NCBI RefSeq assembly: GCF_030055635.1
Contig: NZ_JASFYM010000007.1
Location: 1-64,000, forward strand
Origin: Methanothrix sp.
Lineage (GTDB): Archaea; Halobacteriota; Methanosarcinia; Methanotrichales; Methanotrichaceae
Length of the DNA: 64,000 nucleotides
Direction: 5' to 3'
This document shows, in pieces, positions 1-64,000 of the stretch. Under the pieces are notes generated by a model, which ran no database searches, was not told the origin of the DNA, and was given only the letters and a program-made list of their open reading frames with translations. Each line of letters begins with the position of its first letter. The first letter of the stretch is position 1. The position numbers and the translations under genes are program-made.

Positions 1-86
1 AGCTGCCTGCAGGTCTCCAGCGTATCCTCTAGCTTTTTGATCTGAGCCTCAGTCGGATACAACCGGAACCTGTAAGCAGATCTCAT
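1..86 (-). pseudogene. tnpB: TnpB (IS200/IS605 family), 5' end only, cut by window edge
   Basis: Only the first 28 or so codons of a TnpB are present; the rest lies outside the window. The translation begins MRSAYRFRLYPTEAQIKKLE, the usual N-terminus of IS200/IS605 TnpB, an RNA-guided nuclease-like protein. It matches the second copy at 47812 with about ten base changes over 86 bp. The ATG is at 86 on the minus strand behind a GGAGC-type ribosome site. Whether this copy is intact cannot be told from here. Confidence 0.85.
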
Positions 87-156
87 CTCGATCGTTGCTC
101 CTTCTATATTGCGTACGGGCTTACTCCAAAGATTGGAGTTTGCGCCCTGCTATTCT
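87..156 (-). mobile_element. Left end of IS200/IS605-type element
   Basis: This leader is nearly identical to the one in front of the second tnpB copy (47750-47811), more so than the coding parts are. It carries a perfect hairpin with stem ACTCCAA, loop TCT and stem TTGGAGT at about 124-140, as expected for the subterminal hairpin of IS200/IS605 ends. The outer end lies just beyond the stop codon of truD, so the element sits directly downstream of that gene. No tnpA is visible. Confidence 0.75.
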
Positions 157-159
157 CTA

Positions 160-1458
160 TCAGTTGCTCTCCCCGCTATCCTTCATGTACTCCCTCAGCA
201 CCACAGTTGCATAGGAGCCGGGCGGCAGGGAGAACTGGATGCAGGCGTTTCCCTCTAGAAGATCGACCCGCGGATCAACAGCCAGAAGAGCTGGCCTTCT
301 CGCGCCGCGTGAGCCCAGATCCGGACAGATCTTCACAGAGAAGCTCTCTCTCGATATCCCCTCGGATTCCAGGATCTGGCGCTCGATCTCGCCCTGCTCG
401 CCAGCAGCGAGCTCGGACTCGTATCCGATCAGAGGAAGGGTGACAAAAGCGCGCCCTCTCTCGGACAATCTCCTCACGGCCTCGATGTTCTCAGCTCTCA
501 CCCTCTCCGTCCTGCTCACATCCGGCATCCCGCTCCTGGAGAAGCAGACGATATCTCCCTCAACCGGCTCGAACGTGAGACATCTTCGCAGACGCATGCT
601 GAGCATCCTGTTGAAGAGATACGACTGGTATGCGTGAACGAACATCCTTCTCAGGTTCTCGGGGAGCACCATAAGAGCGCCCGCATGATCCCCTGGATTT
701 GAGACAAGATGGTTCAGCATCGCCAGCTCGTATGTGAGATGTCTCGGGTATCTCCTGAGCGCGGATCTCACATCCCGTGACTCCCAGAGCTCCTCCCGCG
801 CTGCTCTCGTCTCCTCAGGCTCATCGGGGAATGGCATCGCGAGGTACGTGAAAACCGCGCGCTCCAGATCTCCTCTTACGATAGCCTCGCCGACAAGATG
901 TGTCACAGGCCGGATCTCTCCGAACCGCTGAACTCCGAAGTAGTTCGGGACACCACCGATCTCCAGGATCTCATGGGTTATGCGCTCCAGGCGCTCCTTC
1001 GCGGAATCTGTATCAACCAGAAGATCTCTTATCACAATACTGAAGCGGTTGCCCTTCAGATCGCCAAGACCAAGAGGCCTGTTCGTTCTCCCGAGAACAG
1101 AGATCCTGAGATCCGGGATCCTCAGATCTCTCAGTGCATCCTCCTCGAGGTTCATGATCGCCATTCTCTGCCTTGTGACAGCTCTCCTGTCCTTGGTGCC
1201 CGCGAAGCTGATCCTCCTCTGGCTTATCCTGAGAGCCCTTGCGATCTCTCTTATCAGCCGGTGCGTATCCCAGTCCCGCTTCTCAACCTCGATGACGAGA
1301 TACCTTCCTCCCTCGTAATGAGCATCATCGAAGATCTCCTCGACGACGAAATCATCTGGAGTTTTGCGTATGACCCCGCCGATGCCCGGAGTTCTGGTGA
1401 TGTAGACATCCATCCCCAGAGCCCTGTCGCGCTCAGGCGCTGGAAGGAGGCCCTCCAT
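160..1458 (-). CDS. truD: tRNA pseudouridine synthase TruD
   Basis: TruD-family enzyme that makes pseudouridine 13 in tRNA. The 432-residue product has the family's diagnostic stretches: KTPDDFVVEEI near residue 32, FAGTKDRRAVTRQ near 85 with the catalytic Asp, and NYFGVQRFG near 171. Length is normal for archaeal TruD. The ATG follows directly on the stop codon (TAGATG) of the upstream potassium channel gene, so the two are probably co-transcribed and translationally coupled. A start at the internal MDVYIT (residue 16) is possible. The 3' end abuts a transposon left end. Confidence 0.95.
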   Translation of the reverse strand: MEGLLPAPERDRALGMDVYITRTPGIGGVIRKTPDDFVVEEIFDDAHYEGGRYLVIEVEKRDWDTHRLIREIARALRISQRRISFAGTKDRRAVTRQRMAIMNLEEDALRDLRIPDLRISVLGRTNRPLGLGDLKGNRFSIVIRDLLVDTDSAKERLERITHEILEIGGVPNYFGVQRFGEIRPVTHLVGEAIVRGDLERAVFTYLAMPFPDEPEETRAAREELWESRDVRSALRRYPRHLTYELAMLNHLVSNPGDHAGALMVLPENLRRMFVHAYQSYLFNRMLSMRLRRCLTFEPVEGDIVCFSRSGMPDVSRTERVRAENIEAVRRLSERGRAFVTLPLIGYESELAAGEQGEIERQILESEGISRESFSVKICPDLGSRGARRPALLAVDPRVDLLEGNACIQFSLPPGSYATVVLREYMKDSGESN

Positions 1459-3105
1459 CTAACCACTCCCGAAGACCCTGCTGAATCTGTCCATGGATCC
1501 CGGCGGCCCGAGGAGGATGAGCACGTCTCCAGGCAGTATCTCAGTATCTTCTGAGAGGCTCAGTACCGCATCACCTGCACGATCTATGGCCACAACACTA
1601 CATCCGAAGCGCTCTATGAGCGCCAGCTCTCTCAGAGCCCTGTGGGCCATCGGCGATCTCCTGCGAACCGAATACCTCCTGAGCTCCAATCCCTCGTAGA
1701 GTATCGTCAGATCCTCGCTCTCAGGGGTGACGATGTTCAGGAGCATCTTGCTCGCGACCAGCGGCACCGATGCCACATAGTCTGCTCCCGCCCGGTAAAG
1801 CTTCTCTGTGGATATGAGATGATTTGCTCTGGATATTATGAAAGCATCAGGGTTCAGGTTCCTGGCGACAAGTGTCGAGTATATGGCGTCGTGATCGTTG
1901 TTCAGCATGACCATTATGCATGAAGCTTCCCTTATGCCGGCTTTGACAAGCACATCCTCTGAGTACCCGTCGCCTCTGATGTGCTCGAACCTGTCTGTGG
2001 CCAGATCCCGTCTGTCTACGACCACAGGCCTGATCCCGTGCTCGCAGAGGAGCCTGACCAGCCTCTGCCCCACGTCACCGTATCCTATGACGAGAAACCT
2101 CCTCTCATCTCCAGCGCCCAGCAGCCTGAGGCGCATGAGCTGCTCGGAATCCCCCACCGCAAGAACGACCGTGCCGCTGGACAGTAAAACATCCCCCGGT
2201 GGTCTGGGTGTGAACTCGCCCCGCTTCCAAATTCCGGCAACCACAGCGCCTGTCTCGATCAGGAGAGGATCTGAGACGGCCCTTCCAGCAAGGGAGCTTC
2301 CGGGAAACACGGGCACCTCAGCCAGGCTCAGGGTGCCGAAGAGCTGGACCGCTCCGGGAAAGACGCACTCGCCGCAGGATGGAGCTGAGATCTGTGCGAC
2401 GAACGTACCCAGCATCGTCTTTGGCGAGAGGACCCTGGAGGCACCGGCATAGCTCAGAAACCTGGAGTGCCTCAGGTCCTCCACCATCGCGATTATCTCT
2501 ACGCCTGACACCTCTCTGACCGTCAGAACTATGTCCGCATTAACTTCATCTGTGTAGTTGACCATGACCATCCTGGCAGTTGATATGTTTGCGTTTCTCA
2601 AAACCTGCACATCCGAGGGGTCGCCCCAGACGGTCGTGTACTTTTTGAAAATGCTCCTTGCAACAGACTCTCTGCTCTCAATTATCGCGAACTGTATTCC
2701 CATCTCATCGAGCCTCTCGGTCAGTCTTTCCACCATCGGCCCGTAGCCGCAGATCAAAATATGATCGCTCAGCCACTCCGGCACTCTTTCAGGAAGCTCT
2801 CGCCCCAGATGCTCAAACCATGGCGTCACAAGGCCGGGCAGAACGAAGGCGAAGACCATGACTATGCCGCTCAGGCTCACGACGATGCTGAAGATGTGCC
2901 CCACAGGGCTTCTGAAGACTATGTCCCCGTAGCCGACGGTCGTCATGGTCATTATGACCCAGTAGACCGCATTCACCGGATCTGCAAGCTCCGCCCTGCC
3001 CTCGTACCGCATCAGAATCATGTAGATGGCGCTGTATACGGCCACTATCAAGATTGCTAGTACGACAGCTCTTGCGGCGCTCCTGGCGTCGATGCTATCG
3101 GCCAT
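1459..3105 (-). CDS. Two-TM potassium channel with two RCK (TrkA) domains
   Basis: Ligand-gated K+ channel of the MthK/GsuK type in the cytoplasmic membrane. Residues 12-31 form TM1, a pore helix leads to the selectivity filter TVGYGD at 56-61, and TM2 spans about 70-92. Two regulator-of-K+-conductance units follow, each with a Rossmann-like glycine motif (GYGPMV near 120, GYGDVG near 342) and a TrkA-C-like region. MthK has one RCK unit per chain; two in tandem is the GsuK-like arrangement. The ligand cannot be read from sequence. It lies directly upstream of truD. Confidence 0.88.
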   Translation of the reverse strand: MADSIDARSAARAVVLAILIVAVYSAIYMILMRYEGRAELADPVNAVYWVIMTMTTVGYGDIVFRSPVGHIFSIVVSLSGIVMVFAFVLPGLVTPWFEHLGRELPERVPEWLSDHILICGYGPMVERLTERLDEMGIQFAIIESRESVARSIFKKYTTVWGDPSDVQVLRNANISTARMVMVNYTDEVNADIVLTVREVSGVEIIAMVEDLRHSRFLSYAGASRVLSPKTMLGTFVAQISAPSCGECVFPGAVQLFGTLSLAEVPVFPGSSLAGRAVSDPLLIETGAVVAGIWKRGEFTPRPPGDVLLSSGTVVLAVGDSEQLMRLRLLGAGDERRFLVIGYGDVGQRLVRLLCEHGIRPVVVDRRDLATDRFEHIRGDGYSEDVLVKAGIREASCIMVMLNNDHDAIYSTLVARNLNPDAFIISRANHLISTEKLYRAGADYVASVPLVASKMLLNIVTPESEDLTILYEGLELRRYSVRRRSPMAHRALRELALIERFGCSVVAIDRAGDAVLSLSEDTEILPGDVLILLGPPGSMDRFSRVFGSG

Positions 3106-3117
3106 TGATAAGACATT

Positions 3118-4545
3118 TCAGAGCCCAAGCCTTATGTGCTTTATCTCCATGTACTCGTCAAGGCCTCTGTGAGACAGCTCCCTCCCGATGCCGCTCTGCT
3201 TCCAGCCGCCGAAGGGGGCATGGTGGTCTATAACGCTTCCGACATTCACACCGACGCTTCCGGCCTCGAGCCTCTCTGCCGTTCGAACCGCTCTCCGCAG
3301 GCTGTTCGTGTAGATGTAAGCTGCAAGGCCGTATTGCGTATCGTTCGCGAGCCTTACAGCATCCTCCTCGCCACAGAACCGCATGATCGGAGCGACAGGC
3401 CCGAATGTCTCCTCTCTCATTATCCGCATCGTGTGATCGACATCTTTGAGCACCGTGGGCAGGAAGTAATAGCCCCTGGCGAATCCATCAGGCTCGCGGC
3501 CGCCGCAGAGGATCTGAGCGCCTTTATTAACAGCGTCCTCTATGTGCTCCCTCGTCTTTCTCCGCTGGGCCTCGCTCACCATCGGGCCCAGGTCCACTTC
3601 GGGATCGAGCGGGTCGCCGATCCTGAGCCCGAGCGTTCTCCTGATAACTTTCTCTGTGAAATCCTCCGCGATCGCATCATCAACATAAACCCTGTTCACG
3701 GATATGCAGACCTGGCCCATGTTCCCGAAGGCCCTTCTCACGCATGCGCTTGCGGCTGCATCGATATCCGCATCATCGAAGACGATCATGGGCGCGTGCC
3801 CGCCGAGCTCCAGGGACACCCTCTTCAGATTCCTGGCAGCAGCCTCCATGATCCATATCCCTGTGGATGTCTCTCCTGTGAAGGAGATCTTTCTCGATAT
3901 CGGATTCGTCACAAGCTCAGCGCCGACTGTATCTCCCGATCCGTGGACGATGTTCAGCACACCTGGCGGAAGTCCGGCGTCGTTGATCGCCATGACGAAC
4001 TCGGTGGCTGCGACCGGCGCCAGGCTGGAGGGCTTCGCCACAGCTGTGCAGCCAGCGGCGAGCGCCGGGCCGGCCTTCCAGGCGAGCAGCTCCACAGGGT
4101 AGTTCCAGGGTGTTATGAGGGAGACAACGCCGACGGGCTGCTTTATCACTATGCTCCTCGTATCGCCTGTGCTGATCCAGTCTCCGATGTTTCTCAGCCC
4201 CTCCTCTGCGAAGTAGTCCAGGGAATCAGCAGCCGAGAGAACCTCCCTCCTGGAGTCCCTGATTGGCTTCCCCATCTCCACTGTGAGAAGCTCTGCGATG
4301 CGATCCGCTCTCTCCCTCACAAGATCAGCTGCATCGTGCAGCAGGTCGCATCTTCTTTTTGGGGATACGGATGACCATCCTGGAAATGCATGCTGGGCAG
4401 CCTCAAGCGCTTTGACGGCATCGATGACATCGCCGATCGCAACCTCAGCCACAGGCTCCTGGTTCGCTGGATTATGGATTACATCAAATCTTCCGGAAGC
4501 GCCCTCAACACGCTCCCCGTTTATCAGCATCATCGAACGGTACAT
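3118..4545 (-). CDS. NAD(P)-dependent aldehyde dehydrogenase
   Basis: Class 3-type aldehyde dehydrogenase of 475 residues. Visible catalytic features are Asn148 in PWNYP, Lys171 in AKPSS, Glu246 in LELGG and the nucleophile Cys280 in GQVCIS; the C-terminal PFGGWKQSGIGRE motif is intact. Close relatives include succinate-semialdehyde dehydrogenases and methanogen lactaldehyde dehydrogenase (CofA, in F420 synthesis), and sequence alone does not choose between them. Met1, Met5 and Met6 are all possible starts. The gene ends 12 bp before the potassium channel start and may share its transcript. Confidence 0.85.
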   Translation of the reverse strand: MYRSMMLINGERVEGASGRFDVIHNPANQEPVAEVAIGDVIDAVKALEAAQHAFPGWSSVSPKRRCDLLHDAADLVRERADRIAELLTVEMGKPIRDSRREVLSAADSLDYFAEEGLRNIGDWISTGDTRSIVIKQPVGVVSLITPWNYPVELLAWKAGPALAAGCTAVAKPSSLAPVAATEFVMAINDAGLPPGVLNIVHGSGDTVGAELVTNPISRKISFTGETSTGIWIMEAAARNLKRVSLELGGHAPMIVFDDADIDAAASACVRRAFGNMGQVCISVNRVYVDDAIAEDFTEKVIRRTLGLRIGDPLDPEVDLGPMVSEAQRRKTREHIEDAVNKGAQILCGGREPDGFARGYYFLPTVLKDVDHTMRIMREETFGPVAPIMRFCGEEDAVRLANDTQYGLAAYIYTNSLRRAVRTAERLEAGSVGVNVGSVIDHHAPFGGWKQSGIGRELSHRGLDEYMEIKHIRLGL

Positions 4546-4902
4546 GAGAGGATCTCAGAGGACAACATAGAAATCATTTGGGCTCATGCCAGCTGTACCT
4601 AAGCGCAATTTTCTTTTGCGATATGGTCCATCATAAAAATCAGTGAAGCACGATGCCCCAAGACCAAATCCGGCGATTCTTCGTACATTCAGATGCTGCA
4701 CATCGTGAACACACGGCGCGATGATGAGAGGGCCTGCCTGATACGGTGATGAGGATTTTGAGTCCTGAGCGCCACATATGGGATCTCATCCACCCAGTGG
4801 CCGGTCGAGTTCTGATTCCTGCGCTTGAATAGTGACGAAGCTGCCCCTCTCACATGCTGCTCATTGCAACCGCAGGAGCTTCTGCGATCAATTCCACAAT
4901 CT
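4546..4902. other. Intergenic region, no convincing gene
   Basis: About 350 bp between the dehydrogenase start and the radical SAM stop. It holds the dehydrogenase promoter region, an AT-rich stretch around 4600-4645, with a small inverted repeat (CGCAA at 4604-4608, TTGCG at 4616-4620). Open frames here have no recognisable protein features. No tRNA or repeat is seen. Confidence 0.5.
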
Positions 4903-5874
4903 TCACACATCGCGGTGGGGTATGAGATCGCAGCCTGTGCACGGGTAGCACATGGTCTGGGGCACATCCCCTCTGAGTCCGTTCCTGTCCAGAGCCCTCC
5001 TCAGATGCTCTGCAAGTCTGAGAATTCTTTCCGCGGATGGCCGGCGCATCTCCAGGTCGGCCAGGCGCAGAGGATGGGGGTAGACAGCGCGAAGCACAGG
5101 CATCACTCCCATCTCTGTGAGCTCATCTATTCCCTGAAGAAGAACCCTGTCGGACTCGCCCAGTCCCACTATCACATTCGTGAAGACCCTGTTTCTGCCG
5201 AAGACTTCCACAGCATCTGCGAGGGCACTCTTTATGCCCTCAAATGAAAGCCCCGGGCACACCGCCTGGAATATATCGGGATCAAGCGTCTCGAGGTTGT
5301 ACTTGACCTCAATGGCGCCTGCTCTCCTCAGAATCCCGTTCGAGCGCTCCGTCGGGCAGACGGAAATGCCGATGGGAACGCCGAATGTTTTTAGGGACTG
5401 CGCTATATCTGCAATCCTCTCGACCTCATGCTCCGGCGATACCTCTACCCCGCTCGTTAGCGATATAGCCTTGAGCCTGCCGGTCATGGCCGCGTGCCTG
5501 ACCATCTCGATGATCCTTTCTTTGGACTTCGTCGGGCCCATGAGCTTCGGGACCGCGCAGAACCTGCAATCGTAAATGCAGCTCTCAGACACAGTTATGT
5601 ACGCCTGATCAGGGCAGTGGAGCAGCGGCTCGACGAGATGACCGCGGGCCACAACCCTGTCTCCTTCGAGTATGACATCCTCCTCTCCTTCACGCACAAG
5701 CCTGAGTGGGCTTGGAGCGATCGTGAGCCGGACGATCCTCCCGCCTGATCTGAAGAAGACCGATCCCTCGCCCGCGCTCGGTCCAGCCGTGGATGCAGGA
5801 CCCTGAGGCGTCAAACCCTGAAGCTCCACAGTTCCCACGGATATCAGGTATGCCTTTGTGGCTGGATCCATCAC
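4903..5874 (-). CDS. Radical SAM protein of unknown substrate
   Basis: 323-residue radical SAM enzyme. The [4Fe-4S]-SAM cluster motif is C99-IYD-C103-RF-C106, in SESCIYDCRFCAVP. A second cysteine set, CYPCTGCD, lies at the extreme C-terminus and could bind an auxiliary cluster or Zn. The N-terminal 80 residues form a small domain ahead of the barrel. I do not recognise the exact family. It is monocistronic, and the neighbours give no hint of substrate. Confidence 0.75.
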   Translation of the reverse strand: MMDPATKAYLISVGTVELQGLTPQGPASTAGPSAGEGSVFFRSGGRIVRLTIAPSPLRLVREGEEDVILEGDRVVARGHLVEPLLHCPDQAYITVSESCIYDCRFCAVPKLMGPTKSKERIIEMVRHAAMTGRLKAISLTSGVEVSPEHEVERIADIAQSLKTFGVPIGISVCPTERSNGILRRAGAIEVKYNLETLDPDIFQAVCPGLSFEGIKSALADAVEVFGRNRVFTNVIVGLGESDRVLLQGIDELTEMGVMPVLRAVYPHPLRLADLEMRRPSAERILRLAEHLRRALDRNGLRGDVPQTMCYPCTGCDLIPHRDV

Positions 5875-5997
5875 CAGTCTTCAGCGATGTATTCGTATAT
5901 AAATCCGGATGCATCAGAGGGGACGCCGCGCAGAATACACGAAGATGCTCATACTGCGCCACGCCCAGAACATGCAATTTAATAGGATGAGGTCCGT

Positions 5998-6894
5998 GTG
6001 TCAAACATGTACGAGGAAATCGGAGCGATTATAGGAAGGGGGTTCTCCACTTGGAGACACAATCTGGGCATATGCGTCCCCTTTGTGCTTGATGTTATCG
6101 CCATCGGGTTGCTGGTCATGATCCTCTTCGTCTCCATCATTGGAACCGTGCCCGAGGCCTTCACAAACATCGAGAATGTGCCTCCGGAAGATCTCATTCA
6201 AGCGTTCGAGCAGAAAGGGATGGTCGTAGGAGCATACATCATATTGTTCTTTGTACTTGCGCTGCTAGTCAGCTCGTTCTTTACGGCAGGAGCGACTGGC
6301 ATGGCAAGGAGCGCGAACGCAACCGGCTTCTCCTCCCTTGGGGAGATGTGGTCAGCGGGAAAGAGATACTGCATCAGGCTCTTCTCAGTTTCCCTGCTGA
6401 GCCTTATCATCTACGCCATTGCAGTTCTGGTCGTCAGCGCGCTCTTCGTGCCGTTCGTATCCATGGAGTCCCTTTCGAAAATCGCTCAGGCCCCTGAGCA
6501 GGTGGACCCAGGGCTCGTAGCTCTCGTGATCGCCTGGATCCTGGCAGTGTGCCTGATACTCATAGTGATCTCCCTGGCCCTCGCTGTTGTCTCTCCCGCA
6601 ATTGTGGTCGATTCCCTCGGCGCCATCTCAGGGATCAGGGCAAGCATGAGATTCTTCAGAGAGAACATCTTCGATGTGTTCCTCCTCTGGCTTGTGACCC
6701 TTGGATTATCGATGGCGTTCAGCATAATCGGGATCTTCTTTGAGGGCACCGGTCTTGAGGGGCTGTGGTCCACAGCCGGCGGCATCTTCAGCGTTCTCGT
6801 CATAGCACCCCTGACCACGATCTGGTGGACCAGGCTTTATATGAGCAGAACTGGAAAGGATCTCCACAGATATGATAGAGCATATACTGTTTAG
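5998..6894 (+). CDS. Polytopic membrane protein, function unknown
   Basis: 298 residues with about six hydrophobic segments (roughly 27-50, 77-97, 128-155, 170-200, 222-242 and 258-278). The layout resembles archaeal DUF7847-like membrane proteins related to the membrane domain of glycerophosphodiester phosphodiesterases. No catalytic motif is visible. The GTG at 5998 has a GATGAGGT site four bases upstream. An ATG at 6007 lies about 25 nt after an AT-rich box (5974-5983) and may be a leaderless start instead. The 3' end overlaps the next small membrane gene by 23 bp. Confidence 0.7.
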   Translation: MSNMYEEIGAIIGRGFSTWRHNLGICVPFVLDVIAIGLLVMILFVSIIGTVPEAFTNIENVPPEDLIQAFEQKGMVVGAYIILFFVLALLVSSFFTAGATGMARSANATGFSSLGEMWSAGKRYCIRLFSVSLLSLIIYAIAVLVVSALFVPFVSMESLSKIAQAPEQVDPGLVALVIAWILAVCLILIVISLALAVVSPAIVVDSLGAISGIRASMRFFRENIFDVFLLWLVTLGLSMAFSIIGIFFEGTGLEGLWSTAGGIFSVLVIAPLTTIWWTRLYMSRTGKDLHRYDRAYTV

Positions 6895-7120
6895 GTTCAG
6901 GGCGCTGGCTCTTCCGTTCCAGACCCTGCTGATCGGGGCGGTCTTCTTCACCATCTACGATCTCTTCACATACTTCGGCCACGGGCTGGGCGCCGTCGAG
7001 TCCGCGATCGAGGCGCTGGTTGCGTCGCTGATATTCATGACCGCGTACTACTTCACGTCAGTTGCATTGAGATCGAGGAGCTCCGAAAGGCGCGGGAAGG
7101 GTCTGCGGAAGAAGCGTTAG
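6872..7120 (+). CDS. Small two-TM membrane protein
   Basis: 82 residues with two hydrophobic helices (about 10-30 and 43-65) and a very basic tail ending GKGLRKKR, which should face the cytoplasm. It overlaps the 3' end of the preceding membrane protein gene in another frame, so the two are probably translationally coupled and may form a complex. No family recognised. Confidence 0.6.
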   Translation: MIEHILFRFRALALPFQTLLIGAVFFTIYDLFTYFGHGLGAVESAIEALVASLIFMTAYYFTSVALRSRSSERRGKGLRKKR

Positions 7121-7176
7121 TACAGGTTCCGCAACCGATAAGTCATTGGTTGAGATCTATGGTAGTGGTGATCGAA

Positions 7177-7659
7177 ATGGAGCTGAAGACTGTGAGAATG
7201 GAGATACCCGATGGCTCAAACCTCATACTGGGCCAGAGCCACTTCATAAAGACGGCTGAGGATCTATACGAGGCGATAGCGGGAAGCGTGCCAGGCGCAC
7301 GGTTCGGAATAGCATTCTCAGAGGCGAGCGGCGACTGTCTGGTAAGGCTTGAGGGGAATGATGATGCTCTGAAGGACGCTGCCAGGAGAAACTCGCTGGC
7401 GCTGGGATGCGGACACACATTTGTCATCCTGATACAGGGCGCATTCCCGATAAACGTTCTCAATGCCATCAAGAGCGTCCAGGAGGTCTGCAGCATCTTC
7501 TGCGCCACAGCAAATCCTGTGGAGGTTGTGGTGGCGACGACAGAGCAGGGCAGCGGCATACTCGGGGTGATAGACGGAAGCTCGCCAAAGGGCGTCGAGG
7601 GGCCTGAGAAGGTCGCGGAGCGGAGGAGCCTTCTCAGGAGATTCGGATACAAGCTATGA
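7177..7659 (+). CDS. Adenosine-specific kinase family protein (PF04008-like)
   Basis: About 160 residues resembling the archaeal/bacterial family named from a structure as adenosine-specific kinase (DUF355). Typical stretches are GQSHFIKT, ARFGIAFSEASG and the long segment with GHTFVI and NPVEVVVA. The biochemical role of the family is poorly established. I chose ATG 7177 (MELKTVRMEI), which has GGTGAT five bases upstream. In-frame starts at TTG 7150 and ATG 7159 would add up to nine residues. pyrC follows 34 bp later on the same strand. Confidence 0.75.
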   Translation: MELKTVRMEIPDGSNLILGQSHFIKTAEDLYEAIAGSVPGARFGIAFSEASGDCLVRLEGNDDALKDAARRNSLALGCGHTFVILIQGAFPINVLNAIKSVQEVCSIFCATANPVEVVVATTEQGSGILGVIDGSSPKGVEGPEKVAERRSLLRRFGYKL

Positions 7660-7693
7660 GACCGGCACGCATTCCGGTGCTGGAGAATGCTGC

Positions 7694-8992
7694 ATGATGG
7701 ATCTCCTCATAAAAGACGGCAGGGTTTACACAGGCGGCAGGCTGCTGAGCACGGATATATGGATTAAAGACGGGAGGATCGCGGCCCTCGGAGGGTACAA
7801 CAAGGCCGCGGATAGGATCGACGCCAGAGGTATGATCGTAATACCGGGGGCCATCGACATGCATGTCCACTTCAGAGAGCCGGGGTACACGCACAAGGAG
7901 GACTGGGAGAGCGGCTCGATCTCCGCAGCTGCTGGCGGCGTGACGACTGTGGTCGATCAGCCCAACACGGATCCACCGGTCATGGACGCGGAGTCGTACA
8001 GGGAGAAGCTGAACCTGGCGAAGCGCAGCTCTCTCGTCGACTTCTGCCTGAACGGCGGGCCCGGAGATGTAGAATCCCTCATCAGGGCAGGGGCATCTGC
8101 GATCGGCGAGATCTTCATGTACGAGATGGGCGAGGAGCGGCTGGCCAGTGTTCTGGAGGATGTCGGGCGGCTCGGCGCGCTCGCGACGGTGCACGCGGAG
8201 GATGGAGAGGTCATACGGAGATACTCGGAGCCGCTGATGGAGAACAGAGATCCAGATGTTCATTCCAGGGCAAGACCGCCGATCGCTGAGGTCTCTGCGA
8301 TAGACCGGGCCCTGAGCATATCCAGATTCAGGCTCCATATCTGTCACATCTCGACGGCCGATGGCCTGGAGCTCGTGCGGAGGAGAAGGAACAGAAGGGT
8401 GAGCTGTGAGGTCGCTCCGCACCACCTCTTTCTGAGCAGAAGGGACTACAGGAGGCTCGGAACATTTCTCAAGGTGAATCCTCCCCTGCGGAATCCTGCA
8501 GATTGCGATGCCCTCTGGGAGGGCCTGAGAAGAGGGGATATAGATGTCATAGCCTCGGATCACGCGCCCCATCTACCTGAGGAGAAGAGGGACGACATAT
8601 GGCATGCACCTCCTGGCATCCCTGGAGTGGAGACAATGCTCCCCCTCATGCTCTACGCTGTGAAGAGCAACATGATAACTCTTGAGAGAGCTGTGGATGC
8701 GCTCTCAGCGAGGCCGGCATCCATACTCGGATTGAGCTCCAAGGGGGAGATAGCCATTGGAAAAGATGCGGATCTGGTGATCTTCGATCCTAAAAGGCAG
8801 GAGAAGATCGACGTCCAGAGGCTTCACAGCAGGGCAGACTGGACGCCGTATGAGGGAAAGAAAGCGATCTTTCCGGTGATGACCCTGGTCAGGGGGAGCG
8901 TTGTGTTCGATGGGGATATCGAGGTGAATCCCGGCTACGGCAGAAATATCGATATGCACAGGGATAAAAAGCTCGAGGAGCGATCCGATTAG
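7694..8992 (+). CDS. pyrC: Dihydroorotase PyrC
   Basis: Zn-dependent amidohydrolase that closes carbamoyl-aspartate to dihydroorotate in pyrimidine synthesis. The 432-residue product has the metal-binding HVHFREPG (after DM near residue 55), the NTDPPV segment, HICHIS near residue 217 and SDHAPH near 288, all typical of class I dihydroorotases. Full length. Either of the first two Met codons could start. It follows the adenosine-kinase-family gene and ends about 85 bp before the convergent tRNA-Leu. Confidence 0.93.
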   Translation: MMDLLIKDGRVYTGGRLLSTDIWIKDGRIAALGGYNKAADRIDARGMIVIPGAIDMHVHFREPGYTHKEDWESGSISAAAGGVTTVVDQPNTDPPVMDAESYREKLNLAKRSSLVDFCLNGGPGDVESLIRAGASAIGEIFMYEMGEERLASVLEDVGRLGALATVHAEDGEVIRRYSEPLMENRDPDVHSRARPPIAEVSAIDRALSISRFRLHICHISTADGLELVRRRRNRRVSCEVAPHHLFLSRRDYRRLGTFLKVNPPLRNPADCDALWEGLRRGDIDVIASDHAPHLPEEKRDDIWHAPPGIPGVETMLPLMLYAVKSNMITLERAVDALSARPASILGLSSKGEIAIGKDADLVIFDPKRQEKIDVQRLHSRADWTPYEGKKAIFPVMTLVRGSVVFDGDIEVNPGYGRNIDMHRDKKLEERSD

Positions 8993-9075
8993 CCGTCCTT
9001 TGCGGGCAGTCACATGGATCGACTTGAGATCAGAGCCTACGAGCAGAACACGATCTCGCTGAACGTAGATATGAG

Positions 9076-9160
9076 TGCGGGGGATGGGATTCGAACCCAC
9101 GAACTCCTGCGAGACTGGACCCTGAATCCAGCGCCTTTGACCTGACTTGGCAACCCCCGC
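9076..9160 (-). tRNA. tRNA-Leu, anticodon CAG
   Basis: An 85-nt class II tRNA read on the minus strand. The acceptor stem pairs GCGGGGG with CCCCCGC plus discriminator A. The anticodon arm is CTGGA-TTCAGGG-TCCAG, giving anticodon CAG. A long variable arm follows, and the T arm contains GGGTTCGAATCCC. The long variable arm and anticodon agree on leucine. The 3' CCA is not encoded and no intron is seen. Confidence 0.96.
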
Positions 9161-9260
9161 GTCATTCTTTATGCGAGCACATACCGCACCCGAAGGGCGG
9201 ACCTCGCGGTCAGGCATCACCCTTGGTGAATCGCACGTTCTGTGCTCATCTGAAAGCAAT

Positions 9261-9305
9261 GCATGCCACTCCGATCCACGCTCCACAGGAGTGGTGGCAT
9301 GCCAC
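9261..9305. repeat. Inverted repeat / hairpin with a 12-bp palindrome
   Basis: GCATGCCACTCC at 9261-9272 is matched in inverse orientation by GGAGTG-gtG-GCATGC at 9288-9302, a long stem with a three-base bulge. The right arm is itself part of the perfect palindrome GTGGCATGCCAC (9294-9305). It lies between two transcription units and could be a structured RNA, a protein-binding site or a mobile-element relic. No T-run follows, so a simple terminator is less likely. Confidence 0.55.
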
Positions 9306-9466
9306 AGAGAGCGTGTCTGGATGCTTTCCTGCCCGACAGCGAAGTTGACTCGCGATCAAAGAATAAAAGGATTACGCATAACAGGTCGTGTACTCGCACC
9401 ACCGAATGATCCTGCTGAAATTGACAGCTCTGGAAGAGCGATCCCATGAGATGCAGCCGGGCACAA

Positions 9467-9476
9467 GCTTAAAATA
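9467..9476 (+). promoter_or_regulatory. Candidate TATA box for the secreted protein gene
   Basis: GCTTAAAATACG-type AT-rich box in GC-rich surroundings. An archaeal start site about 25 nt downstream (near 9500) would leave a leader of 60-100 nt containing GGAGGT at 9555-9560. Inferred from position and composition only. Confidence 0.4.
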
Positions 9477-9563
9477 CGGATCTGTTCTATCAAGCATCGT
9501 GGATGATGGGGGAAAGGATGGCTTGGCCTGGCCTGCTGGGAGATTCAGGATGTAGGAGGTCGT

Positions 9564-10346
9564 GTGATCAGGCCTAAAAGCGAAAGGATCGGTATAGAGA
9601 TGAGAAAAAAGCTGGTATCCCTGTTGCTGCTCCTTGTGCTTCTCACCGGATTCTGCAGTGCTGCAAACTACATGTACGAGAAGTCGGTGGTGAAGGGCGT
9701 GGGATACAGGAACCTGGAGATCGTGATATCCACGCAGTACGGGTACAGCGGAGCAAAGCTCGTCGAGAAGCAGTCGGGAAGCGGCAACGTGAACTCGAGG
9801 ATAGAACTCGAGGCAGAGAGGCAGCTTAGCAGAAGCTACGATCCACTATACACTTCCTGTGACTACCCGACCGGCAGCGATTACCCGATGGACTACATCA
9901 ACTTCACATCAGAGCAGGATCTCGAGTACATGCCGGTGAGCTACCAGACGGGCACATACGATCAGAAATGGATCGACAAGCTTTGCGTCCAGAACTACAG
10001 GATCGGCGCTGTTGTGACAGAGATGTATACACATGCGGAGCATCTGCAGAAGAGCACGGAGATCAAGACTAGAGCATACGGATTCGCTAACGGATACGCT
10101 GATAATCTGGACAACTGCTGCACTGGAGTGCTTGAGGCCAACATCAACAGCAACGTGATCGGCGTCGCTCACATCGGATGGATGTCAAGAGAGCCAGAGG
10201 CACAGGATATAGTCAAGGGCAGGCACGTCGAGTACGGAAGGAGCATTGAGGATCTGACAGGAGTCTTCTCGATCGAGAAGTTCATCCAGCTCTGGGGCAA
10301 CTCGACATGCGGCGCGATAAGCGTCGACTGGCTGCCGTGCATCTAA
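9564..10346 (+). CDS. Secreted protein with signal peptide, unknown function
   Basis: About 260 residues. MRKKLVSLLLLLVLLTG (from residue 13) followed by FCSA is a classical signal peptide, so the mature protein of about 225 residues should lie outside the membrane. It has five to six cysteines (CDYPTG, LCVQ, NCCTG, TCG, PCI), suggesting disulfides, and many Tyr, Ser and Asn residues. GTG 9564 has GGAGGT close upstream; ATG 9600 would start directly at the signal peptide and is a good alternative. No family recognised. A hairpin terminator follows. Confidence 0.7.
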   Translation: MIRPKSERIGIEMRKKLVSLLLLLVLLTGFCSAANYMYEKSVVKGVGYRNLEIVISTQYGYSGAKLVEKQSGSGNVNSRIELEAERQLSRSYDPLYTSCDYPTGSDYPMDYINFTSEQDLEYMPVSYQTGTYDQKWIDKLCVQNYRIGAVVTEMYTHAEHLQKSTEIKTRAYGFANGYADNLDNCCTGVLEANINSNVIGVAHIGWMSREPEAQDIVKGRHVEYGRSIEDLTGVFSIEKFIQLWGNSTCGAISVDWLPCI

Positions 10347-10350
10347 AAAA

Positions 10351-10382
10351 GATCCCGCTTCCGCGGGGTCATGGCTTTTTCT
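10351..10382 (+). terminator. Hairpin terminator
   Basis: Stem GATCCCGC / GCGGGGTC (one G-U pair) with loop TTCC at 10351-10370, followed by a T-run at 10376-10380. It begins four bases after the stop codon of the secreted protein gene and could also serve the convergent ferritin transcript. Confidence 0.65.
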
Positions 10383-10444
10383 GCTTCTGCAGCGCGAAAA
10401 AATACATGGCCAAGAGGTTTGCCGCTTCTTAGTGAGCCGCGTCA

Positions 10445-10963
10445 TCACTCCTTCTCAGCAGGTGGTGTGAAGACCCTCTGTCCCAGCTCCTTATCGAGCA
10501 TGTAAAGCAGCCCAACGCCCCTCTCGCCCTGTATGAGCCTGAGCTTCTGGACGATCTCCTCCGCGTTTGCCTCCTCCTCGACCTGCTCGTTGACGAACCA
10601 CTGCAGCATGCTCTGCGTCGGATAATCCTTCACCTCGATTGCCAGGTCCAGGAGCGCATGGATGAGACCTGTGACCTTCTGCTCATGCGCATGTACCTCC
10701 TCAAATACCTTCAGCGGCGACTCCCACTCGCTCGGAGGCTCATCTATCTTCATAAGCTTCACCCTGCCGCCCCTGCTGATTATGTAGTCGTAGAACTTCA
10801 TCGCATGGAAGAGCTCCTCCTGGGCCTGTGCTCTCATCCAGTTCGCAAAACCCTTCAACCCTGTGGACTCGAAGTACCCCGACATCGAGAGGTAGAAGTA
10901 GGATGAGTACAGCTCCCAGTTGACCTGTTTATTGAGAGCTTCGAGCAGCCTCTCGTTTATCAT
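10445..10963 (-). CDS. Ferritin (non-heme)
   Basis: Iron-storage four-helix-bundle protein of about 172 residues. Ferroxidase ligands are visible in NWELYSSY (Glu), in [12 protein letters not shown] (Glu and His), and further Glu residues in VHAHEQK and NEQVEEE. I place the start at ATG 10963, preceded by GAGGGTG. A GTG two codons upstream overlaps the rubredoxin stop and is less likely. Rubredoxin lies immediately upstream with a two-base gap. A rubredoxin-ferritin pair suggests a role in iron handling and oxidative-stress defence. Confidence 0.92.
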
Positions 10964-10965
10964 GA

Positions 10966-11124
10966 TCACACCCTCTCAAATGCATCCTTTGTCGCCCCAC
11001 ACTCCGGGCAGACCCAGTCATCAGGCAGCTTCTCAAATGGCGTTCCAGGCTCCACACCGTTATCCGGATCCCCCTTCTCAGGATCGTAGACGTAACCGCA
11101 GATAGTGCATCTGTATCTGTCCAA
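10966..11124 (-). CDS. Rubredoxin
   Basis: 52-residue iron-sulfur electron carrier. The sequence reads [18 protein letters not shown], then [13 protein letters not shown], giving both Cys-x2-Cys-Gly knuckles for a single Fe. It starts with TTG, well placed seven bases after GGAGGT. It is probably co-transcribed with ferritin two bases downstream and may supply electrons for peroxide or superoxide reduction or for ferritin iron release; the partner is inferred. Confidence 0.93.
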
Positions 11125-11196
11125 AACAATACCTCCACGAATTTTAGCGCATGCAAACTATTTGTGGTTTCCGGCAGCGATGAATTACACCTGGAG

Positions 11197-11304
11197 GTTC
11201 ATCTCCGCGAATTACCGGCGGTCTGGATTGAGTTGAGTTTTTGTGATCGTTATAGACCCTTTTTCCCATCAATCCACTAATTCGACGGGCTGTGACCCTC
11301 ATCT
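11197..11304 (+). repeat. Dispersed non-coding repeat, copy A (MITE-like)
   Basis: Roughly 105 bp that match 30571-30676. Shared blocks are TCATCTCCGCGAATTA at the left, GGATTGA next to it, and CAATCC(A/G)CTAATTC near the right. The ends are imperfect inverted repeats of each other around GAATTA and GGATTG. It lies upstream of rubredoxin and encodes no protein. Confidence 0.6.
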
Positions 11305-11612
11305 ATCAGACAGCCTGCACGCAGGGTGTGCCGGTTTGGCCCCGTATGATTGGTGCGATACAACCTGCCTGCATGGCGCTGAGCTGCAAGATATCCAATA
11401 GCAAGCATCAGCAGATCCAGCACTCCAGTCCGAGGTCCAGATTCCCATACCTTCGATCACAATCTGTTTATCTTCATAAGTTCAGATTGGCTCCAGCAGC
11501 AGAGGTCGTGTGTGATAAAGCGCTGAAGACCGATGGCACTTGCAGAGCATGCAGGCGGTGCCATCTCATTTACAGCACACGAGCTGCGCTGTGAAGATAA
11601 AAAGGTGTGCGC
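11305..11612. other. Intergenic region upstream of a lipoprotein gene
   Basis: About 300 bp with no credible gene. A TTTATCTTCATAAG box near 11469-11482 could be a promoter element for the downstream lipoprotein gene, which would then have a leader of about 105 nt. No structured RNA recognised. Confidence 0.4.
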
Positions 11613-12536
11613 ATGAAGATCATCACCAAGATACTTCTGGCTTTCACGCTTGTGGCTCTTTCAGGCTGCATCGGCCCATCTGGCGGGCCTGGAGCAGCTC
11701 CGAACTCGACCGCACTGATGGAAGATCTCCTTATGGCATCTGGTAACATCACCTCGTACAGGTTTGAGTCGTCGAAGATGACCACCGCGGAGTTTCTGAA
11801 CCTGACAGAGGGACGGGCCCTGGAGGACAGGCTCTCGTATCAGCTTAAAGAGAAAGGAGAGATATCAATCGAGAAGAACTCCTCACAGAGCATGCTCAGG
11901 GTATCGCAGGAGAGCTCGATGAGCTCTGAGAAGTACAGAAACCTGAGCATGTCGGCATCCAGGGAGTACTACATAGTAAACAGCACAAGATACGAGAGGG
12001 CCAATGGCAACTGGACGCGCCTGTTCATGCCGTACCCGGAGTACGAGCTGCTGCGTGAGAACAGGCTCTATCTGCAGCTGGACATCCTAAACAGATCACG
12101 TGCAGAGGTGATCGGCTCGGAGGCTGTGGACGGAACAGACTGCTGGAAGCTGAAGGTATCTCCTGAGAACAGCACAATCCGTGCTGCCGTGATCGCTCTT
12201 GAGGTCAGCGAGGTCCTGGGGCTGCCTGCTCAGATCCTTTTGGCGATGTTCAACACCACCGAGCTGGAGAGAAACAGCAGCATAGACTGGACCGCATGGG
12301 TCTCGAAGGAAGAAAAACATCTTGTAAAAAGAGAGGGTACTGTGAAGGCCAGCATCACCCCTGAGGTGCTGGGCATATCGTCTCCAGGTGTCAGGTTCGT
12401 GATAAACGTCAATGTGGAGGAGAGCATGAGGTTCTTCGATTACGACAGACCTCTTGAGATAGAGCTTCCTGATGAGGCGAGGAGCGCGGTGATGCTGATA
12501 CCTGTGGTCAACATCTCCGGTGTCTCGAATGGATGA
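11613..12536 (+). CDS. Lipoprotein, LppX/LolA-like fold suspected
   Basis: About 307 residues starting MKIITKILLAFTLVALSGC. The LSGC lipobox marks it as a lipid-anchored extracellular protein with mature N-terminal Cys near residue 19. A Gly/Pro/Ala/Asn linker follows, then a domain with repeated tyrosine-rich beta segments (SREYYIVNSTRYERANGNW) resembling prokaryotic LppX/LolA-type proteins. Many N-x-S/T sequons fit an archaeal surface glycoprotein. ATG 11613 is preceded by AAAGGTG. It overlaps the next HTH gene by eight bases. Confidence 0.7.
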   Translation: MKIITKILLAFTLVALSGCIGPSGGPGAAPNSTALMEDLLMASGNITSYRFESSKMTTAEFLNLTEGRALEDRLSYQLKEKGEISIEKNSSQSMLRVSQESSMSSEKYRNLSMSASREYYIVNSTRYERANGNWTRLFMPYPEYELLRENRLYLQLDILNRSRAEVIGSEAVDGTDCWKLKVSPENSTIRAAVIALEVSEVLGLPAQILLAMFNTTELERNSSIDWTAWVSKEEKHLVKREGTVKASITPEVLGISSPGVRFVINVNVEESMRFFDYDRPLEIELPDEARSAVMLIPVVNISGVSNG

Positions 12537-12978
12537 GACCGAGAGGCTTCTCCTCAAGGAGAAGCCCTGCCAGGCTCTCCTCGCGATCCTCGAGCTCGAT
12601 CAGGCCTATGCATCTCTCATCTCCAAGAGGATCGACTCGACGTTCGCCCACACGCTGCGGATACTCTCGCAGCTCGAGCAGGCAGGGCTTGTCTCCACCC
12701 GGACCGAGGGCAGGGTGAGGTACGTGGAGCTGACCGGCCCTGGAAGAAGGGCCGCTGAGGCGATCAGGATGCTCAGAGATGCGATAGAGGATGCATCAGA
12801 CGTGAAGAAGCGCATCAGAAGGATACAAGAGCTCATAGATGAAGCTGAAAGAGCTCAGGGCGACAGAGAGCTCCTTGCAGGACCGCTGCGCCGCGACCTC
12901 GCTCTGCTCAGATCAAGGTCATCCAAAGCTGAAATAGATCTCCTGGAGTCGAGGATACGCAGGATCGTCTCCAGGTGA
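12529..12978 (+). CDS. Winged-helix transcriptional regulator
   Basis: 149 residues. The first 80 form a winged helix: LLAILELDQAYASLISKRID, then THTLRILSQLEQ-like recognition helix (HTLRILSQLEQAGLV) and the wing TRTEGRVRYVELTGPGRRAAE. The C-terminal half is a charged helix likely to form a coiled coil. The start overlaps the end of the lipoprotein gene, so the two are coupled. The nickel/cobalt uptake genes follow 110 bp downstream, but regulation of them is only a guess. Confidence 0.75.
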   Translation: MDETERLLLKEKPCQALLAILELDQAYASLISKRIDSTFAHTLRILSQLEQAGLVSTRTEGRVRYVELTGPGRRAAEAIRMLRDAIEDASDVKKRIRRIQELIDEAERAQGDRELLAGPLRRDLALLRSRSSKAEIDLLESRIRRIVSR

Positions 12979-13049
12979 GGAAGCGGTATGAGGATTTTTG
13001 TAATATTATAAATTATTTTCATATTAGTTAGTATATCCATGCGAAATCA

Positions 13050-13057
13050 ATTTATAA
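13050..13057 (+). promoter_or_regulatory. TATA box before the metal-uptake genes
   Basis: AATTTATAAC lies about 30-38 bases before the ATG at 13088, giving a start site close to the start codon. The 50 bp upstream (12995-13040) are extremely AT-rich with the small palindrome TAATATTA. A metal-responsive operator is possible there but is not established. Confidence 0.5.
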
Positions 13058-13087
13058 CTAAAGGCGATATGACCATCTGGTGATTAT

Positions 13088-13777
13088 ATGCACATACCGG
13101 ATGGCTATCTCGGGCCATACACGATCGTGGCCACATGGCTCATAATGATCCCCATCTGGGTCTACTCTGCAAGGCGGCTTGGCAGGGAGCTGAGATCCAG
13201 ACAGGTCCCGTTACTGGCACTATCCGCTGCATTCTCATTTGTGATAATGATGTTCAATGTTCCCATACCCGGAGGCAGCACAGGACATGCTGTCGGCGGT
13301 GCGATAATCGGCATAGTCCTCGGTCCGTGGGCTGCTGTGATATCGATATCTGTAGCGCTTGTGCTTCAGGCACTTATGTTCGGGGACGGTGGGATAACAG
13401 CGATAGCTGCGAACTGCTTCAACATGGCTGTGCTGATGCCCTTCTCGGCGTACTATGTTTATAAGATAGTCAGTGGCAGCTCTGAAGTGACATCCGGAAG
13501 AAGGACGATCGCCGCAGCAATCGCGGGATACGTCTCGCTGACGCTGGCGGCTGCGATGACCGGATTCATGTTTGGCATACAGCCGCTTCTGCACAGGGAC
13601 GCGGCAGGCTATCCGCTCTACATGCCATACGGTCTCAACGTGGCGCTTCCTGCAATGATAATAGAGCACGTTTTCGGTTTCAGCTTCCTCGAGGCGATCG
13701 TGACCGCACTGATCTTCGCCTACGTCCAGAAAGCAGACCCATCCCTGCTCTCATATGGCAGGCCCTCAAGAGCATAG
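13088..13777 (+). CDS. cbiM: Cobalt/nickel ECF transporter substrate-binding component (CbiM/NikM)
   Basis: 229-residue membrane protein that captures Ni2+ or Co2+ in an energy-coupling-factor importer. It opens with MHIPDG, whose N-terminal Met-His chelates the metal and must be the true start. It also has PGGSTGHAVGG and MFGDGG, conserved in the family, and about six or seven TM helices. The partner CbiN/NikN-like gene follows after six bases, but no CbiQ or CbiO is adjacent. For a methanogen, nickel for F430 and CODH is a likely demand; the metal cannot be read from sequence. Confidence 0.92.
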   Translation: MHIPDGYLGPYTIVATWLIMIPIWVYSARRLGRELRSRQVPLLALSAAFSFVIMMFNVPIPGGSTGHAVGGAIIGIVLGPWAAVISISVALVLQALMFGDGGITAIAANCFNMAVLMPFSAYYVYKIVSGSSEVTSGRRTIAAAIAGYVSLTLAAAMTGFMFGIQPLLHRDAAGYPLYMPYGLNVALPAMIIEHVFGFSFLEAIVTALIFAYVQKADPSLLSYGRPSRA

Positions 13778-13789
13778 GAGGAGATGATC

Positions 13790-14110
13790 ATGGACAGGAC
13801 CATAAAAAAGATGATAGCAGCGCTTGCGGTTCTCACAGTGCTGGTGCCGCTTGGGCTGCTCGCCACCGGCGAGACCTTCGGCGAGTGGGGTCCGGATGAG
13901 GTCAGGGAGAAGCTCGGCTATGTCCCGCGCGGCATCGAGTCGCTGGGCTCCCTCTGGTCTGCGCCAATACCCGACTACTCATTCCCAGGCGCTGAGACAT
14001 TCGCAGAATCCGCTCTGGCTTACATCGCATCCGCGATAATAGGCGTTGTGATATGCGCAGGGCTGCTCTACATGATCGGCAAAAAGCTCACTGCAGGAAG
14101 ATCTGATTGA
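13790..14110 (+). CDS. PDGLE-domain protein, NikN/CbiN-like transporter component
   Basis: About 106 residues with TM helices near 6-27 and 75-98 flanking an extracytoplasmic loop. The loop carries GPDEVREKLG and APIPDYSFPG, the form of the PDGLE domain found as NikN or a CbiN counterpart in nickel/cobalt ECF transporters. The ATG at 13790 has GGAGGAG eight bases upstream; a nearer ATG at 13784 is too close to it. It forms a two-gene unit with cbiM. Confidence 0.82.
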   Translation: MDRTIKKMIAALAVLTVLVPLGLLATGETFGEWGPDEVREKLGYVPRGIESLGSLWSAPIPDYSFPGAETFAESALAYIASAIIGVVICAGLLYMIGKKLTAGRSD

Positions 14111-14131
14111 GGCCCGAGAAATCAGCTTGAT

Positions 14132-14180
14132 CCGGCAGTTATTTCAGCCCCAACTGCCGGCGCAGCCCAATTTTTGTTAA
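14132..14180. terminator. Hairpin terminator between convergent genes
   Basis: Perfect 9-bp stem CCGGCAGTT (14132-14140) / AACTGCCGG (14152-14160) with an 11-nt loop, followed by a T-run near 14172. It separates the metal-uptake pair from the convergent ilvC. Confidence 0.7.
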
Positions 14181-14209
14181 AAATAAAATCCCTGGCGGGA
14201 TCGGTGTGT

Positions 14210-15208
14210 CTATTTCTTCTCGCCCAGCCAGGGCATCATAGCTCTGAGCTCTGCTCCGACCTTCTCGATCAGATGCTCCGACTCCTGCTGCTCCAGAGCC
14301 TTCTTCACAGGCAGTCCAGCCTGGGACTCGAGTATCCACTCGCGGGCGAATTTCCCTGACTGAATCTCCTCGAGTATCTCCCACATCGCCTCCCTGGACT
14401 GCTCGTTGATTATCCTGTCTCCCCTGGTCAGACCGCCGTACTCTGCTGTGTTCGATACCGAGTTCCACATCTTCATGAGGCCTCCCTCATGGATGAGATC
14501 CGTTATGAGCTTGAGCTCATGGCATGCCTCGAAGTATGCGATCTCCGGCTGGTACCCAGCCTGCACCATGATCTCGAAGGCCGCCTTTATCATCGCTGTG
14601 ACTCCGCCGCAGAGATCGACCTGCTCCCCGAAGAGATCTGTCTCCGTCTCCTCTGCAAATGTGGTCTCCAAGACTCCTGCGCGTGTTCCGCCGATCCCCT
14701 TCGCATACGCCAGCGCGATCCTCTTCGCGCTCTTGGAGTAATCCTGCTTCACCGCGATGAGGCACGGAACACCCTTGCCCTCCAGGAACTGGCGGCGCAC
14801 GAGATCGCCCGGGCCTTTCGGCGCGACCATCACGACATCCACATACTCAGGGGGTATGATCTGGTTGAAGTGTATGTTAAAGCCATGAGAGAATCCCAGT
14901 ATGTTGCCCTCCTCGAGGTATGGCGCTATCTGCTCCCTGTAGATCTTCGGCTGGAGCTCGTCAGGAAGCAGTATCTGTATGAAATCCGCCTCCTTCGCCG
15001 CCTCTGGCACGGTCATGACCCTGATGCCATCTTTCTCAGCCCTCTTCCACGCGGGCGAGTCCTTCAGATCCGCGGCTATGACATCTAGCCCGGAATCCTT
15101 GAGATTTGCTCCCTGTGCATGCCCCTGATTGCCGTAGCCTATTATGGCTATCGTCTTGTCCTTCAGGACTCTAAGATCCGCATCCTTATCACGATATATT
15201 GTTGCCAA
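14210..15208 (-). CDS. ilvC: Ketol-acid reductoisomerase IlvC
   Basis: 332-residue class I KARI: isomerises and reduces 2-acetolactate or 2-aceto-2-hydroxybutyrate using NAD(P)H in valine and isoleucine synthesis. The Rossmann motif [10 protein letters not shown] lies near residue 25, and Mg-binding acidic residues occur in [12 protein letters not shown] and [16 protein letters not shown]. It is the last gene of cimA-ilvB-ilvH-ilvC, 12 bp after ilvH. Confidence 0.97.
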
Positions 15209-15220
15209 AACAACTCCTCC

Positions 15221-15718
15221 TTATGGTCCAGCCTGGACCACCTTGCTTCCTCTGACCATGGAGACCTTGCCTGTCCTGGCCATCTCCTTGATCCCGAACT
15301 GGCGGAGCATCTGCTGCAGCGCATCGACCTTCTTCTCGTCCCCCGTGACCTCTATGATGAGGGATCTCGGGGAGACATCGATTATTCTGGCTCTGAATAC
15401 AGAGACGATCTGCATTATCTCCGATCGCGTATCCTTGTTCGCGCTGACCTTTATGATCGCAAGCTCGCGCTCCACCGACTCCTCAGGATCGAGCCTGCTC
15501 ACCCTTATGACATTGATCAGCTTGCTGAGCTGCTTCACGACCTGCTCCAGAACGACATCATCGCCCTCGACGGAGATGGTCATCCTGGAGTAGGCGGGAT
15601 TGTCAGTGGCACCAACCGAGAGGCTCTCTATGTTGAAGCCCCTCCTGCTGAACAGCCCGGAGATTCTGGTGAGAACCCCGGGCTTGTTCTCGACGATGAC
15701 TGCGATGGTGTGCTTCAT
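15221..15718 (-). CDS. ilvH: Acetolactate synthase small (regulatory) subunit IlvH
   Basis: 165 residues. The N-terminal ACT domain ([21 protein letters not shown], then NIESLSVG) mediates feedback by branched-chain amino acids, followed by the second ACT-like regulatory half ([17 protein letters not shown]). The start overlaps the ilvB stop by four bases (ATGA), as expected for stoichiometric subunits. Confidence 0.95.
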
Positions 15719-17388
15719 GAATCCAGCTCCAGTATCTCGCTAAGTGATGCTCCCGCCGGCACCATCGGCGATACCTTCTCGTCCCTGTGGACTATGAAGT
15801 CCATGACCGTGGGCCTGTCCGACGCAAGCCCCTCTTTGAGCACATCCTCGACCTCAGAGGGTTTCGTGGCTCGGAGACCGAGAGCGCCATATGCCTCAGC
15901 GACCTTGACGAAGTCGGGCACATCGCCGAGCGTCGTGTGCGAGTATCTCTTTCCGAAGAAGAGGGTCTGCCACTGCCTGACCATGCCCAGCACGCCGTTG
16001 TTCAGTATCGCGATCTTCACAGGTATATCATTGACAACAGCGGTCGCGAGCTCCTGGATGTTCATCTGGAAGCTCCCATCTCCGGCGATGTCGATAACCT
16101 CGCACTCCGGCCTCCCGATCTTCGCGCCGATCGCAGCCGGGAACCCGTAACCCATCGTGCCAAGCCCGCCGGAGGTTATGAACTTCCTGGGATCCCTGTG
16201 TTTGAAGAACTGCGCTGCCCACATCTGGTTCTGCCCGACCTCTGTAACTATTATCGCATCCGGGCACAGCTCGCATATCTTCTCGACAACAAACTGCGGC
16301 TTTATAACATTCTCGTCCCTGGTGTACCGCAGCGGGTACTCTCGCTTCCACATGAGGATCTTCTCGTTCCACTCCCCCCAGGGTTTCTGCTGAACATGCT
16401 TCAGAAGCTCTGCAAGAGCGATCCTGGCATCGCCGACTACCGGTATATCAACCCTCACGTTCTTGCCGATCTCAGCCGCATCCACATCGATGTGTATTAT
16501 CCTGGCCTTTGGTGCGAAGCTGGCGATCTTACCTGTGACGCGATCATCGAACCGTGCCCCAACCGCCAGAAGAACATCTGCCTCCTGGACTGCGAGGTTC
16601 GCGTACTTTGTGCCGTGCATCCCGAGCATTCCCAGGGATAGAGGATGATCCGTCGGGAAGCATCCCAGGCCCATGAGTGTTGTTGTAACAGGAGCGTTCA
16701 GGCGCGTGGCGAGCTGGAAGAGCTCCTCGTGCGCGTTCGCATACCTCACGCCCCCTCCGGCGTATATCACAGGCCGCTCCGCAGCCATCAGCGCCTCTGC
16801 GGCCCTTCTTATCTGGAGCTGGTGGACTTTCGTTGAGGGATTGTAGCCTGGAAGGTTTATCTCCGGATAATCGAACTCCAGCTCATCCACTGTTATGTCT
16901 CTTGGCAGATCTATCAGGACCGGCCCCGGCCTGCCGGTCCTCGCTATGTAGAATGCCTCTCTGAATACTCTTGGTATATCCCTGGAGCTCTTGATCAGGT
17001 AGTTGTGCTTTGTTATCGGCATGGTTATGCCGGTGATATCCGCCTCCTGGAACGCATCCTTTCCGATGAGGCCTGTGTTCACCTGTCCGGTCATTGCGAC
17101 GATCGGCACCGAGTCCATGTAGGCTGTGGCTATGCCTGTGACGAGGTTGGTTGCGCCAGGACCAGAGGTGGCCAGGCATACGCCTACCCTGCCAGTAGCC
17201 CTAGCGTACCCATCAGCTGCATGCGCAGCTGCCTGCTCATGCCTGACCAGTATGTGTCTCAGATCTGAGCTGTACAGCGCATCGTACAGCGGAAGCAGAA
17301 CTCCGCCGGGAAGGCCGAATATCACCTCTACGCCCTCCCGCCTGAGACACTCTATTATCGCCTCTGCTCCTGTCATCCTGACCATCAT
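15715..17388 (-). CDS. ilvB: Acetolactate synthase large (catalytic) subunit IlvB
   Basis: 557-residue thiamine-diphosphate enzyme condensing pyruvate with pyruvate or 2-oxobutyrate. The catalytic Glu is in [18 protein letters not shown] near residue 50, and the ThDP/Mg motif [15 protein letters not shown] lies near residue 440. Full length. It overlaps cimA upstream and ilvH downstream by four bases each, so all are translated from one message. Met1, Met2 or Met5 may start. Confidence 0.96.
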
Positions 17389-18888
17389 CTATCCTCCAAA
17401 AGCATCAGCCTGTTTATACCTTCCAGAACAGCCTCGACAGAGGCCATTATTATATCGGCCCCCGCGCCCCTGGCTGTTATGCTCCTATCTCCTATAGCCA
17501 TCGTCACCCATACCTCGACCAGGGCATTTGTTCCGCCTGTTATGGCATCCACATGGTACTCCTCAAGCCGAATATCTGTTACGCCCGATATAGCCCTTCT
17601 GACGGCATTCACAGCAGCGTCCACAGGCCCGACCCCTGCGCCAGCCTCCAGCGTCTCCCTTCCATCCAGGATGAGCTTCACGCTCGCTGTGGGCGTCACC
17701 CTGTTCCCGCTGACCACTGTCAGCTCCTCCAGGATGACCCTGGGCTTCAGCTCTCTTGAGAGCACCGTATCGGCTATCGACTGCAGATCCGCATCCGAGA
17801 CCCGCTTGCCCTTATCGCCCAGCTCCTTGACCCTGCTCACGATCTCGTTCAGCTGGTCCTCGTTCACTGCGATCCCGAACTCCCGGAGGGCAAGCTCGAC
17901 CGCTGCTCTTCCGGACATCTTCCCGAGGACGATCCTCCTCTTCCTGCCGACCTGCTCCGGGCGCATCGGCTCATATGTGGATGTGTCCGCGATCAGACCG
18001 TGGACGTGTATGCCTGCCTCGTGCGTGAATGCGTTCTCCCCGACGATTGCCTTGTTCGGCGCCACAGGTATGCCGGTCTTCTTCGAGACAACTCTGGAGA
18101 TCTGATATAAAAGATTGCACTTTATGCCCGTCCTTATACCGTAAAGGTTCTCCAGGCACATCACGACCTCCTCCAGGCTGGTGTTGCCCGCGCGCTCGCC
18201 GATGCCGTTGATGGTGACATGCGCCTGCGCAGCGCCGTTCCTTAGAGCTGCCACAGTGTTCGCGGTGGCCATCCCGAAGTCGTCGTGGCAGTGGATGCTT
18301 ATGGGTTTGCCCAGAGACCTCAGGCGCTGAAATATCTCAGCAGTTCTCTCAGGGAGAAGCACTCCCACAGTGTCGCAGAAGCAAAGCCTGTCTGCTCCAG
18401 CCTCGATTGTGGCTCTGTAAATTGACTCAAGGTAATCGAGATCGGCTCTGCTCGCGTCCTCGCCGCTGAGCTCGACGATCAGTCCATGTGCCTTCGCGTA
18501 CTCGGTGGCCTCAACAGCCTTTCTGAGCACTGATTCCCTGTCGGATCTCAGCTTCCTCTCGATGTGAAGATCCGATACCGGAACGACAAGGTGCAGGGAA
18601 TCGATATCGCAATCAAGCGCAGCGTCGATGTCCTTTTGGTTTGCACGCGCAAAAGAGCAGATCTCGGCTTTAAGCCCTGCAGACGCGATGGCACGGATCG
18701 ATTCGCGCTCCCCATCAGAGGTTATTGCGGATCCTGCCTCGATCACATCAACGCCCAGTTCGTCCAAAAGCTGCGCGATGTGAAGCTTGTCATCTGCGCT
18801 CAGGGAGACCCCAGGTGTCTGTTCGCCATCACGCAGTGTGGTGTCGAGGAATCTTATCTCACCAGATAAAGCGATCCCACGCGTTCAT
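17385..18888 (-). CDS. cimA: (R)-citramalate synthase / 2-isopropylmalate synthase family, with disrupted 5' end
   Basis: HMGL-family enzyme condensing acetyl-CoA with a 2-oxo acid. The segment [21 protein letters not shown] and the stretch AEICSFARA...[10 protein letters not shown] resemble archaeal CimA (pyruvate to citramalate), which fits its position ahead of ilv[16 protein letters not shown] and the C-terminal LeuA dimer domain are present. Oddity: the essential [17 protein letters not shown] lies in frame upstream of the first TTG (18767), yet that frame has no ATG/GTG/TTG before a stop at 18885-18887. A well-placed ATG (18888, after GAGGGTGA) is one frame off and reads nine codons to TGA at 18861-18859. 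A +1 shift at TGG-T-GAG would join them. Confidence 0.88.
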
Positions 18889-18932
18889 CTCTTTCACCCT
18901 CAAGTGCGGTTCAGCTACGTTGATGATGCACA

Positions 18933-18945
18933 TTGATAAATCTGA
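18933..18945 (-). promoter_or_regulatory. TATA box for the cimA-ilvBHC operon
   Basis: On the minus strand CAGATTTATCAATG lies about 50 bases before the ATG at 18888. A start site near 18912 gives a short leader that still includes the GAGGGTGA ribosome site, which supports translation initiating at that ATG. Confidence 0.5.
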
Positions 18946-19043
18946 CGGTTTAGGTGGTCCCGGATATGGAGGCGCATCGATGGACCCGCTGAGGAACTCT
19001 GAGCCGCGGTTGGAGCCGTCTGAGAAGGCGATCCTCTCAAAAC

Positions 19044-19055
19044 ATAGATATAATG
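19044..19055 (+). promoter_or_regulatory. TATA box for the radical SAM gene
   Basis: ATAGATATAATG ends about 23 bases before the ATG at 19078, which predicts a leaderless or nearly leaderless transcript. It is divergent from the cimA promoter in the same spacer. Confidence 0.5.
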
Positions 19056-19077
19056 AGATCCGCATCTCCCTTACGGG

Positions 19078-19965
19078 ATGCGGTACATCTTCGGGCCTGT
19101 CCTCTCAAGGAGGCTCGGCCTCTCGATGGGCGTGGATCTTCTGCCCCTCAAGACGTGCAGCATGGACTGCTGCTACTGCGAGATAGGCGCCACGACATGT
19201 CTCACAATGAGGAGGGATCGCTACGTCCCTGAGGAGGTTGTTATCAGGGAGATCTCCAGGGTATCAGATATCGATTTTGACTACCTGACTTTCGCGGGAT
19301 CGGGAGAGCCGACGCTGCACTCGGGCCTTGGGGAGATCATACGTGCTGCGAGGAAGCTGATCGACAGGCCGATCGCGGTCATCACGAACAGCAGTCTGTT
19401 CTCCGAAAGGCACGTCAGGGAGGAGGTGGCCCAGGCGGATCTTGTCCTTCCCTCTCTGGATGCGGCAACGCAGGAGACCTTCGAGAGGATCAACAGGCCG
19501 GCTGCAGGGTTGAGGATAGATGATATCATCGAGGGGCTGCGGGCCTTCAGATCAGAGTTCGGAGGAGAGATATGGCTCGAGGTGATGCTTGTCCGGGGCA
19601 TAAACGAGATCGATGCACCGATGATAGCCAGGGCTGCGGAGGAGATCGAGCCGGACAGGATACAGCTCAACACCGTGGTCAGGCCGCCAGCAGAGCCCGT
19701 GCTGCCGCTGAGCAGGGATGAGATGCTCAGGATGCTCCGGATCTTCAAGGGCGCCGAGCTGATACCGGACTGGGACTGGAGGGTTCCGGATGATGCTGAG
19801 GAGAGGATCGCAGAGCTGCTTCACGAGCCCATGACACTGGAGGATCTGCAGAGCGAATCAGGCCTGCGCTACGAGGATGCTGTGAAGTACCTGAAGATAC
19901 TTGAGGATGATGGCAGGATTGCACGCAGCGTCCGCGATGGGAAGATATACTTTCAGAGATGTTAG
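19078..19965 (+). CDS. Radical SAM protein, COG0731-like, with C-terminal winged helix
   Basis: 295 residues. The opening FGPVLSRRLGLSMGVDLLP followed by C27-SMD-C31-CY-C34 matches the COG0731 group, which includes wyosine-related and uncharacterised radical SAM proteins. SGEPTLHSGLGEII, the SAM-binding region, follows near residue 77. The last 65 residues (MTLEDLQSESGLRYEDAVKY) look like a winged helix. The substrate is unknown; wyosine formation is not supported specifically. Confidence 0.8.
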   Translation: MRYIFGPVLSRRLGLSMGVDLLPLKTCSMDCCYCEIGATTCLTMRRDRYVPEEVVIREISRVSDIDFDYLTFAGSGEPTLHSGLGEIIRAARKLIDRPIAVITNSSLFSERHVREEVAQADLVLPSLDAATQETFERINRPAAGLRIDDIIEGLRAFRSEFGGEIWLEVMLVRGINEIDAPMIARAAEEIEPDRIQLNTVVRPPAEPVLPLSRDEMLRMLRIFKGAELIPDWDWRVPDDAEERIAELLHEPMTLEDLQSESGLRYEDAVKYLKILEDDGRIARSVRDGKIYFQRC

Positions 19966-20119
19966 GGATGGAGGTCATGGGCCCGAATCAACGATGGGGG
20001 TGTCGGGAATCCGCATCATCTGGCATGACACAAACCCTCATGTCTGGGGGTCGATTGCTGTTATCTTAACGATAGGTGCTGCTCAAAGTCAAAATGGAAA
20101 ATGAAGGAGGCAGGGTCGA

Positions 20120-20419
20120 TTGATTCATGAGATCATACAGCTGAGCAGGAAGGTTGCAGACGGTTACGTGATAAGTCTTGGATATCTCAAGCTTGTCTGC
20201 GCGGTCACCGACCGTGGGATGGTGGGATGCGGCGCATATGATGTCGGCGCCCTCGATCGGCACGGCTATCCGGCAGCGAGGGTGAGGTCGAGCACCGGCG
20301 GGCTGATAACAACAGTGGATGACCTCCTAAGGGGAGAGGTGTTTGAGGCGAACAGCGCGGCCAGAAGGCTCGGCATAAAGGAGGGCATGTCCGGACGCGA
20401 GGCTCTGGAGCTTCTGTAG
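20120..20419 (+). CDS. DUF1805 family protein (YunC-like)
   Basis: 99 residues of the DUF1805 type: an early VTDRGMVGCGAYDVGALDRHGYPAARV, TVDDLLRGEV, and the C-terminal IKEGMSGREALELL characteristic of the family. It starts with TTG nine bases after GGAGG. No function is known for the family. It stands alone between a radical SAM gene and the convergent cfb cluster. Confidence 0.8.
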   Translation: MIHEIIQLSRKVADGYVISLGYLKLVCAVTDRGMVGCGAYDVGALDRHGYPAARVRSSTGGLITTVDDLLRGEVFEANSAARRLGIKEGMSGREALELL

Positions 20420-20573
20420 CGCATGCTCCGAGAACGCTTAAGGCCCGGTAGATCAGCTCTGAAGGGCGGATCAGCTGTTCAACACGACGAACCATATGAG
20501 CGCATGAAGTGATGTGGCCTGATGGTATCAAACCATGCGCATACAAACCGTACATCCAGATGCGGCTCTGCCT

Positions 20574-21683
20574 TTACAGTATATTTCTCCTCCTTGCGAC
20601 CTCCCTGAGAGTGGCGCCGAACTCCGACTCGACGATTGTGCTGACGCCCATGGTCTTGGGATGGAGATCTATCTCCACAACAACGTGATGATGGCCCATA
20701 TCCCTCAGGGGCCTGACCTGGCGGGGGCCGTTGGTTATCGAGAAGAGCTCCATTCCGCGCAGCGCATCGATCGGTATCGCATGCGGAACGCCTGATATCA
20801 AGGCGAAGTCGTACTTCTCCCCTTCAATCATATCTGCAATGCGCTCTCCCGCCACAGGATATTCATCAAGACCTCCCGTGAGCTCGAACTTCACGCCCTT
20901 CTCCTTCAGAGCATCTGCTATGTTCCTCGCATCCCCTCTCACCTTTGGCAGGCCCACATTGGAGTCGAGGTTCGCAAGCGTTCTTATTTTATCCTCACAG
21001 CCGAGAGCCCTGGCAACCTCTATGAGGGAGAGGTTGATGTCTGCGAACATGTAGGCCGTCTCCTTCTTCGCGTTGAGTATGTTGAGACCCCGTTTGCCGT
21101 CCATGAGAAACTCAAGGAGCCTTGAGGCCACAACGAACTTGACATCCCCCCTCTCCGGCGGCAGGTACTCGCTGCTCGCGGCACCGTAGAGCCGCTCGAT
21201 CTCGGTCGCCTTTTCCAGGAGCCTCTTCTGTCGATTGAGCTCGAGATCATCTATTATGCCGGCATCCCTCGCAGCCTCGAGCGTTATGATCACACCCTTT
21301 GTGTTGTCCCTGTACCCGGCATGGACCTCAGCCTCGATGACAGGAACCTCGATGCTCGCTTCCACCACGGCCTTGTGCAGATCCTCTCCTATGATCATGC
21401 TGCTGCACGTTCCAGCGACAGCTATGATCTTCGGATCGAAGAGCTCCACAGCTCTTCTCAGGAGCCTCACAAGCTGCTCCTGCCCTCCGAAGACGAAGCC
21501 CTTCTCATCGAGGCCTGTGGTCAGAACCCTTACGCCATCCTCCTCCAGGAGCCTCGCGTGCTTGAAGCAGCATCCGCTGGGGCCGTGGAGTATGATCACA
21601 TCCACGCCGAGATCCCGCAGAGTGTAAAGGGCAGCCACTATCGAGCTGGGGCGTGGGTGAATAACCTGAACCTCTGTACTCAT
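20574..21683 (-). CDS. cfbD: Ni-sirohydrochlorin a,c-diamide reductive cyclase, catalytic subunit CfbD
   Basis: 369-residue nitrogenase-like protein that, with the reductase CfbC, reduces and cyclises the F430 precursor. Nitrogenase-type cysteine segments are [16 protein letters not shown] near residue 40 and [12 protein letters not shown] near residue 95. The ATG at 21683 ([14 protein letters not shown]) is preceded by GGTGATATC and lies four bases after the cfbE stop; the open frame continues upstream only through cfbE. The partner cfbC is not in the window. Confidence 0.93.
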
Positions 21684-21687
21684 GATA

Positions 21688-22893
21688 TCACCTGAAGCAT
21701 TTAACACATAAAACCAAACAATCTCCTGCGGAGGTGTGCCTGCGGGCAACCTCGAGCCCATCCTGGAAGTTGTTCGCCACATACCCCCTGAGCCGCTGTG
21801 CATACGGCTCGAGCCTCCTCCCGACCAGGATGAGCTCATCTATCTCACCCCTTCTGGACTCGATCATCTTCACAAGCGCATCGATATCAAGACCCTCGCA
21901 GACGCTCTCCGCGTCCTCTCCCGCAACGAGACATATGCGACCACCAGAGGCGAGATCGAGCGCTCTCTCGATGCCGGATACCTTCAGCCCCGAGTTCGAG
22001 TTGTCGATGACACTCACACCATCAATCTGATATCTCGACATCCTGCCCTGGAAGCCCCCGAAGCCCTCGAGCGCCTCCAGAGCATCCTGAACATCCACAC
22101 CCATCGAGGTGGCGGCTGCCAGCGCACCTGCGATCCCATCGAAATATGTGGGGTCCAGCGCTTCGTCCAGGAAGAGAGGAAACGATTCTCCCATGATCTC
22201 AACAGATCTCCCGGAGAGCCTCACGTCACCGCCATCGCCAAATGTGATATCAGCGGATAGCTTCGCATCTGTGTTCGCCACTATCCTGGCATTCGTTTTC
22301 GAGAGAGCGAGCATCTGGAGCTTGGCAGTGCTCGCCCACATCGATCCACCTGCTATGAGGTAGTCTCCTGCGAGACTTGTTATCACGCCCACATCAAACG
22401 CTCCGGTGCCGCCGAGCGAGACCTCTGAGACGAGGACATCGGCTCTTTCATGTGATGCAACCTGATGAGCGGCTATGAGATTTCCAGGCGTGATGCTCAT
22501 GCCGGATCTGATGAGCGATCTCCTCCCGCAGTCCCAGAGCTCGATGCCGCTGGTGGTGTGTGAGACCACGCGCATATCATGCGAGAGCATCAGCGCCAGC
22601 AGGAGGGCTGTGGTCGTCTTCCCTCTCGTCCCCGTAATCTCGACAGCCCTGAACTCCCTCTCGCCCAGGATGATCCCCACGGCTCTGTGATGAGATATCA
22701 CCCTCTTTCCGAGCCGCCTGGCATCTGAGAGTGATCTGTTCTGCGGAGAGAGGTGCACAGGGGCCACAACCAGCGAGAACCTCTCCATCTCGTGATTATT
22801 GTGGTAGACCTCGAGCGCCTCTGCATCGATGCCGAGCTCTCCCAGCCTCGCTGCTATGATCCCTGCGCCATGGATCGAGTCGAGGACGGCCAC
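21688..22893 (-). CDS. cfbE: Coenzyme F430 synthetase CfbE (Mur-ligase-like)
   Basis: About 401-residue ATP-dependent ligase that closes the final ring of F430 from seco-F430. The Mur-ligase P-loop is [17 protein letters not shown] near residue 88, and the family C-terminal half ([22 protein letters not shown]) is present. I start it at GTG 22893 ([11 protein letters not shown]), five bases after the cfbA stop; a longer in-frame ATG at 22944 would overlap cfbA by 45 bp. It is the middle gene of cfbA-cfbE-cfbD. Confidence 0.92.
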
Positions 22894-22898
22894 CGGCC

Positions 22899-23288
22899 CT
22901 AGAAGCTCTCCCGGGCCCTCCGATAGGCGAGATCCGCAATGCATTCATCGACGCCGAGCGGCTCGGCGCATGTCACCTCCACATCCCTGCCATCTATTTT
23001 GACAAAACCAACGCGCTCGCCCTTCGGGATCCCCAGCTCCCTGGGGATGTCCTCCAGGGTGTGCACCCCGGCTGCGAGGAAGAGCGGGATTGCCACGATT
23101 CTCCTCACGTTGGTGCCGGCGAAGCTCATGAGACCCTCAGGTATCTTCGGATCGTTGGCGTTGAGATAAGCAGTTCTCACCGGACCAGGATGCCTTCTTT
23201 TTATCATCCCTGCCAGCTCCTCCACCAGCGCCTTGTTGTAGGGCAACGTGCTGCCGTGCCCGAGCACAAGAAGTCCTATGTCCTCCAT
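22899..23288 (-). CDS. cfbA: Sirohydrochlorin nickel/cobalt chelatase CfbA (CbiX-small)
   Basis: 129-residue small class II chelatase that inserts Ni2+ into sirohydrochlorin for F430 (or Co2+ for cobamides). Metal-binding His residues are in LVLGHGST at the N-terminus and FLAAGVHTLEDIP near residue 76. Its length matches the archaeal single-domain CbiX-S. It starts at ATG 23288; TTG two codons upstream is possible. First gene of the F430 cluster. Confidence 0.94.
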   Translation of the reverse strand: MEDIGLLVLGHGSTLPYNKALVEELAGMIKRRHPGPVRTAYLNANDPKIPEGLMSFAGTNVRRIVAIPLFLAAGVHTLEDIPRELGIPKGERVGFVKIDGRDVEVTCAEPLGVDECIADLAYRRARESF

Positions 23289-23421
23289 CCTCAAAGCTCC
23301 ATTTGTTACTTTTAGCTGTTTCAGTGTTAATGCAGCTCTATCTCATGTGTAATAAATCTACCCCATGGTATTCTACCGAAAAAATTATGGGTTGTGGCGT
23401 TGATACGTGGCTGGCTGAGCT

Positions 23422-23688
23422 ATGGGGGAATTCAGTTCAAGGGTCGCTGAAAGGGCGCTGATGCACCTTAAGGCGATCGAGTGCGCACATGGTTTGACGA
23501 TCACAAACAAGAGCGAGATCGCTTCAGAGATAGCTTCCAGGATCGCTGATGGGAGATCTGTTCTCACGATATGCACATCGCTCAACACATGGGTCGCCAT
23601 GAACAGGATCGGCAAGAGCATTTTCATACCGAGAGATGTGCTGGAGCCGCTCATCGAGCTCGCCGAGATAAGGGAGAGGTGTGCGTGA
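23422..23688 (+). CDS. Small protein of unknown function
   Basis: 88 residues, mixed helical (AERALMHLKAIECAHG, SEIASEIASRIADG) with a short hydrophobic stretch near 45-58. No family recognised. It occupies the gap between the divergent cfbA and the convergent SepCysS gene. No strong ribosome site precedes ATG 23422, so its reality rests on an uninterrupted frame and coding-like codon use. Confidence 0.45.
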   Translation: MGEFSSRVAERALMHLKAIECAHGLTITNKSEIASEIASRIADGRSVLTICTSLNTWVAMNRIGKSIFIPRDVLEPLIELAEIRERCA

Positions 23689-23709
23689 AGATGCACCGCC
23701 TTGCTTGGT

Positions 23710-24897
23710 TTATTCCGCCTGCACCTTTGAGCCCATGTTGACGATATCCTGAAATGCTGAGATCACACGCTCCAGATCCTCCCTCGGGATGAGGTACGTG
23801 CTCAGCTTGAACTGCCTTGTGAGGCCGGGCTTGATCCCGCATATCCCGCGATCCTTGAGCTCATGGTACAGGAAGTAGCGGCCCTTCCTGGCGCTCTTCG
23901 AGATCTCGTAGAGCCTCTCGGATTTGAAGAACATCAGGTCGTGGTTGTGAGGCTTCTCGCCCTGCTGCTCTATTCCCAGATCCTCGAGCTGTGATGAGAA
24001 CCAGCGCGCCTTATCGACCTCCTCCTGCCATCTTCCGATGCGCTCCACGACATGCGGGAAGCTCGCCATCATGGTCAGAAGCCCGGCGCCGCGGACGGTG
24101 CACCCGAGGAGCTCGACCTCCTTGTTCTTCTTGCTCTTCGAGCGCCTGAATATGATATCCGCATACTCCTGCTTCGCGCCCAGGACCCCTATTGGACCTG
24201 AGGATGCCATGGACTTGTGGCCGCTCCCCACGACTATATCAGCGTTGAGATCTCGGGCGCTCACAGGCATCCTTCCTATGGAGTACGCGCCGTTCAGGAG
24301 GAGCGGCACGCCCTCCTCGTGGCATATCTCCGCAACCCTTCTCGCATCCACAAGATTCCCGTAGTTGCCATCGGGGTATGTGAGCACCGCCATGCTCACC
24401 CTGTAACCCTGGTCTGTGACATCCCTTATGGCGCCCCTGTATCCCTCTGGGTTTATGGTGTACTCAGGCTCCCCGCTGTTTTCGACATATGATATCTCGA
24501 GGCCTGCACGCTCTGCCGCGAGAACTGTGGTGTAGTGCGCATTCCCATCTGCCACGATGTAATCGCCTGCGTCGCAGAGTGAATGCATCGCAGCGTACAT
24601 ACCCTCCCTGGCTCCGTGGGTTATGCGCACCTCATCCACATCCAGAAACTGTGGGAGGATCTCATGAACGAACTCCTCCACGGGAGGATTCCTCACCCTG
24701 TCGAGCATACCCTCGCAGAAGTCGCAGACCGAGTAACCATCGCCCCACTCGACGAGAGCCGCCCGTGCCTCCGGGGTGAGAATACCGCCCCTCTGGAGCG
24801 GGTCGAGGTTTATCTCCGAGATGCTCCTCTTCATGCACCTGAACTTATCGAGCTTTGATGTGATACTGGATGGCATCAGAGTTCTGCTCATTTGCAT
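23710..24897 (-). CDS. pscS: O-phospho-L-seryl-tRNA:Cys-tRNA synthase (SepCysS)
   Basis: PLP enzyme converting Sep-tRNA(Cys) to Cys-tRNA(Cys), the tRNA-dependent cysteine route of methanogens. Features are [17 protein letters not shown] near residue 30, VCDFCEG with active-site cysteines near 57, [16 protein letters not shown], and the PLP lysine in [14 protein letters not shown] near 225. About 395 residues from the first Met; starts at Met3 or Met8 are possible. The partner SepRS is not in the window. Confidence 0.93.
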
Positions 24898-24930
24898 TCA
24901 TGATAACTTTTTCCATCTCCTCAATGAAAA

Positions 24931-24970
24931 CACCTCTCCATTAGGATGCTCACCTCTCCATTAGGATGCT
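24931..24970 (+). repeat. Perfect 20-bp tandem duplication
   Basis: CACCTCTCCATTAGGATGCT occurs twice in immediate succession (24931-24950, 24951-24970) in the divergent spacer between SepCysS and the phosphodiesterase gene. Two perfect copies suggest a recent slippage event. It may duplicate a regulatory site. Confidence 0.85.
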
Positions 24971-25023
24971 GAGCGTGCTCCTCTCCAAAAATGGAATATA
25001 CATGTCTCCACCATACTCGATCG

Positions 25024-26013
25024 ATGGCCGCGCTTATAGGGCATCGTGGTGCTCCTGCTCTGGCTCCCGAGAACACGCTGCAGGGGATAAGAGTGGCGCA
25101 TTCATGCGGAGCCGAGATGGTCGAGATGGACGTGCGTCTCTCCTCGGACGGCGTTCTGGTCCTGATGCACGATGAGACCGTCGACAGGACAACAAACGGC
25201 TCAGGCATGGTCGAGGATCTGAGCATCCGGGAGCTCAGGTGCCTGGACGCAGGCGGCGAGCCTGTGCCGACGCTGCGGGAGGCTCTGAGGCTCGTGGAGT
25301 CATTAGGAATCCAGCCGGTCGTTGAGATGAAGGAGGAGGGCCTGGAGGAGCTTGTTCTCGAGGAGCTCGTTGGATATAAAGCCATAGTGACATCGTTTTA
25401 CCACAGAAGTGTGCTTGAGCTCGGCGAGCTTCTCAGGGAGAGGGAGGACGCGGATGGGATAAAAACCGGCATCATAATATCGTCACTGCCTGTTAACCCC
25501 GTGGATTTAGCTCTGGATGCGCATGCAGATGCGATATTCCCAAAGAGGGTGAGCCCGAACATCTTCAAGACCGCACACAGAAAGGGCATACGGGTCTACC
25601 CCTGGACGGTCAACACCCCTGAGAGGGCGGCATGGCTGCTCAGGCTCGGGGCGGATGGTCTTGTAACAGACGATCCATGCGCGATAAGGGATGTGCTGAA
25701 AGCTGCTCCGATGAACACGGGCCGGGAGAACTGCAAGTACTATCCATGCCATCACTTCGAGGGGCAGGACTGCACCCACTGCTTCTGTCCTCTATACCCA
25801 TGCAAGGACCCGGAGCTGGGGAGGTTTGTGAGAACAAAAAGAGGCAAGAGGTTCTGGTCGTGCATCGACTGCGTCCTGGTCCACATACCGGAGATCGCCA
25901 GGTATCTCGAGGAGAATCCGGATGCTGGAACCGAGGATCTGAAGAGCTTTCTTGGGACTACCAGAAGAGCATGCTTCCGCAGAGCCGAGCGTGCTGGCAA
26001 GGGGAGCGGCTGA
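25024..26013 (+). CDS. Glycerophosphodiester phosphodiesterase fused to a Cys-rich small domain
   Basis: About 329 residues. Residues 1-225 are a GDPD TIM barrel: GHRGAPALAPENTLQG, EMDVRLSSDG, MHDETVDRTTNG, then VVEMKEEG and YPWTVNTPERAAWLLRLGADGLVTDDP. The last 100 residues form a separate domain with many Cys (NCKYYPCHHFEGQDCTHCFC, YPCKDP, FWSCIDC), like the archaeal Cys-rich small domain (COG2158/PF04071) of unknown function. ATG 25024 lies about 27 bases after an AATATAC box, suggesting leaderless initiation; an ATG at 24991 is an alternative. No signal peptide, so probably cytoplasmic. Confidence 0.85.
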   Translation: MAALIGHRGAPALAPENTLQGIRVAHSCGAEMVEMDVRLSSDGVLVLMHDETVDRTTNGSGMVEDLSIRELRCLDAGGEPVPTLREALRLVESLGIQPVVEMKEEGLEELVLEELVGYKAIVTSFYHRSVLELGELLREREDADGIKTGIIISSLPVNPVDLALDAHADAIFPKRVSPNIFKTAHRKGIRVYPWTVNTPERAAWLLRLGADGLVTDDPCAIRDVLKAAPMNTGRENCKYYPCHHFEGQDCTHCFCPLYPCKDPELGRFVRTKRGKRFWSCIDCVLVHIPEIARYLEENPDAGTEDLKSFLGTTRRACFRRAERAGKGSG

Positions 26014-26235
26014 TGTGCTGAAGATCCAGCAGCATGTCATGAGCCCGGATAGAGGAATGGCTCTGCATGAATCGACTGCCTCCTGGGTGGATATTTCAGT
26101 GTCTGGAAGGATTGAGCGCTGCGGGCTTCGATTATACGAACAATACGATACACCCGATTCGCGGGCATGGGCCATTCGGGATGCTCATCCGCTCTGAGAT
26201 GGCGCCCTGCGCACTTCGGCGGTCGACGACAGAAA

Positions 26236-26244
26236 GCTTTATCC
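26236..26244 (+). promoter_or_regulatory. TATA box for a small secreted protein gene
   Basis: AAGCTTTATCCG centred about 29 bases before ATG 26270 predicts a leaderless transcript. The 220 bp upstream (26014-26235) contain no credible gene. Confidence 0.5.
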
Positions 26245-26269
26245 GCATTACCGTAGTATCGCGGGAATC

Positions 26270-26683
26270 ATGAGAGAGATCATAGCACTCACAGTTGCTT
26301 TGTTGATGCTGATCCCGGTTATGGGGGTTGATGTGAGCTATCTATCCCCAGAGTCAGAGATCCTGACCACAGAGTCGATGGCAGCATTTCTCAATGACAG
26401 CTGGGCTCCAAGCACATTCATGCCCATAAACGATACAGCGGTATGGCAGGATAAGAACAAGACACTAGCAAACAGCACAGCAAACATCTACAGCGTTCTG
26501 AAGGACAACTGGACGCCAAGCAAGTTCGAGGCTCCGGTGGACTACGCAGTCTGGCAGAACAAGGACAAGCAGCTTCTCGCCGCTGGGTACGCCATCTACG
26601 ATTTCCTCAGAGAGGACTGGACGCCAACGGATCCGGTCCCGATCGTCCAGACCGGGCTCTACAAGCTCCATCAGATGAACTGA
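26270..26683 (+). CDS. Small secreted repeat protein, unknown function
   Basis: 137 residues. Residues 1-19 are a signal peptide (MREIIALTVALLMLIPVMG). The mature part holds about three copies of a 40-residue unit, each with W-A/T-P (DSWAPSTF, DNWTPSKF, EDWTPTDP) followed by an A-V-W-Q/L-Y turn (DTAVWQDKNK, DYAVWQNKDK, QTGLYKLHQ). Several N-x-S/T sequons lie in the first repeat. This suggests a small glycosylated envelope or binding protein. No family recognised. Confidence 0.7.
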   Translation: MREIIALTVALLMLIPVMGVDVSYLSPESEILTTESMAAFLNDSWAPSTFMPINDTAVWQDKNKTLANSTANIYSVLKDNWTPSKFEAPVDYAVWQNKDKQLLAAGYAIYDFLREDWTPTDPVPIVQTGLYKLHQMN

Positions 26684-26685
26684 AG

Positions 26686-26711
26686 GCCGCATTCACATGC
26701 GGCATATTTTT
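26686..26711 (+). terminator. Hairpin terminator
   Basis: GCCGCAT-TCAC-ATGCGGC (26686-26703) followed by TTTTT at 26706-26711, immediately after the stop of the secreted repeat protein. About 250 bp to purL then hold no gene. Confidence 0.7.
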
Positions 26712-26960
26712 GATATTGATCGGCCATGCGTAGCCCGCGGGCTATCCTCTTCCATATTTTGATGTATCCCCCAGCCTGGACGCTGGCTGTGTCGGTGCAT
26801 GCTCCGATGCGCCATCTGTTTTAGATTGGTATCCTGTGCTGCATCTCAGACCAGGGGTTGCAGCTCCCCATACATCTGAACAGCCCCCTGGAATCCATCC
26901 GTGCATCGATATCTTCATAAGCGGCCCTGACCCGAGAGCTCACATCCGAGGTGTGGTCCA

Positions 26961-29267
26961 TTGAAGGTAATCGGTCTTGCCGATAGCGAGCTCGAATCCA
27001 GCTTGCGGAGAGCGGGAATCGGCATGTCTGTATCAGAGGCGCGTTCCATAGCCTCGATCCTGGGAAGGGATCCGACGCTGGCCGAGCTTTTCTGCTACGA
27101 TGCCATGTGGTCCGAGCACTGCTCGTACAAGAGCAGCAGGGCCGTGCTGAGGGAGTTCCTGCCGACGGAGGGCCCGAACGTTGTTCTCGGCCCTGTCGAG
27201 GACTCCGGTATTGTGAGCATAGATGATGAATGGTGCGTGGTGATATCCCACGAGAGCCACAACCACCCGAGCCAGATACTCCCGAACGAGGGGGCGGCAA
27301 CCGGCATCGGCGGAATCGTGCGCGATGTGAACTGCATGGGCGCCAGGGTCGTCGCGACCGCAGATCCCCTCCGCTTTGGAGATCCGTATGGACGGGAGTC
27401 GAACAGGGTGCGCTGGGTTGCGGAGGGCGTGGTCGATGGGATCTGGCAGTACGGCAATGCACTGGGTGTGCCGGTCATAGCTGGAGATGTCGTTTTCAGC
27501 AGATGCTTCGACTACAACTGTCTCGTCAACGTGGTTGCGATTGGTGTTGTCAGAAGAGACGAGATCATAAGGTCGCGCGCGCCTCCAGGTTCTGGCGAGA
27601 GGGGCTATGATGTCATCCTTGTCGGAAAGCCGACAGACTCCTCAGGCTTTGGTGGAGTGGTATTCGCATCAGACACGCTCAGGGAGGAAGAGGAGGAGAC
27701 GAACCGCGGAGCGGTACAGATCCCGGATCCCTTCCTCAAGAACGTTCTCTTCAAGGCCAATGACGATCTCTTCAGGCTCGTGCGCGAGGATGGCGTCGAG
27801 ATAGGATTCAAGGATCTGGGCGGTGGGGGGCTCACCTGTGCATCATCAGAGATGGGAGCGGCCGGTGGCTACGGAATGGAGATCGATCTCGACATGCTCC
27901 ACGTCGCGGGCGATTTTCCGCCTGAGGTTCTGTGCATAGCCGAGACACAGGAGAGGTTCCTGATAATAGCTCCCAGGGAACTCCGCGAGAGGATTCTCAG
28001 GATATACAACGAGGACTGGGACCTGCCGAACGTGTATGAGGGCGCCAGGGCGAGCGTGATAGGCAGGATGGCAGCCCACGACAGATACATCGTCCGTCAC
28101 AGAGGGAGAGAGGTTGTGAATGTACCCATAAAGCACCTCACGGGAGGAATAAGGTACGAGAGGGCCTGGCGGCCCAGGATCAGGAACCTCGTCGAGCCTG
28201 ATGTGAGAATGCCGGAGGATATCAACAGAGTGATGCTTGAGCTGCTCTCCTCCCCGAACATAGCCTCAAGGGAGCACATCTACAGGTACTACGATACAGA
28301 GGTTCAGGGGAACACAGTGATACGGCCTGGAGAGGCGGATGCAGGCCTCATCGCCCCGATCAGGGGAAGGGACTTCGGGATCGCGCTGTCCGTGGATTCA
28401 AACCCGTTTTACGGAAGGATAAGCCCGTACTGGGGAGGGGCCACGGCGGTCGCTGAGGCGATGAGGAACGTTGCAGCCATAGGCGCAACCCCCTCGACAC
28501 TCACAGACTGCCTGAACTTCGGCAACCCGGAGAAGCCCGAGGCCTTCTGGGAGTTCAGGGAATCTGTTCGCGGTCTGGCCGATGCTGCCAGGAACCTATG
28601 GCTCAAGGGTTATCCGGGGCAGCCAGTACCCATAGTCTCGGGGAACGTGAGCTTCTACAACGAGTCCCCGGAGGGGGCTGTAGACCCATCGCCTGTCATA
28701 GCATGTGTCGGTATAATGAAGGACATCAGCAAGGCGATCACGATGTCCTTGAAGGAAGATGGTGACGGATTGTACCTTCTCGGTCCCAGGTTCGATGAGC
28801 TCGGCGGCTCAGAGTACTACCGCGTCATCTGGGGAGTCACAGGGGCGAACGTGCCTGTTGTCAGGTTCCCGCTGGAGAGATCCATGATCTACACAGTCGT
28901 AGATGCTGTGGACCGTGAGATACTGCGGGCAGCTCACGACATATCGAACGGCGGGATGGCGATAACAGCGGCCGAGATGTGCATGCTCTCCGATCATGGA
29001 ATCTCCATCGACATATCCGATCTGGGTGATATGCGATCCGACAGGATCCTCTTCTCAGAGTCCTCAGGATTCGTGGTGGAGGTTGTGGATGGAGCGGAGG
29101 AGGAGTTCGTAAGCATAGCCAGGAGTCACAACCTCAATCCCGTGAGGCTCGGCACTGTCTCGACCGGCAGCATGGAGATTGTGAGGGATGGAAAGGTGCT
29201 TGTGAGGCTCGATCCGGAGGACGCAAGGGAGGCCTGGAGCTCTGGCCTGAGGGAGGCGATGAGATGA
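26961..29267 (+). CDS. purL: Phosphoribosylformylglycinamidine synthase subunit PurL
   Basis: 768-residue small-type PurL: the ATP-dependent synthetase subunit that makes FGAM in purine synthesis. Motifs seen are SEHCSYKSSRAVLREFLPTE near residue 50, the SHNHPSQ-like ESHNHPSQILPNEGAATGIGG near 98, and KDLGGGGLTCASSEM near 288. It starts with TTG 26961 after GAGGTG. The last four bases overlap purQ. One operon, purL-purQ-purS. Confidence 0.96.
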   Translation: MKVIGLADSELESSLRRAGIGMSVSEARSIASILGRDPTLAELFCYDAMWSEHCSYKSSRAVLREFLPTEGPNVVLGPVEDSGIVSIDDEWCVVISHESHNHPSQILPNEGAATGIGGIVRDVNCMGARVVATADPLRFGDPYGRESNRVRWVAEGVVDGIWQYGNALGVPVIAGDVVFSRCFDYNCLVNVVAIGVVRRDEIIRSRAPPGSGERGYDVILVGKPTDSSGFGGVVFASDTLREEEEETNRGAVQIPDPFLKNVLFKANDDLFRLVREDGVEIGFKDLGGGGLTCASSEMGAAGGYGMEIDLDMLHVAGDFPPEVLCIAETQERFLIIAPRELRERILRIYNEDWDLPNVYEGARASVIGRMAAHDRYIVRHRGREVVNVPIKHLTGGIRYERAWRPRIRNLVEPDVRMPEDINRVMLELLSSPNIASREHIYRYYDTEVQGNTVIRPGEADAGLIAPIRGRDFGIALSVDSNPFYGRISPYWGGATAVAEAMRNVAAIGATPSTLTDCLNFGNPEKPEAFWEFRESVRGLADAARNLWLKGYPGQPVPIVSGNVSFYNESPEGAVDPSPVIACVGIMKDISKAITMSLKEDGDGLYLLGPRFDELGGSEYYRVIWGVTGANVPVVRFPLERSMIYTVVDAVDREILRAAHDISNGGMAITAAEMCMLSDHGISIDISDLGDMRSDRILFSESSGFVVEVVDGAEEEFVSIARSHNLNPVRLGTVSTGSMEIVRDGKVLVRLDPEDAREAWSSGLREAMR

Positions 29268-30052
29268 GGATCGCTGTGATGCAGTTCCCGGGCACGAACT
29301 GCGAGCATGAGACGCTTGTGGCTGTAAAGGAGTGCGGCATGGATGGGGAGATCTTCAGATGGAACCGGCCCGAGCAGGAGCTCTGCGGGTTCGATGGGTA
29401 TGTGATACCAGGAGGCTTCTCGTACCAGGACAGGGTGCGCGCTGGGGTTATAGCGTCCAAGGAGCCAGTCATGGCCACACTGAGGGAGGAAGCGGAGAGG
29501 GGAAAGCCGATCATAGGGATATGCAACGGATTTCAGATACTCGTGGAGTCAGGAATACTCCCGTTCGGGGATGGGGTGAGGCTGGCGCTCGCGCAGAACG
29601 TCATGATCCGAGGGGGAGAGATAGTGCGCCGCGGATACTACTGCGCCTGGACGATGCTCAGGCATGATGCTGAGGAGAGGAGATGCAGCGGATCCTACAT
29701 TCTGAGGAGAGGGGATATCCTGAGCATACCGATCGCGCACGCTGAGGGGAACCTTGTTGCAGCTGATAAAAAAATCATCGAGAGGCTCATCGATAACGAC
29801 CAGATCGTTTTCAGGTACTGCAGCGAGCGGGGGGAGGTAATCAACGAGTTTCCAGTTAATGTGAACGGTTCCACGGAGAACATCGCCGGCATATGCAACC
29901 CCGAGGGCAACGTCCTTGGGATGATGCCCCATCCAGAGAGAGCGTTCTTCGCATGGCAGCTCCCGCGGAAGCACCCCAGGGCGCTGGGATACGGCCCGGG
30001 GAGGCTGATCTTTGAATCGATGAAGAGATACATAGAGGAGAGGAGATCATGA
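29264..30052 (+). CDS. purQ: Phosphoribosylformylglycinamidine synthase subunit PurQ (glutaminase)
   Basis: 262-residue class I glutamine amidotransferase that feeds ammonia to PurL. FPGTNCEHET is at the N-terminus, the nucleophile Cys is in GICNGFQILVESG near residue 87, and the His-Glu pair is in MMPHPERAFF near 225. It overlaps purL by four bases (ATGA) and the next gene by four, so it is translationally coupled on both sides. Confidence 0.96.
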   Translation: MRIAVMQFPGTNCEHETLVAVKECGMDGEIFRWNRPEQELCGFDGYVIPGGFSYQDRVRAGVIASKEPVMATLREEAERGKPIIGICNGFQILVESGILPFGDGVRLALAQNVMIRGGEIVRRGYYCAWTMLRHDAEERRCSGSYILRRGDILSIPIAHAEGNLVAADKKIIERLIDNDQIVFRYCSERGEVINEFPVNVNGSTENIAGICNPEGNVLGMMPHPERAFFAWQLPRKHPRALGYGPGRLIFESMKRYIEERRS

Positions 30053-30525
30053 TCATCAATCTCAGAGTATGGCTCAAGATACCCGACGCCGAGGCTGCCA
30101 CCGTGAAGAACACCCTCCTGAGGCGCATGGGCTACCAGGGCATCGTCAGGGATGTCAAACGCGAAAGACTGCTGAGCATAGAGGCAGATGATGTGAGCGA
30201 TCCAGACTCCCTGATAAAACAGCTCACAAGGGAGCTGGTCAACGAGAACAAGGAGAGCTTCGCGGTCTCTGTGGACTCCCTCGAGCTGAGCAACGGCTGT
30301 GTTCCTGTGAAGGTGAGCCTCTGGATCGAGGACGGCGAGGCCATATCGATAAGAGATCGCCTCGTGAAGAGACTGGGGCTGAAGATGATCAGATCTGTGG
30401 AGCGGGCCAACATCTGGAAGCTCTACATAGATGGGGATGATCCGGAGGCTGTGGCCAGGAGGATCGCAGAGGAGCTCCTGGTCAACCCGAACAAAGACAG
30501 GTATGAGATTATTAAATTGAGCTGA
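30049..30525 (+). CDS. purS: Tandem PurS protein (two PurS domains fused)
   Basis: 158 residues that read as two consecutive PurS units of about 80 residues each. The first opens INLRVWLKIPDAEAATVKNTLLRRMGY; the second VPVKVSLWIEDGEAISIRDRLVKRLG. Each ends with a helix and an E-L-L/V-N-x-N-K-D/E pattern (RELVNENKESF, EELLVNPNKDRYEI). PurS is the small bridging subunit of the PurLQS complex and is usually a single 80-residue chain acting as a dimer or tetramer. The gene directly follows purQ with a four-base overlap. Confidence 0.85.
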   Translation: MIINLRVWLKIPDAEAATVKNTLLRRMGYQGIVRDVKRERLLSIEADDVSDPDSLIKQLTRELVNENKESFAVSVDSLELSNGCVPVKVSLWIEDGEAISIRDRLVKRLGLKMIRSVERANIWKLYIDGDDPEAVARRIAEELLVNPNKDRYEIIKLS

Positions 30526-30570
30526 TGTCAGGTCCGGACATCCCGGAATTCATTTTGTTTTCGCTCTTGG

Positions 30571-30676
30571 CTCATCTCCGCGAATTATCGGAAAGCCGGA
30601 TTGATCCGGATTTTCGGCATCTGTGAAGCCTCATTTTTCGCCATTCTCACCAATCCGCTAATTCACCTCGATGAGC
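30571..30676 (+). repeat. Dispersed non-coding repeat, copy B (MITE-like)
   Basis: About 105 bp matching copy A at 11197-11304. Left end CTCATCTCCGCGAATTATCGG and right end CCAATCCGCTAATTCACC read as imperfect inverted repeats. The middle is variable apart from T-runs. It marks the left border of the foreign-looking island after the purine operon. Confidence 0.6.
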
Positions 30677-30778
30677 CTCGCTCTTTTTGTGGTTTGTAAA
30701 TTGCTGGCCATGCAGGCTGTCTGCAGGGCTGTCTGCAGAAAGCACTTATAGAAACTTCGGGGGTGTAGGGGTAGCGGA

Positions 30779-30812
30779 TACCCCGCGCCTCAGGGCAGGT
30801 AGGAGCGTACCA
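30779..30812 (+). mobile_element. Possible decayed IS200/IS605 right end
   Basis: TACCCCGCGCCTCAGGGCAGG followed by TAGGAGCGTAC has the layout of many IS200/IS605 right ends: a GC-rich hairpin, then (A)GGAG. The match to the tnpB elements in this window is weak, so this is a suggestion only. It lies between repeat copy B and the TIGR04255 cassette. Confidence 0.25.
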
Positions 30813-30951
30813 ACCCCAGTAAGATTTATCTTCTGTACAGAATACTCTCCTGAGATGCCTTCAGGCCTGACAAGACTCTCAGCATGAAAAGTGATCAACC
30901 CGGCGTATGAACTGGTAAGGATGGTAAACTCAGAAAAGGAGGCAACGTGTC

Positions 30952-31689
30952 GTGAGTAAAAGATATGCTGCTCCCCCTATTGTAGAGGCGGTTTGTGAAT
31001 TCAGGCTAACCCCGGATACAACCTGGGACCTGGTAGTACCTGGCTTGTTCTACGAAAAGGTGAAGGGCACGTTTCCTAAGAGGGAACAGCGGATAGTTCA
31101 GCAGATTGATCTCACGCCGGGGCCGACGGGTTTACAACAGCAGATCCGGACGAGCGAACGGATCCTGTTCTTCACGGAAGACATGAAGAAGATCGCTCAG
31201 ATCGGACCTCGCTTGTTAGTGATTAATGTGCTCAAGCCTTATCCTTCCTGGGATGGTTTTAAACCTCTAATTGAGATTGGCTGGAGCAGTTTAAAGGATG
31301 TCGCAGAAATTAGGGGTATCGAACGTATTGGTCTGCGTTATATCAATCGGGTAGAACTACCTGCTCAAAATGTAGATTTATCCAAGTACTTTGAGTTCTA
31401 TCCGTTCGTGGGGCGAAGGCTTCCTCAACAAATGATATCTTTCCTCACGGGAGCAGAATTCTCTTACGCCGATGATAGAGACCATTGCCGTGTGCAGCTT
31501 GCTCCCGCACCAGGAGCGGAGGGCAAAAGCATCTTCATGCTGGATATAGATTACTTCCTGACCCGTCCGCGCGGCATAGAAATTGCAGATGCTATAGATT
31601 GGGTCGAGGAAGCCCATAAAAGAGTGGAGGAAATTTTCGAGGGGTGTATCTCAAATACACTAAGAGAGATGTTTAAGGAGGTGAAGTAA
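30952..31689 (+). CDS. TIGR04255 family-like protein
   Basis: 245 residues with the form I associate with TIGR04255: an N-terminal YAAPPIVEAVCEFRL, a central IRGIERIGLRYINRVELP, and a C-terminal LDIDYFLTRP followed by an amphipathic helix (WVEEAHKRVEEIFEGCI). The biochemical role is unknown. It starts with GTG 30952 nine bases after AAAGGAGG. Codon use (many TTA, GTA, CGT, CCT) differs from the surrounding genes, which suggests transfer. One base separates it from the next gene, so the two are coupled. Confidence 0.72.
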   Translation: MSKRYAAPPIVEAVCEFRLTPDTTWDLVVPGLFYEKVKGTFPKREQRIVQQIDLTPGPTGLQQQIRTSERILFFTEDMKKIAQIGPRLLVINVLKPYPSWDGFKPLIEIGWSSLKDVAEIRGIERIGLRYINRVELPAQNVDLSKYFEFYPFVGRRLPQQMISFLTGAEFSYADDRDHCRVQLAPAPGAEGKSIFMLDIDYFLTRPRGIEIADAIDWVEEAHKRVEEIFEGCISNTLREMFKEVK

Positions 31690-32163
31690 ATGGCGACCAG
31701 CGTAATGCTGCGTGGCAATTTATGGGGGATACCCCCCGAAACGTCCCTCTTAGTCCGGACTGCTTCCCAAGAGTTCTCACAAGAACCCGCCGAATCAAAA
31801 ACAGAGTTAATCGTAACAGAGTCTATCGTTATTGAGTTACTTCGAAATGTGGAAACGCAAGGAGTTCTCTTAACTCACCCCGAAGAGATTTACGACTACA
31901 TCTTGCGGTTTCCAGATTTGATAGGGGTTATTGATAAGGTGGTGTTGATAGCTCGTACTTATCTCCAGGATGCGCAGCTTTGCCTGGAGGTTTATCACGA
32001 TCCAGAGAGCAACGATGAGCATCTAGTGCTTTATGCGAGATGGAGGGTGTACGATGAGCAGACTATGGACCGGATCAGATTTGTCAGAGACCAGTACCGG
32101 CATTTGCTTGCCGGTAAATCAGGATGGTTAATTCTAACAACTGACTTTCGGCAGCCGGTGTAG
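31690..32163 (+). CDS. Unknown protein, partner of TIGR04255-like protein
   Basis: 157 residues, acidic and predicted alpha/beta: SKTELIVTESIVIELLRNVE, HPEEIYDYILRFPDLIGVIDKVV and a strand-rich LCLEVYHDPES...LVLYARWRVYD. It has no membrane segment and no nuclease motif that I recognise. It follows the TIGR04255 gene directly, with ribosome site AAGGAGGTG inside that gene's end. Same foreign codon use. Such a tight pair suggests a physical complex. Confidence 0.6.
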   Translation: MATSVMLRGNLWGIPPETSLLVRTASQEFSQEPAESKTELIVTESIVIELLRNVETQGVLLTHPEEIYDYILRFPDLIGVIDKVVLIARTYLQDAQLCLEVYHDPESNDEHLVLYARWRVYDEQTMDRIRFVRDQYRHLLAGKSGWLILTTDFRQPV

Positions 32164-32170
32164 ATGAGGA

Positions 32171-32539
32171 ATGCCTTTCGACTGGGTGGAGTTTCTAGCT
32201 CTTGCGCGCGATTTGCAGGGCTGCTCAGGCCAATCTTACTCAGAACAGGCAGCAAGCCGGTCATCCGTCAGCAGGGCATACTATGCCGCATTTTGTCACA
32301 CACGCAACTATGCTGAAAGAAATCTGGGCTTTAAGCGCACAAGGACGGGACGAGACCATAGATCTCTCAGAGATCATTTGAGAAACCTTGGGCAACCCTG
32401 GGATGAGATTGCTGAAGATCTGGAAGACCTCCAAAAATGGCGTAACATGTGTGATTATGATGATGTAGTTCTGAACCTCAAGTACATTGTACAAGATGCT
32501 CTTAAAACTGCTGAGAAGGTAATAAAAGATTGCAGCTGA
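32171..32539 (+). CDS. HEPN-domain-like protein
   Basis: 122 residues, all-helical. SVSRAYYAAFCHTRNYAERNL is a typical HEPN helix-1 pattern (S-R-x-YYAAF-x2-A/T-R), and the C-terminal LQKWRNMCDYDDVVLNLKYIVQDALKTAEKVI gives the R-N-x2-D-Y version of the second motif. The canonical RNase R-x4-6-H is not complete, so this may be a non-catalytic or substrate-binding HEPN. It lies seven bases after the preceding gene as third member of the cassette. Confidence 0.7.
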   Translation: MPFDWVEFLALARDLQGCSGQSYSEQAASRSSVSRAYYAAFCHTRNYAERNLGFKRTRTGRDHRSLRDHLRNLGQPWDEIAEDLEDLQKWRNMCDYDDVVLNLKYIVQDALKTAEKVIKDCS

Positions 32540-32557
32540 TGCTACCTTTGACACCGA

Positions 32558-32812
32558 TTAGCGCTCGTCTCTTTCCACGATCCTGATCTCCTCCTCGGTC
32601 AGCCCGTACAGCTCGTAGACGAGCCTGTCGATCTCTATGTCAGTGGCGTCGATCTGGCGCTGGATCACGTCACGCTCGTGAGAGGTGCGGGCGTCTCGCA
32701 CCCTCTTATGCAGCGAGAGCATCTGCTCGACCAGCGCCACCATCCGATCATGACGGGCGACATCCGCAGGGTCGGAGAAGTCGATTTGACGGATTGGGAT
32801 TTTTTCGATGGC
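32558..32812 (-). pseudogene. C-terminal remnant of a type IIG restriction-modification enzyme / methylase
   Basis: About 85 codons survive on the minus strand: IEKIPIRQIDFSDPADVARH, DRMVALVEQMLSLHKRV, then ERDVIQRQIDATDIEIDRLV and ELYGLTEEEI. This is the familiar C-terminal tail of Eco57I-type methylase/restriction proteins that normally exceed 900 residues. An in-frame stop (32813-32815) precedes it and no methylase motifs are found upstream, so it is a relic. It sits next to the HEPN cassette, consistent with a degraded defence island. Confidence 0.7.
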
Positions 32813-33018
32813 TCATCTGGTGAATCAGCGGACTGCCAGAGGATGATGGGAAATATACTCCAACTATCCCTAAAGACTCGAGCTGCATCCCTGATATCTC
32901 GCGGAGATGCGCCAGCACATGGAAGCCACCCCCCCGATGGCCATCTCAACAATAGCAGACCGCCAGAGATGCTCGACGACGAAAAGCTTGATCTGATATC
33001 GCATAGTAGTCTTTTGGT

Positions 33019-34227
33019 ATGAACCAGAAAGAGGCTATAGATAGGGCGAAGGAGCATTTCGGCAGGCTTCTGGAGGAGCAGCTTGCGAGGGTGGAGCAGA
33101 TGAAGGCTGCCGGCGGCTGGGTGGACTACAGCAGCCTGAAGCCACTGATCATAGGATACGTCGATGGCGATGGGATAGGCCCGTACATAACAGCCGAGGC
33201 CATAAGGGTTCTCCAGAGCCTCCTCAGAGATGAGATCGAGAGGGGAGATGTGGAGCTCAGAAAGATCGGGGGGCTCAGCATAGAGGAGCGGGCAAGGGCG
33301 ATGAAGGCCCTTCCCGATGATGCTCTTGAGGCCCTGAAGAAGTGCCATGTGATCCTAAAGGGCCCGCTCACAACTCCGAAGAAGGGCGACCCCTGGCCGA
33401 ACCTGGAGAGCGCAAACGTGGCGATGCGCCGCGAGCTGGATCTCTTCGCAAACGTGAGGCCTGTCTCCATACCCTCAGAGGGGATAGACTGGGTCTTCTT
33501 CAGGGAGAACACCGAGGGCGAGTATGTCCTCGGAAGCAAGGGCCTCAACGTCACTGAAGATCTGGCGGTCGACTTCAAGGTTATAACCACACAGGGCTCT
33601 GAGCGGATAATACGCCTCGCCTTCGATTATGCGAGGAGGAACAACATCAACAGGGTATCTGTGGTGACAAAGGCAAATGTCGTGAAAACAACAGACGGGA
33701 AGTTCCTCGAGATCGCGAGATCCATCGCTAAAGAGTACCCTGAGATAACCTTCGACGACTGGTTTGTCGACATAATGGCGGCGAAGCTCGTGGATACAAA
33801 GAGGAGACGGGATTTCAGGGTGATAGTCCTCCCGAACCTCTATGGGGACATACTCACTGATGAGGCTGCAGAGTTCCAGGGAGGCGTGGGGACAGCAGGA
33901 AGCGCGAACATAGGCAAGAGATACGCCATGTTCGAGGCGATACACGGCTCGGCTCCAAGGATGGTCCAGGAGGGGAGGGCGCAGTACGCGGATCCATCGA
34001 GCATCATGCGCGCCTCGACGATGCTGCTCCGCCATGTCGGGATGGTTGACAAGGCGAGAAAGCTCGAGATGGCTCTTGACATCTGCGGTCAGTTCGAGAG
34101 GAAACTTGTGATGACCGGCAGGCCTGGAGGTGCCACCGGCAGGGAGTTCGCGGATTATGTTATAGAGACGATGAACTCTGAGGATCTCGAGAGCAGATGG
34201 CTCTCCTACACAGGCAAAGGGATTTAG
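33019..34227 (+). CDS. icd: Isocitrate dehydrogenase (isocitrate/isopropylmalate family)
   Basis: 402 residues of the beta-decarboxylating dehydrogenase family. The substrate loop LESANVAMRRELDLFANVRPV near residue 134, FRENTEGEYVLGSKGLN near 158, the YGDIL-D region near 275 and the cofactor loop EAIHGSAPRM near 316 are all present. The S-x-N...R-R pattern fits isocitrate rather than isopropylmalate. It would make 2-oxoglutarate in a partial oxidative TCA branch. Coenzyme choice is not assigned. Confidence 0.85.
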   Translation: MNQKEAIDRAKEHFGRLLEEQLARVEQMKAAGGWVDYSSLKPLIIGYVDGDGIGPYITAEAIRVLQSLLRDEIERGDVELRKIGGLSIEERARAMKALPDDALEALKKCHVILKGPLTTPKKGDPWPNLESANVAMRRELDLFANVRPVSIPSEGIDWVFFRENTEGEYVLGSKGLNVTEDLAVDFKVITTQGSERIIRLAFDYARRNNINRVSVVTKANVVKTTDGKFLEIARSIAKEYPEITFDDWFVDIMAAKLVDTKRRRDFRVIVLPNLYGDILTDEAAEFQGGVGTAGSANIGKRYAMFEAIHGSAPRMVQEGRAQYADPSSIMRASTMLLRHVGMVDKARKLEMALDICGQFERKLVMTGRPGGATGREFADYVIETMNSEDLESRWLSYTGKGI

Positions 34228-34250
34228 CCTGAGAGAGCGAGATTACCAGC

Positions 34251-35114
34251 GTGATACAGCTCGCAGAGCGTTTTCTCAGCCTCAGATCAGAGGATGTGAT
34301 CCTGCTGAGAGCCATCGAGGCCGGAATGCGCCGGAGGGAGTGGGTGCCCCTCGAGGAGATCTCGGCCATCTCCGGCATACCGGCCTCGAAGGCTGAGTAC
34401 CATCTCAGGCTGCTTTCGGGAAGAAAGCTCGTCACCTACACGAAGGTGCCATACGAGGGGTACCAGATCGAGTTTGCTGCATACGATCTTCTCGCCCTTC
34501 ACGATCTCGTAAGAAGGGGTTTTGTGGCATCGCTTGGCGACAGGCTGGGCGTAGGCAAGGAGTCTGTCGTCTACGAGGCCCTCGATGATATTCCGATGGT
34601 TATAAAGTTCCACAGGGAGGGCAGGACGAGCTTCTCAAGGGTTAGAAGGGTCAGGGACTATCTCAGGGACAGGCCGAAGGTTGCATGGATATACGCCGCG
34701 GCTCTTGCAGCCAGAACCGAGTTCGAGGTGATGAGGAGGCTTTACCCCTCTGTCTCAGTTCCGAAACCGATTGCAAGAAGCAGGCATGCCGTGGCCATGG
34801 AGAGGGTCACGGGAGTGCTTCTCACAAAGACAGAGCTTGACGATCCTGAATTCTGTATAAACAGAATCCTCGAGGAGATCGGGAAGGCCTACAGGCTCGG
34901 AGTGATACACGCAGACCTGAGCGAGTACAACGTCATCGTGGGGGATGACATAACAATAATCGACTGGCCGCAGGCTGTCGGGAGGGATCACGAGAGCGCG
35001 GAGGAGCTTCTCTCGAGGGATGTCTCCAACATACTGAAATACTTTAAGCGCAAATATAAAATAAATCTGAATCCCGGAGATGTTCTCCGAAAGATAAAGG
35101 TTGATGATGGATAG
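34251..35114 (+). CDS. rio2: RIO2-type serine/threonine protein kinase/ATPase
   Basis: 287 residues. An N-terminal winged helix (RREWVPLEEISAISGIPASKAEYHLRLL) precedes the atypical kinase domain with LGVGKESVVYEALDD (P-loop), the catalytic HADLSEYNVIVGDD and metal-binding IDWPQAVG. Archaeal Rio2 acts in small-ribosomal-subunit maturation. It starts with GTG 34251, without a strong ribosome site. Its end overlaps the DUF460 gene by 14 bp. Confidence 0.92.
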   Translation: MIQLAERFLSLRSEDVILLRAIEAGMRRREWVPLEEISAISGIPASKAEYHLRLLSGRKLVTYTKVPYEGYQIEFAAYDLLALHDLVRRGFVASLGDRLGVGKESVVYEALDDIPMVIKFHREGRTSFSRVRRVRDYLRDRPKVAWIYAAALAARTEFEVMRRLYPSVSVPKPIARSRHAVAMERVTGVLLTKTELDDPEFCINRILEEIGKAYRLGVIHADLSEYNVIVGDDITIIDWPQAVGRDHESAEELLSRDVSNILKYFKRKYKINLNPGDVLRKIKVDDG

Positions 35115-37074
35115 CAGGATATTCGGTGTGGACATCGCCAGCGGCTCCCCAAGAAGCAGGAGCCAGCCGAGCTACGCCCTTTTTGTTATAGATGGAGAGA
35201 GCAGCTACTGCTATGAGATGGTAAGCAGGCAGAAGCTCATCCGGATTGTGAGAGAGAAGAGGCCGGATATCATAGCTGTGGATAACATCTACGAGCTCGC
35301 AGCGGACAGGAACGAGCTCACAGCCCTCATGAGGCTGTTCCCTCCAAACACGAGAATCGTCCAGGTGACCGGAGGGGATCATCCAGAGCCGCTCGTCAAG
35401 GTGGCGAGATGGCACGGAATCGTCTTCGACAGATTGAATCCGATGCATGAGGCTGAGGCGTGTGCACGCCTTGCCGCAAAGGGCATCGGCTGTGCTGTCT
35501 CCGTCTTCGAGGACAGGACATGGATAAAGGTGAGCCGGAGGCGCTCTCCTGGAAGGGGTGGGTGGAGCCAGAACAGGTACTCCAGGAAGATACACGGAAA
35601 CGTGAAGCTTCTCTCCAGAGAGATCGAGCACCATCTCAAGGAGAGCGGGCTCGAGTTCACGATGAAGGCCGTTGAGGGGCTCGGCGGTTACATCAGGTGC
35701 GAGTTCGTGGTCGAGGCGCCCAGGGAGAGGGTGCCTGTGCACACCAGCTCGAGGGGAGATGTGCAGATACGTGTAGCTCCGATCCCGCGGCAGCATTTGC
35801 AGTTCGTGCCCCTGCAGCAGCGGAGGGACTACATCATCGTTGGCATAGATCCGGGAACCACGACAGGTCTCGCTGCCCTCAATCTCAAGGGCGAGCTCGT
35901 CGATATCGTCTCAGCCAGAACCATGTCCTCCTCAGATGTCATCGAGTGGATAGCAGCCCGCGGCAGACCTCTGATAGTGGCCACGGACGTCTCGCCAGCC
36001 CCAGGAGCTGTGGAGAAGATCAAGCGGGCGTTCAATGCGGTTCTCTTCTCACCCTCAGAGGATCTGGCCGCTGAGGATAAGATCCTGCTCGCCAGACCGT
36101 TCAACTACAGGAACGATCACGAGAGGGATGCGCTTGCTGCTGCCATGAGCGCATTCAAAAAGTACAGAAACAAGTTCAGCCAGGTTGAGAAGAAGATCTC
36201 GAGGGATGTGAATCCGGACGAGGTGAAGGCGCTTGTGGTGAGGGGTTACTCCATCGAGAAGGCGATGGCTGAGCTTCTTGAGTCTGATGAGGCGCCTGTG
36301 CAGCCGTCTGGAGAGCCTCCGCAGATCCCGCAGCCCAAACCTGAGGAGCTGAGGCTCCTTACAGAGCAGGTCAAAAATCTCAGGGAGTACGTGGAGGACC
36401 TCAGGGCTGAGATTTCCTCCAAGGATAAAGAGATCTCAGAGCTGAAGAGGCAGCTGGAGAAGATGCAGGACAGAGACTACAGGGATATGAAGCGCGACCA
36501 CGAGATCCGGATAAGGGATAAGGAGATCGAGCGGCTCAGAAATCTTCTGAGAGCTGAGAGGAAACGCCTGCGGAGGCTCAGATCAGAGGCGCAGAAAATC
36601 AGGAAGGCAGAGCGCATAGAGGAGATGGCGGGGTACAGGAAGCTGAAGCCTGTTCCCGTCTTCTCGAAGGAGGCCATCCTCTCTGCGAGGAGCAGGTGGT
36701 CCATAGGCGAGGGGGATCTAATCCTCCTCCAGGATCCGTCTGGCGGTGGCCCGAACACAGCCGATCTGATCGCAGATCTTGGGGTTGAGGCTGTGGTTGT
36801 CATGAAGGAGATGCCCCAGAGGATGAGGGAGTACTTCATGGAGAAATCTGTTCCTGTTCTCAGCGCAGATGATGTCTCCGTGAGGACTATAGACGGAATA
36901 TCATTCGTGGACCCTGAGATGCTGAAGGCTGCGAAGGAGAGATGGGAGGAGCAGAGAAAGGCATACGAGGCAGAGAAGCGGGCCGAGCGGCTGAGAAGCA
37001 TCATCGAGGAGTACAGGGCTGAGAGGCTCAGGGAGGAGAGGCTCGAGGCCAAGCGAAGATCACAGCCACTCTGA
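35101..37074 (+). CDS. DUF460 protein, RNase H-fold predicted nuclease (COG2433-like)
   Basis: 657 residues found widely in euryarchaea and named for DUF460. The N-terminal third opens IFGVDIASGSP; the middle carries IIVGIDPGTTTGLAAL and NDHERDALAAAMSAFKKY, which look like an RNase H/RuvC-like Asp framework. Residues about 410-510 are a long charged coiled coil, followed by a C-terminal domain (SIGEGDLILLQDPSGGGP) and a basic tail. Activity is unproven. It overlaps rio2, suggesting a link to RNA or ribosome metabolism. Confidence 0.85.
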   Translation: MMMDSRIFGVDIASGSPRSRSQPSYALFVIDGESSYCYEMVSRQKLIRIVREKRPDIIAVDNIYELAADRNELTALMRLFPPNTRIVQVTGGDHPEPLVKVARWHGIVFDRLNPMHEAEACARLAAKGIGCAVSVFEDRTWIKVSRRRSPGRGGWSQNRYSRKIHGNVKLLSREIEHHLKESGLEFTMKAVEGLGGYIRCEFVVEAPRERVPVHTSSRGDVQIRVAPIPRQHLQFVPLQQRRDYIIVGIDPGTTTGLAALNLKGELVDIVSARTMSSSDVIEWIAARGRPLIVATDVSPAPGAVEKIKRAFNAVLFSPSEDLAAEDKILLARPFNYRNDHERDALAAAMSAFKKYRNKFSQVEKKISRDVNPDEVKALVVRGYSIEKAMAELLESDEAPVQPSGEPPQIPQPKPEELRLLTEQVKNLREYVEDLRAEISSKDKEISELKRQLEKMQDRDYRDMKRDHEIRIRDKEIERLRNLLRAERKRLRRLRSEAQKIRKAERIEEMAGYRKLKPVPVFSKEAILSARSRWSIGEGDLILLQDPSGGGPNTADLIADLGVEAVVVMKEMPQRMREYFMEKSVPVLSADDVSVRTIDGISFVDPEMLKAAKERWEEQRKAYEAEKRAERLRSIIEEYRAERLREERLEAKRRSQPL

Positions 37075-37231
37075 GATGCGCTACGCGCTGTGCCCGTTGA
37101 TCCAAAGCGTGCCCGCTCTGCAGGCTTATGAGCAGTCGGTATCCTTTGCTCAGCTGATGCCGGAACTTGTAATGCTGTACGGCTCGAAAATACATCCCGT
37201 GATTTTCATGCCTGTGCATCGGCCGCCGAGC

Positions 37232-37283
37232 GTGATATGGAGTGCAGCGCAAACTCAGGTCTTCAGGCCGGAGAGCATCTCAC
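37232..37283 (+). mobile_element. Short deletion derivative of the tnpB-type element (fused ends)
   Basis: GATATGGAGTGCAGCGCAAACTC resembles the left end of the two tnpB elements (GATAGAG...CAGGGCGCAAACTC). It runs straight into CTTCAGGCCGGAGAG and CTCAC, matching their right end (CTTCAGGCCGGAGAGGAAGTCAC). No coding part remains. It lies just upstream of the mcrC TATA box. Confidence 0.6.
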
Positions 37284-37299
37284 AACCTCCACAAGGCAA

Positions 37300-37308
37300 A
37301 GAATATAT
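37300..37308 (+). promoter_or_regulatory. TATA box for mcrC
   Basis: AAAGAATATATCAGC centred about 30 bases before ATG 37334 predicts a leaderless transcript. It begins 17 bp after the transposon-derived repeat at 37232-37283. Confidence 0.5.
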
Positions 37309-37333
37309 CAGCATTGAGCTCAGAGTCTGATGC

Positions 37334-37963
37334 ATGATCGGCAGGCAGACCCAGGTCGTGGACTGCAGGGAGAGCATGGGGCTGGCCAAGGGCGGTGGGC
37401 TCGCGCAGAGGGGCACCCTGTCAGAGGCGGCGAGGCCGGATGTCATAGCGATTGCGATGTCCCCCGGAAGGAGGCACATAACCAAGCCCGTCTGCGAGAT
37501 AACCTACGGTCTGAGAAGGGAGGGCATACAGACGAGCGTTCTGGTTCTCGAGGCCGGGACAGGCGTCCCGGAGTCGTTTCCCCAGGCTTCGAGGGGCTAC
37601 GGCCCCACATTCGGTTTGACCCCGAAGGAGATAGAGCAGATACAGAGGCACAAGATAGCCGTGATACATCTCGGCAACGTGAAGTCGCATGTCATCTATA
37701 AAACAAGAGATATACTCGCGTTTGTGGATATCCCTGCTGTCGTCGTTTCTCAGTGCCCCGTGGACTTCGAGGACTTCGCAAAGGAGGGCGTGAAGACGCG
37801 GGTCGTCATGCCACCGAAGAGCAAGCAGGTCACAAAGGGTACTGTGGTGGACATAGTCACCGGGGTGACGAGGGGCGCGACATGCGGCAGGAGCAAGCTC
37901 AACACGCTTGCCAAGGTCCTGAACAGGCATCTCGCTGAGATGGAATCAAAGAAAACCGAGTGA
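37334..37963 (+). CDS. mcrC: Methyl-coenzyme M reductase operon protein C (McrC)
   Basis: 209 residues of the McrC family, made by methanogens and linked to ATP-dependent activation of methyl-coenzyme M reductase. Recognisable are [19 protein letters not shown], the [17 protein letters not shown] region, [16 protein letters not shown] and [14 protein letters not shown]. Here it stands apart from the mcrBDGA structural genes, which are not in the window. apgM follows seven bases after its stop. Confidence 0.93.
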
Positions 37964-37969
37964 CCCTGC

Positions 37970-39148
37970 TTGAAGTACGTTGTGCTTCTCGGAGATGGGA
38001 TGGCCGACTGGCCTCTGGAATCTCTGGGCGGGAGAACGCCCCTGCAGGCCGCACGCAAGCCGAACATGGATCTCATCGCTCGCACCGGGCGTTGCGGTCT
38101 CGCCAGGACGGTGCCTGATGGCATGACCCCCGGAAGCGATGTCGCAAACCTCTCGATAATGGGCTATGATCCGAGGAGGTACTACACAGGGAGGGCACCC
38201 CTTGAGGCTGCCGCTATGCGGATACCTCTCGGGGAGAACGAGATCGCGTTCAGATGCAATTTCGTCACTGTGATTGATGGCATCATGGACGACTACAGCG
38301 CCGGTCACATCACATCTGAGGAGGGCGCTGAGATAGCTAAATCCCTGAAAGAGGTTGTACCCGGTGGCAGGATATATCCTGGGGTGAGCTACAGGAACAT
38401 AGTCGTTTTAACGGAATGCAGGGATGCGGTTTGCACTCCGCCTCATGATATAATGGGCAAACCCGTATCAGATCATCTACCGAGGGGGGATGATGCGCAC
38501 ATCCTGATGGACATCATGGAGAGGGCAAGGCCCATACTCGAGAACCATCCTATCAATCGCAGGCGTGTAAGCAGGGGTTTGAAGCCCGCAAACATGATCT
38601 GGCTCTGGGGGCAGGGGCCTGCGCCGTCGATGCCGAGGTTTCATGAGATTTACGGGCTTAATGGAGCTGTGATCTCAGCGGTGGATCTTCTCAAGGGGCT
38701 GGGCGTCTACGCTGGCTGGCGCGTGATCGATGTTCCGGGGGCAACGGGCACCATCGATACAGACTACGCCGGCAAGGTCAGGGCCGCGCTCGAGGCTCTT
38801 GAATCAGTGGACATAGTGTATCTTCATATAGAGGCGCCGGACGAGGCCGCGCACTCCGGGGATGTGGAACAGAAAATGAGAGCGATAGAGCTCTTCGATG
38901 AGAGGGTGGTCGGCCCGATGATCTGCGGTTTGAAGAGATCTGGAGGGGCGTGGCGTGTGCTTCTTCTCCCGGATCACCCCACGCCCATAAAGATAAGAAC
39001 ACACTCCACAGACCCTGTGCCATTCGCGATAGCCGGCTCCGGAATAGATGCTGATTCTGTCGATTCGTTCGACGAGATCTCAGCGTCCAGGGGATACTAT
39101 GGAAGGATCGAGGGAAGGGAGCTCATCAGGCTGCTCATCGCGGGATGA
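37970..39148 (+). CDS. apgM: 2,3-bisphosphoglycerate-independent phosphoglycerate mutase, archaeal type (ApgM)
   Basis: 392-residue alkaline-phosphatase-superfamily enzyme interconverting 3- and 2-phosphoglycerate. LLGDGMADWPLESLGGRTPL holds the first metal Asp, GSDVANLSIMGYDP the catalytic Ser, and HIEAPDEAAHSGDVEQK and LLPDHPTPIKIRTHS further metal ligands. It starts with TTG. Needed for gluconeogenesis in a methanogen. Co-directional with mcrC, probably the same transcript. Confidence 0.95.
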   Translation: MKYVVLLGDGMADWPLESLGGRTPLQAARKPNMDLIARTGRCGLARTVPDGMTPGSDVANLSIMGYDPRRYYTGRAPLEAAAMRIPLGENEIAFRCNFVTVIDGIMDDYSAGHITSEEGAEIAKSLKEVVPGGRIYPGVSYRNIVVLTECRDAVCTPPHDIMGKPVSDHLPRGDDAHILMDIMERARPILENHPINRRRVSRGLKPANMIWLWGQGPAPSMPRFHEIYGLNGAVISAVDLLKGLGVYAGWRVIDVPGATGTIDTDYAGKVRAALEALESVDIVYLHIEAPDEAAHSGDVEQKMRAIELFDERVVGPMICGLKRSGGAWRVLLLPDHPTPIKIRTHSTDPVPFAIAGSGIDADSVDSFDEISASRGYYGRIEGRELIRLLIAG

Positions 39149-39512
39149 GCAGCGCTGCTACATTCAGAGGCAGATCGAGATGAGGGAGCTCAGATGCTGC
39201 CTCAGAAGGAGGGTATCCCTCAGAGGCGGATTGTGAGCCCAAAACTGTTCAGCATGTCTTTTTAATTGCATGTGCTGTTTAAGTGTCAGAAGCGCCCCAC
39301 CGATCATGCAAGATCAACATGCTCTACTAGGGGCTGGAAGCTACATTAACACAGAGAAGGACGGACACAATCATAAGTCGAAAAGCGGAGACCTTCAGGG
39401 CCCACATCAAGGCGCATCTAAACTATTTATATAGGATATCCCGATACACGATGTAGGCTGATGGACGATATAAATCTGCTCAGCAAATTAAAAACATGTT
39501 TGAGGTGATAGG
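39149..39512. other. Intergenic region and leader before the aIF1A operon
   Basis: About 360 bp without a gene. The strong TATA box CTATTTATATAGG is at 39423-39435. A start near 39456 would give a leader of about 57 nt ending in GAGGTG (39502-39507). No repeat recognised. Confidence 0.5.
39424..39433 (+). promoter_or_regulatory. Strong TATA box for the aIF1A-rio1-KH operon
   Basis: TATTTATATA matches the archaeal TATA consensus closely and stands out in GC-rich sequence. It is placed to drive the aIF1A-rio1-KH operon. Confidence 0.65.
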
Positions 39513-39824
39513 CTGCATCAGAAAGATGTTGACGAGGCTGTTGTAACGAGGGTACGGGTCCCTCGCAAGCAGAACAGGGAGGTATTCGGGTACGTGGAGA
39601 GCCTCCTGGGCTCCAACCGTATCAAGGTAAGGTGCATGGACGGTCAGACCAGGATCGCCAGGATACCGGGAAAGATGAAGAAGCGGATATGGATCCGCGA
39701 GGGAGATGTTGTCATAGTGGTTCCCTGGGAGTTCCAGGACGACAAGGCGGATGTGATATGGAGATACACCGGCCCGCAGGTCGACTGGCTTGAGCGCAAG
39801 GGATACCTCAAATCAACACCATGA
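39513..39824 (+). CDS. eif1A: Translation initiation factor aIF1A, apparent CTG start
   Basis: OB-fold initiation factor of about 103 residues: [21 protein letters not shown], then [19 protein letters not shown] and [21 protein letters not shown]. Homology requires the protein to begin well before the GTG at 39594, yet no ATG/GTG/TTG occurs in frame between there and the upstream stop. CTG 39513 ([10 protein letters not shown]) is five bases after GAGGTG and is the best start. Its end overlaps rio1 by four bases. Confidence 0.9.
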
Positions 39825-40594
39825 AGCGAAGGGACGAGGAGGAGCTCGACGCGCGTATCGATCTCTTCCGCAGGCGCATAAAGGACGCAAACGATTTGAA
39901 GGTAAGGGATGACGTTTTTGATACGCGCACCCTCATGAACCTCTACTACCTCTCCAAGAAGGGCTACGTCGAGGCCCTGGGGGGCTCGATCAGCCGTGGG
40001 AAGGAGGCAAATATATTCCACGCGCTCGGCCGGGGAGGCAAGCACCTCGCCCTGAAGATCTACAGGGTCGCGACAAGCGATTTCAAGGCGATGCAGGACT
40101 ACATCCTGGGGGATCCGAGGTTCAGGAGCGTTAAGGGAAACAAGCGCAGCCTGGTGAACGCCTGGACCAGGAAGGAGTACAGGAACCTGCTCAGGGCAGA
40201 GGATGTCGGCGTGCGTGTACCCCACCCCTACGCTGTGAGGGAGAACATCCTGGTCATGGATCTCGTCGGCACTGATGGCGTCGCCGCACCGCTCCTCAAG
40301 GAGGTTGAGCTTGAGAAAGAGGAGGCGGAGCGCATTTACAGGAAGATCGCTGATTACGTTGTTCTCCTCCACAACCGCGCGGGGCTCGTACACGCGGATC
40401 TTAGCGAGTTCAACATACTCTACGATGGGGAGCCGGTGCTGATAGACATGGGCCAGGCTGTGACGCTAGACCATCCGAACGCGATGGAGTTCCTGAAAAG
40501 AGATATATCCAATCTGGTGAGGTTCTTCAGGGAACGCTATGGCATAGGATCTGAGGATGAGATCTGGAGCAGGATAGAATCAGATGATGAATGA
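39821..40594 (+). CDS. rio1: RIO1-type serine/threonine protein kinase/ATPase
   Basis: 257 residues, no winged helix, so Rio1 rather than Rio2. [27 protein letters not shown] carries the P-loop and Lys, [24 protein letters not shown] the catalytic and metal Asp. It acts in 30S subunit maturation. It overlaps aIF1A (ATGA) and is followed 13 bases later by a KH protein, a conserved archaeal order. Confidence 0.95.
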
Positions 40595-40607
40595 TAGAGG
40601 TTCTTAG

Positions 40608-41132
40608 ATGAATATCAAGATTCCCGGCGACAGGATCGGCGCGGTGATAGGCCCGAACGGAGAGACGAAGAGGTACCTGGAGGAGAGGTGCAGGGTATCG
40701 CTGGACATAGACAGCGAGAGCGGTGTTGTCACCGTGACCTCTCAGGGGGATGCTCTGGATGCCATGAAGGCCATGGATGTTCTCAGGGCCATAGCGAGGG
40801 GATTCTCGCCGGAGCGGGCGTTCGCGCTGCTGGACGATGACATGCTGATGCTCGACGTCATGGATCTCTCGAGCCTGGCCGCGACGAAGAACGACATGAT
40901 CAGGATAAAGGGAAGGATCATAGGCAAGGACGGCAAGACCAGGGAGCTGATGGAGAGCCTGACAGGGGCGAGGATCTCTGTATACGGAAAGACCGTCTCC
41001 ATCATCGGGTACCCCGAGCAGATAAAGGTCGTGCGCTCAGCCCTCGAGATGCTGATCGACGGCGCGCCCCATGGCAACGTTTACAGCTTCCTCGAGAGGA
41101 AGCGGAGAGATCTCCTGGAGATGGAGCTCTGA
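40608..41132 (+). CDS. KH-domain RNA-binding protein (Dim2/Pno1-like)
   Basis: 174 residues with two KH domains. The first has IPGDRIGAVIGPNGETKRYLEE (GxxG loop GPNG), the second IKGRIIGKDGKTRELMESLTG (GKDG). This matches archaeal Dim2p/Pno1-like proteins that accompany Rio1 and aIF1A and act in pre-rRNA 3'-end maturation. The stop overlaps the next ATG by one base. Confidence 0.9.
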   Translation: MNIKIPGDRIGAVIGPNGETKRYLEERCRVSLDIDSESGVVTVTSQGDALDAMKAMDVLRAIARGFSPERAFALLDDDMLMLDVMDLSSLAATKNDMIRIKGRIIGKDGKTRELMESLTGARISVYGKTVSIIGYPEQIKVVRSALEMLIDGAPHGNVYSFLERKRRDLLEMEL

Positions 41133-42688
41133 TGGATTTCAGCAGCGAGCAGTGGCTCATTCTGATCGTGCTGGCTCTTGGACTGCTCTCCCTCCTCGGG
41201 ACAGCGCTTGGCGGTGAGAGGGGGATCAGCAGCTGGGGGCCCGTGATTTTTGTGAGAACAACCAAGGGGCTGGGCCTCCTCGACAGGCTTGCGGGTGCTA
41301 GGCGTCTCTGGCGTTTAACAACGACACTCTGCATGCCCCTCGTCCTTGCGGGGATGATCTACTTTCTGCTCCTGCTTCTTCTGATGGTGTATGTGATGTG
41401 GAGGGCGCCACCCGAGCCCGGGAGCTACAGCTCTCCGCGGAACGTTCTGCTCATACCGGGGGTCAATCAGTACATACCGCTCATCTGGGGATGGATCGCT
41501 CTATGCGTCACGATAGTGGTCCACGAGCTCTCACACGGAATCCTGTGCAGGGTCGAGGGAATACGGGTAAAATCGATGGGCCTGGTATTCCTGCTCTTCC
41601 CGATAGGCGCATTCGTCGAGCCTGATGATTCCGAGCTCTTCGGGGACGAGAAAAATCCCCCAAAGGCGACACGGCATGCAAGGATGAGGATACTGTCCGC
41701 AGGGGTCATCGCGAACTTTGTGGTGGCTGCGTTGGCGCTGTCCCTCTTCTTCGGTCCTGTCATAAGCGCGTTATCGCCGGTCGACAGGGTCATCGTTGTG
41801 GATGTCGAGCATGAAAGCAGATTTGCAGGCGACGTCCGCGCGGGAATGGTTGCATCAGGCGCAAGCAGCATTGAGGAGCTTTACAGGATAGCATCTGAGA
41901 GAAGATCCGTGGAGCTTTTCGATGAAACCTCCAGAAAAGCTATCTCCGGAGAGCCGGTCCTGGGGGTGCTCGTAGTCGATATCTTCGAGGGATCGCCGGC
42001 GGAGGATGCCGGAATGCCTGAGAGGTTCGTGATCACAGAGATCAATGAAACCAGAATCGAATCCCTCGAGAGCTTCAGAGATTACATGAACTCCACATCC
42101 CCCGGACAGGTTCTGAGAATAAACACCACAGGTGGATCTTACAGCGTGAGGCTTGCGCCCAAGGGCGATGGCACTGGCATGATAGGGGTCGCGATCTCAG
42201 GCACCGCACTCTACCTTGATGGTGTTATCCTCCAGGAGTTCCAGGCGGAGCGGTTCCTCGCGCTCATGAGATCGATCCCATCAAGCGGGTTGAGGGGGTT
42301 CAACACGCTCATGGGACTGCCGTTTACGGGCATCGGTGGGTTCACATCTGACGGCTTCCAGGGCTTCAGCGGAGCGATGCTCTACCTCTTCGAGCCAGCC
42401 GGATGGGCGGAGCCGCTGGGTGGTAAGATATTCTGGATCGCCAACCTCCTGCTCTGGATAGGCTGGATAAACATGTACGCCGGTCTGTTCAACTGCCTGC
42501 CGACGATACCGCTCGACGGAGGCCACATAGTTCGTGATCTTATCCAAACGCTCCTCGACAGGGTGATGAGCGAGAGGAGCGCCGAGCGTTTCACCAGGGG
42601 CATAGTGGCCGCGCTATCATGGCTCGTGATATCCTCACTGATCTTCACAGTTCTCGGACCGTATCTAGCTCACGGGATACCGCTCTGA
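41132..42688 (+). CDS. Site-2-type intramembrane metalloprotease with PDZ domain
   Basis: 518-residue M50 family membrane protease. The zinc site HELSHGI lies near residue 131 within a TM helix, and the third ligand motif near residue 460 is PLDGGHIVRD. A PDZ domain (about 270-350) lies between, with VVDIFEGSPAEDAGMPE. About six TM segments. It may cleave membrane-tethered regulators; the target is unknown. The last 24 bp overlap the convergent mfnF. Confidence 0.88.
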   Translation: MDFSSEQWLILIVLALGLLSLLGTALGGERGISSWGPVIFVRTTKGLGLLDRLAGARRLWRLTTTLCMPLVLAGMIYFLLLLLLMVYVMWRAPPEPGSYSSPRNVLLIPGVNQYIPLIWGWIALCVTIVVHELSHGILCRVEGIRVKSMGLVFLLFPIGAFVEPDDSELFGDEKNPPKATRHARMRILSAGVIANFVVAALALSLFFGPVISALSPVDRVIVVDVEHESRFAGDVRAGMVASGASSIEELYRIASERRSVELFDETSRKAISGEPVLGVLVVDIFEGSPAEDAGMPERFVITEINETRIESLESFRDYMNSTSPGQVLRINTTGGSYSVRLAPKGDGTGMIGVAISGTALYLDGVILQEFQAERFLALMRSIPSSGLRGFNTLMGLPFTGIGGFTSDGFQGFSGAMLYLFEPAGWAEPLGGKIFWIANLLLWIGWINMYAGLFNCLPTIPLDGGHIVRDLIQTLLDRVMSERSAERFTRGIVAALSWLVISSLIFTVLGPYLAHGIPL

Positions 42689-43642
42689 GAGCAGGCGGGC
42701 CACAGCGAACGCGGGGAAGACATCGGACAGCCTCTCGGTATATATCTCCGAGAGCCGGATGCATTCCAGAGCTGCACGCTCGCATGCAGCCTCCACAACG
42801 AACTCGCCAATGCCGGCTGCAACAACCCGCCGGATGTTATGCCTCTCGGCTACTCTGGATATGCCATTGGATATTACCGATATCTGCCGTGATCTCGTCT
42901 GGGCCGCGATCGACAGCGCTCCATCCTCCCCGAGCTCATCCAGATCCGAGCACACAGTCCTCGCGAGTCTTCTGAGAGCTCCCTCACGGCTCTTCGGCCC
43001 GCCGTCAGGCGTCTCGCATGAATATTCATCCGGTTCTATATCCCCCAGCGCGAGGTAAGCATCTGCTGTTATCGAGAATAGCTCGGAGGAGAGAGGCGCA
43101 GAACCGCCTGATAGATCGACGCACGGCAGCAGCGCTGCGAGGTTCGTGCGCAGCAGTCCTGTGTATATAAGCTCACCGCGCATCAGTCTCTTCAGATCCG
43201 TGAAGCCGGAAAGCGGCCGGTCCACCACCGGTACTATATCAGTGGTTGTAGAACCCATATCGACGAAGATGCACTCCCCGATATCTCTCAGGAGGAGACG
43301 GACGGATGCTGACCAGTTTGCAGCAGCCAGATCCATGGCATTATCTCTTGAAACGCTCTCATGAAATCCGCTCAGCCCCCAGAAGCGCACCGGGCAGTCG
43401 AACGTTTCTTCGACAGCGGCTGCTATGAACCTCACCCCTTCCATCTTGCTCTCAAAGCAGTCCGCCAGCTCGCCTGTCATGACCACGCCCACAGCATCGG
43501 GCTTCAACCTGGAGCTCAGATCAGCAAGATGCTCTTCCAGCGGACATCTCTTCCAGAGTGGGAGGTAGACGATCTCCGCAAACCGCCCGTCGGAGCTCGC
43601 AGCCTTTGTGTTCGCCCCGCCAATGTCGACTCCGAGAATCAC
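42665..43642 (-). CDS. mfnF: Methanofuran biosynthesis protein MfnF
   Basis: 325 residues of the hydantoinase/oxoprolinase-like family also called H4MPT-linked C1 transfer pathway protein. Nucleotide-binding motifs are LGVDIGGANTKAAS at the N-terminus and FVDMGSTTTDIVPV near residue 125. In Methanocaldococcus the homologue joins the furan and tyramine-glutamate moieties of methanofuran. It starts with GTG 43642. Convergent overlap with the protease gene at its 3' end; promoter shared divergently with the FrhB-like gene. Confidence 0.9.
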   Translation of the reverse strand: MILGVDIGGANTKAASSDGRFAEIVYLPLWKRCPLEEHLADLSSRLKPDAVGVVMTGELADCFESKMEGVRFIAAAVEETFDCPVRFWGLSGFHESVSRDNAMDLAAANWSASVRLLLRDIGECIFVDMGSTTTDIVPVVDRPLSGFTDLKRLMRGELIYTGLLRTNLAALLPCVDLSGGSAPLSSELFSITADAYLALGDIEPDEYSCETPDGGPKSREGALRRLARTVCSDLDELGEDGALSIAAQTRSRQISVISNGISRVAERHNIRRVVAAGIGEFVVEAACERAALECIRLSEIYTERLSDVFPAFAVARLLSERYPVS

Positions 43643-43664
43643 AGTTCTGGAGGCAAATCCTTAC

Positions 43665-43676
43665 CATAAAAGCTTT
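43665..43676. promoter_or_regulatory. Divergent promoter between mfnF and the FrhB-like gene
   Basis: CATAAAAGCTTTAGG is AT-rich and near-symmetric in a spacer of about 70 bp. It is about 23 bases from mfnF's GTG and about 36 from the FrhB-like ATG, so it could serve both directions. Confidence 0.45.
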
Positions 43677-43711
43677 AGGTATGAAGCCCATGGAGTTTCC
43701 GGAGATTCATC

Positions 43712-44800
43712 ATGGCTGCTAAGGAGATGTACCCTGAGCCCACCTTTCTGGAGTGCGGGTTCGCCGATCTGGATTACAGTGTAGTCCAGCGGGGGATCTG
43801 CTGTCTGTGCGGCACCTGTATAGCCCTCTGTCCCAGGATCGGGCAGCAGAATCGAAAGCCAACACTTATGGAGTACGATCCCCTCTGTGGTTTATGCTAT
43901 GCATACTGCCCGAGAAGCTTCTTCGACATGCCATTCTTCGAGAGGAAGCTCTTCGGGAGATCGAGAGGCTCTGATGAAGCCCTGGGGATATACCGGAGCG
44001 CGATGGCCGCCCGGGCGACGCCAGTTCGCGGCAGGGTTCAGGATGGTGGGGTTGTTACTGCTCTTCTCGTCCATGCGCTGGAGAAAGGCGTGATCGACTG
44101 CGCCGTTGTGACCGACAGAAACTCGAGGTGGCAGACGGTACCCAAGGTCGCGAGCACTCCGGAGGAGATCATCGCAGCTGCAGGCACCAAGTACACCATA
44201 ACGCCGAGCATAGTCGGCGTTCAGATGGCCATAGACAAGGGCTTCACTAAGATAGGGTTCACGGGAACGCCCTGCCAGATTCAGGCGCTTCGCAAGGCCC
44301 AGCTTCTCGAGGAGCCATACCAGTTCGGCCAGGATAAGATCGCTCTGCTTGTGGGTCTCTTCTGCATGGAGAACTTCGATTACCAGAGGCTCATGACCGG
44401 CCTGGTGAAGGAGAAGATGAACCTGCAGCCAACAGATATCGAGAGGTTTGAGATACAGAGAGGCATGTTCAGGGTCATCTCTAAGGAGGGCGTGAAGGAG
44501 GTTCCCCTCAATGAGACGGATGAGTTCACCTGGGCCGGATGCGGTCCATGCTTCGACTTCACGGCAGAACTTGCGGATGTGTCTGTGGGGAGCGTTGGAT
44601 CGCCAGCCGGCTGGTCCACAGTGCTCGTGAGAACAGATGCCGGCGAGAGAATATACAGATCCGCGATCTCCGCAGGCGTGATCGAGGAGAAGGCTCTGAC
44701 CGATAAAGGCGTGGCTCTCATGAAGAGGCTTGCATCCGAGAAGGTCTCGAGGTTCGAGGATTACGCATCCAGATGCAAGCTGAACATAAAGAGGATCTGA
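43712..44800 (+). CDS. FrhB/FpoF-family F420-dependent oxidoreductase subunit
   Basis: 362 residues. The N-terminal half carries ferredoxin-like cysteines CCLCGTCIALCP and CGLCYAYCP for [4Fe-4S] clusters. The middle is the coenzyme F420 hydrogenase/dehydrogenase beta domain with VQDGGVVTALLVHAL, KYTITPSIVGVQMAI and FTGTPCQIQALRK. Such subunits bind FAD and F420. No hydrogenase or fpo gene is adjacent, so this is an orphan. Roles could include F420-ferredoxin electron transfer or acting with Fpo; sequence alone does not decide. Confidence 0.85.
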   Translation: MAAKEMYPEPTFLECGFADLDYSVVQRGICCLCGTCIALCPRIGQQNRKPTLMEYDPLCGLCYAYCPRSFFDMPFFERKLFGRSRGSDEALGIYRSAMAARATPVRGRVQDGGVVTALLVHALEKGVIDCAVVTDRNSRWQTVPKVASTPEEIIAAAGTKYTITPSIVGVQMAIDKGFTKIGFTGTPCQIQALRKAQLLEEPYQFGQDKIALLVGLFCMENFDYQRLMTGLVKEKMNLQPTDIERFEIQRGMFRVISKEGVKEVPLNETDEFTWAGCGPCFDFTAELADVSVGSVGSPAGWSTVLVRTDAGERIYRSAISAGVIEEKALTDKGVALMKRLASEKVSRFEDYASRCKLNIKRI

Positions 44801-44853
44801 AAAGCTTGTTTGCTGGCGAAGAGGCGCGAAAGAATCAGGGTTGATGGGAACGT

Positions 44854-46026
44854 ATGCTGTCAATAGGGCTTGCTGGAAAGCCGAACGCGGGTAAATCGAC
44901 GTTCTTCAAGGCAGCCACTCTTGCAGATGTGGAGATAGCGAACTATCCGTTCACGACCATCGATGCCAACCACGGCGTCTCATACGTGAGGGTGAGGTGT
45001 CCCTGCGTCGATCTCGGGATCGAGGGCGGATGTGGCAGATGCATCAACGGCAACAGGTTCGTGCCCGTGGAGCTCATAGATGTTGCAGGTCTGGTGCCAG
45101 ATGCTCACCTCGGGAGGGGCCTGGGGAATGAGTTCCTGGACAGCCTGCGACTGGCTGAGGCTGTGATACACGTCCTGGATGCATCGGGCTCGACGGATGC
45201 TGAGGGTAACCCGGTCGGAGTCGGAAACTACGATCCCCTGAGGGATGTGGAGTTTCTCAAGCACGAGATAAGCATGTGGCTCTTCGGGATACTTGAGAGG
45301 AACTGGGCAAAGCTGATGCGCCAGTACACCTCGGAGAAGGCGAAGCCGGAGCAGATCATATACGAGCAGCTCGGCGGCGCGGGCGTATCTGATAAGGATG
45401 TCCGCTGGGCACTCGCCCGCATGGAGTCTGATCCTGCAACATGGAGCAAGGATGATCTCAAGAGGTTCGCAGAGCTTCTCAGGCAGTCCAGCAAGCCCAT
45501 GATCATAGCAGCCAACAAAATAGATCTCGCGCCCAGGGAGAACATCCAGAGGCTAATGGAGCTCGACGATATCGTGGTGCCTGTAAGTGGAGCTGCGGAG
45601 ATCGCACTGAGGATGGCGGACAAGGCAGGAGTCATAAAATACCTGCCCGGAGATCCGGATTTCGAGGTTGTGGGCGAGCTGAACAGGGCTCAGAAGGCCG
45701 GCCTGGACAGGATAAGAGCTCTCCTGAAGGAGTACGGCTCCACAGGGGTGCAGGAGTGCATCAACCGCGCGGTCTTCGATCTCCTCGACTACATAACAGT
45801 CTACCCTGTTGAGGACGAGAACAAGTTCACCGACAGAAACGGTGTGGTCCTGCCTGATGCCTACCTCATGAAGAGAGGATCCACAGCGCGCGATCTCGCT
45901 TACAGGGTGCACACAGACCTCGGCGAGAGCTTTCTCTTCGCTATAGATGCGCGCAGGAAGCTGCGCGTTGGGGAGAAGTACGAGCTGAAGGACGGGGACG
46001 TTATAAAAATTGTGGCAACCAAATGA
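44854..46026 (+). CDS. OBG/YchF-type GTPase with TGS domain
   Basis: 390 residues. G1 is GLAGKPNAGKSTFF, G3 DVAGLVPDAHLGRGLGNEFLDSL and G4 AANKIDL near residue 230. The C-terminal TGS domain (YITVYPVEDENKFTD...AYLMKRGSTARDLAYRVHTDLGESFLFAIDAR) is complete. A Cys cluster (RCPCVDLGIEGGCGRC) near residue 50 is common in archaeal members. It is a ribosome-associated translation GTPase by family. The ATG follows GGGTTGATGGG. Confidence 0.93.
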   Translation: MLSIGLAGKPNAGKSTFFKAATLADVEIANYPFTTIDANHGVSYVRVRCPCVDLGIEGGCGRCINGNRFVPVELIDVAGLVPDAHLGRGLGNEFLDSLRLAEAVIHVLDASGSTDAEGNPVGVGNYDPLRDVEFLKHEISMWLFGILERNWAKLMRQYTSEKAKPEQIIYEQLGGAGVSDKDVRWALARMESDPATWSKDDLKRFAELLRQSSKPMIIAANKIDLAPRENIQRLMELDDIVVPVSGAAEIALRMADKAGVIKYLPGDPDFEVVGELNRAQKAGLDRIRALLKEYGSTGVQECINRAVFDLLDYITVYPVEDENKFTDRNGVVLPDAYLMKRGSTARDLAYRVHTDLGESFLFAIDARRKLRVGEKYELKDGDVIKIVATK

Positions 46027-46165
46027 CTCCATTCAGTGCTGCAGATGATATCGTTATACCCGTACCAGCAGTGTGGAGGCTTTCTGTTAAATGACCAGAG
46101 CCAGCAGCGCTGGTGTTGTACGAACAGAACAGTGCAGCTTCAACAGATGCTGAGGAAAACCGGAC

Positions 46166-47629
46166 ATGCTGCTGAGAGGATCGAGGCTGGGAGATATCTC
46201 CGGCGAGGTGCTTGATTTCATCTCCTCCAGGGATGCGGATCTGTGGATAGCAGAGGCCGACGTTCTTGTGGATATGGCGCACCTTCTGATGCTTTACGAG
46301 AGAGGGCTGATACAGCGAGAGGACTGCGCTGAAATACTCAAAGCGCTGAAGGAGCTGCTCGCAGAGGGGTTCGGCGTTCTCGGAGAGGGAGAGGACATAC
46401 ACGAGGCGATTGAAGCCTACATCATAGAGCGCGTGGGGCCGGCCGGCGGCAGGATGCACACAGCGCGATCAAGGAACGATGAGGTGGCCACATGCATCCG
46501 GATCGCTCTTAGAGAGCAGATGCTCGGCCTCATGGAAGAGCTTCTGCAGATGATCGATGCGCTGGTGCGGATCGCAGATGAGACCAGGGAGCGCATCATT
46601 CCTGGTTACACACATCTGCAACATGCTCAGCCCACGACTCTCGCGCATCATCTCCTTGCACACGCAGACGCTCTGATAAGAGATCTCGAGAGGTTCGAGG
46701 ATGCCTACGACAGGGTCAACCTCAGCCCGCTGGGCGCAGCGGCCTTCGCATCCACCGGATTTGATATAGACAGGTACATGACATGCGAGCTTCTCGGCTT
46801 CTCCGGGATTGTGGAGAACAGCATGGACGCTGTGTCCGGCAGAGACTTTGCGCTGGAGGTTCTTTCGGACACATCGATACTGATGATAAACCTGAGCAGG
46901 ATCGCGGAGGAGATCATACTCTGGTCGACCTGTGAGTTTGGATACCTGGAGGTAAACGATCTCTTTGCATCGACGAGCTCGATAATGCCGCAGAAGAAGA
47001 ACCCTGACACGGCTGAGCTCGTGAGGGCGAAGAGCGGTACTGCCATCGGCTCCCTCGTAGGAGCGCTGAGCATAGCCAAGGCGCTCCCGATGAGCTACAA
47101 CAGGGATCTCCAGGAGCTCACGCCCCACATATGGCGCGGGATTGGAGCTGCAAGATCATCGCTCAGGGTCATGAAGGGCTGTGTGTCAACGCTCAGGTTC
47201 GACTTTGAGAGACTCGAGAGATCATCAGCTGAAGGATTCACGACAGCCACCGAGCTTGCTGATTCAATGGTAAGAATTACAGGCATCCCGTTCAGAACTG
47301 CTCACCAGATTGTAGGGAGGATTGCACGCCTTCCAGGGAAACCCAGCCTGGAGGATCTCGACAGGATAGCCATGGAGGTGGCAGATCTGCGGCTGAGCCA
47401 GATGGGGTTCACGGCTGAGGATCTCGAGAGAGCCCTCGATGTGAGGACAAACGTCTCGATGCGCTCCAGACCTGGCGGTCCTGCGCCGGAGGAGGTCTCA
47501 AGGATGCTGGATGCCAGGAAAAAGTACATGGAATCAGCATCCTCCAGGATAGCGGAGAGGCGCTCAAGTGTCGACGCAGCCATAAAACGCCTGATGGAGC
47601 TTGTCGATCGCACGGTGGCGTCTTCATGA
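46166..47629 (+). CDS. argH: Argininosuccinate lyase ArgH
   Basis: 487-residue fumarase/aspartase-superfamily enzyme releasing arginine and fumarate. Signature TSSIMPQKKNPDTAE lies near residue 273; GRMHTARSRNDEVAT near residue 95 and GYTHLQHAQPTT near 150 provide substrate and catalytic His residues. Full length. It appears monocistronic; the AT-rich spacer after it (47640-47740) leads into a transposon. Confidence 0.95.
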   Translation: MLLRGSRLGDISGEVLDFISSRDADLWIAEADVLVDMAHLLMLYERGLIQREDCAEILKALKELLAEGFGVLGEGEDIHEAIEAYIIERVGPAGGRMHTARSRNDEVATCIRIALREQMLGLMEELLQMIDALVRIADETRERIIPGYTHLQHAQPTTLAHHLLAHADALIRDLERFEDAYDRVNLSPLGAAAFASTGFDIDRYMTCELLGFSGIVENSMDAVSGRDFALEVLSDTSILMINLSRIAEEIILWSTCEFGYLEVNDLFASTSSIMPQKKNPDTAELVRAKSGTAIGSLVGALSIAKALPMSYNRDLQELTPHIWRGIGAARSSLRVMKGCVSTLRFDFERLERSSAEGFTTATELADSMVRITGIPFRTAHQIVGRIARLPGKPSLEDLDRIAMEVADLRLSQMGFTAEDLERALDVRTNVSMRSRPGGPAPEEVSRMLDARKKYMESASSRIAERRSSVDAAIKRLMELVDRTVASS

Positions 47630-48762
47630 ATGGGGTCTCTCTGTAAGCTGCGTCCCGATTATAGTATAAATTGATATAATATTGTATGTTACATAGAATC
47701 ATCTATGAAGTACGGGTTAGTGTGCAGATTTTAAATTGATAGAGAGTAACAGGGCGCAAACTCCAATCTTTGGAGTAAGCCCGTACGCAATATAGAGGAG
47801 CAACGATCGAGATGAGATCTGCCTACAAGTTCCGGCTGTATCCGACTCGGGCTCAGATCAAAAAGCTGGAGGACACGCTGGAGACATGCAGGCAGCTCTA
47901 CAACGATGCTCTGGCAGCGAAGAAGGAAGCATGGGAGGATGACCGCTACAATCTGACGTACTATGAGATGGCAAGGCAGCTATCAGCGAACCGCAAGAGG
48001 AACACCTCTCTCAAAGCTGTATATGCCCATGTACTTCAGGACGTTCTCAGACGTGTTGACAAAGCGTTTCAGAACTTCTTCAGGCGGGTTAAGAACGGAG
48101 AGAAACCAGGATATCCACGATTCAAGGGCAGGGGATGGTACAAGTCGTTCACCTATCCAGATGCCGGTATCGGCTACAAAATCGAAGGATCGAAGCTCAT
48201 TCTGTCTGGTATAGGTGCCATCCGGATCTTCAAGCATCGAGAGATCGAGGGCAAAATCAAGACATGCACCATAAAGCGCGACAGCACCGGTGCATGGTAT
48301 GCGATCTTCTCCGTCGATACAGAAGAGGAACCGCCCAGGGTGGATCCAAGAACTGCTGTAGGTGTTGATGTAGGTCTGAAGAATGCTGTGACGCTCTCGA
48401 CTGGCGAGACGTTCAGCTATCCGAGGTACCTCATACAGATGGAAAAGAAGCTAGCAGCAGCACAACGGAGACTCTCCAGGAAGATCAAGGGCTCGAAGAA
48501 CTGGATCAAGCAGAAGCTCAAGGTTGCCAGGATCCACAGAAAGATCAGGAATCTCAGAGACGAGTTCCTGCATCAGATCTCGAAGAAGATTGTAGACAAA
48601 GCGGATCTCATAGTGTTTGAGAACCTGAACATCAAGAGCATGGTCAGGAACCACAACCTCGCGAAACACATCTTAGATCACTCCTGGGGTCGATTGATTC
48701 AATACGCAACTTACAAGGCTGCAAGGGCTGGTAAGTCTGTTGAGCTGGTCGATTCCAGGTAT

Positions 48763-48806
48763 AAGTGGCTACTTATAGTAGCCACTGCTTCTACGTCAGT
48801 AGAAGC
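48763..48806 (+). repeat. 44-bp double-hairpin insert, copy A, inside tnpB
   Basis: Two adjacent hairpins: AGTGGCTACT-TAT-AGTAGCCACT and GCTTCTAC-GTCA-GTAGAAGC. It interrupts tnpB between codon 317 (Tyr) and the next codon (Thr of TSQRC). Closely similar to copy B at 48961-49003. Its length is not a multiple of three. Confidence 0.85.
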
Positions 48807-48960
48807 ACGTCACAGAGATGTTCAGGTTGTGGTACCATCGTACCGAAAACACTGAAGGATCGAGTCCACGAATGCCCGAAATGCGGGCTCAAGCTGGACA
48901 GAGATCATAACGCTGCATTGAACATAATCACCCTCGGACTGAGGGGTAGAGCCTGTGGAG

Positions 48961-49003
48961 AAGCGGCTACTGAAGTAGCCGCTGCTTCTACTTTAGTAGA
49001 AGC
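48961..49003 (+). repeat. 43-bp double-hairpin insert, copy B, near the tnpB 3' end
   Basis: AGCGGCTACT-GA-AGTAGCCGCT followed by GCTTCTAC-TTTA-GTAGAAGC. Compared with copy A one stem pair has changed from T-A to C-G on both arms, while loop bases differ freely. In the restored reading frame it adds AATEVAAASTLVEA to the protein. Confidence 0.85.
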
Positions 49004-49258
49004 ATACTGGATGAAACAGATCGATGAGGCAGGAAGCTCCGGCCTTCAGGCCGGAGAGGAAGTCACTTATATGAAGTGACGCAAAGGACAGTGGGTTCCG
49101 CCATCCAAATGCTGAAACACTGCCATCCAGCAGCGTGAGCCAGCGGCGAATATCGCGATGTTCGACCCCTGAAATAGAGCATTTGAAATAATTTATCGTT
49201 CTGTTTTGTCAATCTACTATTTAAACACACCATAAACTGAACAAATAGCATTATTTTT

Positions 49259-49267
49259 AATTTATAT
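49259..49267 (+). promoter_or_regulatory. TATA box for the acetate transporter gene
   Basis: AATTTATATC in a 90-bp AT-rich stretch. A start site near 49290 leaves a leader of about 40 nt containing GAAGGAGG. Confidence 0.55.
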
Positions 49268-49332
49268 CTTTAGGGTAACAAATTAATATTATGATTCCGC
49301 CAGAGAGCACAAACGAAGGAGGGATTTATAAC

Positions 49333-49932
49333 TTGGCGACGAATAAGCCGCTGGACTCCACCATCAAGGTGCTCGACACCACTGCGAATCCGGCCCCACT
49401 CGGGCTCATGGGCTTCGGCATGACCACAGTACTCCTGAACCTGCACAACGCGGGTTACTTCGAGCTCAGCGCAATGATACTGGCCATGGGTATCTTCTAT
49501 GGAGGCATAGCACAGATAATAGCCGGGATCATGGAGTGGAAGAAGGGGAACACATTCGGAACCACAGCCTTCACCTCTTACGGCCTCTTCTGGCTCACGC
49601 TGGTCGGCCTGATACTCATGCCCGGCATGAATCTCGGAGAGAAGGCATCTCTTCCCGCAATGACCGCATACCTCTTCATGTGGGGGCTGTTCACAGCAGT
49701 GATGTTCTTCGGGACGCTGAGAGCGAACAGGGCCCTGCAGTTCGTCTTCCTCTCGCTGGCGATCCTGTTCTTCCTGCTCGCGGCCAGAGATGCAACAGGC
49801 AGCGCTGCTATAGGGACGCTGGCCGGCTACGAGGGAATCATCTGCGGCCTCTCCGCGATATACACAGCCCTGGCTCAGGTTCTGAACGAGGCTCACGGAA
49901 GGGTCATACTCCCGCTCGGACAGGTGAAGTGA
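49333..49932 (+). CDS. Acetate transporter family protein (AceTr: GPR1/FUN34/YaaH/SatP)
   Basis: About 199 residues with six TM helices. [23 protein letters not shown] near residue 20 is the family hallmark (N-P-A-P-L-G-L/F); the [16 protein letters not shown] segment supports it. In aceticlastic methanogens such proteins (AceP) are proposed to import acetate, the growth substrate. I start at TTG 49333, ten bases after GGAGG; an ATG at 49291 falls at the expected transcription start and lacks a ribosome site. Confidence 0.88.
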
Positions 49933-50067
49933 TCACGCTGTCCTCTTTTTTGACTGTACACTATGACGATCACTGTAGCATTCGATAAACAATTATTTAT
50001 TAGATCGTATTGATGCATTCGCTTTCCGGGAATGATGGTCAACATCTGGATCAGCCGAACCAGCCAG

Positions 50068-50077
50068 ATTTATATAC
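50068..50077 (+). promoter_or_regulatory. TATA box for the VapBC-like pair
   Basis: GATTTATATAC lies about 27 bases before ATG 50102, giving a leaderless message. The following CATATAGCTATATAACATTATAAAC is AT-rich with a TATAGCTATA palindrome (50079-50088), a plausible autoregulatory operator. Confidence 0.55.
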
Positions 50078-50101
50078 ATATAGCTATATAACATTATAAA
50101 C

Positions 50102-50296
50102 ATGCCGACCACGATCCAGGTGCAGGACGATGTATACAGGATGCTGAAACTCCTGAAAAGGGAGATAGATGCAGAATCTTATAACGAGGTGCTCAAATAT
50201 CTGTTCAGGAAGGCCAAGAGAATGGACGAATCCGAGTTCGGAAGCATGCCAGGAATAGAGCCGTTCCAGAGGGAGGAGATTGATCGTTTTGATTGA
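50102..50296 (+). CDS. Antitoxin, VapB-like
   Basis: 64 residues: TTIQVQDDVYRMLKLLKREI then ESYNEVLKYLFRKAKR, a short beta strand plus helices of the ribbon-helix-helix or DUF7557-like antitoxin type. The C-terminal PFQREEIDRF segment likely wraps the toxin. It overlaps the PIN toxin gene by 17 bp. Confidence 0.75.
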   Translation: MPTTIQVQDDVYRMLKLLKREIDAESYNEVLKYLFRKAKRMDESEFGSMPGIEPFQREEIDRFD

Positions 50297-50660
50297 TTCC
50301 TGGGCGTGGGTGGAGTTCTTCGCCGGCACCCCGAAAGGAGAGCTGGTCAGGAGCTACGTGATGAATGAGGACCAAGAGATAATCATAAGCAGCATCAACC
50401 TGGCTGAGATATACCGCATCGCGCTCGACCGGTTTGGTGAGGCCGCAGCAGAGAAGCGACGCAGGGCCATGACCTCAAGGTGCTACCTGATTCCTGTTGA
50501 TGAAGAGATCGCTATCATGGGCGCCAGATTTAGACATGAGCGGGACTGGGGCCTTGGTGATGCGCTGATTTATGCCACTGCGATTCGGGAGGGGGCAAGG
50601 GTCCTGACCGGAGAACCTCACTTCAAAGGGCTGAACGATGTGATATTCATAGGAGATTAG
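50280..50660 (+). CDS. PIN-domain toxin, VapC-like
   Basis: 126-residue PIN ribonuclease. Acidic active-site residues are Asp in LIDSWAWVEFF, Glu in SINLAEIYRIA and Asp in WGLGDALIYATA; EGARVLTGEPHFKGL is the standard C-terminal strand. It starts at TTG 50280, or TTG 50289 with better spacing from GGAGG. By family it cleaves tRNA or other RNA when released from its antitoxin. Confidence 0.85.
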   Translation: MIVLIDSWAWVEFFAGTPKGELVRSYVMNEDQEIIISSINLAEIYRIALDRFGEAAAEKRRRAMTSRCYLIPVDEEIAIMGARFRHERDWGLGDALIYATAIREGARVLTGEPHFKGLNDVIFIGD

Positions 50661-50700
50661 GCTGCAGGATTTGAAGGCGAAAGAAATAATCAGACGATGA

Positions 50701-50751
50701 TGATATAGAGCAGCAGGGCGTAAACTCCCCTCCCCGGAGAGGAGGTCACGC
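50701..50751 (+). mobile_element. Short deletion derivative of the tnpB-type element (fused ends)
   Basis: GATATAGAGCAGCAGGGCGTAAACTCC matches the tnpB left end. It joins directly to CCTCCCCGGAGAGGAGGTCAC, which matches the right end (GGCCGGAGAGGAAGTCAC). All coding sequence is lost. The right-end remnant supplies a GGAGGT five bases before an ATG at 50752. Confidence 0.65.
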
Positions 50752-51783
50752 ATGCACAGTGTGGGAATCTTGATATATCGATCTGCGGAATGTGCTCTTG
50801 GAGGGGTTCCGATCAAAGAGGAGATATGGATTGAGAAGTACAGGCCCACAAGCCTGGATGAGATCGTGGGCCAGCCTGAGATAGTCAGGCGCCTCAAGTC
50901 ATACGTGGCCACGAGAAACCTGCCCCATCTCCTCTTCTCAGGGCCACCGGGTGTCGGAAAGACTGCAGCCGCGATCAGCATAGTGCGAGAGATATTCGGC
51001 GAGAGCTGGAGGGATAACTTCATCGAGCTCAATGCATCTGACGAGCGCGGCATAGATGTCGTTCGCACAAAGGTCAAGGACTTCGCCCGGATGGCGCCGC
51101 TGGGAGGGGCTGAGTTCAAGGTTATATTTCTGGATGAGGCGGACGCGCTGACAAGCGATGCTCAATCTGCTCTCAGGAGAACCATGGAGAGGTACAGCGC
51201 GACCTGCAGGTTCATACTCTCCTGCAACTACTCTTCGAAGATCATAGAGCCGATACAGTCGAGGTGTGCGGTTTACCGGTTCAGGGCTCTGACTCCAGAG
51301 GCCATCGAGAAGAGGATACGGTACATCGCGGAGCAGGAGGGCGTTGAGGTGACAGAAGACGGCATCGCGGCCATAAACTACGTCGCAAGGGGAGACATGC
51401 GGAAGGCGATAAACGCGCTCCAGGCCGCGGCTCTGATAAGCGACAGGGTGGATATGAACACAATCTACCAGATAACATCAATGGCGAGGCCGGAGCAGAT
51501 CAGGAATCTGATAAAAATGGCGATGTCCGGGGATTTTGCAGGCGCGAGAAACGAGCTCGACGATCTTCTCCTCGTACAGGGGCTCTCAGGCCAGGATGTG
51601 GTGGTGCAGATCCATCGCGAGATGCTCGACCTGGATGTGCCTGATGCGGATAAGGCCAGGATGATCAACCGGATAGGAGAGATAGACTTCAGGATCACAG
51701 AGGGGGCGAACGAGAGGATTCAGCTCGAGGCCCTTATCGCCTACATGGCCCTCACAGGGCTGTCAAAATCGACAGCCGCATGA
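50752..51783 (+). CDS. rfcS: Replication factor C small subunit (clamp loader)
   Basis: AAA+ clamp loader subunit. [20 protein letters not shown] opens the conserved part; Walker A is [13 protein letters not shown], Walker [10 protein letters not shown], sensor 1 SCNYSSKII and the arginine finger SRC. The frame from ATG 50752 is 343 residues, but the first 20 ([20 protein letters not shown]) are not family-like and lie beside a transposon remnant. The normal N-terminus would be at codon 21 (ATC, Ile), preceded by GGAGGGG. Loads PCNA with the large subunit, which is not in the window. Confidence 0.93.
50771..50780 (+). promoter_or_regulatory. Possible TATA box inside the 5' end of the RFC frame
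   Basis: TGATATATCG would place transcription start near 50798. That leads to GGAGGGG (50800-50806) and then an in-frame ATC at 50812, where the conserved RFC sequence begins. A competing AT-rich box is upstream at 50699-50708. Confidence 0.35.
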
Positions 51784-51950
51784 TCTCCAGGAATTCCACA
51801 CAGAAATCGCGTTCTGAACATGACTTTATACGCCACGCGTCTCCACAGCGGGATCTCAAAAAACATATGACCTGCACAGATCGGTGTCTGCACAGGTCTC
51901 GCCGCGCACCGGATCTTCCCGGATCCTGTCCTCTCGTTTTCGGATGCTCC

Positions 51951-52385
51951 TCAGATCTTCTGTATCTCCTCAGGTGTTGCTATCTTGACGCCCCTGGCGC
52001 TCAGGGTTCTCCGTGCGGCCTCAATATCATCTACGCGCATTATCAGCATCGCCTTCTCCGATTTCGCGGTGACGAATGCATATGCGTAATCGATGTTGAT
52101 GTTGTTCTCCCCCAGAGCGCTGACAATCTCATATAGACCTCCGGGCGTATCACGCATCTCAACCGCCAGCACATCCGTCATCGAGACCGTGAACCCGGAG
52201 TTGCGCAGAACCTCATAACCCTTCTGCGGGTCGTCAACGACCATCCTTATAACACCAAAATCGCCGGCCTCTGCGATGGTCATCGCTCTTATGTTGACTC
52301 CAGCATCTGAAAGAGTCTTCGAGACCTTGGCCATCCTGCCGGGCCTGTTCTCCACAAAAAGTGATATCTGCTTTATCTCGCTCAT
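51951..52385 (-). CDS. Tandem ACT-domain protein
   Basis: About 144 residues forming two ACT domains: ISLFVENRPGRMAKVSKTLSDAGVNI and LAVEMRDTPGGLYEIVSALGENNINI. Such proteins bind amino acids or related ligands. It lies 13 bp after the phenylacetate-CoA ligase gene on the same strand, a pairing common in methanogens, and may regulate that enzyme allosterically. ATG 52385 is preceded by GGAG. Confidence 0.88.
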   Translation of the reverse strand: MSEIKQISLFVENRPGRMAKVSKTLSDAGVNIRAMTIAEAGDFGVIRMVVDDPQKGYEVLRNSGFTVSMTDVLAVEMRDTPGGLYEIVSALGENNINIDYAYAFVTAKSEKAMLIMRVDDIEAARRTLSARGVKIATPEEIQKI

Positions 52386-52398
52386 CAAAACCACTCCC

Positions 52399-53703
52399 TT
52401 AGACCTTACGGGTATCTATGACCCTCTTTGCCTTTCCCTCCGAGCGCGGTATGACGCCCGGCTCCACCAGCTCAACCTCTGCAGATATGTTGAGAACATT
52501 CTTCAGCTCCTTGGATATCCTCCTGTTCAATGCCATGAGATCTCCTATTCTGTCGCTGAAGCCCCTGTCGGTGAGCTCGACCCTTACCTTCATAACGTCA
52601 AGCGCGCCCTCTCTGCTGACAATGATCTGGTAGTGCGGCCCGACCTCTGGTATGTTCATGAGCACGGATTCGATCTGGCTCGGGAAGACGTTTATGCCGC
52701 GGATGACCAGCATGTCATCCGTTCTCCCGAGAATTCTCATTATCCTCGGGTGTGTGCGACCGCACTCACATGGCTCGGATTCCTTGATAGTGAGATCCCC
52801 AATCCTGTATCTTATGAGAGGCATCGCCCACTTGTTCAGCGTGGTCACAACCAGCTCTCCTCTCTCCCCATCCTCGACCTGCTCCCCTGTCTTCGGGTCG
52901 ATGATCTCTATGAGGAACATATCAGCCCAGACATGGATCCCGTTCTGGTGCTGGCACTCCGTGAAGAGCGGCCCGCTTATCTCGCTCGTCCCGTATATGT
53001 CGTAGGCCTTGATGCCTGTTGTCTCCTCTATTCTCTTCCTCGTCTCGAGAGACCATGGCTCTGCGCCGAAGATGCCTGCCCTGAGCTTTGTGTCCTCTCT
53101 GATGGAAATGCCCATCCTCTCAGCGACCTCTGCTATGTGCAGGAAGTACGATGGTGTGCATGCTATCGCTGTGCTCTCAAGGTCCTGCATGAGCTCGATC
53201 TGGCGCTCGGTGTTGCCGGTGCTTGTGGGAAGCACTGCGGCACCGATCCTCTCCGCCCCGTAGTGGAGACCGAGACCGCCTGTGAAGAGCCCGTAGCCAT
53301 AGCCGACCTGGATTACATCGTTCCTGCCCAGCCCGATGGACGTCAGGGCTCTTGCGAGCGACTCCGTCCAGGTCTCGATGTCGCCCTTCGTGTATCCGAC
53401 AACCGTCGGCTTGCCGGTTGTGCCGCTAGAGACGTGGTATCTCACGACCCAGTTCCTCGGAAGGCAGAACATTCCAGTCGGATATGTGTTTCTCAGATCG
53501 ACCTTTCTTGTGAACGGAAGCTTTGTTATGTCATCAAGCTCCTTCACATCGTCAGGCGTGACGCCTGCCTCAGCGAAGCGCTGCCTGTAAAAGGACGAGT
53601 GATCGTAGACATATCTCGTTATGGCCTTCAGACGGTCAAGCTGGAGCGCTTTAAGATCCTCAGCTGGCATGCGCTCCATATGCGGATCCCAGTATCCAGA
53701 CAT
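52399..53703 (-). CDS. paaK: Phenylacetate-CoA ligase family protein (PaaK-like)
   Basis: 434-residue adenylate-forming enzyme. The phosphate-binding loop is VSSGTTGKPTVVGYT near residue 95; YDIYGTSEISGPLF near 240 and YRIGDLT, then LVIRGINVFPSQIE are the later adenylation motifs. In methanogens these activate aryl acetates, possibly for aromatic amino acid synthesis from imported acids. Substrate inferred only. Forms an operon with the ACT protein. Confidence 0.9.
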   Translation of the reverse strand: MSGYWDPHMERMPAEDLKALQLDRLKAITRYVYDHSSFYRQRFAEAGVTPDDVKELDDITKLPFTRKVDLRNTYPTGMFCLPRNWVVRYHVSSGTTGKPTVVGYTKGDIETWTESLARALTSIGLGRNDVIQVGYGYGLFTGGLGLHYGAERIGAAVLPTSTGNTERQIELMQDLESTAIACTPSYFLHIAEVAERMGISIREDTKLRAGIFGAEPWSLETRKRIEETTGIKAYDIYGTSEISGPLFTECQHQNGIHVWADMFLIEIIDPKTGEQVEDGERGELVVTTLNKWAMPLIRYRIGDLTIKESEPCECGRTHPRIMRILGRTDDMLVIRGINVFPSQIESVLMNIPEVGPHYQIIVSREGALDVMKVRVELTDRGFSDRIGDLMALNRRISKELKNVLNISAEVELVEPGVIPRSEGKAKRVIDTRKV

Positions 53704-53735
53704 CGGTATCTACCCGTGTGCTATGATGTGGCATC

Positions 53736-53749
53736 TATGATAAAAAAGA
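53736..53749 (-). promoter_or_regulatory. TATA box for the paaK-ACT operon
   Basis: On the minus strand CTTTTTTATCATAG lies about 33-46 bases before the start codon at 53703. The spacing fits a short leader. Confidence 0.45.
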
Positions 53750-53935
53750 ATCGATGAGCTGATAATCCGCGCTCTCATGTGTTTATCAGCATGTGAGGGA
53801 GTCTAGAAGTGTTATGCCAAAGAAGCTGGTTCCCGACAGGCTTCTCTGATTTGATCCAGTGATCGTAAGCAGGATCTGGAAGCAGCGGAAGTTTGTCAGC
53901 GTGGTATACAAATTGTTCATTATCGGGGCGCGTCT

Positions 53936-53955
53936 TCCCGGACCGAAGGCCGGGA
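53936..53955 (-). terminator. Hairpin after TFB, possibly a transposon-end relic
   Basis: TCCCGG / CCGGGA stem with an eight-base loop just after the TFB stop. Read on the minus strand it is CCCGGCCTTCGGTCCGGGAAGA, which also resembles the IS200/IS605 right-end hairpin of this window. There is no strong T-run, so either view is possible. Confidence 0.4.
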
Positions 53956-53968
53956 TATCAGCTGCCCC

Positions 53969-54982
53969 TCACAGGATGATCTCTATGTTCAGCTCCTCTG
54001 CGAGCTCCTTGTACCTGTTCCTTATGGTGACCTCTGTCACTCCAGCGACGTCAGCCACCTCTCTCTGAGTCCTTCTGTCGTTGCACAGTATAGAGGCTAT
54101 GTATATGGCTGCCGCCGCGACACCGGTCGGGCCTCGTCCGGAGGTGAGCTCCTTCTCCGCGGCCTGCCGCAGGATCTCTATGCCCTTCGCCTGGACATCG
54201 CCCTTGAGGTTGAGACCTGAGCAGAATCTGGGTATGTAATCGATCGGGCTCGTCGGCATGAGCTTGAGCGAGAGCTCGCGCGAGACGAACCTGTAGGTCC
54301 TTCCGATCTCCTTCCTGCTTACCCTGGAGACCTCAGCGATCTCATCGAGCGTTCTCGGCACGTTGCACTGCCTGCACGCAGCATAGAGCGCAGCAGCCGC
54401 GACGCCCTCTATGCTCCTTCCGCGGATCAGGTTCTTCTCGACCGCTCTCCTGTAGATCACGGCAGCGGTCTCCCTCACGTTTCTGGAGAGGCCAAGGGCG
54501 GATGCCATCCTGTCGAGCTCTGAAAGGGCGAATGCGAGGTTGCGCTCTGTTGCGTTGCTGACCCTTATGCGCCTCTGCCACTTCCTCAGGCGGTAGAGCT
54601 GCGCGCGGTTCTTCGAGGATATGGTCTTACCGTAGGAGTCCCTGTTCCTCCAGTCGATCATCGTTGAGAGTCCCTTGTCATGGATCGTGTAGGTCATCGG
54701 GGCGCCGACCCTCGACCGCTTCATCCTCTGATCGTGATCGAAGGCCCTCCACTCAGGGCCCTGATCGATGAAGTTCTCGTCTATGACCAGGCCGCAATCA
54801 GAGCATACAAGCTCCGCTCTCTCATAGTCCCTGACCAGAGCACGACTTCCACACTCGGGACACTCTACAGTATACTTATCAAGCTCCTCTTCCTTCTCCT
54901 TCTCGCGCTGGAGCTTGATGCGCTCTTTTATCTTCTCCTGCTCTGTGCGCTCTATCTCTCTAATTCTCTCTATCTCTTCCAC
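53969..54982 (-). CDS. tfb: Transcription initiation factor TFB
   Basis: 337-residue archaeal TFIIB homologue recruiting RNA polymerase to TBP-TATA. A zinc ribbon ([26 protein letters not shown]) near residue 40, a B-finger region with [10 protein letters not shown], and two cyclin repeats, each with a G-R/R-G-P...GVAAAA-Y signature ([17 protein letters not shown] and [16 protein letters not shown]). The N-terminus is unusually charged (first 38 residues, Glu/Lys/Arg rich). It overlaps gar1 upstream by 13 bp. Confidence 0.95.
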
Positions 54983-55227
54983 TTACCATCTCTCCTGGGA
55001 GATTCCACATAGAGCATGCTTCCGACGTGAACCGTCGCGTTGACTCCTCTGGCGGGTCTGACGATAACATACGGCCTCTCCAGAGGACCGAAGATATCAG
55101 AGACCTTACCGATCTTTGTGCTCTTTCGATCAACAACCACAGATCCGATCTTTGGAGGATCGGCTGCATCCCTGCGAACAATAAGTTTATTCTGAACCAC
55201 ATGGAGTGCTGTTCCCAGCCTCTTCAA
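54970..55227 (-). CDS. gar1: H/ACA RNP protein Gar1
   Basis: 85-residue small beta-barrel: [46 protein letters not shown]. Archaeal Gar1 binds Cbf5 in the pseudouridylation RNP. It starts with TTG 55227 after GGTGAAC. It overlaps TFB by 13 bp, a conserved archaeal pairing. Confidence 0.9.
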
Positions 55228-55257
55228 TAGTTCACCTCAGCAAGGATAGAGCATCAC

Positions 55258-55268
55258 TAGTATATAAA
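55258..55268. promoter_or_regulatory. Shared divergent TATA box (gar1-tfb and the NOG1-like gene)
   Basis: AGTATATAAAG reads as a TATA box on both strands. It is about 33 bases from the gar1 start and about 52 from the GTPase start, so one box may serve both operons. Confidence 0.5.
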
Positions 55269-55316
55269 GATTTCGAAAACCATTTATCCCATTAGGTCAA
55301 CCTCCTGGCACCAGGA

Positions 55317-56240
55317 ATGTTCGAAAGATTGTCTACGGTTCCGGATGCACAGGAGCTCATCGACAGGGCCTTCAGGCGCGGCTCTAAGGCTGTCAAGGCT
55401 GCGGGGAATGATGCAGCCTTTGTCGGCACGGCTGGAGGCGTCCTGGCCACCGCTCTATCATCAATCGTCAGGAGGTTTCCAACGTTCGAGAAGCTGCCTG
55501 AGTTCTACTACGATCTCGTGGATGCGGTGGTTGGCGTGGATCAGCTGCGCATATCGCTCTCAAGGGTGGGATGGGCCTCAAAGCAGATACAAAGAATAGC
55601 AAGAGACTACATGCGGGGCCCGAGGGGCGGTGAGGAGATGAGATCCGCTTTGGGGAGAATGGCGTCCGTCCTCAAATCGATCGATGAAGATCTCGTGTTT
55701 CTGAACGAGGCATCAGCGCGTCTGAGGGAGATCCCAGGCATAGATCCCTCACTCCCCACGATCATAATCGCCGGCTATCCGAATGTGGGGAAGTCAAGCT
55801 TTCTCGCAATGGTCACCAGGGCCAGGCCTGAGATCGCCAGCTATCCCTTCACAACCCAGGGCCTGATCGTCGGTCACATCACCAGGAATGATCAGAGGTA
55901 TCAGATTGTGGATACACCAGGGCTTCTTGACAGGCCGCTTTCGGAGAGAAACGAGATCGAGAGGCAGGCGATCGCTGCCATGCGGCATCTCAAAGGTGTC
56001 GTGCTCTTCCTCATAGATCCAACAGGCCACTGCGGCTACCCGCTCGACTCCCAGCTCAGGCTTCTTGATGAGATACGGAGCTGGCTGGAGCTGCCAGTCG
56101 TCGTGGCGTACAACAAGTCAGACATACCATCTGAGCATAATCCAGCAGATGGCATCAGGATATCAACGCTCACAGGGGAGGGTGTGCAGGAGACGCTTGA
56201 TATCTGTCTGTCTATGATGAGCGAAGAGTCTCGCCTATAA
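55317..56240 (+). CDS. NOG1-family GTPase
   Basis: 307 residues. The N-terminal helical domain (PTFEKLPEFYYDLVDAVVGVDQLR...RVGWASKQIQRIARDY) is characteristic of NOG1. G1 is AGYPNVGKSSFLAMV near residue 153, with PEIASYPFTTQGLIVGH, G3 DTPGLLDRPLSERNEIE, and G4 YNKSD. By homology it functions in large-subunit ribosome assembly. The last 29 bp overlap the convergent DUF1699 gene. Confidence 0.92.
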   Translation: MFERLSTVPDAQELIDRAFRRGSKAVKAAGNDAAFVGTAGGVLATALSSIVRRFPTFEKLPEFYYDLVDAVVGVDQLRISLSRVGWASKQIQRIARDYMRGPRGGEEMRSALGRMASVLKSIDEDLVFLNEASARLREIPGIDPSLPTIIIAGYPNVGKSSFLAMVTRARPEIASYPFTTQGLIVGHITRNDQRYQIVDTPGLLDRPLSERNEIERQAIAAMRHLKGVVLFLIDPTGHCGYPLDSQLRLLDEIRSWLELPVVVAYNKSDIPSEHNPADGIRISTLTGEGVQETLDICLSMMSEESRL

Positions 56241-56619
56241 ACCTCACCAGTCCGGGTGAGACCTTCAGATCCTCTGAGAGGCTCTCTGCGATATCCTCAG
56301 GGCTCATACCCGAGCTCGTGAGCTCTGATATCCTCTGCAGATCCTGCTCATCTATTACCAGGTACTCGCTCAGATCCTTCCTGTGGCCCCATACATCTCC
56401 TTCTATCAGTGAGATCCCGTGGATCTGCAGAAACATCTTGCCGGCCTGTGAGAGCGTTCGATAGTAAGATGCAGGCACCTGTATCGCCTTGAGCTGGGGG
56501 CACCTCTGGAGAAGCCTGAAGATGTCCGCATTCGATGCCCTGAACGCAAGGTGCACGAACAGCTCATCCCTGTTCAGCCGTTCTATCTCGCTCTTTGAGC
56601 TTACCACTCTTATCCTCAA
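56212..56619 (-). CDS. DUF1699 family protein
   Basis: 135 residues resembling the methanogen family DUF1699: MRIRVVSSKSEIERL, then VHLAFRASNADIFRLLQRCPQLKAIQVPASYYRTLS and GISLIEGDVWGHRKDLSEY. Function unknown. Convergent overlap of 29 bp with the NOG1-like gene. Confidence 0.78.
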   Translation of the reverse strand: MRIRVVSSKSEIERLNRDELFVHLAFRASNADIFRLLQRCPQLKAIQVPASYYRTLSQAGKMFLQIHGISLIEGDVWGHRKDLSEYLVIDEQDLQRISELTSSGMSPEDIAESLSEDLKVSPGLVRFIGETLRSS

Positions 56620-57298
56620 TGTGGCTCACCCGGGTTGCATTTGCCATCCCATCATCCATTCCTGGATATAAATTTGGTGATCGAAGCAATATTGCTTTTC
56701 TCGAGCAAAAACCTGCTCTCAAGGCAGCTTCTCGGTCCAGACTCACCAGGTCTTGCACTCGCACCATTGAGCTCAGATGCATGCGCTCCTGTGATATTCA
56801 TGGGCATTACCAGATGTTTGGTCCCGAAAGTCCTGACTCCATATGCACAATCGTCATGGGGTCCCGGGCTCGTACCATGGAGTTTCGTCTGAGCCTGTGG
56901 TATTCCGTTGCATTGCTCCCAGAACGCAGTGCTGTGTTGGATAACCTCCCGGGATAACGTCTCCAGATATCGATTCCAATCTATTCTCCATGCATTCCTG
57001 AAATCGTCTTCCGCTTGAGGATTTTCATGACTTATCCAACACAACAGAACGCACCTATTCCCGTAGCCTCTTTAGTTATTCGAGTCCACGACAATCATCA
57101 TGTTCGTTGTTATAGCTGAGCTCAGATCAGCCGGTATTCATGTGATGCCGGTGAACATCGAATCCAGACCGGCTGTTCTGTGACCCGGCTTTCAGCGGTC
57201 CATCCGTTCCACTCAGCATGTCTGCTCTGGCACACAGACAATAAAGAGGTCCACACTGCGCCATGGTTCCAAGCGCTGTGCCTGCTGAGAATTGAGTT
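56620..57298. other. Long intergenic region with mobile-element traces
   Basis: About 680 bp without a convincing gene. It contains an inverted-repeat-bounded segment (56933-57043, listed separately). A minus-strand frame at 56652-57044 has no recognised family and may be part of a decayed transposase. No tRNA or CRISPR is seen. Confidence 0.45.
56933..57043. mobile_element. 111-bp MITE-like segment with perfect 12-bp inverted ends
   Basis: TGTGTTGGATAA at 56933-56944 and TTATCCAACACA at 57032-57043 are exact inverse complements, separated by 87 bp. The geometry fits a small non-autonomous element or the ends of a deleted insertion sequence. No target duplication was confirmed. Confidence 0.55.
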
Positions 57299-57895
57299 TT
57301 ACGCCTCCGCCACCTCGTAGTCTGTGTCCATGGTGTCCTGGAGGCCATCTTTGGATATGTGGGAGACCATCCTCTCAGAGACGTCCTGATCTGAAAGTAT
57401 CTCCTCGAACCTCTTCAGGTATCCATCTCTCTCAGAAGCCCTCTGGCTCTCGAATATGTTCTTGTACTCGCTCACGGTGGATGGAGCCACATGAAGGATC
57501 TCGCTCATCTCCTTCACAGACTTTCCCTCCTCCCAGAGCTTTATGAAGAGCTCCCTGTCGAAGGGCGGCTTGAGGTCTGAATCGCGGAAGAGGTGTAGCT
57601 TTATCCGCGCCCTGCTCACAGTCTTGTTGAGCGCACGGTCTCCCAGCTGCTCTGCGATCTCAGTATCGCTGAGACCTTTGTAAAACAGTCTTACAACAGT
57701 CGCGAGCTGTTTTGGCGTGAGCTTTGTCTGTATATTGTATGCCTTAATCATCTCAGAGACGACGCCAAGAAGGGCCTGCTCGATCTCAGAAGTGCTTCTC
57801 AAGGTACCATGCTTTTTTGCAGGCTTCTCGACGACCTTGGTCGTGGGGGCGATCTTCAGGACGAGCTCTCTTAAATGATCGGTCTTGCCGCTCAA
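57299..57895 (-). CDS. Helix-turn-helix DNA-binding protein
   Basis: 198 residues with two HTH-like regions: LTPKQLATVVRLFYKGLSDTEIAEQLGD near residue 60, resembling sigma-70 region 4, and FIKLWEEGKSVKEMSEILHVAPSTVSEYKNIF near 117. It may belong to the archaeal conditioned-medium-induced-protein group, but I cannot confirm that. It starts with TTG 57895 after GGGTGAT, with TATA-like CTTTATACTATAAAC upstream. Confidence 0.7.
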   Translation of the reverse strand: MSGKTDHLRELVLKIAPTTKVVEKPAKKHGTLRSTSEIEQALLGVVSEMIKAYNIQTKLTPKQLATVVRLFYKGLSDTEIAEQLGDRALNKTVSRARIKLHLFRDSDLKPPFDRELFIKLWEEGKSVKEMSEILHVAPSTVSEYKNIFESQRASERDGYLKRFEEILSDQDVSERMVSHISKDGLQDTMDTDYEVAEA

Positions 57896-58105
57896 TTAAT
57901 CACCCATCGTGAAACTCCTCTGTTTATAGTATAAAGAGATTTCCATTGTATTATTGTTTATGATTGGATGCAGACAGTTCAAATCCAGCGCGCAGAAGTC
58001 CCAGACTGGGAGGAGCGGGCATCTGTGCATATACCGATCGTGATTACAGAAAAATAAATATGCACCGCCCCCCTCTCTGCCTTCTTGCAGATGGAGGCAG
58101 GCAGC

Positions 58106-58510
58106 TCAGACTATCCGCTCTCCCGCACCCGGTCCCCACATCGCGTTGTATATCTCCTCGACCTTGAAGAGGACCGCAGCCTTCGCCGGCAGCTTTGGAT
58201 TCACTCCATGAACCCACTTGACCATATCCTCGTAGATCGGCCCCGACCTGTGGACCTCAACAGATCCCTTTATCTGGAACGACTTCTTTGTCTCAGAGTT
58301 GTAGCAGACGATTGACATCTTCGGGTTTTCCTTGAGGTTCGCCGCGGTCTTGTTGAAGAAGTTGTCCGCGATCAGGAGCCTCTCGTCATCGAGTATCTTG
58401 AGGAGGCCTATGAAAACAACGTTTGGAACCCCATTTTTGCTGGCGGTAGCTATTGGCACAGGCTTCTGCTTCTCCAGGGTCTGCTTCACGTCCTCTGGCA
58501 TTCTTGCCAT
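58106..58510 (-). CDS. Pyridoxamine 5'-phosphate oxidase-like FMN-binding protein
   Basis: 134 residues with a split-barrel flavin-binding fold: KPVPIATASKNGVPNVVFIG, LLIADNFFNKTAANLKENPKMSIVCYN and FQIKGSVEVH. These small proteins bind FMN or F420 and reduce diverse substrates. The ATG is preceded by GGTGATCTGA. The 205 bp downstream (57900-58105) hold no gene. Confidence 0.82.
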   Translation of the reverse strand: MARMPEDVKQTLEKQKPVPIATASKNGVPNVVFIGLLKILDDERLLIADNFFNKTAANLKENPKMSIVCYNSETKKSFQIKGSVEVHRSGPIYEDMVKWVHGVNPKLPAKAAVLFKVEEIYNAMWGPGAGERIV

Positions 58511-58732
58511 TCAGATCACCATGTTAATCGGAAGAGGGCAACATATTTATTTTTTCCCTGGAGAGGGGCTGGTGCAGTGCTGCGAATGCGAGAGGCCATC
58601 ACATCCCTGACCGGGTCGTGGGCCCGAATAGCTGAACGGCTCTCCTGGGAGCGACAGCCTGCAGGCAGGATATCCCCTGAATGTGAGAGATTGGGAGCGA
58701 TGGATTTCCATGACACAGGTATGCAACCAGGC

Positions 58733-58749
58733 GACCCGGAAGCCGGGTC
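58733..58749 (-). terminator. Short perfect hairpin at the MutS2-like gene end
   Basis: GACCCGG-AAG-CCGGGTC, a 7-bp stem at 58733-58749, overlaps the stop codon of the MutS2-like gene. It could end that transcript; the T-run is weak. Confidence 0.4.
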
Positions 58750-60763
58750 ATGTCTGATTCTCACGGAATCTGCTGAGGAGGCTCTCGTAGAAGGTCCTCT
58801 CCTCGCCCTCTGTCGTCCTGACGAGCCGGTCGAGTATCAGCTCCGGCGTGGATCTGGCAAGATGGTTGTACCTTGGGCTCCGGCTGAGTATGAGGTTGTT
58901 GTTCTCATCCAAACCTTCTGCCTCTATCCCGTCCACCCTGACAGCTGTCATTGAGAATCTGCGTATCTCATCTGCAAGATGGCTCACAAAAAGCGCTATA
59001 GAGCCGTTCTCATGGATCATATCAAGTATCGATGCGATTATCCTGGCGGACGCCCCGGGCTCTGTTATCGCCTCCATCTCGTCCGCGAGCACGAGCTTTC
59101 GTTTCTCGGTGGCGACTGCAGAGAGCTTTCTCATCGTGCTCTCGAACGCTCCTGCGCTGAGGGTGCCGCTGCTCTTCGCAAAGAAGTAAAGCTCCTCGAA
59201 GATCGATATCCTGCACTCGCTCGCGGGAACCGGAAGGCCCATGTGTGCGAGTATCGCTATCTGTGCGATGAGCTCCAGCAGCGATGTCTTGCCGCCGGAG
59301 TTCACCCCGCTCAGTATCGCAGCCCTCTCTCCATACTCCGGGATCCCGCCTGCTCCCAGGCTGTAGCTCACAGGCTCCGGATTCTCGATGAAGAGATGCC
59401 TGCCATCGCGGAATCCTATCCCCGGAGCGTCGATGAGCTCAGGCATCGTGAGATCGAACGATATAGCGAAGCTCCCGATGGCGTAGAGGAAATCGAGCCG
59501 CATAAGTCTTTTCACGAGATCCGCTGCGATACCATCCATGCTCGCCAGCGATCTGGCGATCTCTCTCCTCCTGCCCAGCGCCTCTTCCTCCCGTTTTCTT
59601 CTCAGCTCAAGCTCGAGCTGGCGCAGCGCCCTGTGGTTGATCTCGATGGGGTACTTTATCTCCTGGGGTATGATCTCCTCAAGCCATGCGGCCTCGCCGC
59701 CTTTCAGGCTCAGATCCGCGGCGATCCTCGCCCTTGCATCGGATATCACGGATTTGAAGATGCCCTGCATCTGCATCTCAAACACATCTCTGATCAGATC
59801 TCCGCGCCCCAGCGCCCTGAGAAGATCCGGCCCGCCGAGGGTCACGGAGCTCGCCTCTATGCGCTCGCGTAGCTCGATGTTCGCCCGGGCGAGCGCAGAG
59901 TCGATCGCTGAAGGCAGTCTTCTGAGAACATCATCGATGCGTGATATGCCGGATGAATCTGTTTCATTGAACAGCCGCCTGAGCGCCTCCCTGAGCTTAT
60001 CCAGTTTCTCAAACTGCTCAATGCCCCTATCCTCAAGCATCGCTGCGAGCTCCATGGCAGCCTCCAGGGAATCCCTGTTCTCTGTGTAGAAGCTCAGGAC
60101 AGCCTCGGGGGCGATGTACCAGATGTCAAGCCGCTCTGCGACCTCCACTCCGGGAAGGGGTGCACCGGGATCGCCAAGAACGATCACATGATTATAGCTG
60201 CTGGCTGTATCACGCATCTCCGCCGGACTCTCTGCCAGATGAATGTCGAGGAAACGATCGAAGCCCATCGATCTTGCCCTGGCGAGTTCCTCAGGGGATC
60301 TTGCGACGATAGCCCTTCCTTTTATCCTCTGCGCCTCCCTCCGCCTGAGCGGCTTTATCCTGCGCAGGAGATCCCTTACGTCGCCGAGCCTCCTGCGGAG
60401 ATCCAGAGCGCGCATCGAGATCGAGCGCATCTCATTTATGAGCTCCGTGGATCCGGACGGGAAAAGAGTGGCTATCCTCATCTTGGCATAGATAGTGTTC
60501 GCGTGCTCTGCCAATCTGTTCAGGACTGCTCTGTATATTCTCTCAGCCTCATCGGTGGCCAGGAAGGATTCGGGAGAGGCGCGGTATCGCAGGCCTCTGG
60601 CTGCTCTGACCGTGGCTATGGCCTGGCGCTCGCCGATCGCCGCTCTCAGATCCTCCATATCCTCATCTGCGATCGCCCTGAGGGCCATCTCCTCGCTCCC
60701 GAAATGTGAGACAAGACGCTCCCTCAGGCGCGGCCCCACCCCGGGAATATCCTGCAGTCTCAC
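58748..60763 (-). CDS. MutS2-like ATPase with N-terminal helix-hairpin-helix
   Basis: 671 residues. The N-terminus LQDIPGVGPRLRERLVSHFG is an HhH DNA-binding motif. After a long helical lever/clamp region comes the MutS ATPase: Walker A LSGVNSGGKTSLLELIAQ near residue 495, KSSGTLSAGAFESTMRKLSAV, and Walker B LVLADEMEAITEPGASA. No Smr nuclease domain is seen, unlike bacterial MutS2. Probable role in recombination control or ribosome rescue. GTG start 60763, about 25 bases from a TATA box shared with the divergent gene. Confidence 0.87.
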   Translation of the reverse strand: MRLQDIPGVGPRLRERLVSHFGSEEMALRAIADEDMEDLRAAIGERQAIATVRAARGLRYRASPESFLATDEAERIYRAVLNRLAEHANTIYAKMRIATLFPSGSTELINEMRSISMRALDLRRRLGDVRDLLRRIKPLRRREAQRIKGRAIVARSPEELARARSMGFDRFLDIHLAESPAEMRDTASSYNHVIVLGDPGAPLPGVEVAERLDIWYIAPEAVLSFYTENRDSLEAAMELAAMLEDRGIEQFEKLDKLREALRRLFNETDSSGISRIDDVLRRLPSAIDSALARANIELRERIEASSVTLGGPDLLRALGRGDLIRDVFEMQMQGIFKSVISDARARIAADLSLKGGEAAWLEEIIPQEIKYPIEINHRALRQLELELRRKREEEALGRRREIARSLASMDGIAADLVKRLMRLDFLYAIGSFAISFDLTMPELIDAPGIGFRDGRHLFIENPEPVSYSLGAGGIPEYGERAAILSGVNSGGKTSLLELIAQIAILAHMGLPVPASECRISIFEELYFFAKSSGTLSAGAFESTMRKLSAVATEKRKLVLADEMEAITEPGASARIIASILDMIHENGSIALFVSHLADEIRRFSMTAVRVDGIEAEGLDENNNLILSRSPRYNHLARSTPELILDRLVRTTEGEERTFYESLLSRFRENQT

Positions 60764-60782
60764 ACCCTGGAGTGGTGTGCTT

Positions 60783-60790
60783 TCTATATA
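60783..60790. promoter_or_regulatory. Shared divergent TATA box (MutS2-like and FtsZ-like genes)
   Basis: TCTATATATGAAC is near-palindromic. It is about 23 bases from the GTG of the MutS2-like gene (predicting a leaderless message) and about 48 from the ATG of the FtsZ-like gene. Confidence 0.5.
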
Positions 60791-60834
60791 TGAACGTCCT
60801 CATATTGATCTGGGAGCAGGAGAAGGTTGGGATA

Positions 60835-61740
60835 ATGAGCAGTCCTGGCATGCCAGGGATCGTCGTGGCAGGATTCGGCTCTGGCGCTGATCTTGTGCGC
60901 CGCGTGGCCCGTAGCATGGCGTGTGGCTCTGGGGATGTGATACGCATCGATCAAAGCTCCTGCGCTGTCTCCATTATTGAGCCAGGTGTTGAGAGGCATG
61001 CATCGCAGACGCTGAGCTCCGTAGAGCTGCCAGAGCTTCTGGGCGGCTCAGCTGTTGTTTTCATGATATCCGATGGCAGGGAATGGATGCGCACGTCGCG
61101 CCTTGCTGCCAGGATTGCGGAAGCGGGTGATGTCGCGGTCATGGTTTTTCTGGTTGCTGATGCAGAGGGCGATGGTCAAATGCACATGCCTGAAGATCGG
61201 CGCCTCCACCACTCCAGCCATGAATGGATCTCAGAAAGGAGCTCTGCGGTGGTAGTTGACGTCTCCTCAGAGTCTGATGCCGATCTGCGCCTCGGGAAGA
61301 TGATCGCATGCATCTCGAACATGCTGCTCGAACCATCCGTCATCAATTTGGACCTCGCGGATCTCAGGACGGTGATGCGTTGCGGCACAGAGGCATGCAT
61401 CATCTCCGGAACAGGCAGATCTCCGGAGAGCGCCCTGCGGGATGCCCTCGATAAATCGCTGAGCCTGATGGATATGAGCCGGGCGAGAGGCTGTCTACTG
61501 CACATAACAGGTGGTTCTGCTCTCACGCTGAGGGATGCGAACCACATAGCGGAGAGCATGACGGTAGCTCTTGATCCAAGGGCGAATGTGATATGGGGGA
61601 TGAGGGTCAGGGATGATCTGGAGATTATAGAGATCACGGCGGTGCTCACAGGGAAAAATATAATGCGGAGTTCCAGAGGAACAGATATGAATCTGGAGGA
61701 TCTGAGGGGCGGATGGGGAGATGGAGCAGATAAAGAATAA
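60835..61740 (+). CDS. Divergent FtsZ/tubulin-like protein lacking the GTPase signature
   Basis: About 301 residues. The C-terminal half matches FtsZ in order: INLDLADLRTVMRCGTEACIISGTG, SALRDALDKSL, then GCLLHITGGSALTLRDANHIAE and DPRANVIWGMRVRDDL with IEITAVLTG at the end. The N-terminal half (GIVVAGFGSGADLVRRVARS) keeps a Rossmann-like start, but the tubulin signature GGTGTG is absent; the equivalent area reads LLGGSAVVFMISDGR. It may therefore not hydrolyse GTP normally. Start at ATG 60835 after GGTTGGGATA. It overlaps a microprotein by 20 bp. Confidence 0.78.
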   Translation: MSSPGMPGIVVAGFGSGADLVRRVARSMACGSGDVIRIDQSSCAVSIIEPGVERHASQTLSSVELPELLGGSAVVFMISDGREWMRTSRLAARIAEAGDVAVMVFLVADAEGDGQMHMPEDRRLHHSSHEWISERSSAVVVDVSSESDADLRLGKMIACISNMLLEPSVINLDLADLRTVMRCGTEACIISGTGRSPESALRDALDKSLSLMDMSRARGCLLHITGGSALTLRDANHIAESMTVALDPRANVIWGMRVRDDLEIIEITAVLTGKNIMRSSRGTDMNLEDLRGGWGDGADKE

Positions 61741-61831
61741 ACTGCAGGAGCAGCGCTGCGGAGATCCACCTCTCAGGCCGAACCGGATCGTTCACACGGG
61801 CATGAGACTGAAATATGGTGAGGGGATATGA
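61721..61831 (+). CDS. 36-residue microprotein overlapping the FtsZ-like gene
   Basis: Starts ATGGAGCAGATAAAG behind GGATGGGGAG, within the last 20 bp of the FtsZ-like gene, and ends ATATGA, sharing bases with the next ATG. The product MEQIKNKLQEQRCGDPPLRP...KYGEGI is basic with one Cys and no membrane segment. Too short to recognise; supported by its ribosome site and the double overlap. Confidence 0.5.
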   Translation: MEQIKNKLQEQRCGDPPLRPNRIVHTGMRLKYGEGI

Positions 61832-61914
61832 CAGAAGAGCTCGGCGCGCTGGCAGTTTCGCTGATCCTGATAGCGGCTCTGATCTACAGCATAAAGCTCT
61901 ACATGGAGGTCTGA
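61828..61914 (+). CDS. 28-residue single-TM microprotein
   Basis: MTEELGALAVSLILIAALIY followed by SIKLYMEV: one hydrophobic helix with an acidic N-terminus and a short tail. It starts four bases after GGTGAGG, overlaps the previous microprotein by four bases (ATGA), and overlaps the convergent tyrS end by 16 bp. Together they look like a coupled three-gene unit with the FtsZ-like protein. Confidence 0.6.
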   Translation: MTEELGALAVSLILIAALIYSIKLYMEV

Positions 61915-62876
61915 GCCCGCAGGGATCTGACCCGCTCCCTTACTGGAGCGAGTATCTCTATCATGTACTCAGCGCAGGCCTTCTTCAGATCCATAGGATG
62001 GAGAGAGCCGCTCACGAATGATTCCTCGAGCGCTCTGTAGCTCTCGAATGTGACATCTCCTCCGAACTTAGCCGGTCGCCGCACGGTGACCGAATCTACC
62101 CTCGGAAATATGTGATACCTGAATATCTCTGTGATCGGATTGTTCTCTGTCACCTTTGCCGGGCAGTATGCGGCCATGATCTTTTTCTCTATCTCATCGG
62201 CAGGTTCATCGACAGCTATGTTGTTTCCCTTTGAGGATGACATCTTCTTCCCGTCCAGCCCCGGGATAAGGGGTGTGTGGATGCACACCGGCGCAGGGAA
62301 CCCCAGCTTCGGCAGCTCCTCCCTTGCGAGCATGTGTATCTTTCTCTGATCCATGCCGCCAACTGCGACATCTATCTTCAGATCGGCTATGTCCACAGCC
62401 TGCATCAGCGGATATATCATCTGGGAGACCATGGGATTCTCAGCGCTCCTCGATACCTCGTCCATGCTTCTCCTCGCCCTGTTCAGTGTCGTGTTCCTAG
62501 CCATCTGGAGGACCTTTATCACATACTCAGGTCTAAGCTGATACTCGGTTCCGTAGACGAACTCGGTTCTTTCCGGGTTTAGTCCCAGAGCGATGAAGCA
62601 CTCCTTGTTGTAATCAGCGATCCTCCTCACCTCCTCCAGCGATCCCTTCTCGTTGAGGTAGGCGTGAAGATCCGCCAGGAGGACGACCACATCGAATCCC
62701 GCCCTCTGCATATCAAGAAGCTTGTTCGCGGTGAGCATGTGGCCCAGATGTATGTTCCCGCTCGTCTCGTAGCCGACATACGCCCTCGGATGCTCCCTGG
62801 CGTCAAGCATCTCCCTAAGCTCCTCCAGCGTCACAACCTCTTCCGTGTTCCTTATCACCAGCTCCAGCCGATCCAA
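61899..62876 (-). CDS. tyrS: Tyrosyl-tRNA synthetase
   Basis: 325-residue class I synthetase of archaeal type, without a C-terminal anticodon extension. The HIGH motif is GNIHLGHML near residue 40, the KMSKS equivalent is GKKMSSSKGNNIAV near 210, and YPLMQAVDIADLKIDVAVGGMDQRKI contains tyrosine-pocket residues. It starts with TTG 62876 after GGTGAAG. Confidence 0.95.
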   Translation of the reverse strand: MDRLELVIRNTEEVVTLEELREMLDAREHPRAYVGYETSGNIHLGHMLTANKLLDMQRAGFDVVVLLADLHAYLNEKGSLEEVRRIADYNKECFIALGLNPERTEFVYGTEYQLRPEYVIKVLQMARNTTLNRARRSMDEVSRSAENPMVSQMIYPLMQAVDIADLKIDVAVGGMDQRKIHMLAREELPKLGFPAPVCIHTPLIPGLDGKKMSSSKGNNIAVDEPADEIEKKIMAAYCPAKVTENNPITEIFRYHIFPRVDSVTVRRPAKFGGDVTFESYRALEESFVSGSLHPMDLKKACAEYMIEILAPVRERVRSLRAQTSM

Positions 62877-63145
62877 TGAACTTCACCACCGAGCCGGTGG
62901 AAATCAACCCGTATAATGCTTTTGGTCCCCGGCTTGGAGAGCGGTTCACATCAATGGACGTCCTCCATATATTCATCATGAGGATGTGTATCATTGTGAT
63001 CAGCAGCATGTGACCTGGAATTCATGAGGCAAAAGACCACCATTTCAGGTACAGCGATCCGGGCGAGCGACCTGAAACTTCAAAATGTACAGCATCTGCT
63101 GGGCAGCACTGGGGTTGCTCGAGCTTCTGTGGTGAGACAGACTGT

Positions 63146-63433
63146 TCAGTTAAAAGTCAAGCTCGAGCTCTTTGAATCGGAGATGTCTGCAAGGCCGGGC
63201 CGCTCTCCGTTGGGCACAAGTGTATATGTTGAATTGCCTGCGACAACGACAACACAACCATTCCCTGGTGTTGCGTTGTATCCGTGTGTGACGAGCAGAA
63301 ACGCCAGATCCAGAGATGTCATGAGAGGATCATCATAGGAGGAAAGCAACTCCATGAGTCCGGTATCCACACAGCTCGCTGGAATCAGCAGCACCAGCAT
63401 TGCAAGGGAAAGCACATTCATACACCTGTACAT
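63146..63433 (-). CDS. Small secreted protein, unknown function
   Basis: About 95 residues. MYRCMNVLSLAMLVLLIPAS is a signal peptide, followed by a short mature region with Cys residues (SCVD, NGCVVVV) and two N-x-T sites. ATG 63433 is four bases after GGTGAG, and a TATA-like box (GTTTAAATATC, 63465-63475) lies about 35 bases upstream. No family recognised. It lies between tyrS and fpoA. Confidence 0.55.
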   Translation of the reverse strand: MYRCMNVLSLAMLVLLIPASCVDTGLMELLSSYDDPLMTSLDLAFLLVTHGYNATPGNGCVVVVAGNSTYTLVPNGERPGLADISDSKSSSLTFN

Positions 63434-63464
63434 CTGTCTCACCGCTCTCTATGGGGCACTGGAT

Positions 63465-63475
63465 GATATTTAAAC
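63465..63475 (-). promoter_or_regulatory. TATA box for the small secreted protein
   Basis: GTTTAAATATC on the minus strand, with start site expected near 63445 and ATG at 63433. Confidence 0.4.
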
Positions 63476-63588
63476 CTCACAGAACATGAGATCAGTACTT
63501 CAGGATATTACAGATTGTACGTAAGTGATCTCTGCATTACTCGCAGCGAAATCGAGCTCGCCGATGAGCATGTCCCAATTTCACAAAC

Positions 63589-63597
63589 CTTTTATAC
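63589..63597 (+). promoter_or_regulatory. TATA box for the fpo operon
   Basis: CTTTTATACC about 40 bases before the fpoA ATG, with a short leader that carries GGAGG at 63621-63625. Confidence 0.55.
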
Positions 63598-63632
63598 CAT
63601 GCCTGGTGTTTAGCTTTTACGGAGGAAAAACA

Positions 63633-64000
63633 ATGACCGGCGAACCGTTGGCAGTGGACTATTATATCCCGATTATTCTGTTTCTGGTGATGGGTGCCAT
63701 CGTGCCTATTGTTGCTCTAGCTGCCGTTAAGATCATTTCTCCTCTGAGACCTAACCGGCGTAAGGCGTCAGTGTACGAGGGCGGACTCAAACCGGTCCGC
63801 GACCCGAAGATCCGGTTTAATGTTCAGTATTATTTGTTTGCCATCGTCTTCGTGATCTTCGATGTCGAGGTTCTTTTCTTGTATCCATGGATTTACGTCT
63901 ACGCTTCTGAGTTCATGAAGAGGTTCATGATCTTCGGCTTCATCAACATGGCAGTGATCGAGATGGTGCTTTTCATCGCGGTACTGGTCGTCGGACTGCT
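63633..64000 (+). CDS. fpoA: F420H2 dehydrogenase / NADH dehydrogenase subunit A (FpoA/NuoA), cut by window end
   Basis: Starts ATGACCGGCGAACCG eight bases after GGAGG and stays open to the window edge (122 codons). It has TM1 (IPIILFLVMGAIVPIVALAA), the NuoA-family loop YEGGLKPVRDPKIRFNVQYY, TM2 with FAIVFVIFDVEVLFLYPW, and a third hydrophobic segment. The acidic D-V-E in TM2 is conserved in complex I. In methanogens this is the first gene of fpoABCDHIJKLMNO, which pumps ions. The rest of the operon lies outside. Confidence 0.9.
   Translation, partial: MTGEPLAVDYYIPIILFLVMGAIVPIVALAAVKIISPLRPNRRKASVYEGGLKPVRDPKIRFNVQYYLFAIVFVIFDVEVLFLYPWIYVYASEFMKRFMIFGFINMAVIEMVLFIAVLVVGL

Follow-up and report, generated by a model that had tools for sequence, protein, structure and literature searches.

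The question raised by this locus is how two copies of a small double hairpin came to lie within one transposase gene of a Methanothrix genome. The window, by which we mean the whole 64,000-nucleotide stretch analyzed, carries a solo tnpB gene of the IS605 OrfB type at positions 47812–49014 (domain matches OrfB_IS605 and HTH_OrfB_IS605; native stop codon at 49012–49014). This gene and all other features of the locus given below are on the forward strand. The original prediction placed two hairpin-bearing copies, A and B, within tnpB. Both are present, and their limits were refined to 48764–48807 for copy A (AGTGGCTACTTATAGTAGCCACTGCTTCTACGTCAGTAGAAGCA, 44 bp) and 48962–49004 for copy B (AGCGGCTACTGAAGTAGCCGCTGCTTCTACTTTAGTAGAAGCA, 43 bp). 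DNA folding showed that each copy consists of two abutting hairpins of 8–9 bp, with z-scores of −7.9 for copy A and −6.0 for copy B. In copy A, hairpin 1 (48765–48785) reads GTGGCTACT-TAT-AGTAGCCAC and hairpin 2 (48786–48807) reads TGCTTCTAC-GTCA-GTAGAAGCA. The predicted difference between the copies, T-A in A against C-G in B on both arms, is real and corresponds to stem pair 3. The element consensus is AGYGGCTACT-loop-AGTAGCCRC followed by TGCTTCTAC-NNNN-GTAGAAGCA; its ends are AG... and ...GCA, GTAG occurs in both stems, where it is paired and adjoins the loops, and the element has no coding capacity. The hairpin-1 pattern was found at four places in the 1.76-Mb genome, which exceeds chance: a control search with the pattern reversed had no match.

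Native tnpB sequence would be expected to have no further copies in the genome and to be present in all homologous tnpB genes, and the results contradicted both expectations. A scan detected 12 clear copies in the genome of the window itself (G000; E < 1e-4), each of them located in a tnpB gene or in a remnant derived from one, and more in related genomes, while both this genome and its relatives contain homologous tnpB genes without the segments. Excision of copy A brought VDSRY-TSQRC back into frame, as had been predicted, and removal of both copies from the window yielded a clean 370-aa TnpB that tracks the intact TnpB of the same genome. The statement that the element was inserted twice in tnpB stands as far as the presence of both copies is concerned, but the gene is split by copy A only. 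Copy B lies three codons ahead of the native stop and alters the C-terminus alone (CGDTG* becomes CGEAATEVAAASTLVEAYW...).

The copies in tnpB use four sites in the 3' half of the gene, and the orientation of the element is identical at all four. S1 (SRY^TSQRC) holds window copy A, which shifts the frame; S2 (DHNA^ALNI) is filled in C5, C18 and C4, where the element also breaks the frame; S3 lies in the Asp codon preceding the terminal TG-stop (CG^D) and is filled by window copy B and in C17, C18, C2 and others. The fourth site, S4 (QFT^TYKAA), is less secure, being based on a decayed copy with decayed flanks (C6:35777) and on a divergent alignment. The combination of filled sites differs among tnpB copies of the same genome, with S2 only in C5, S3 only in C17, S1 and S3 in C7 (the contig of the window), and S2 and S3 in C18. 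The C1 copy (L018), which we took as reference, encodes an uninterrupted 371-aa TnpB with S1–S3 empty; the same three sites are empty in the C9 copy (L021), which is cut by the contig end. In L017 only S2 of these three is filled, and in L019 only S3. The site of copy A is thus empty in L017, L018, L019 and L021, and that of copy B in L017, L018 and L021. Copies of tnpB in relatives, for example L110, L115, L117 and L120, also have no insert at S1–S3. S3 is the most widespread site and is occupied in the majority of Methanothrix species.

Copy B lies within a predicted TnpB guide-RNA (omegaRNA/reRNA) region at 48952–49066. The host insertion sequence has a right-end hairpin at about 49036–49066 (GCTCCGGCC-TTCA-GGCCGGAG AGGAAGTCAC). 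The flanks of different insertion-sequence copies diverge past GTCAC at this right end. When the region was folded as RNA, copy B contributed two additional hairpins to a predicted multiloop with CCUG...CAGG as its closing stem, and the outer stem stayed undisturbed. Rfam matches over the copy B region were weak, with 28.0 bits for HgcC and 22.6 bits for RAGATH-18 against gathering scores of 50 and 44.9. We therefore did not assign the element to a known RNA family, as these sub-threshold matches most plausibly reflect the guide RNA in which copy B is embedded. RAGATH-18 is part of the IS607 TnpB guide RNA (PMC11061315). As a separate observation, the weak matches in this archaeal guide-RNA region (window 48952–49079) hint that HgcC may itself be a TnpB guide RNA. 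Searches of the literature, in which most subscription papers lay outside the coverage, returned nothing on inserts in Methanothrix tnpB or on HgcC in connection with tnpB.

The location of S3 in the guide-RNA region bears on two other explanations. According to the first, the segments are native to tnpB and its guide RNA and were lost by deletion in some copies, which would be consistent with the prevalence of filled S3 sites across the genus and with HgcC and RAGATH-18 matches that span S3. However, empty copies encode an uninterrupted TnpB, insertions at S1 and S2 break the frame, many tnpB copies of G002 and G000 are empty, and the sequence is found not only at four positions in tnpB but also at unrelated places that have empty orthologues. 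The empty sites refute a native origin for copy A, for the S2 copies and for the copies outside tnpB, and we consider this explanation very unlikely as a whole. According to the second, the element arose at S3 as an additional stem of the TnpB guide RNA and serves TnpB, and the copies elsewhere are by-products, for example of insertion-sequence RNA or single-stranded DNA. The predominance of S3, the placement of copy B's hairpins in a multiloop with an intact outer stem, and the confinement of every copy of G000 to tnpB material all fit such an origin. It is nevertheless improbable in our judgment, given that the intact tnpB L018 of the same genome is without the element, that copies with different stems lie outside tnpB in G001, and that a reverse transcriptase or an RNA route would be hypothetical. 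Under the insertion reading that we prefer, S3 may have been long-lived because a loop of the guide RNA can accommodate the two added hairpins or has come to use them. Because copies lie within both tnpB and its guide RNA, they offer a route for hairpin gain by guide RNAs and for the formation of tnpB pseudogenes.

Some derivatives join flanks of different sites. In three of them the right flank is that of S3; the left flank is that of S1 in C6:35870 and G002 L054 and that of S2 in C6:69494. These hybrid flanks indicate recombination between copies and have the form that a deletion from one copy to another within a single gene would leave. At C2:105791, the left end of an insertion sequence is fused to a segment that contains copy B and the right end. 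Fusions of left and right ends (CAGGGCGTAAACTCC...GGAGAGGAGGTCAC, about 40–50 bp) at window positions 50707–50755 and at about 880–930 of L003 look like minimal insertion-sequence derivatives. A tnpB remnant at L012:1380-1480 (G000:C6, about 69.6 kb) carries a further insert of ~118 bp (AAACGCTGCATGCGACATTAGAGGCGTGCC...), and in G002 L054 the element is followed by a sequence resembling this insert. There is also a second, unrelated hairpin family, CTTCGAC..GTCGAAG adjoining CTCTCGA..TCGAGAG, which is inserted just ahead of the right end in many tnpB copies (loci L003:1389-1460; L019, L036, L111, L115; L107:1609-1655, L101) and which lies, in G003, within the same DDE transposase gene that holds the first element in G001.

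The distribution of the element was surveyed in 50 genomes of the family, and clear matches were confined to one genus, Methanothrix. With the refined model R2 at E ≤ 1e-3, 24 copies were found in five of the six genomes of this genus and none in the 44 other family genomes; the sixth genome of the genus (G005) has weaker copies. A match in G012 (E 0.005) was not repeated with R2 at E ≤ 0.001 and was taken as chance. An exact-pattern scan of genome contigs returned one Methanothrix record only (Methanothrix sp. LCB019-064). Outside tnpB, G001 contains two antisense copies in the remnant of a DDE/IS240-like transposase (weak PF13610 match), one of which has stems that are changed yet paired, AGCAGATACT/AGTATCTGCT and GCACCTAC/GTAGGTGC. 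The orthologues of this transposase in G004 and G005 align continuously across both points, and so these sites are empty there. Of two further G001 copies, one (G001:832680) is located at the 3' end of a gene assigned by eye as carboxymuconolactone-decarboxylase-like (AhpD), and the other (G001:1217858) lies between two genes; each is absent from four alignable orthologues, the fifth of each group not aligning there. The element thus occupies at least eight different sites with empty counterparts. This finding upholds the proposal that it invades coding DNA, since insertions specific to single lineages arose independently, also outside tnpB, and the orthologous positions are empty. The spacer between mtrA and mtrH in several species (L135 = G001:1798722, L083, L067) contains a hairpin that resembles hairpin 2 of the element and shows paired differences between species. 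It is possibly an old insertion at the mtrA end; since it could be either an old copy or an unrelated hairpin, we left it out of the set.

Could a protein still be made from the interrupted genes? In yeast mitochondria, ribosomes skip the so-called byp elements, and coding inserts bypassed in the same way would leave tnpB functional. In favor of this, the tnpB of the window is intact apart from copy A. Production of the full protein would be hypothetical, the split genes are expendable transposase genes, and of the G001 copies just described one is at a gene end and another is intergenic, so that we regard bypassing as extremely unlikely.

At the at least eight sites mapped, the eight junctions inspected showed no target-site duplication, and their 5' flanks (TATA, GCAG, GAGA, ACTA, ATTT, ACTC, CAGA and AGTG) had in common no tetra- or pentanucleotide of the kind needed for an IS200/IS605 target. 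A purine^pyrimidine step was present at six of the eight junctions, a post hoc observation (p = 0.004) that we did not rely on as a target motif. The alignment of 15 copies supported the predicted conservation of structure: 7 of 18 stem pairs were changed on both sides, compared with a mean of 2.8 in shuffled alignments, a count matched by only 2 of 500 shuffles. The covariation score was attained by none of the 500, 94% of the cells were paired, and sliding the partners abolished the signal. These results support a conserved double-hairpin form. By themselves they do not prove selection on RNA or DNA structure, because the shuffles leave the relatedness of the copies in place and because palindrome correction linked to replication could produce paired changes.

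Taken together, the most probable explanation is a tiny non-autonomous mobile DNA of 43–44 bp that consists almost entirely of two abutting hairpins and is moved in trans. The conclusion that this geneless element has jumped repeatedly, mostly into genes for transposases and occasionally elsewhere, largely holds, as far as it can be read from sequence comparison. Its small size, hairpins, lack of coding capacity and precise insertion without duplication suggest that it probably travels as folded single-stranded DNA, and that an enzyme of the Y1/HUH type or similar may recognize the hairpins and mobilize it in trans, as proposed for REPINs. Once within a tnpB insertion sequence, the element would have been spread further by the transposition of that sequence. 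The simplest account of its accumulation in transposase genes is their dispensability; insertion into single-stranded insertion-sequence intermediates would in addition account for the one orientation shared by the copies in tnpB. No Y1 transposase gene (PF01797) was found in G000 or in five of the six genomes of the genus. The exception, G002, has a single Y1 gene, which belongs to a different tnpA-tnpB element and next to which none of the double-hairpin copies was seen. Perhaps the mobilizing enzyme has been lost, arrives with visiting elements, or belongs to a different type. More tentatively, double-hairpin mini-elements might form an archaeal class, with at least two sequence families here, that moves without a RAYT-like partner through host functions or another enzyme and adds hairpins to TnpB guide RNAs; we put this forward as a possibility that is on balance doubtful.

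Several known systems share features with the element, although no prior description of it was found in the literature covered, which was incomplete. Rickettsia palindromic elements (RPE) are likewise palindromic and insert into protein genes, but they keep the reading frame, whereas the 43–44-bp element shifts it and copy A truncates TnpB. The double-hairpin elements (DHE) and repetitive hairpin-forming elements of mitochondria also consist of adjacent hairpins, insert in spacers and sometimes in genes, and differ in their insertions between close relatives (PMC2800124). Two adjacent hairpins and insertion differences among close relatives are both found here; DHE reside in organelle genomes rather than an archaeal chromosome, and we assumed an unrelated origin. 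The small dispersed repeats (SDR) of cyanobacteria (Elhai et al. 2008), as cited in PMC4390886 and PMC3116915, are very small, geneless mobile repeats with precise insertion, but SDR5 inserts within HIP1 sites, whereas the element has no fixed target. The PATEs and MITEs of IS200/IS605 and IS607 share the IS605-type surroundings, and TnpA recognizes single-stranded DNA hairpins (PMC6006769); IS200/IS605 derivatives also share the lack of a target-site duplication. In contrast to them, the element has neither insertion-sequence ends nor a common 5' target sequence.

The original comparison with palindromic repeats in bacterial genes was apt, as the element resembles REPs and REPINs. These too are short non-autonomous hairpin elements that undergo paired stem changes, occur also within genes (PMC3733652) and have a hairpin doublet as the mobile unit (PMC3116915), and a hairpin unit with paired stem changes is what we found. 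The element could even belong to the REP/REPIN class proper, mobilized by a RAYT that the lineage once carried, in keeping with its size, its hairpins, the lack of target duplication and GTAG in both stems. We consider such membership unlikely. REPs are defined by an unpaired GTAG or CGTC tag at one foot of the hairpin (PMC3733652) and by a cognate RAYT (Y1) transposase that the repeats often flank, whereas GTAG in the element is paired near the loop, and since both the unpaired terminal tag and a linked RAYT are missing, the element falls outside this definition. Its host is an archaeon, its copies lie mostly in transposase genes, and they number about 12, compared with the usual REP count of >100 per genome (PMC2817692). 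As an archaeal case with empty sites, the element joins the short list of geneless palindromic elements of <50 bp and raises the question of what moves such elements without a RAYT.
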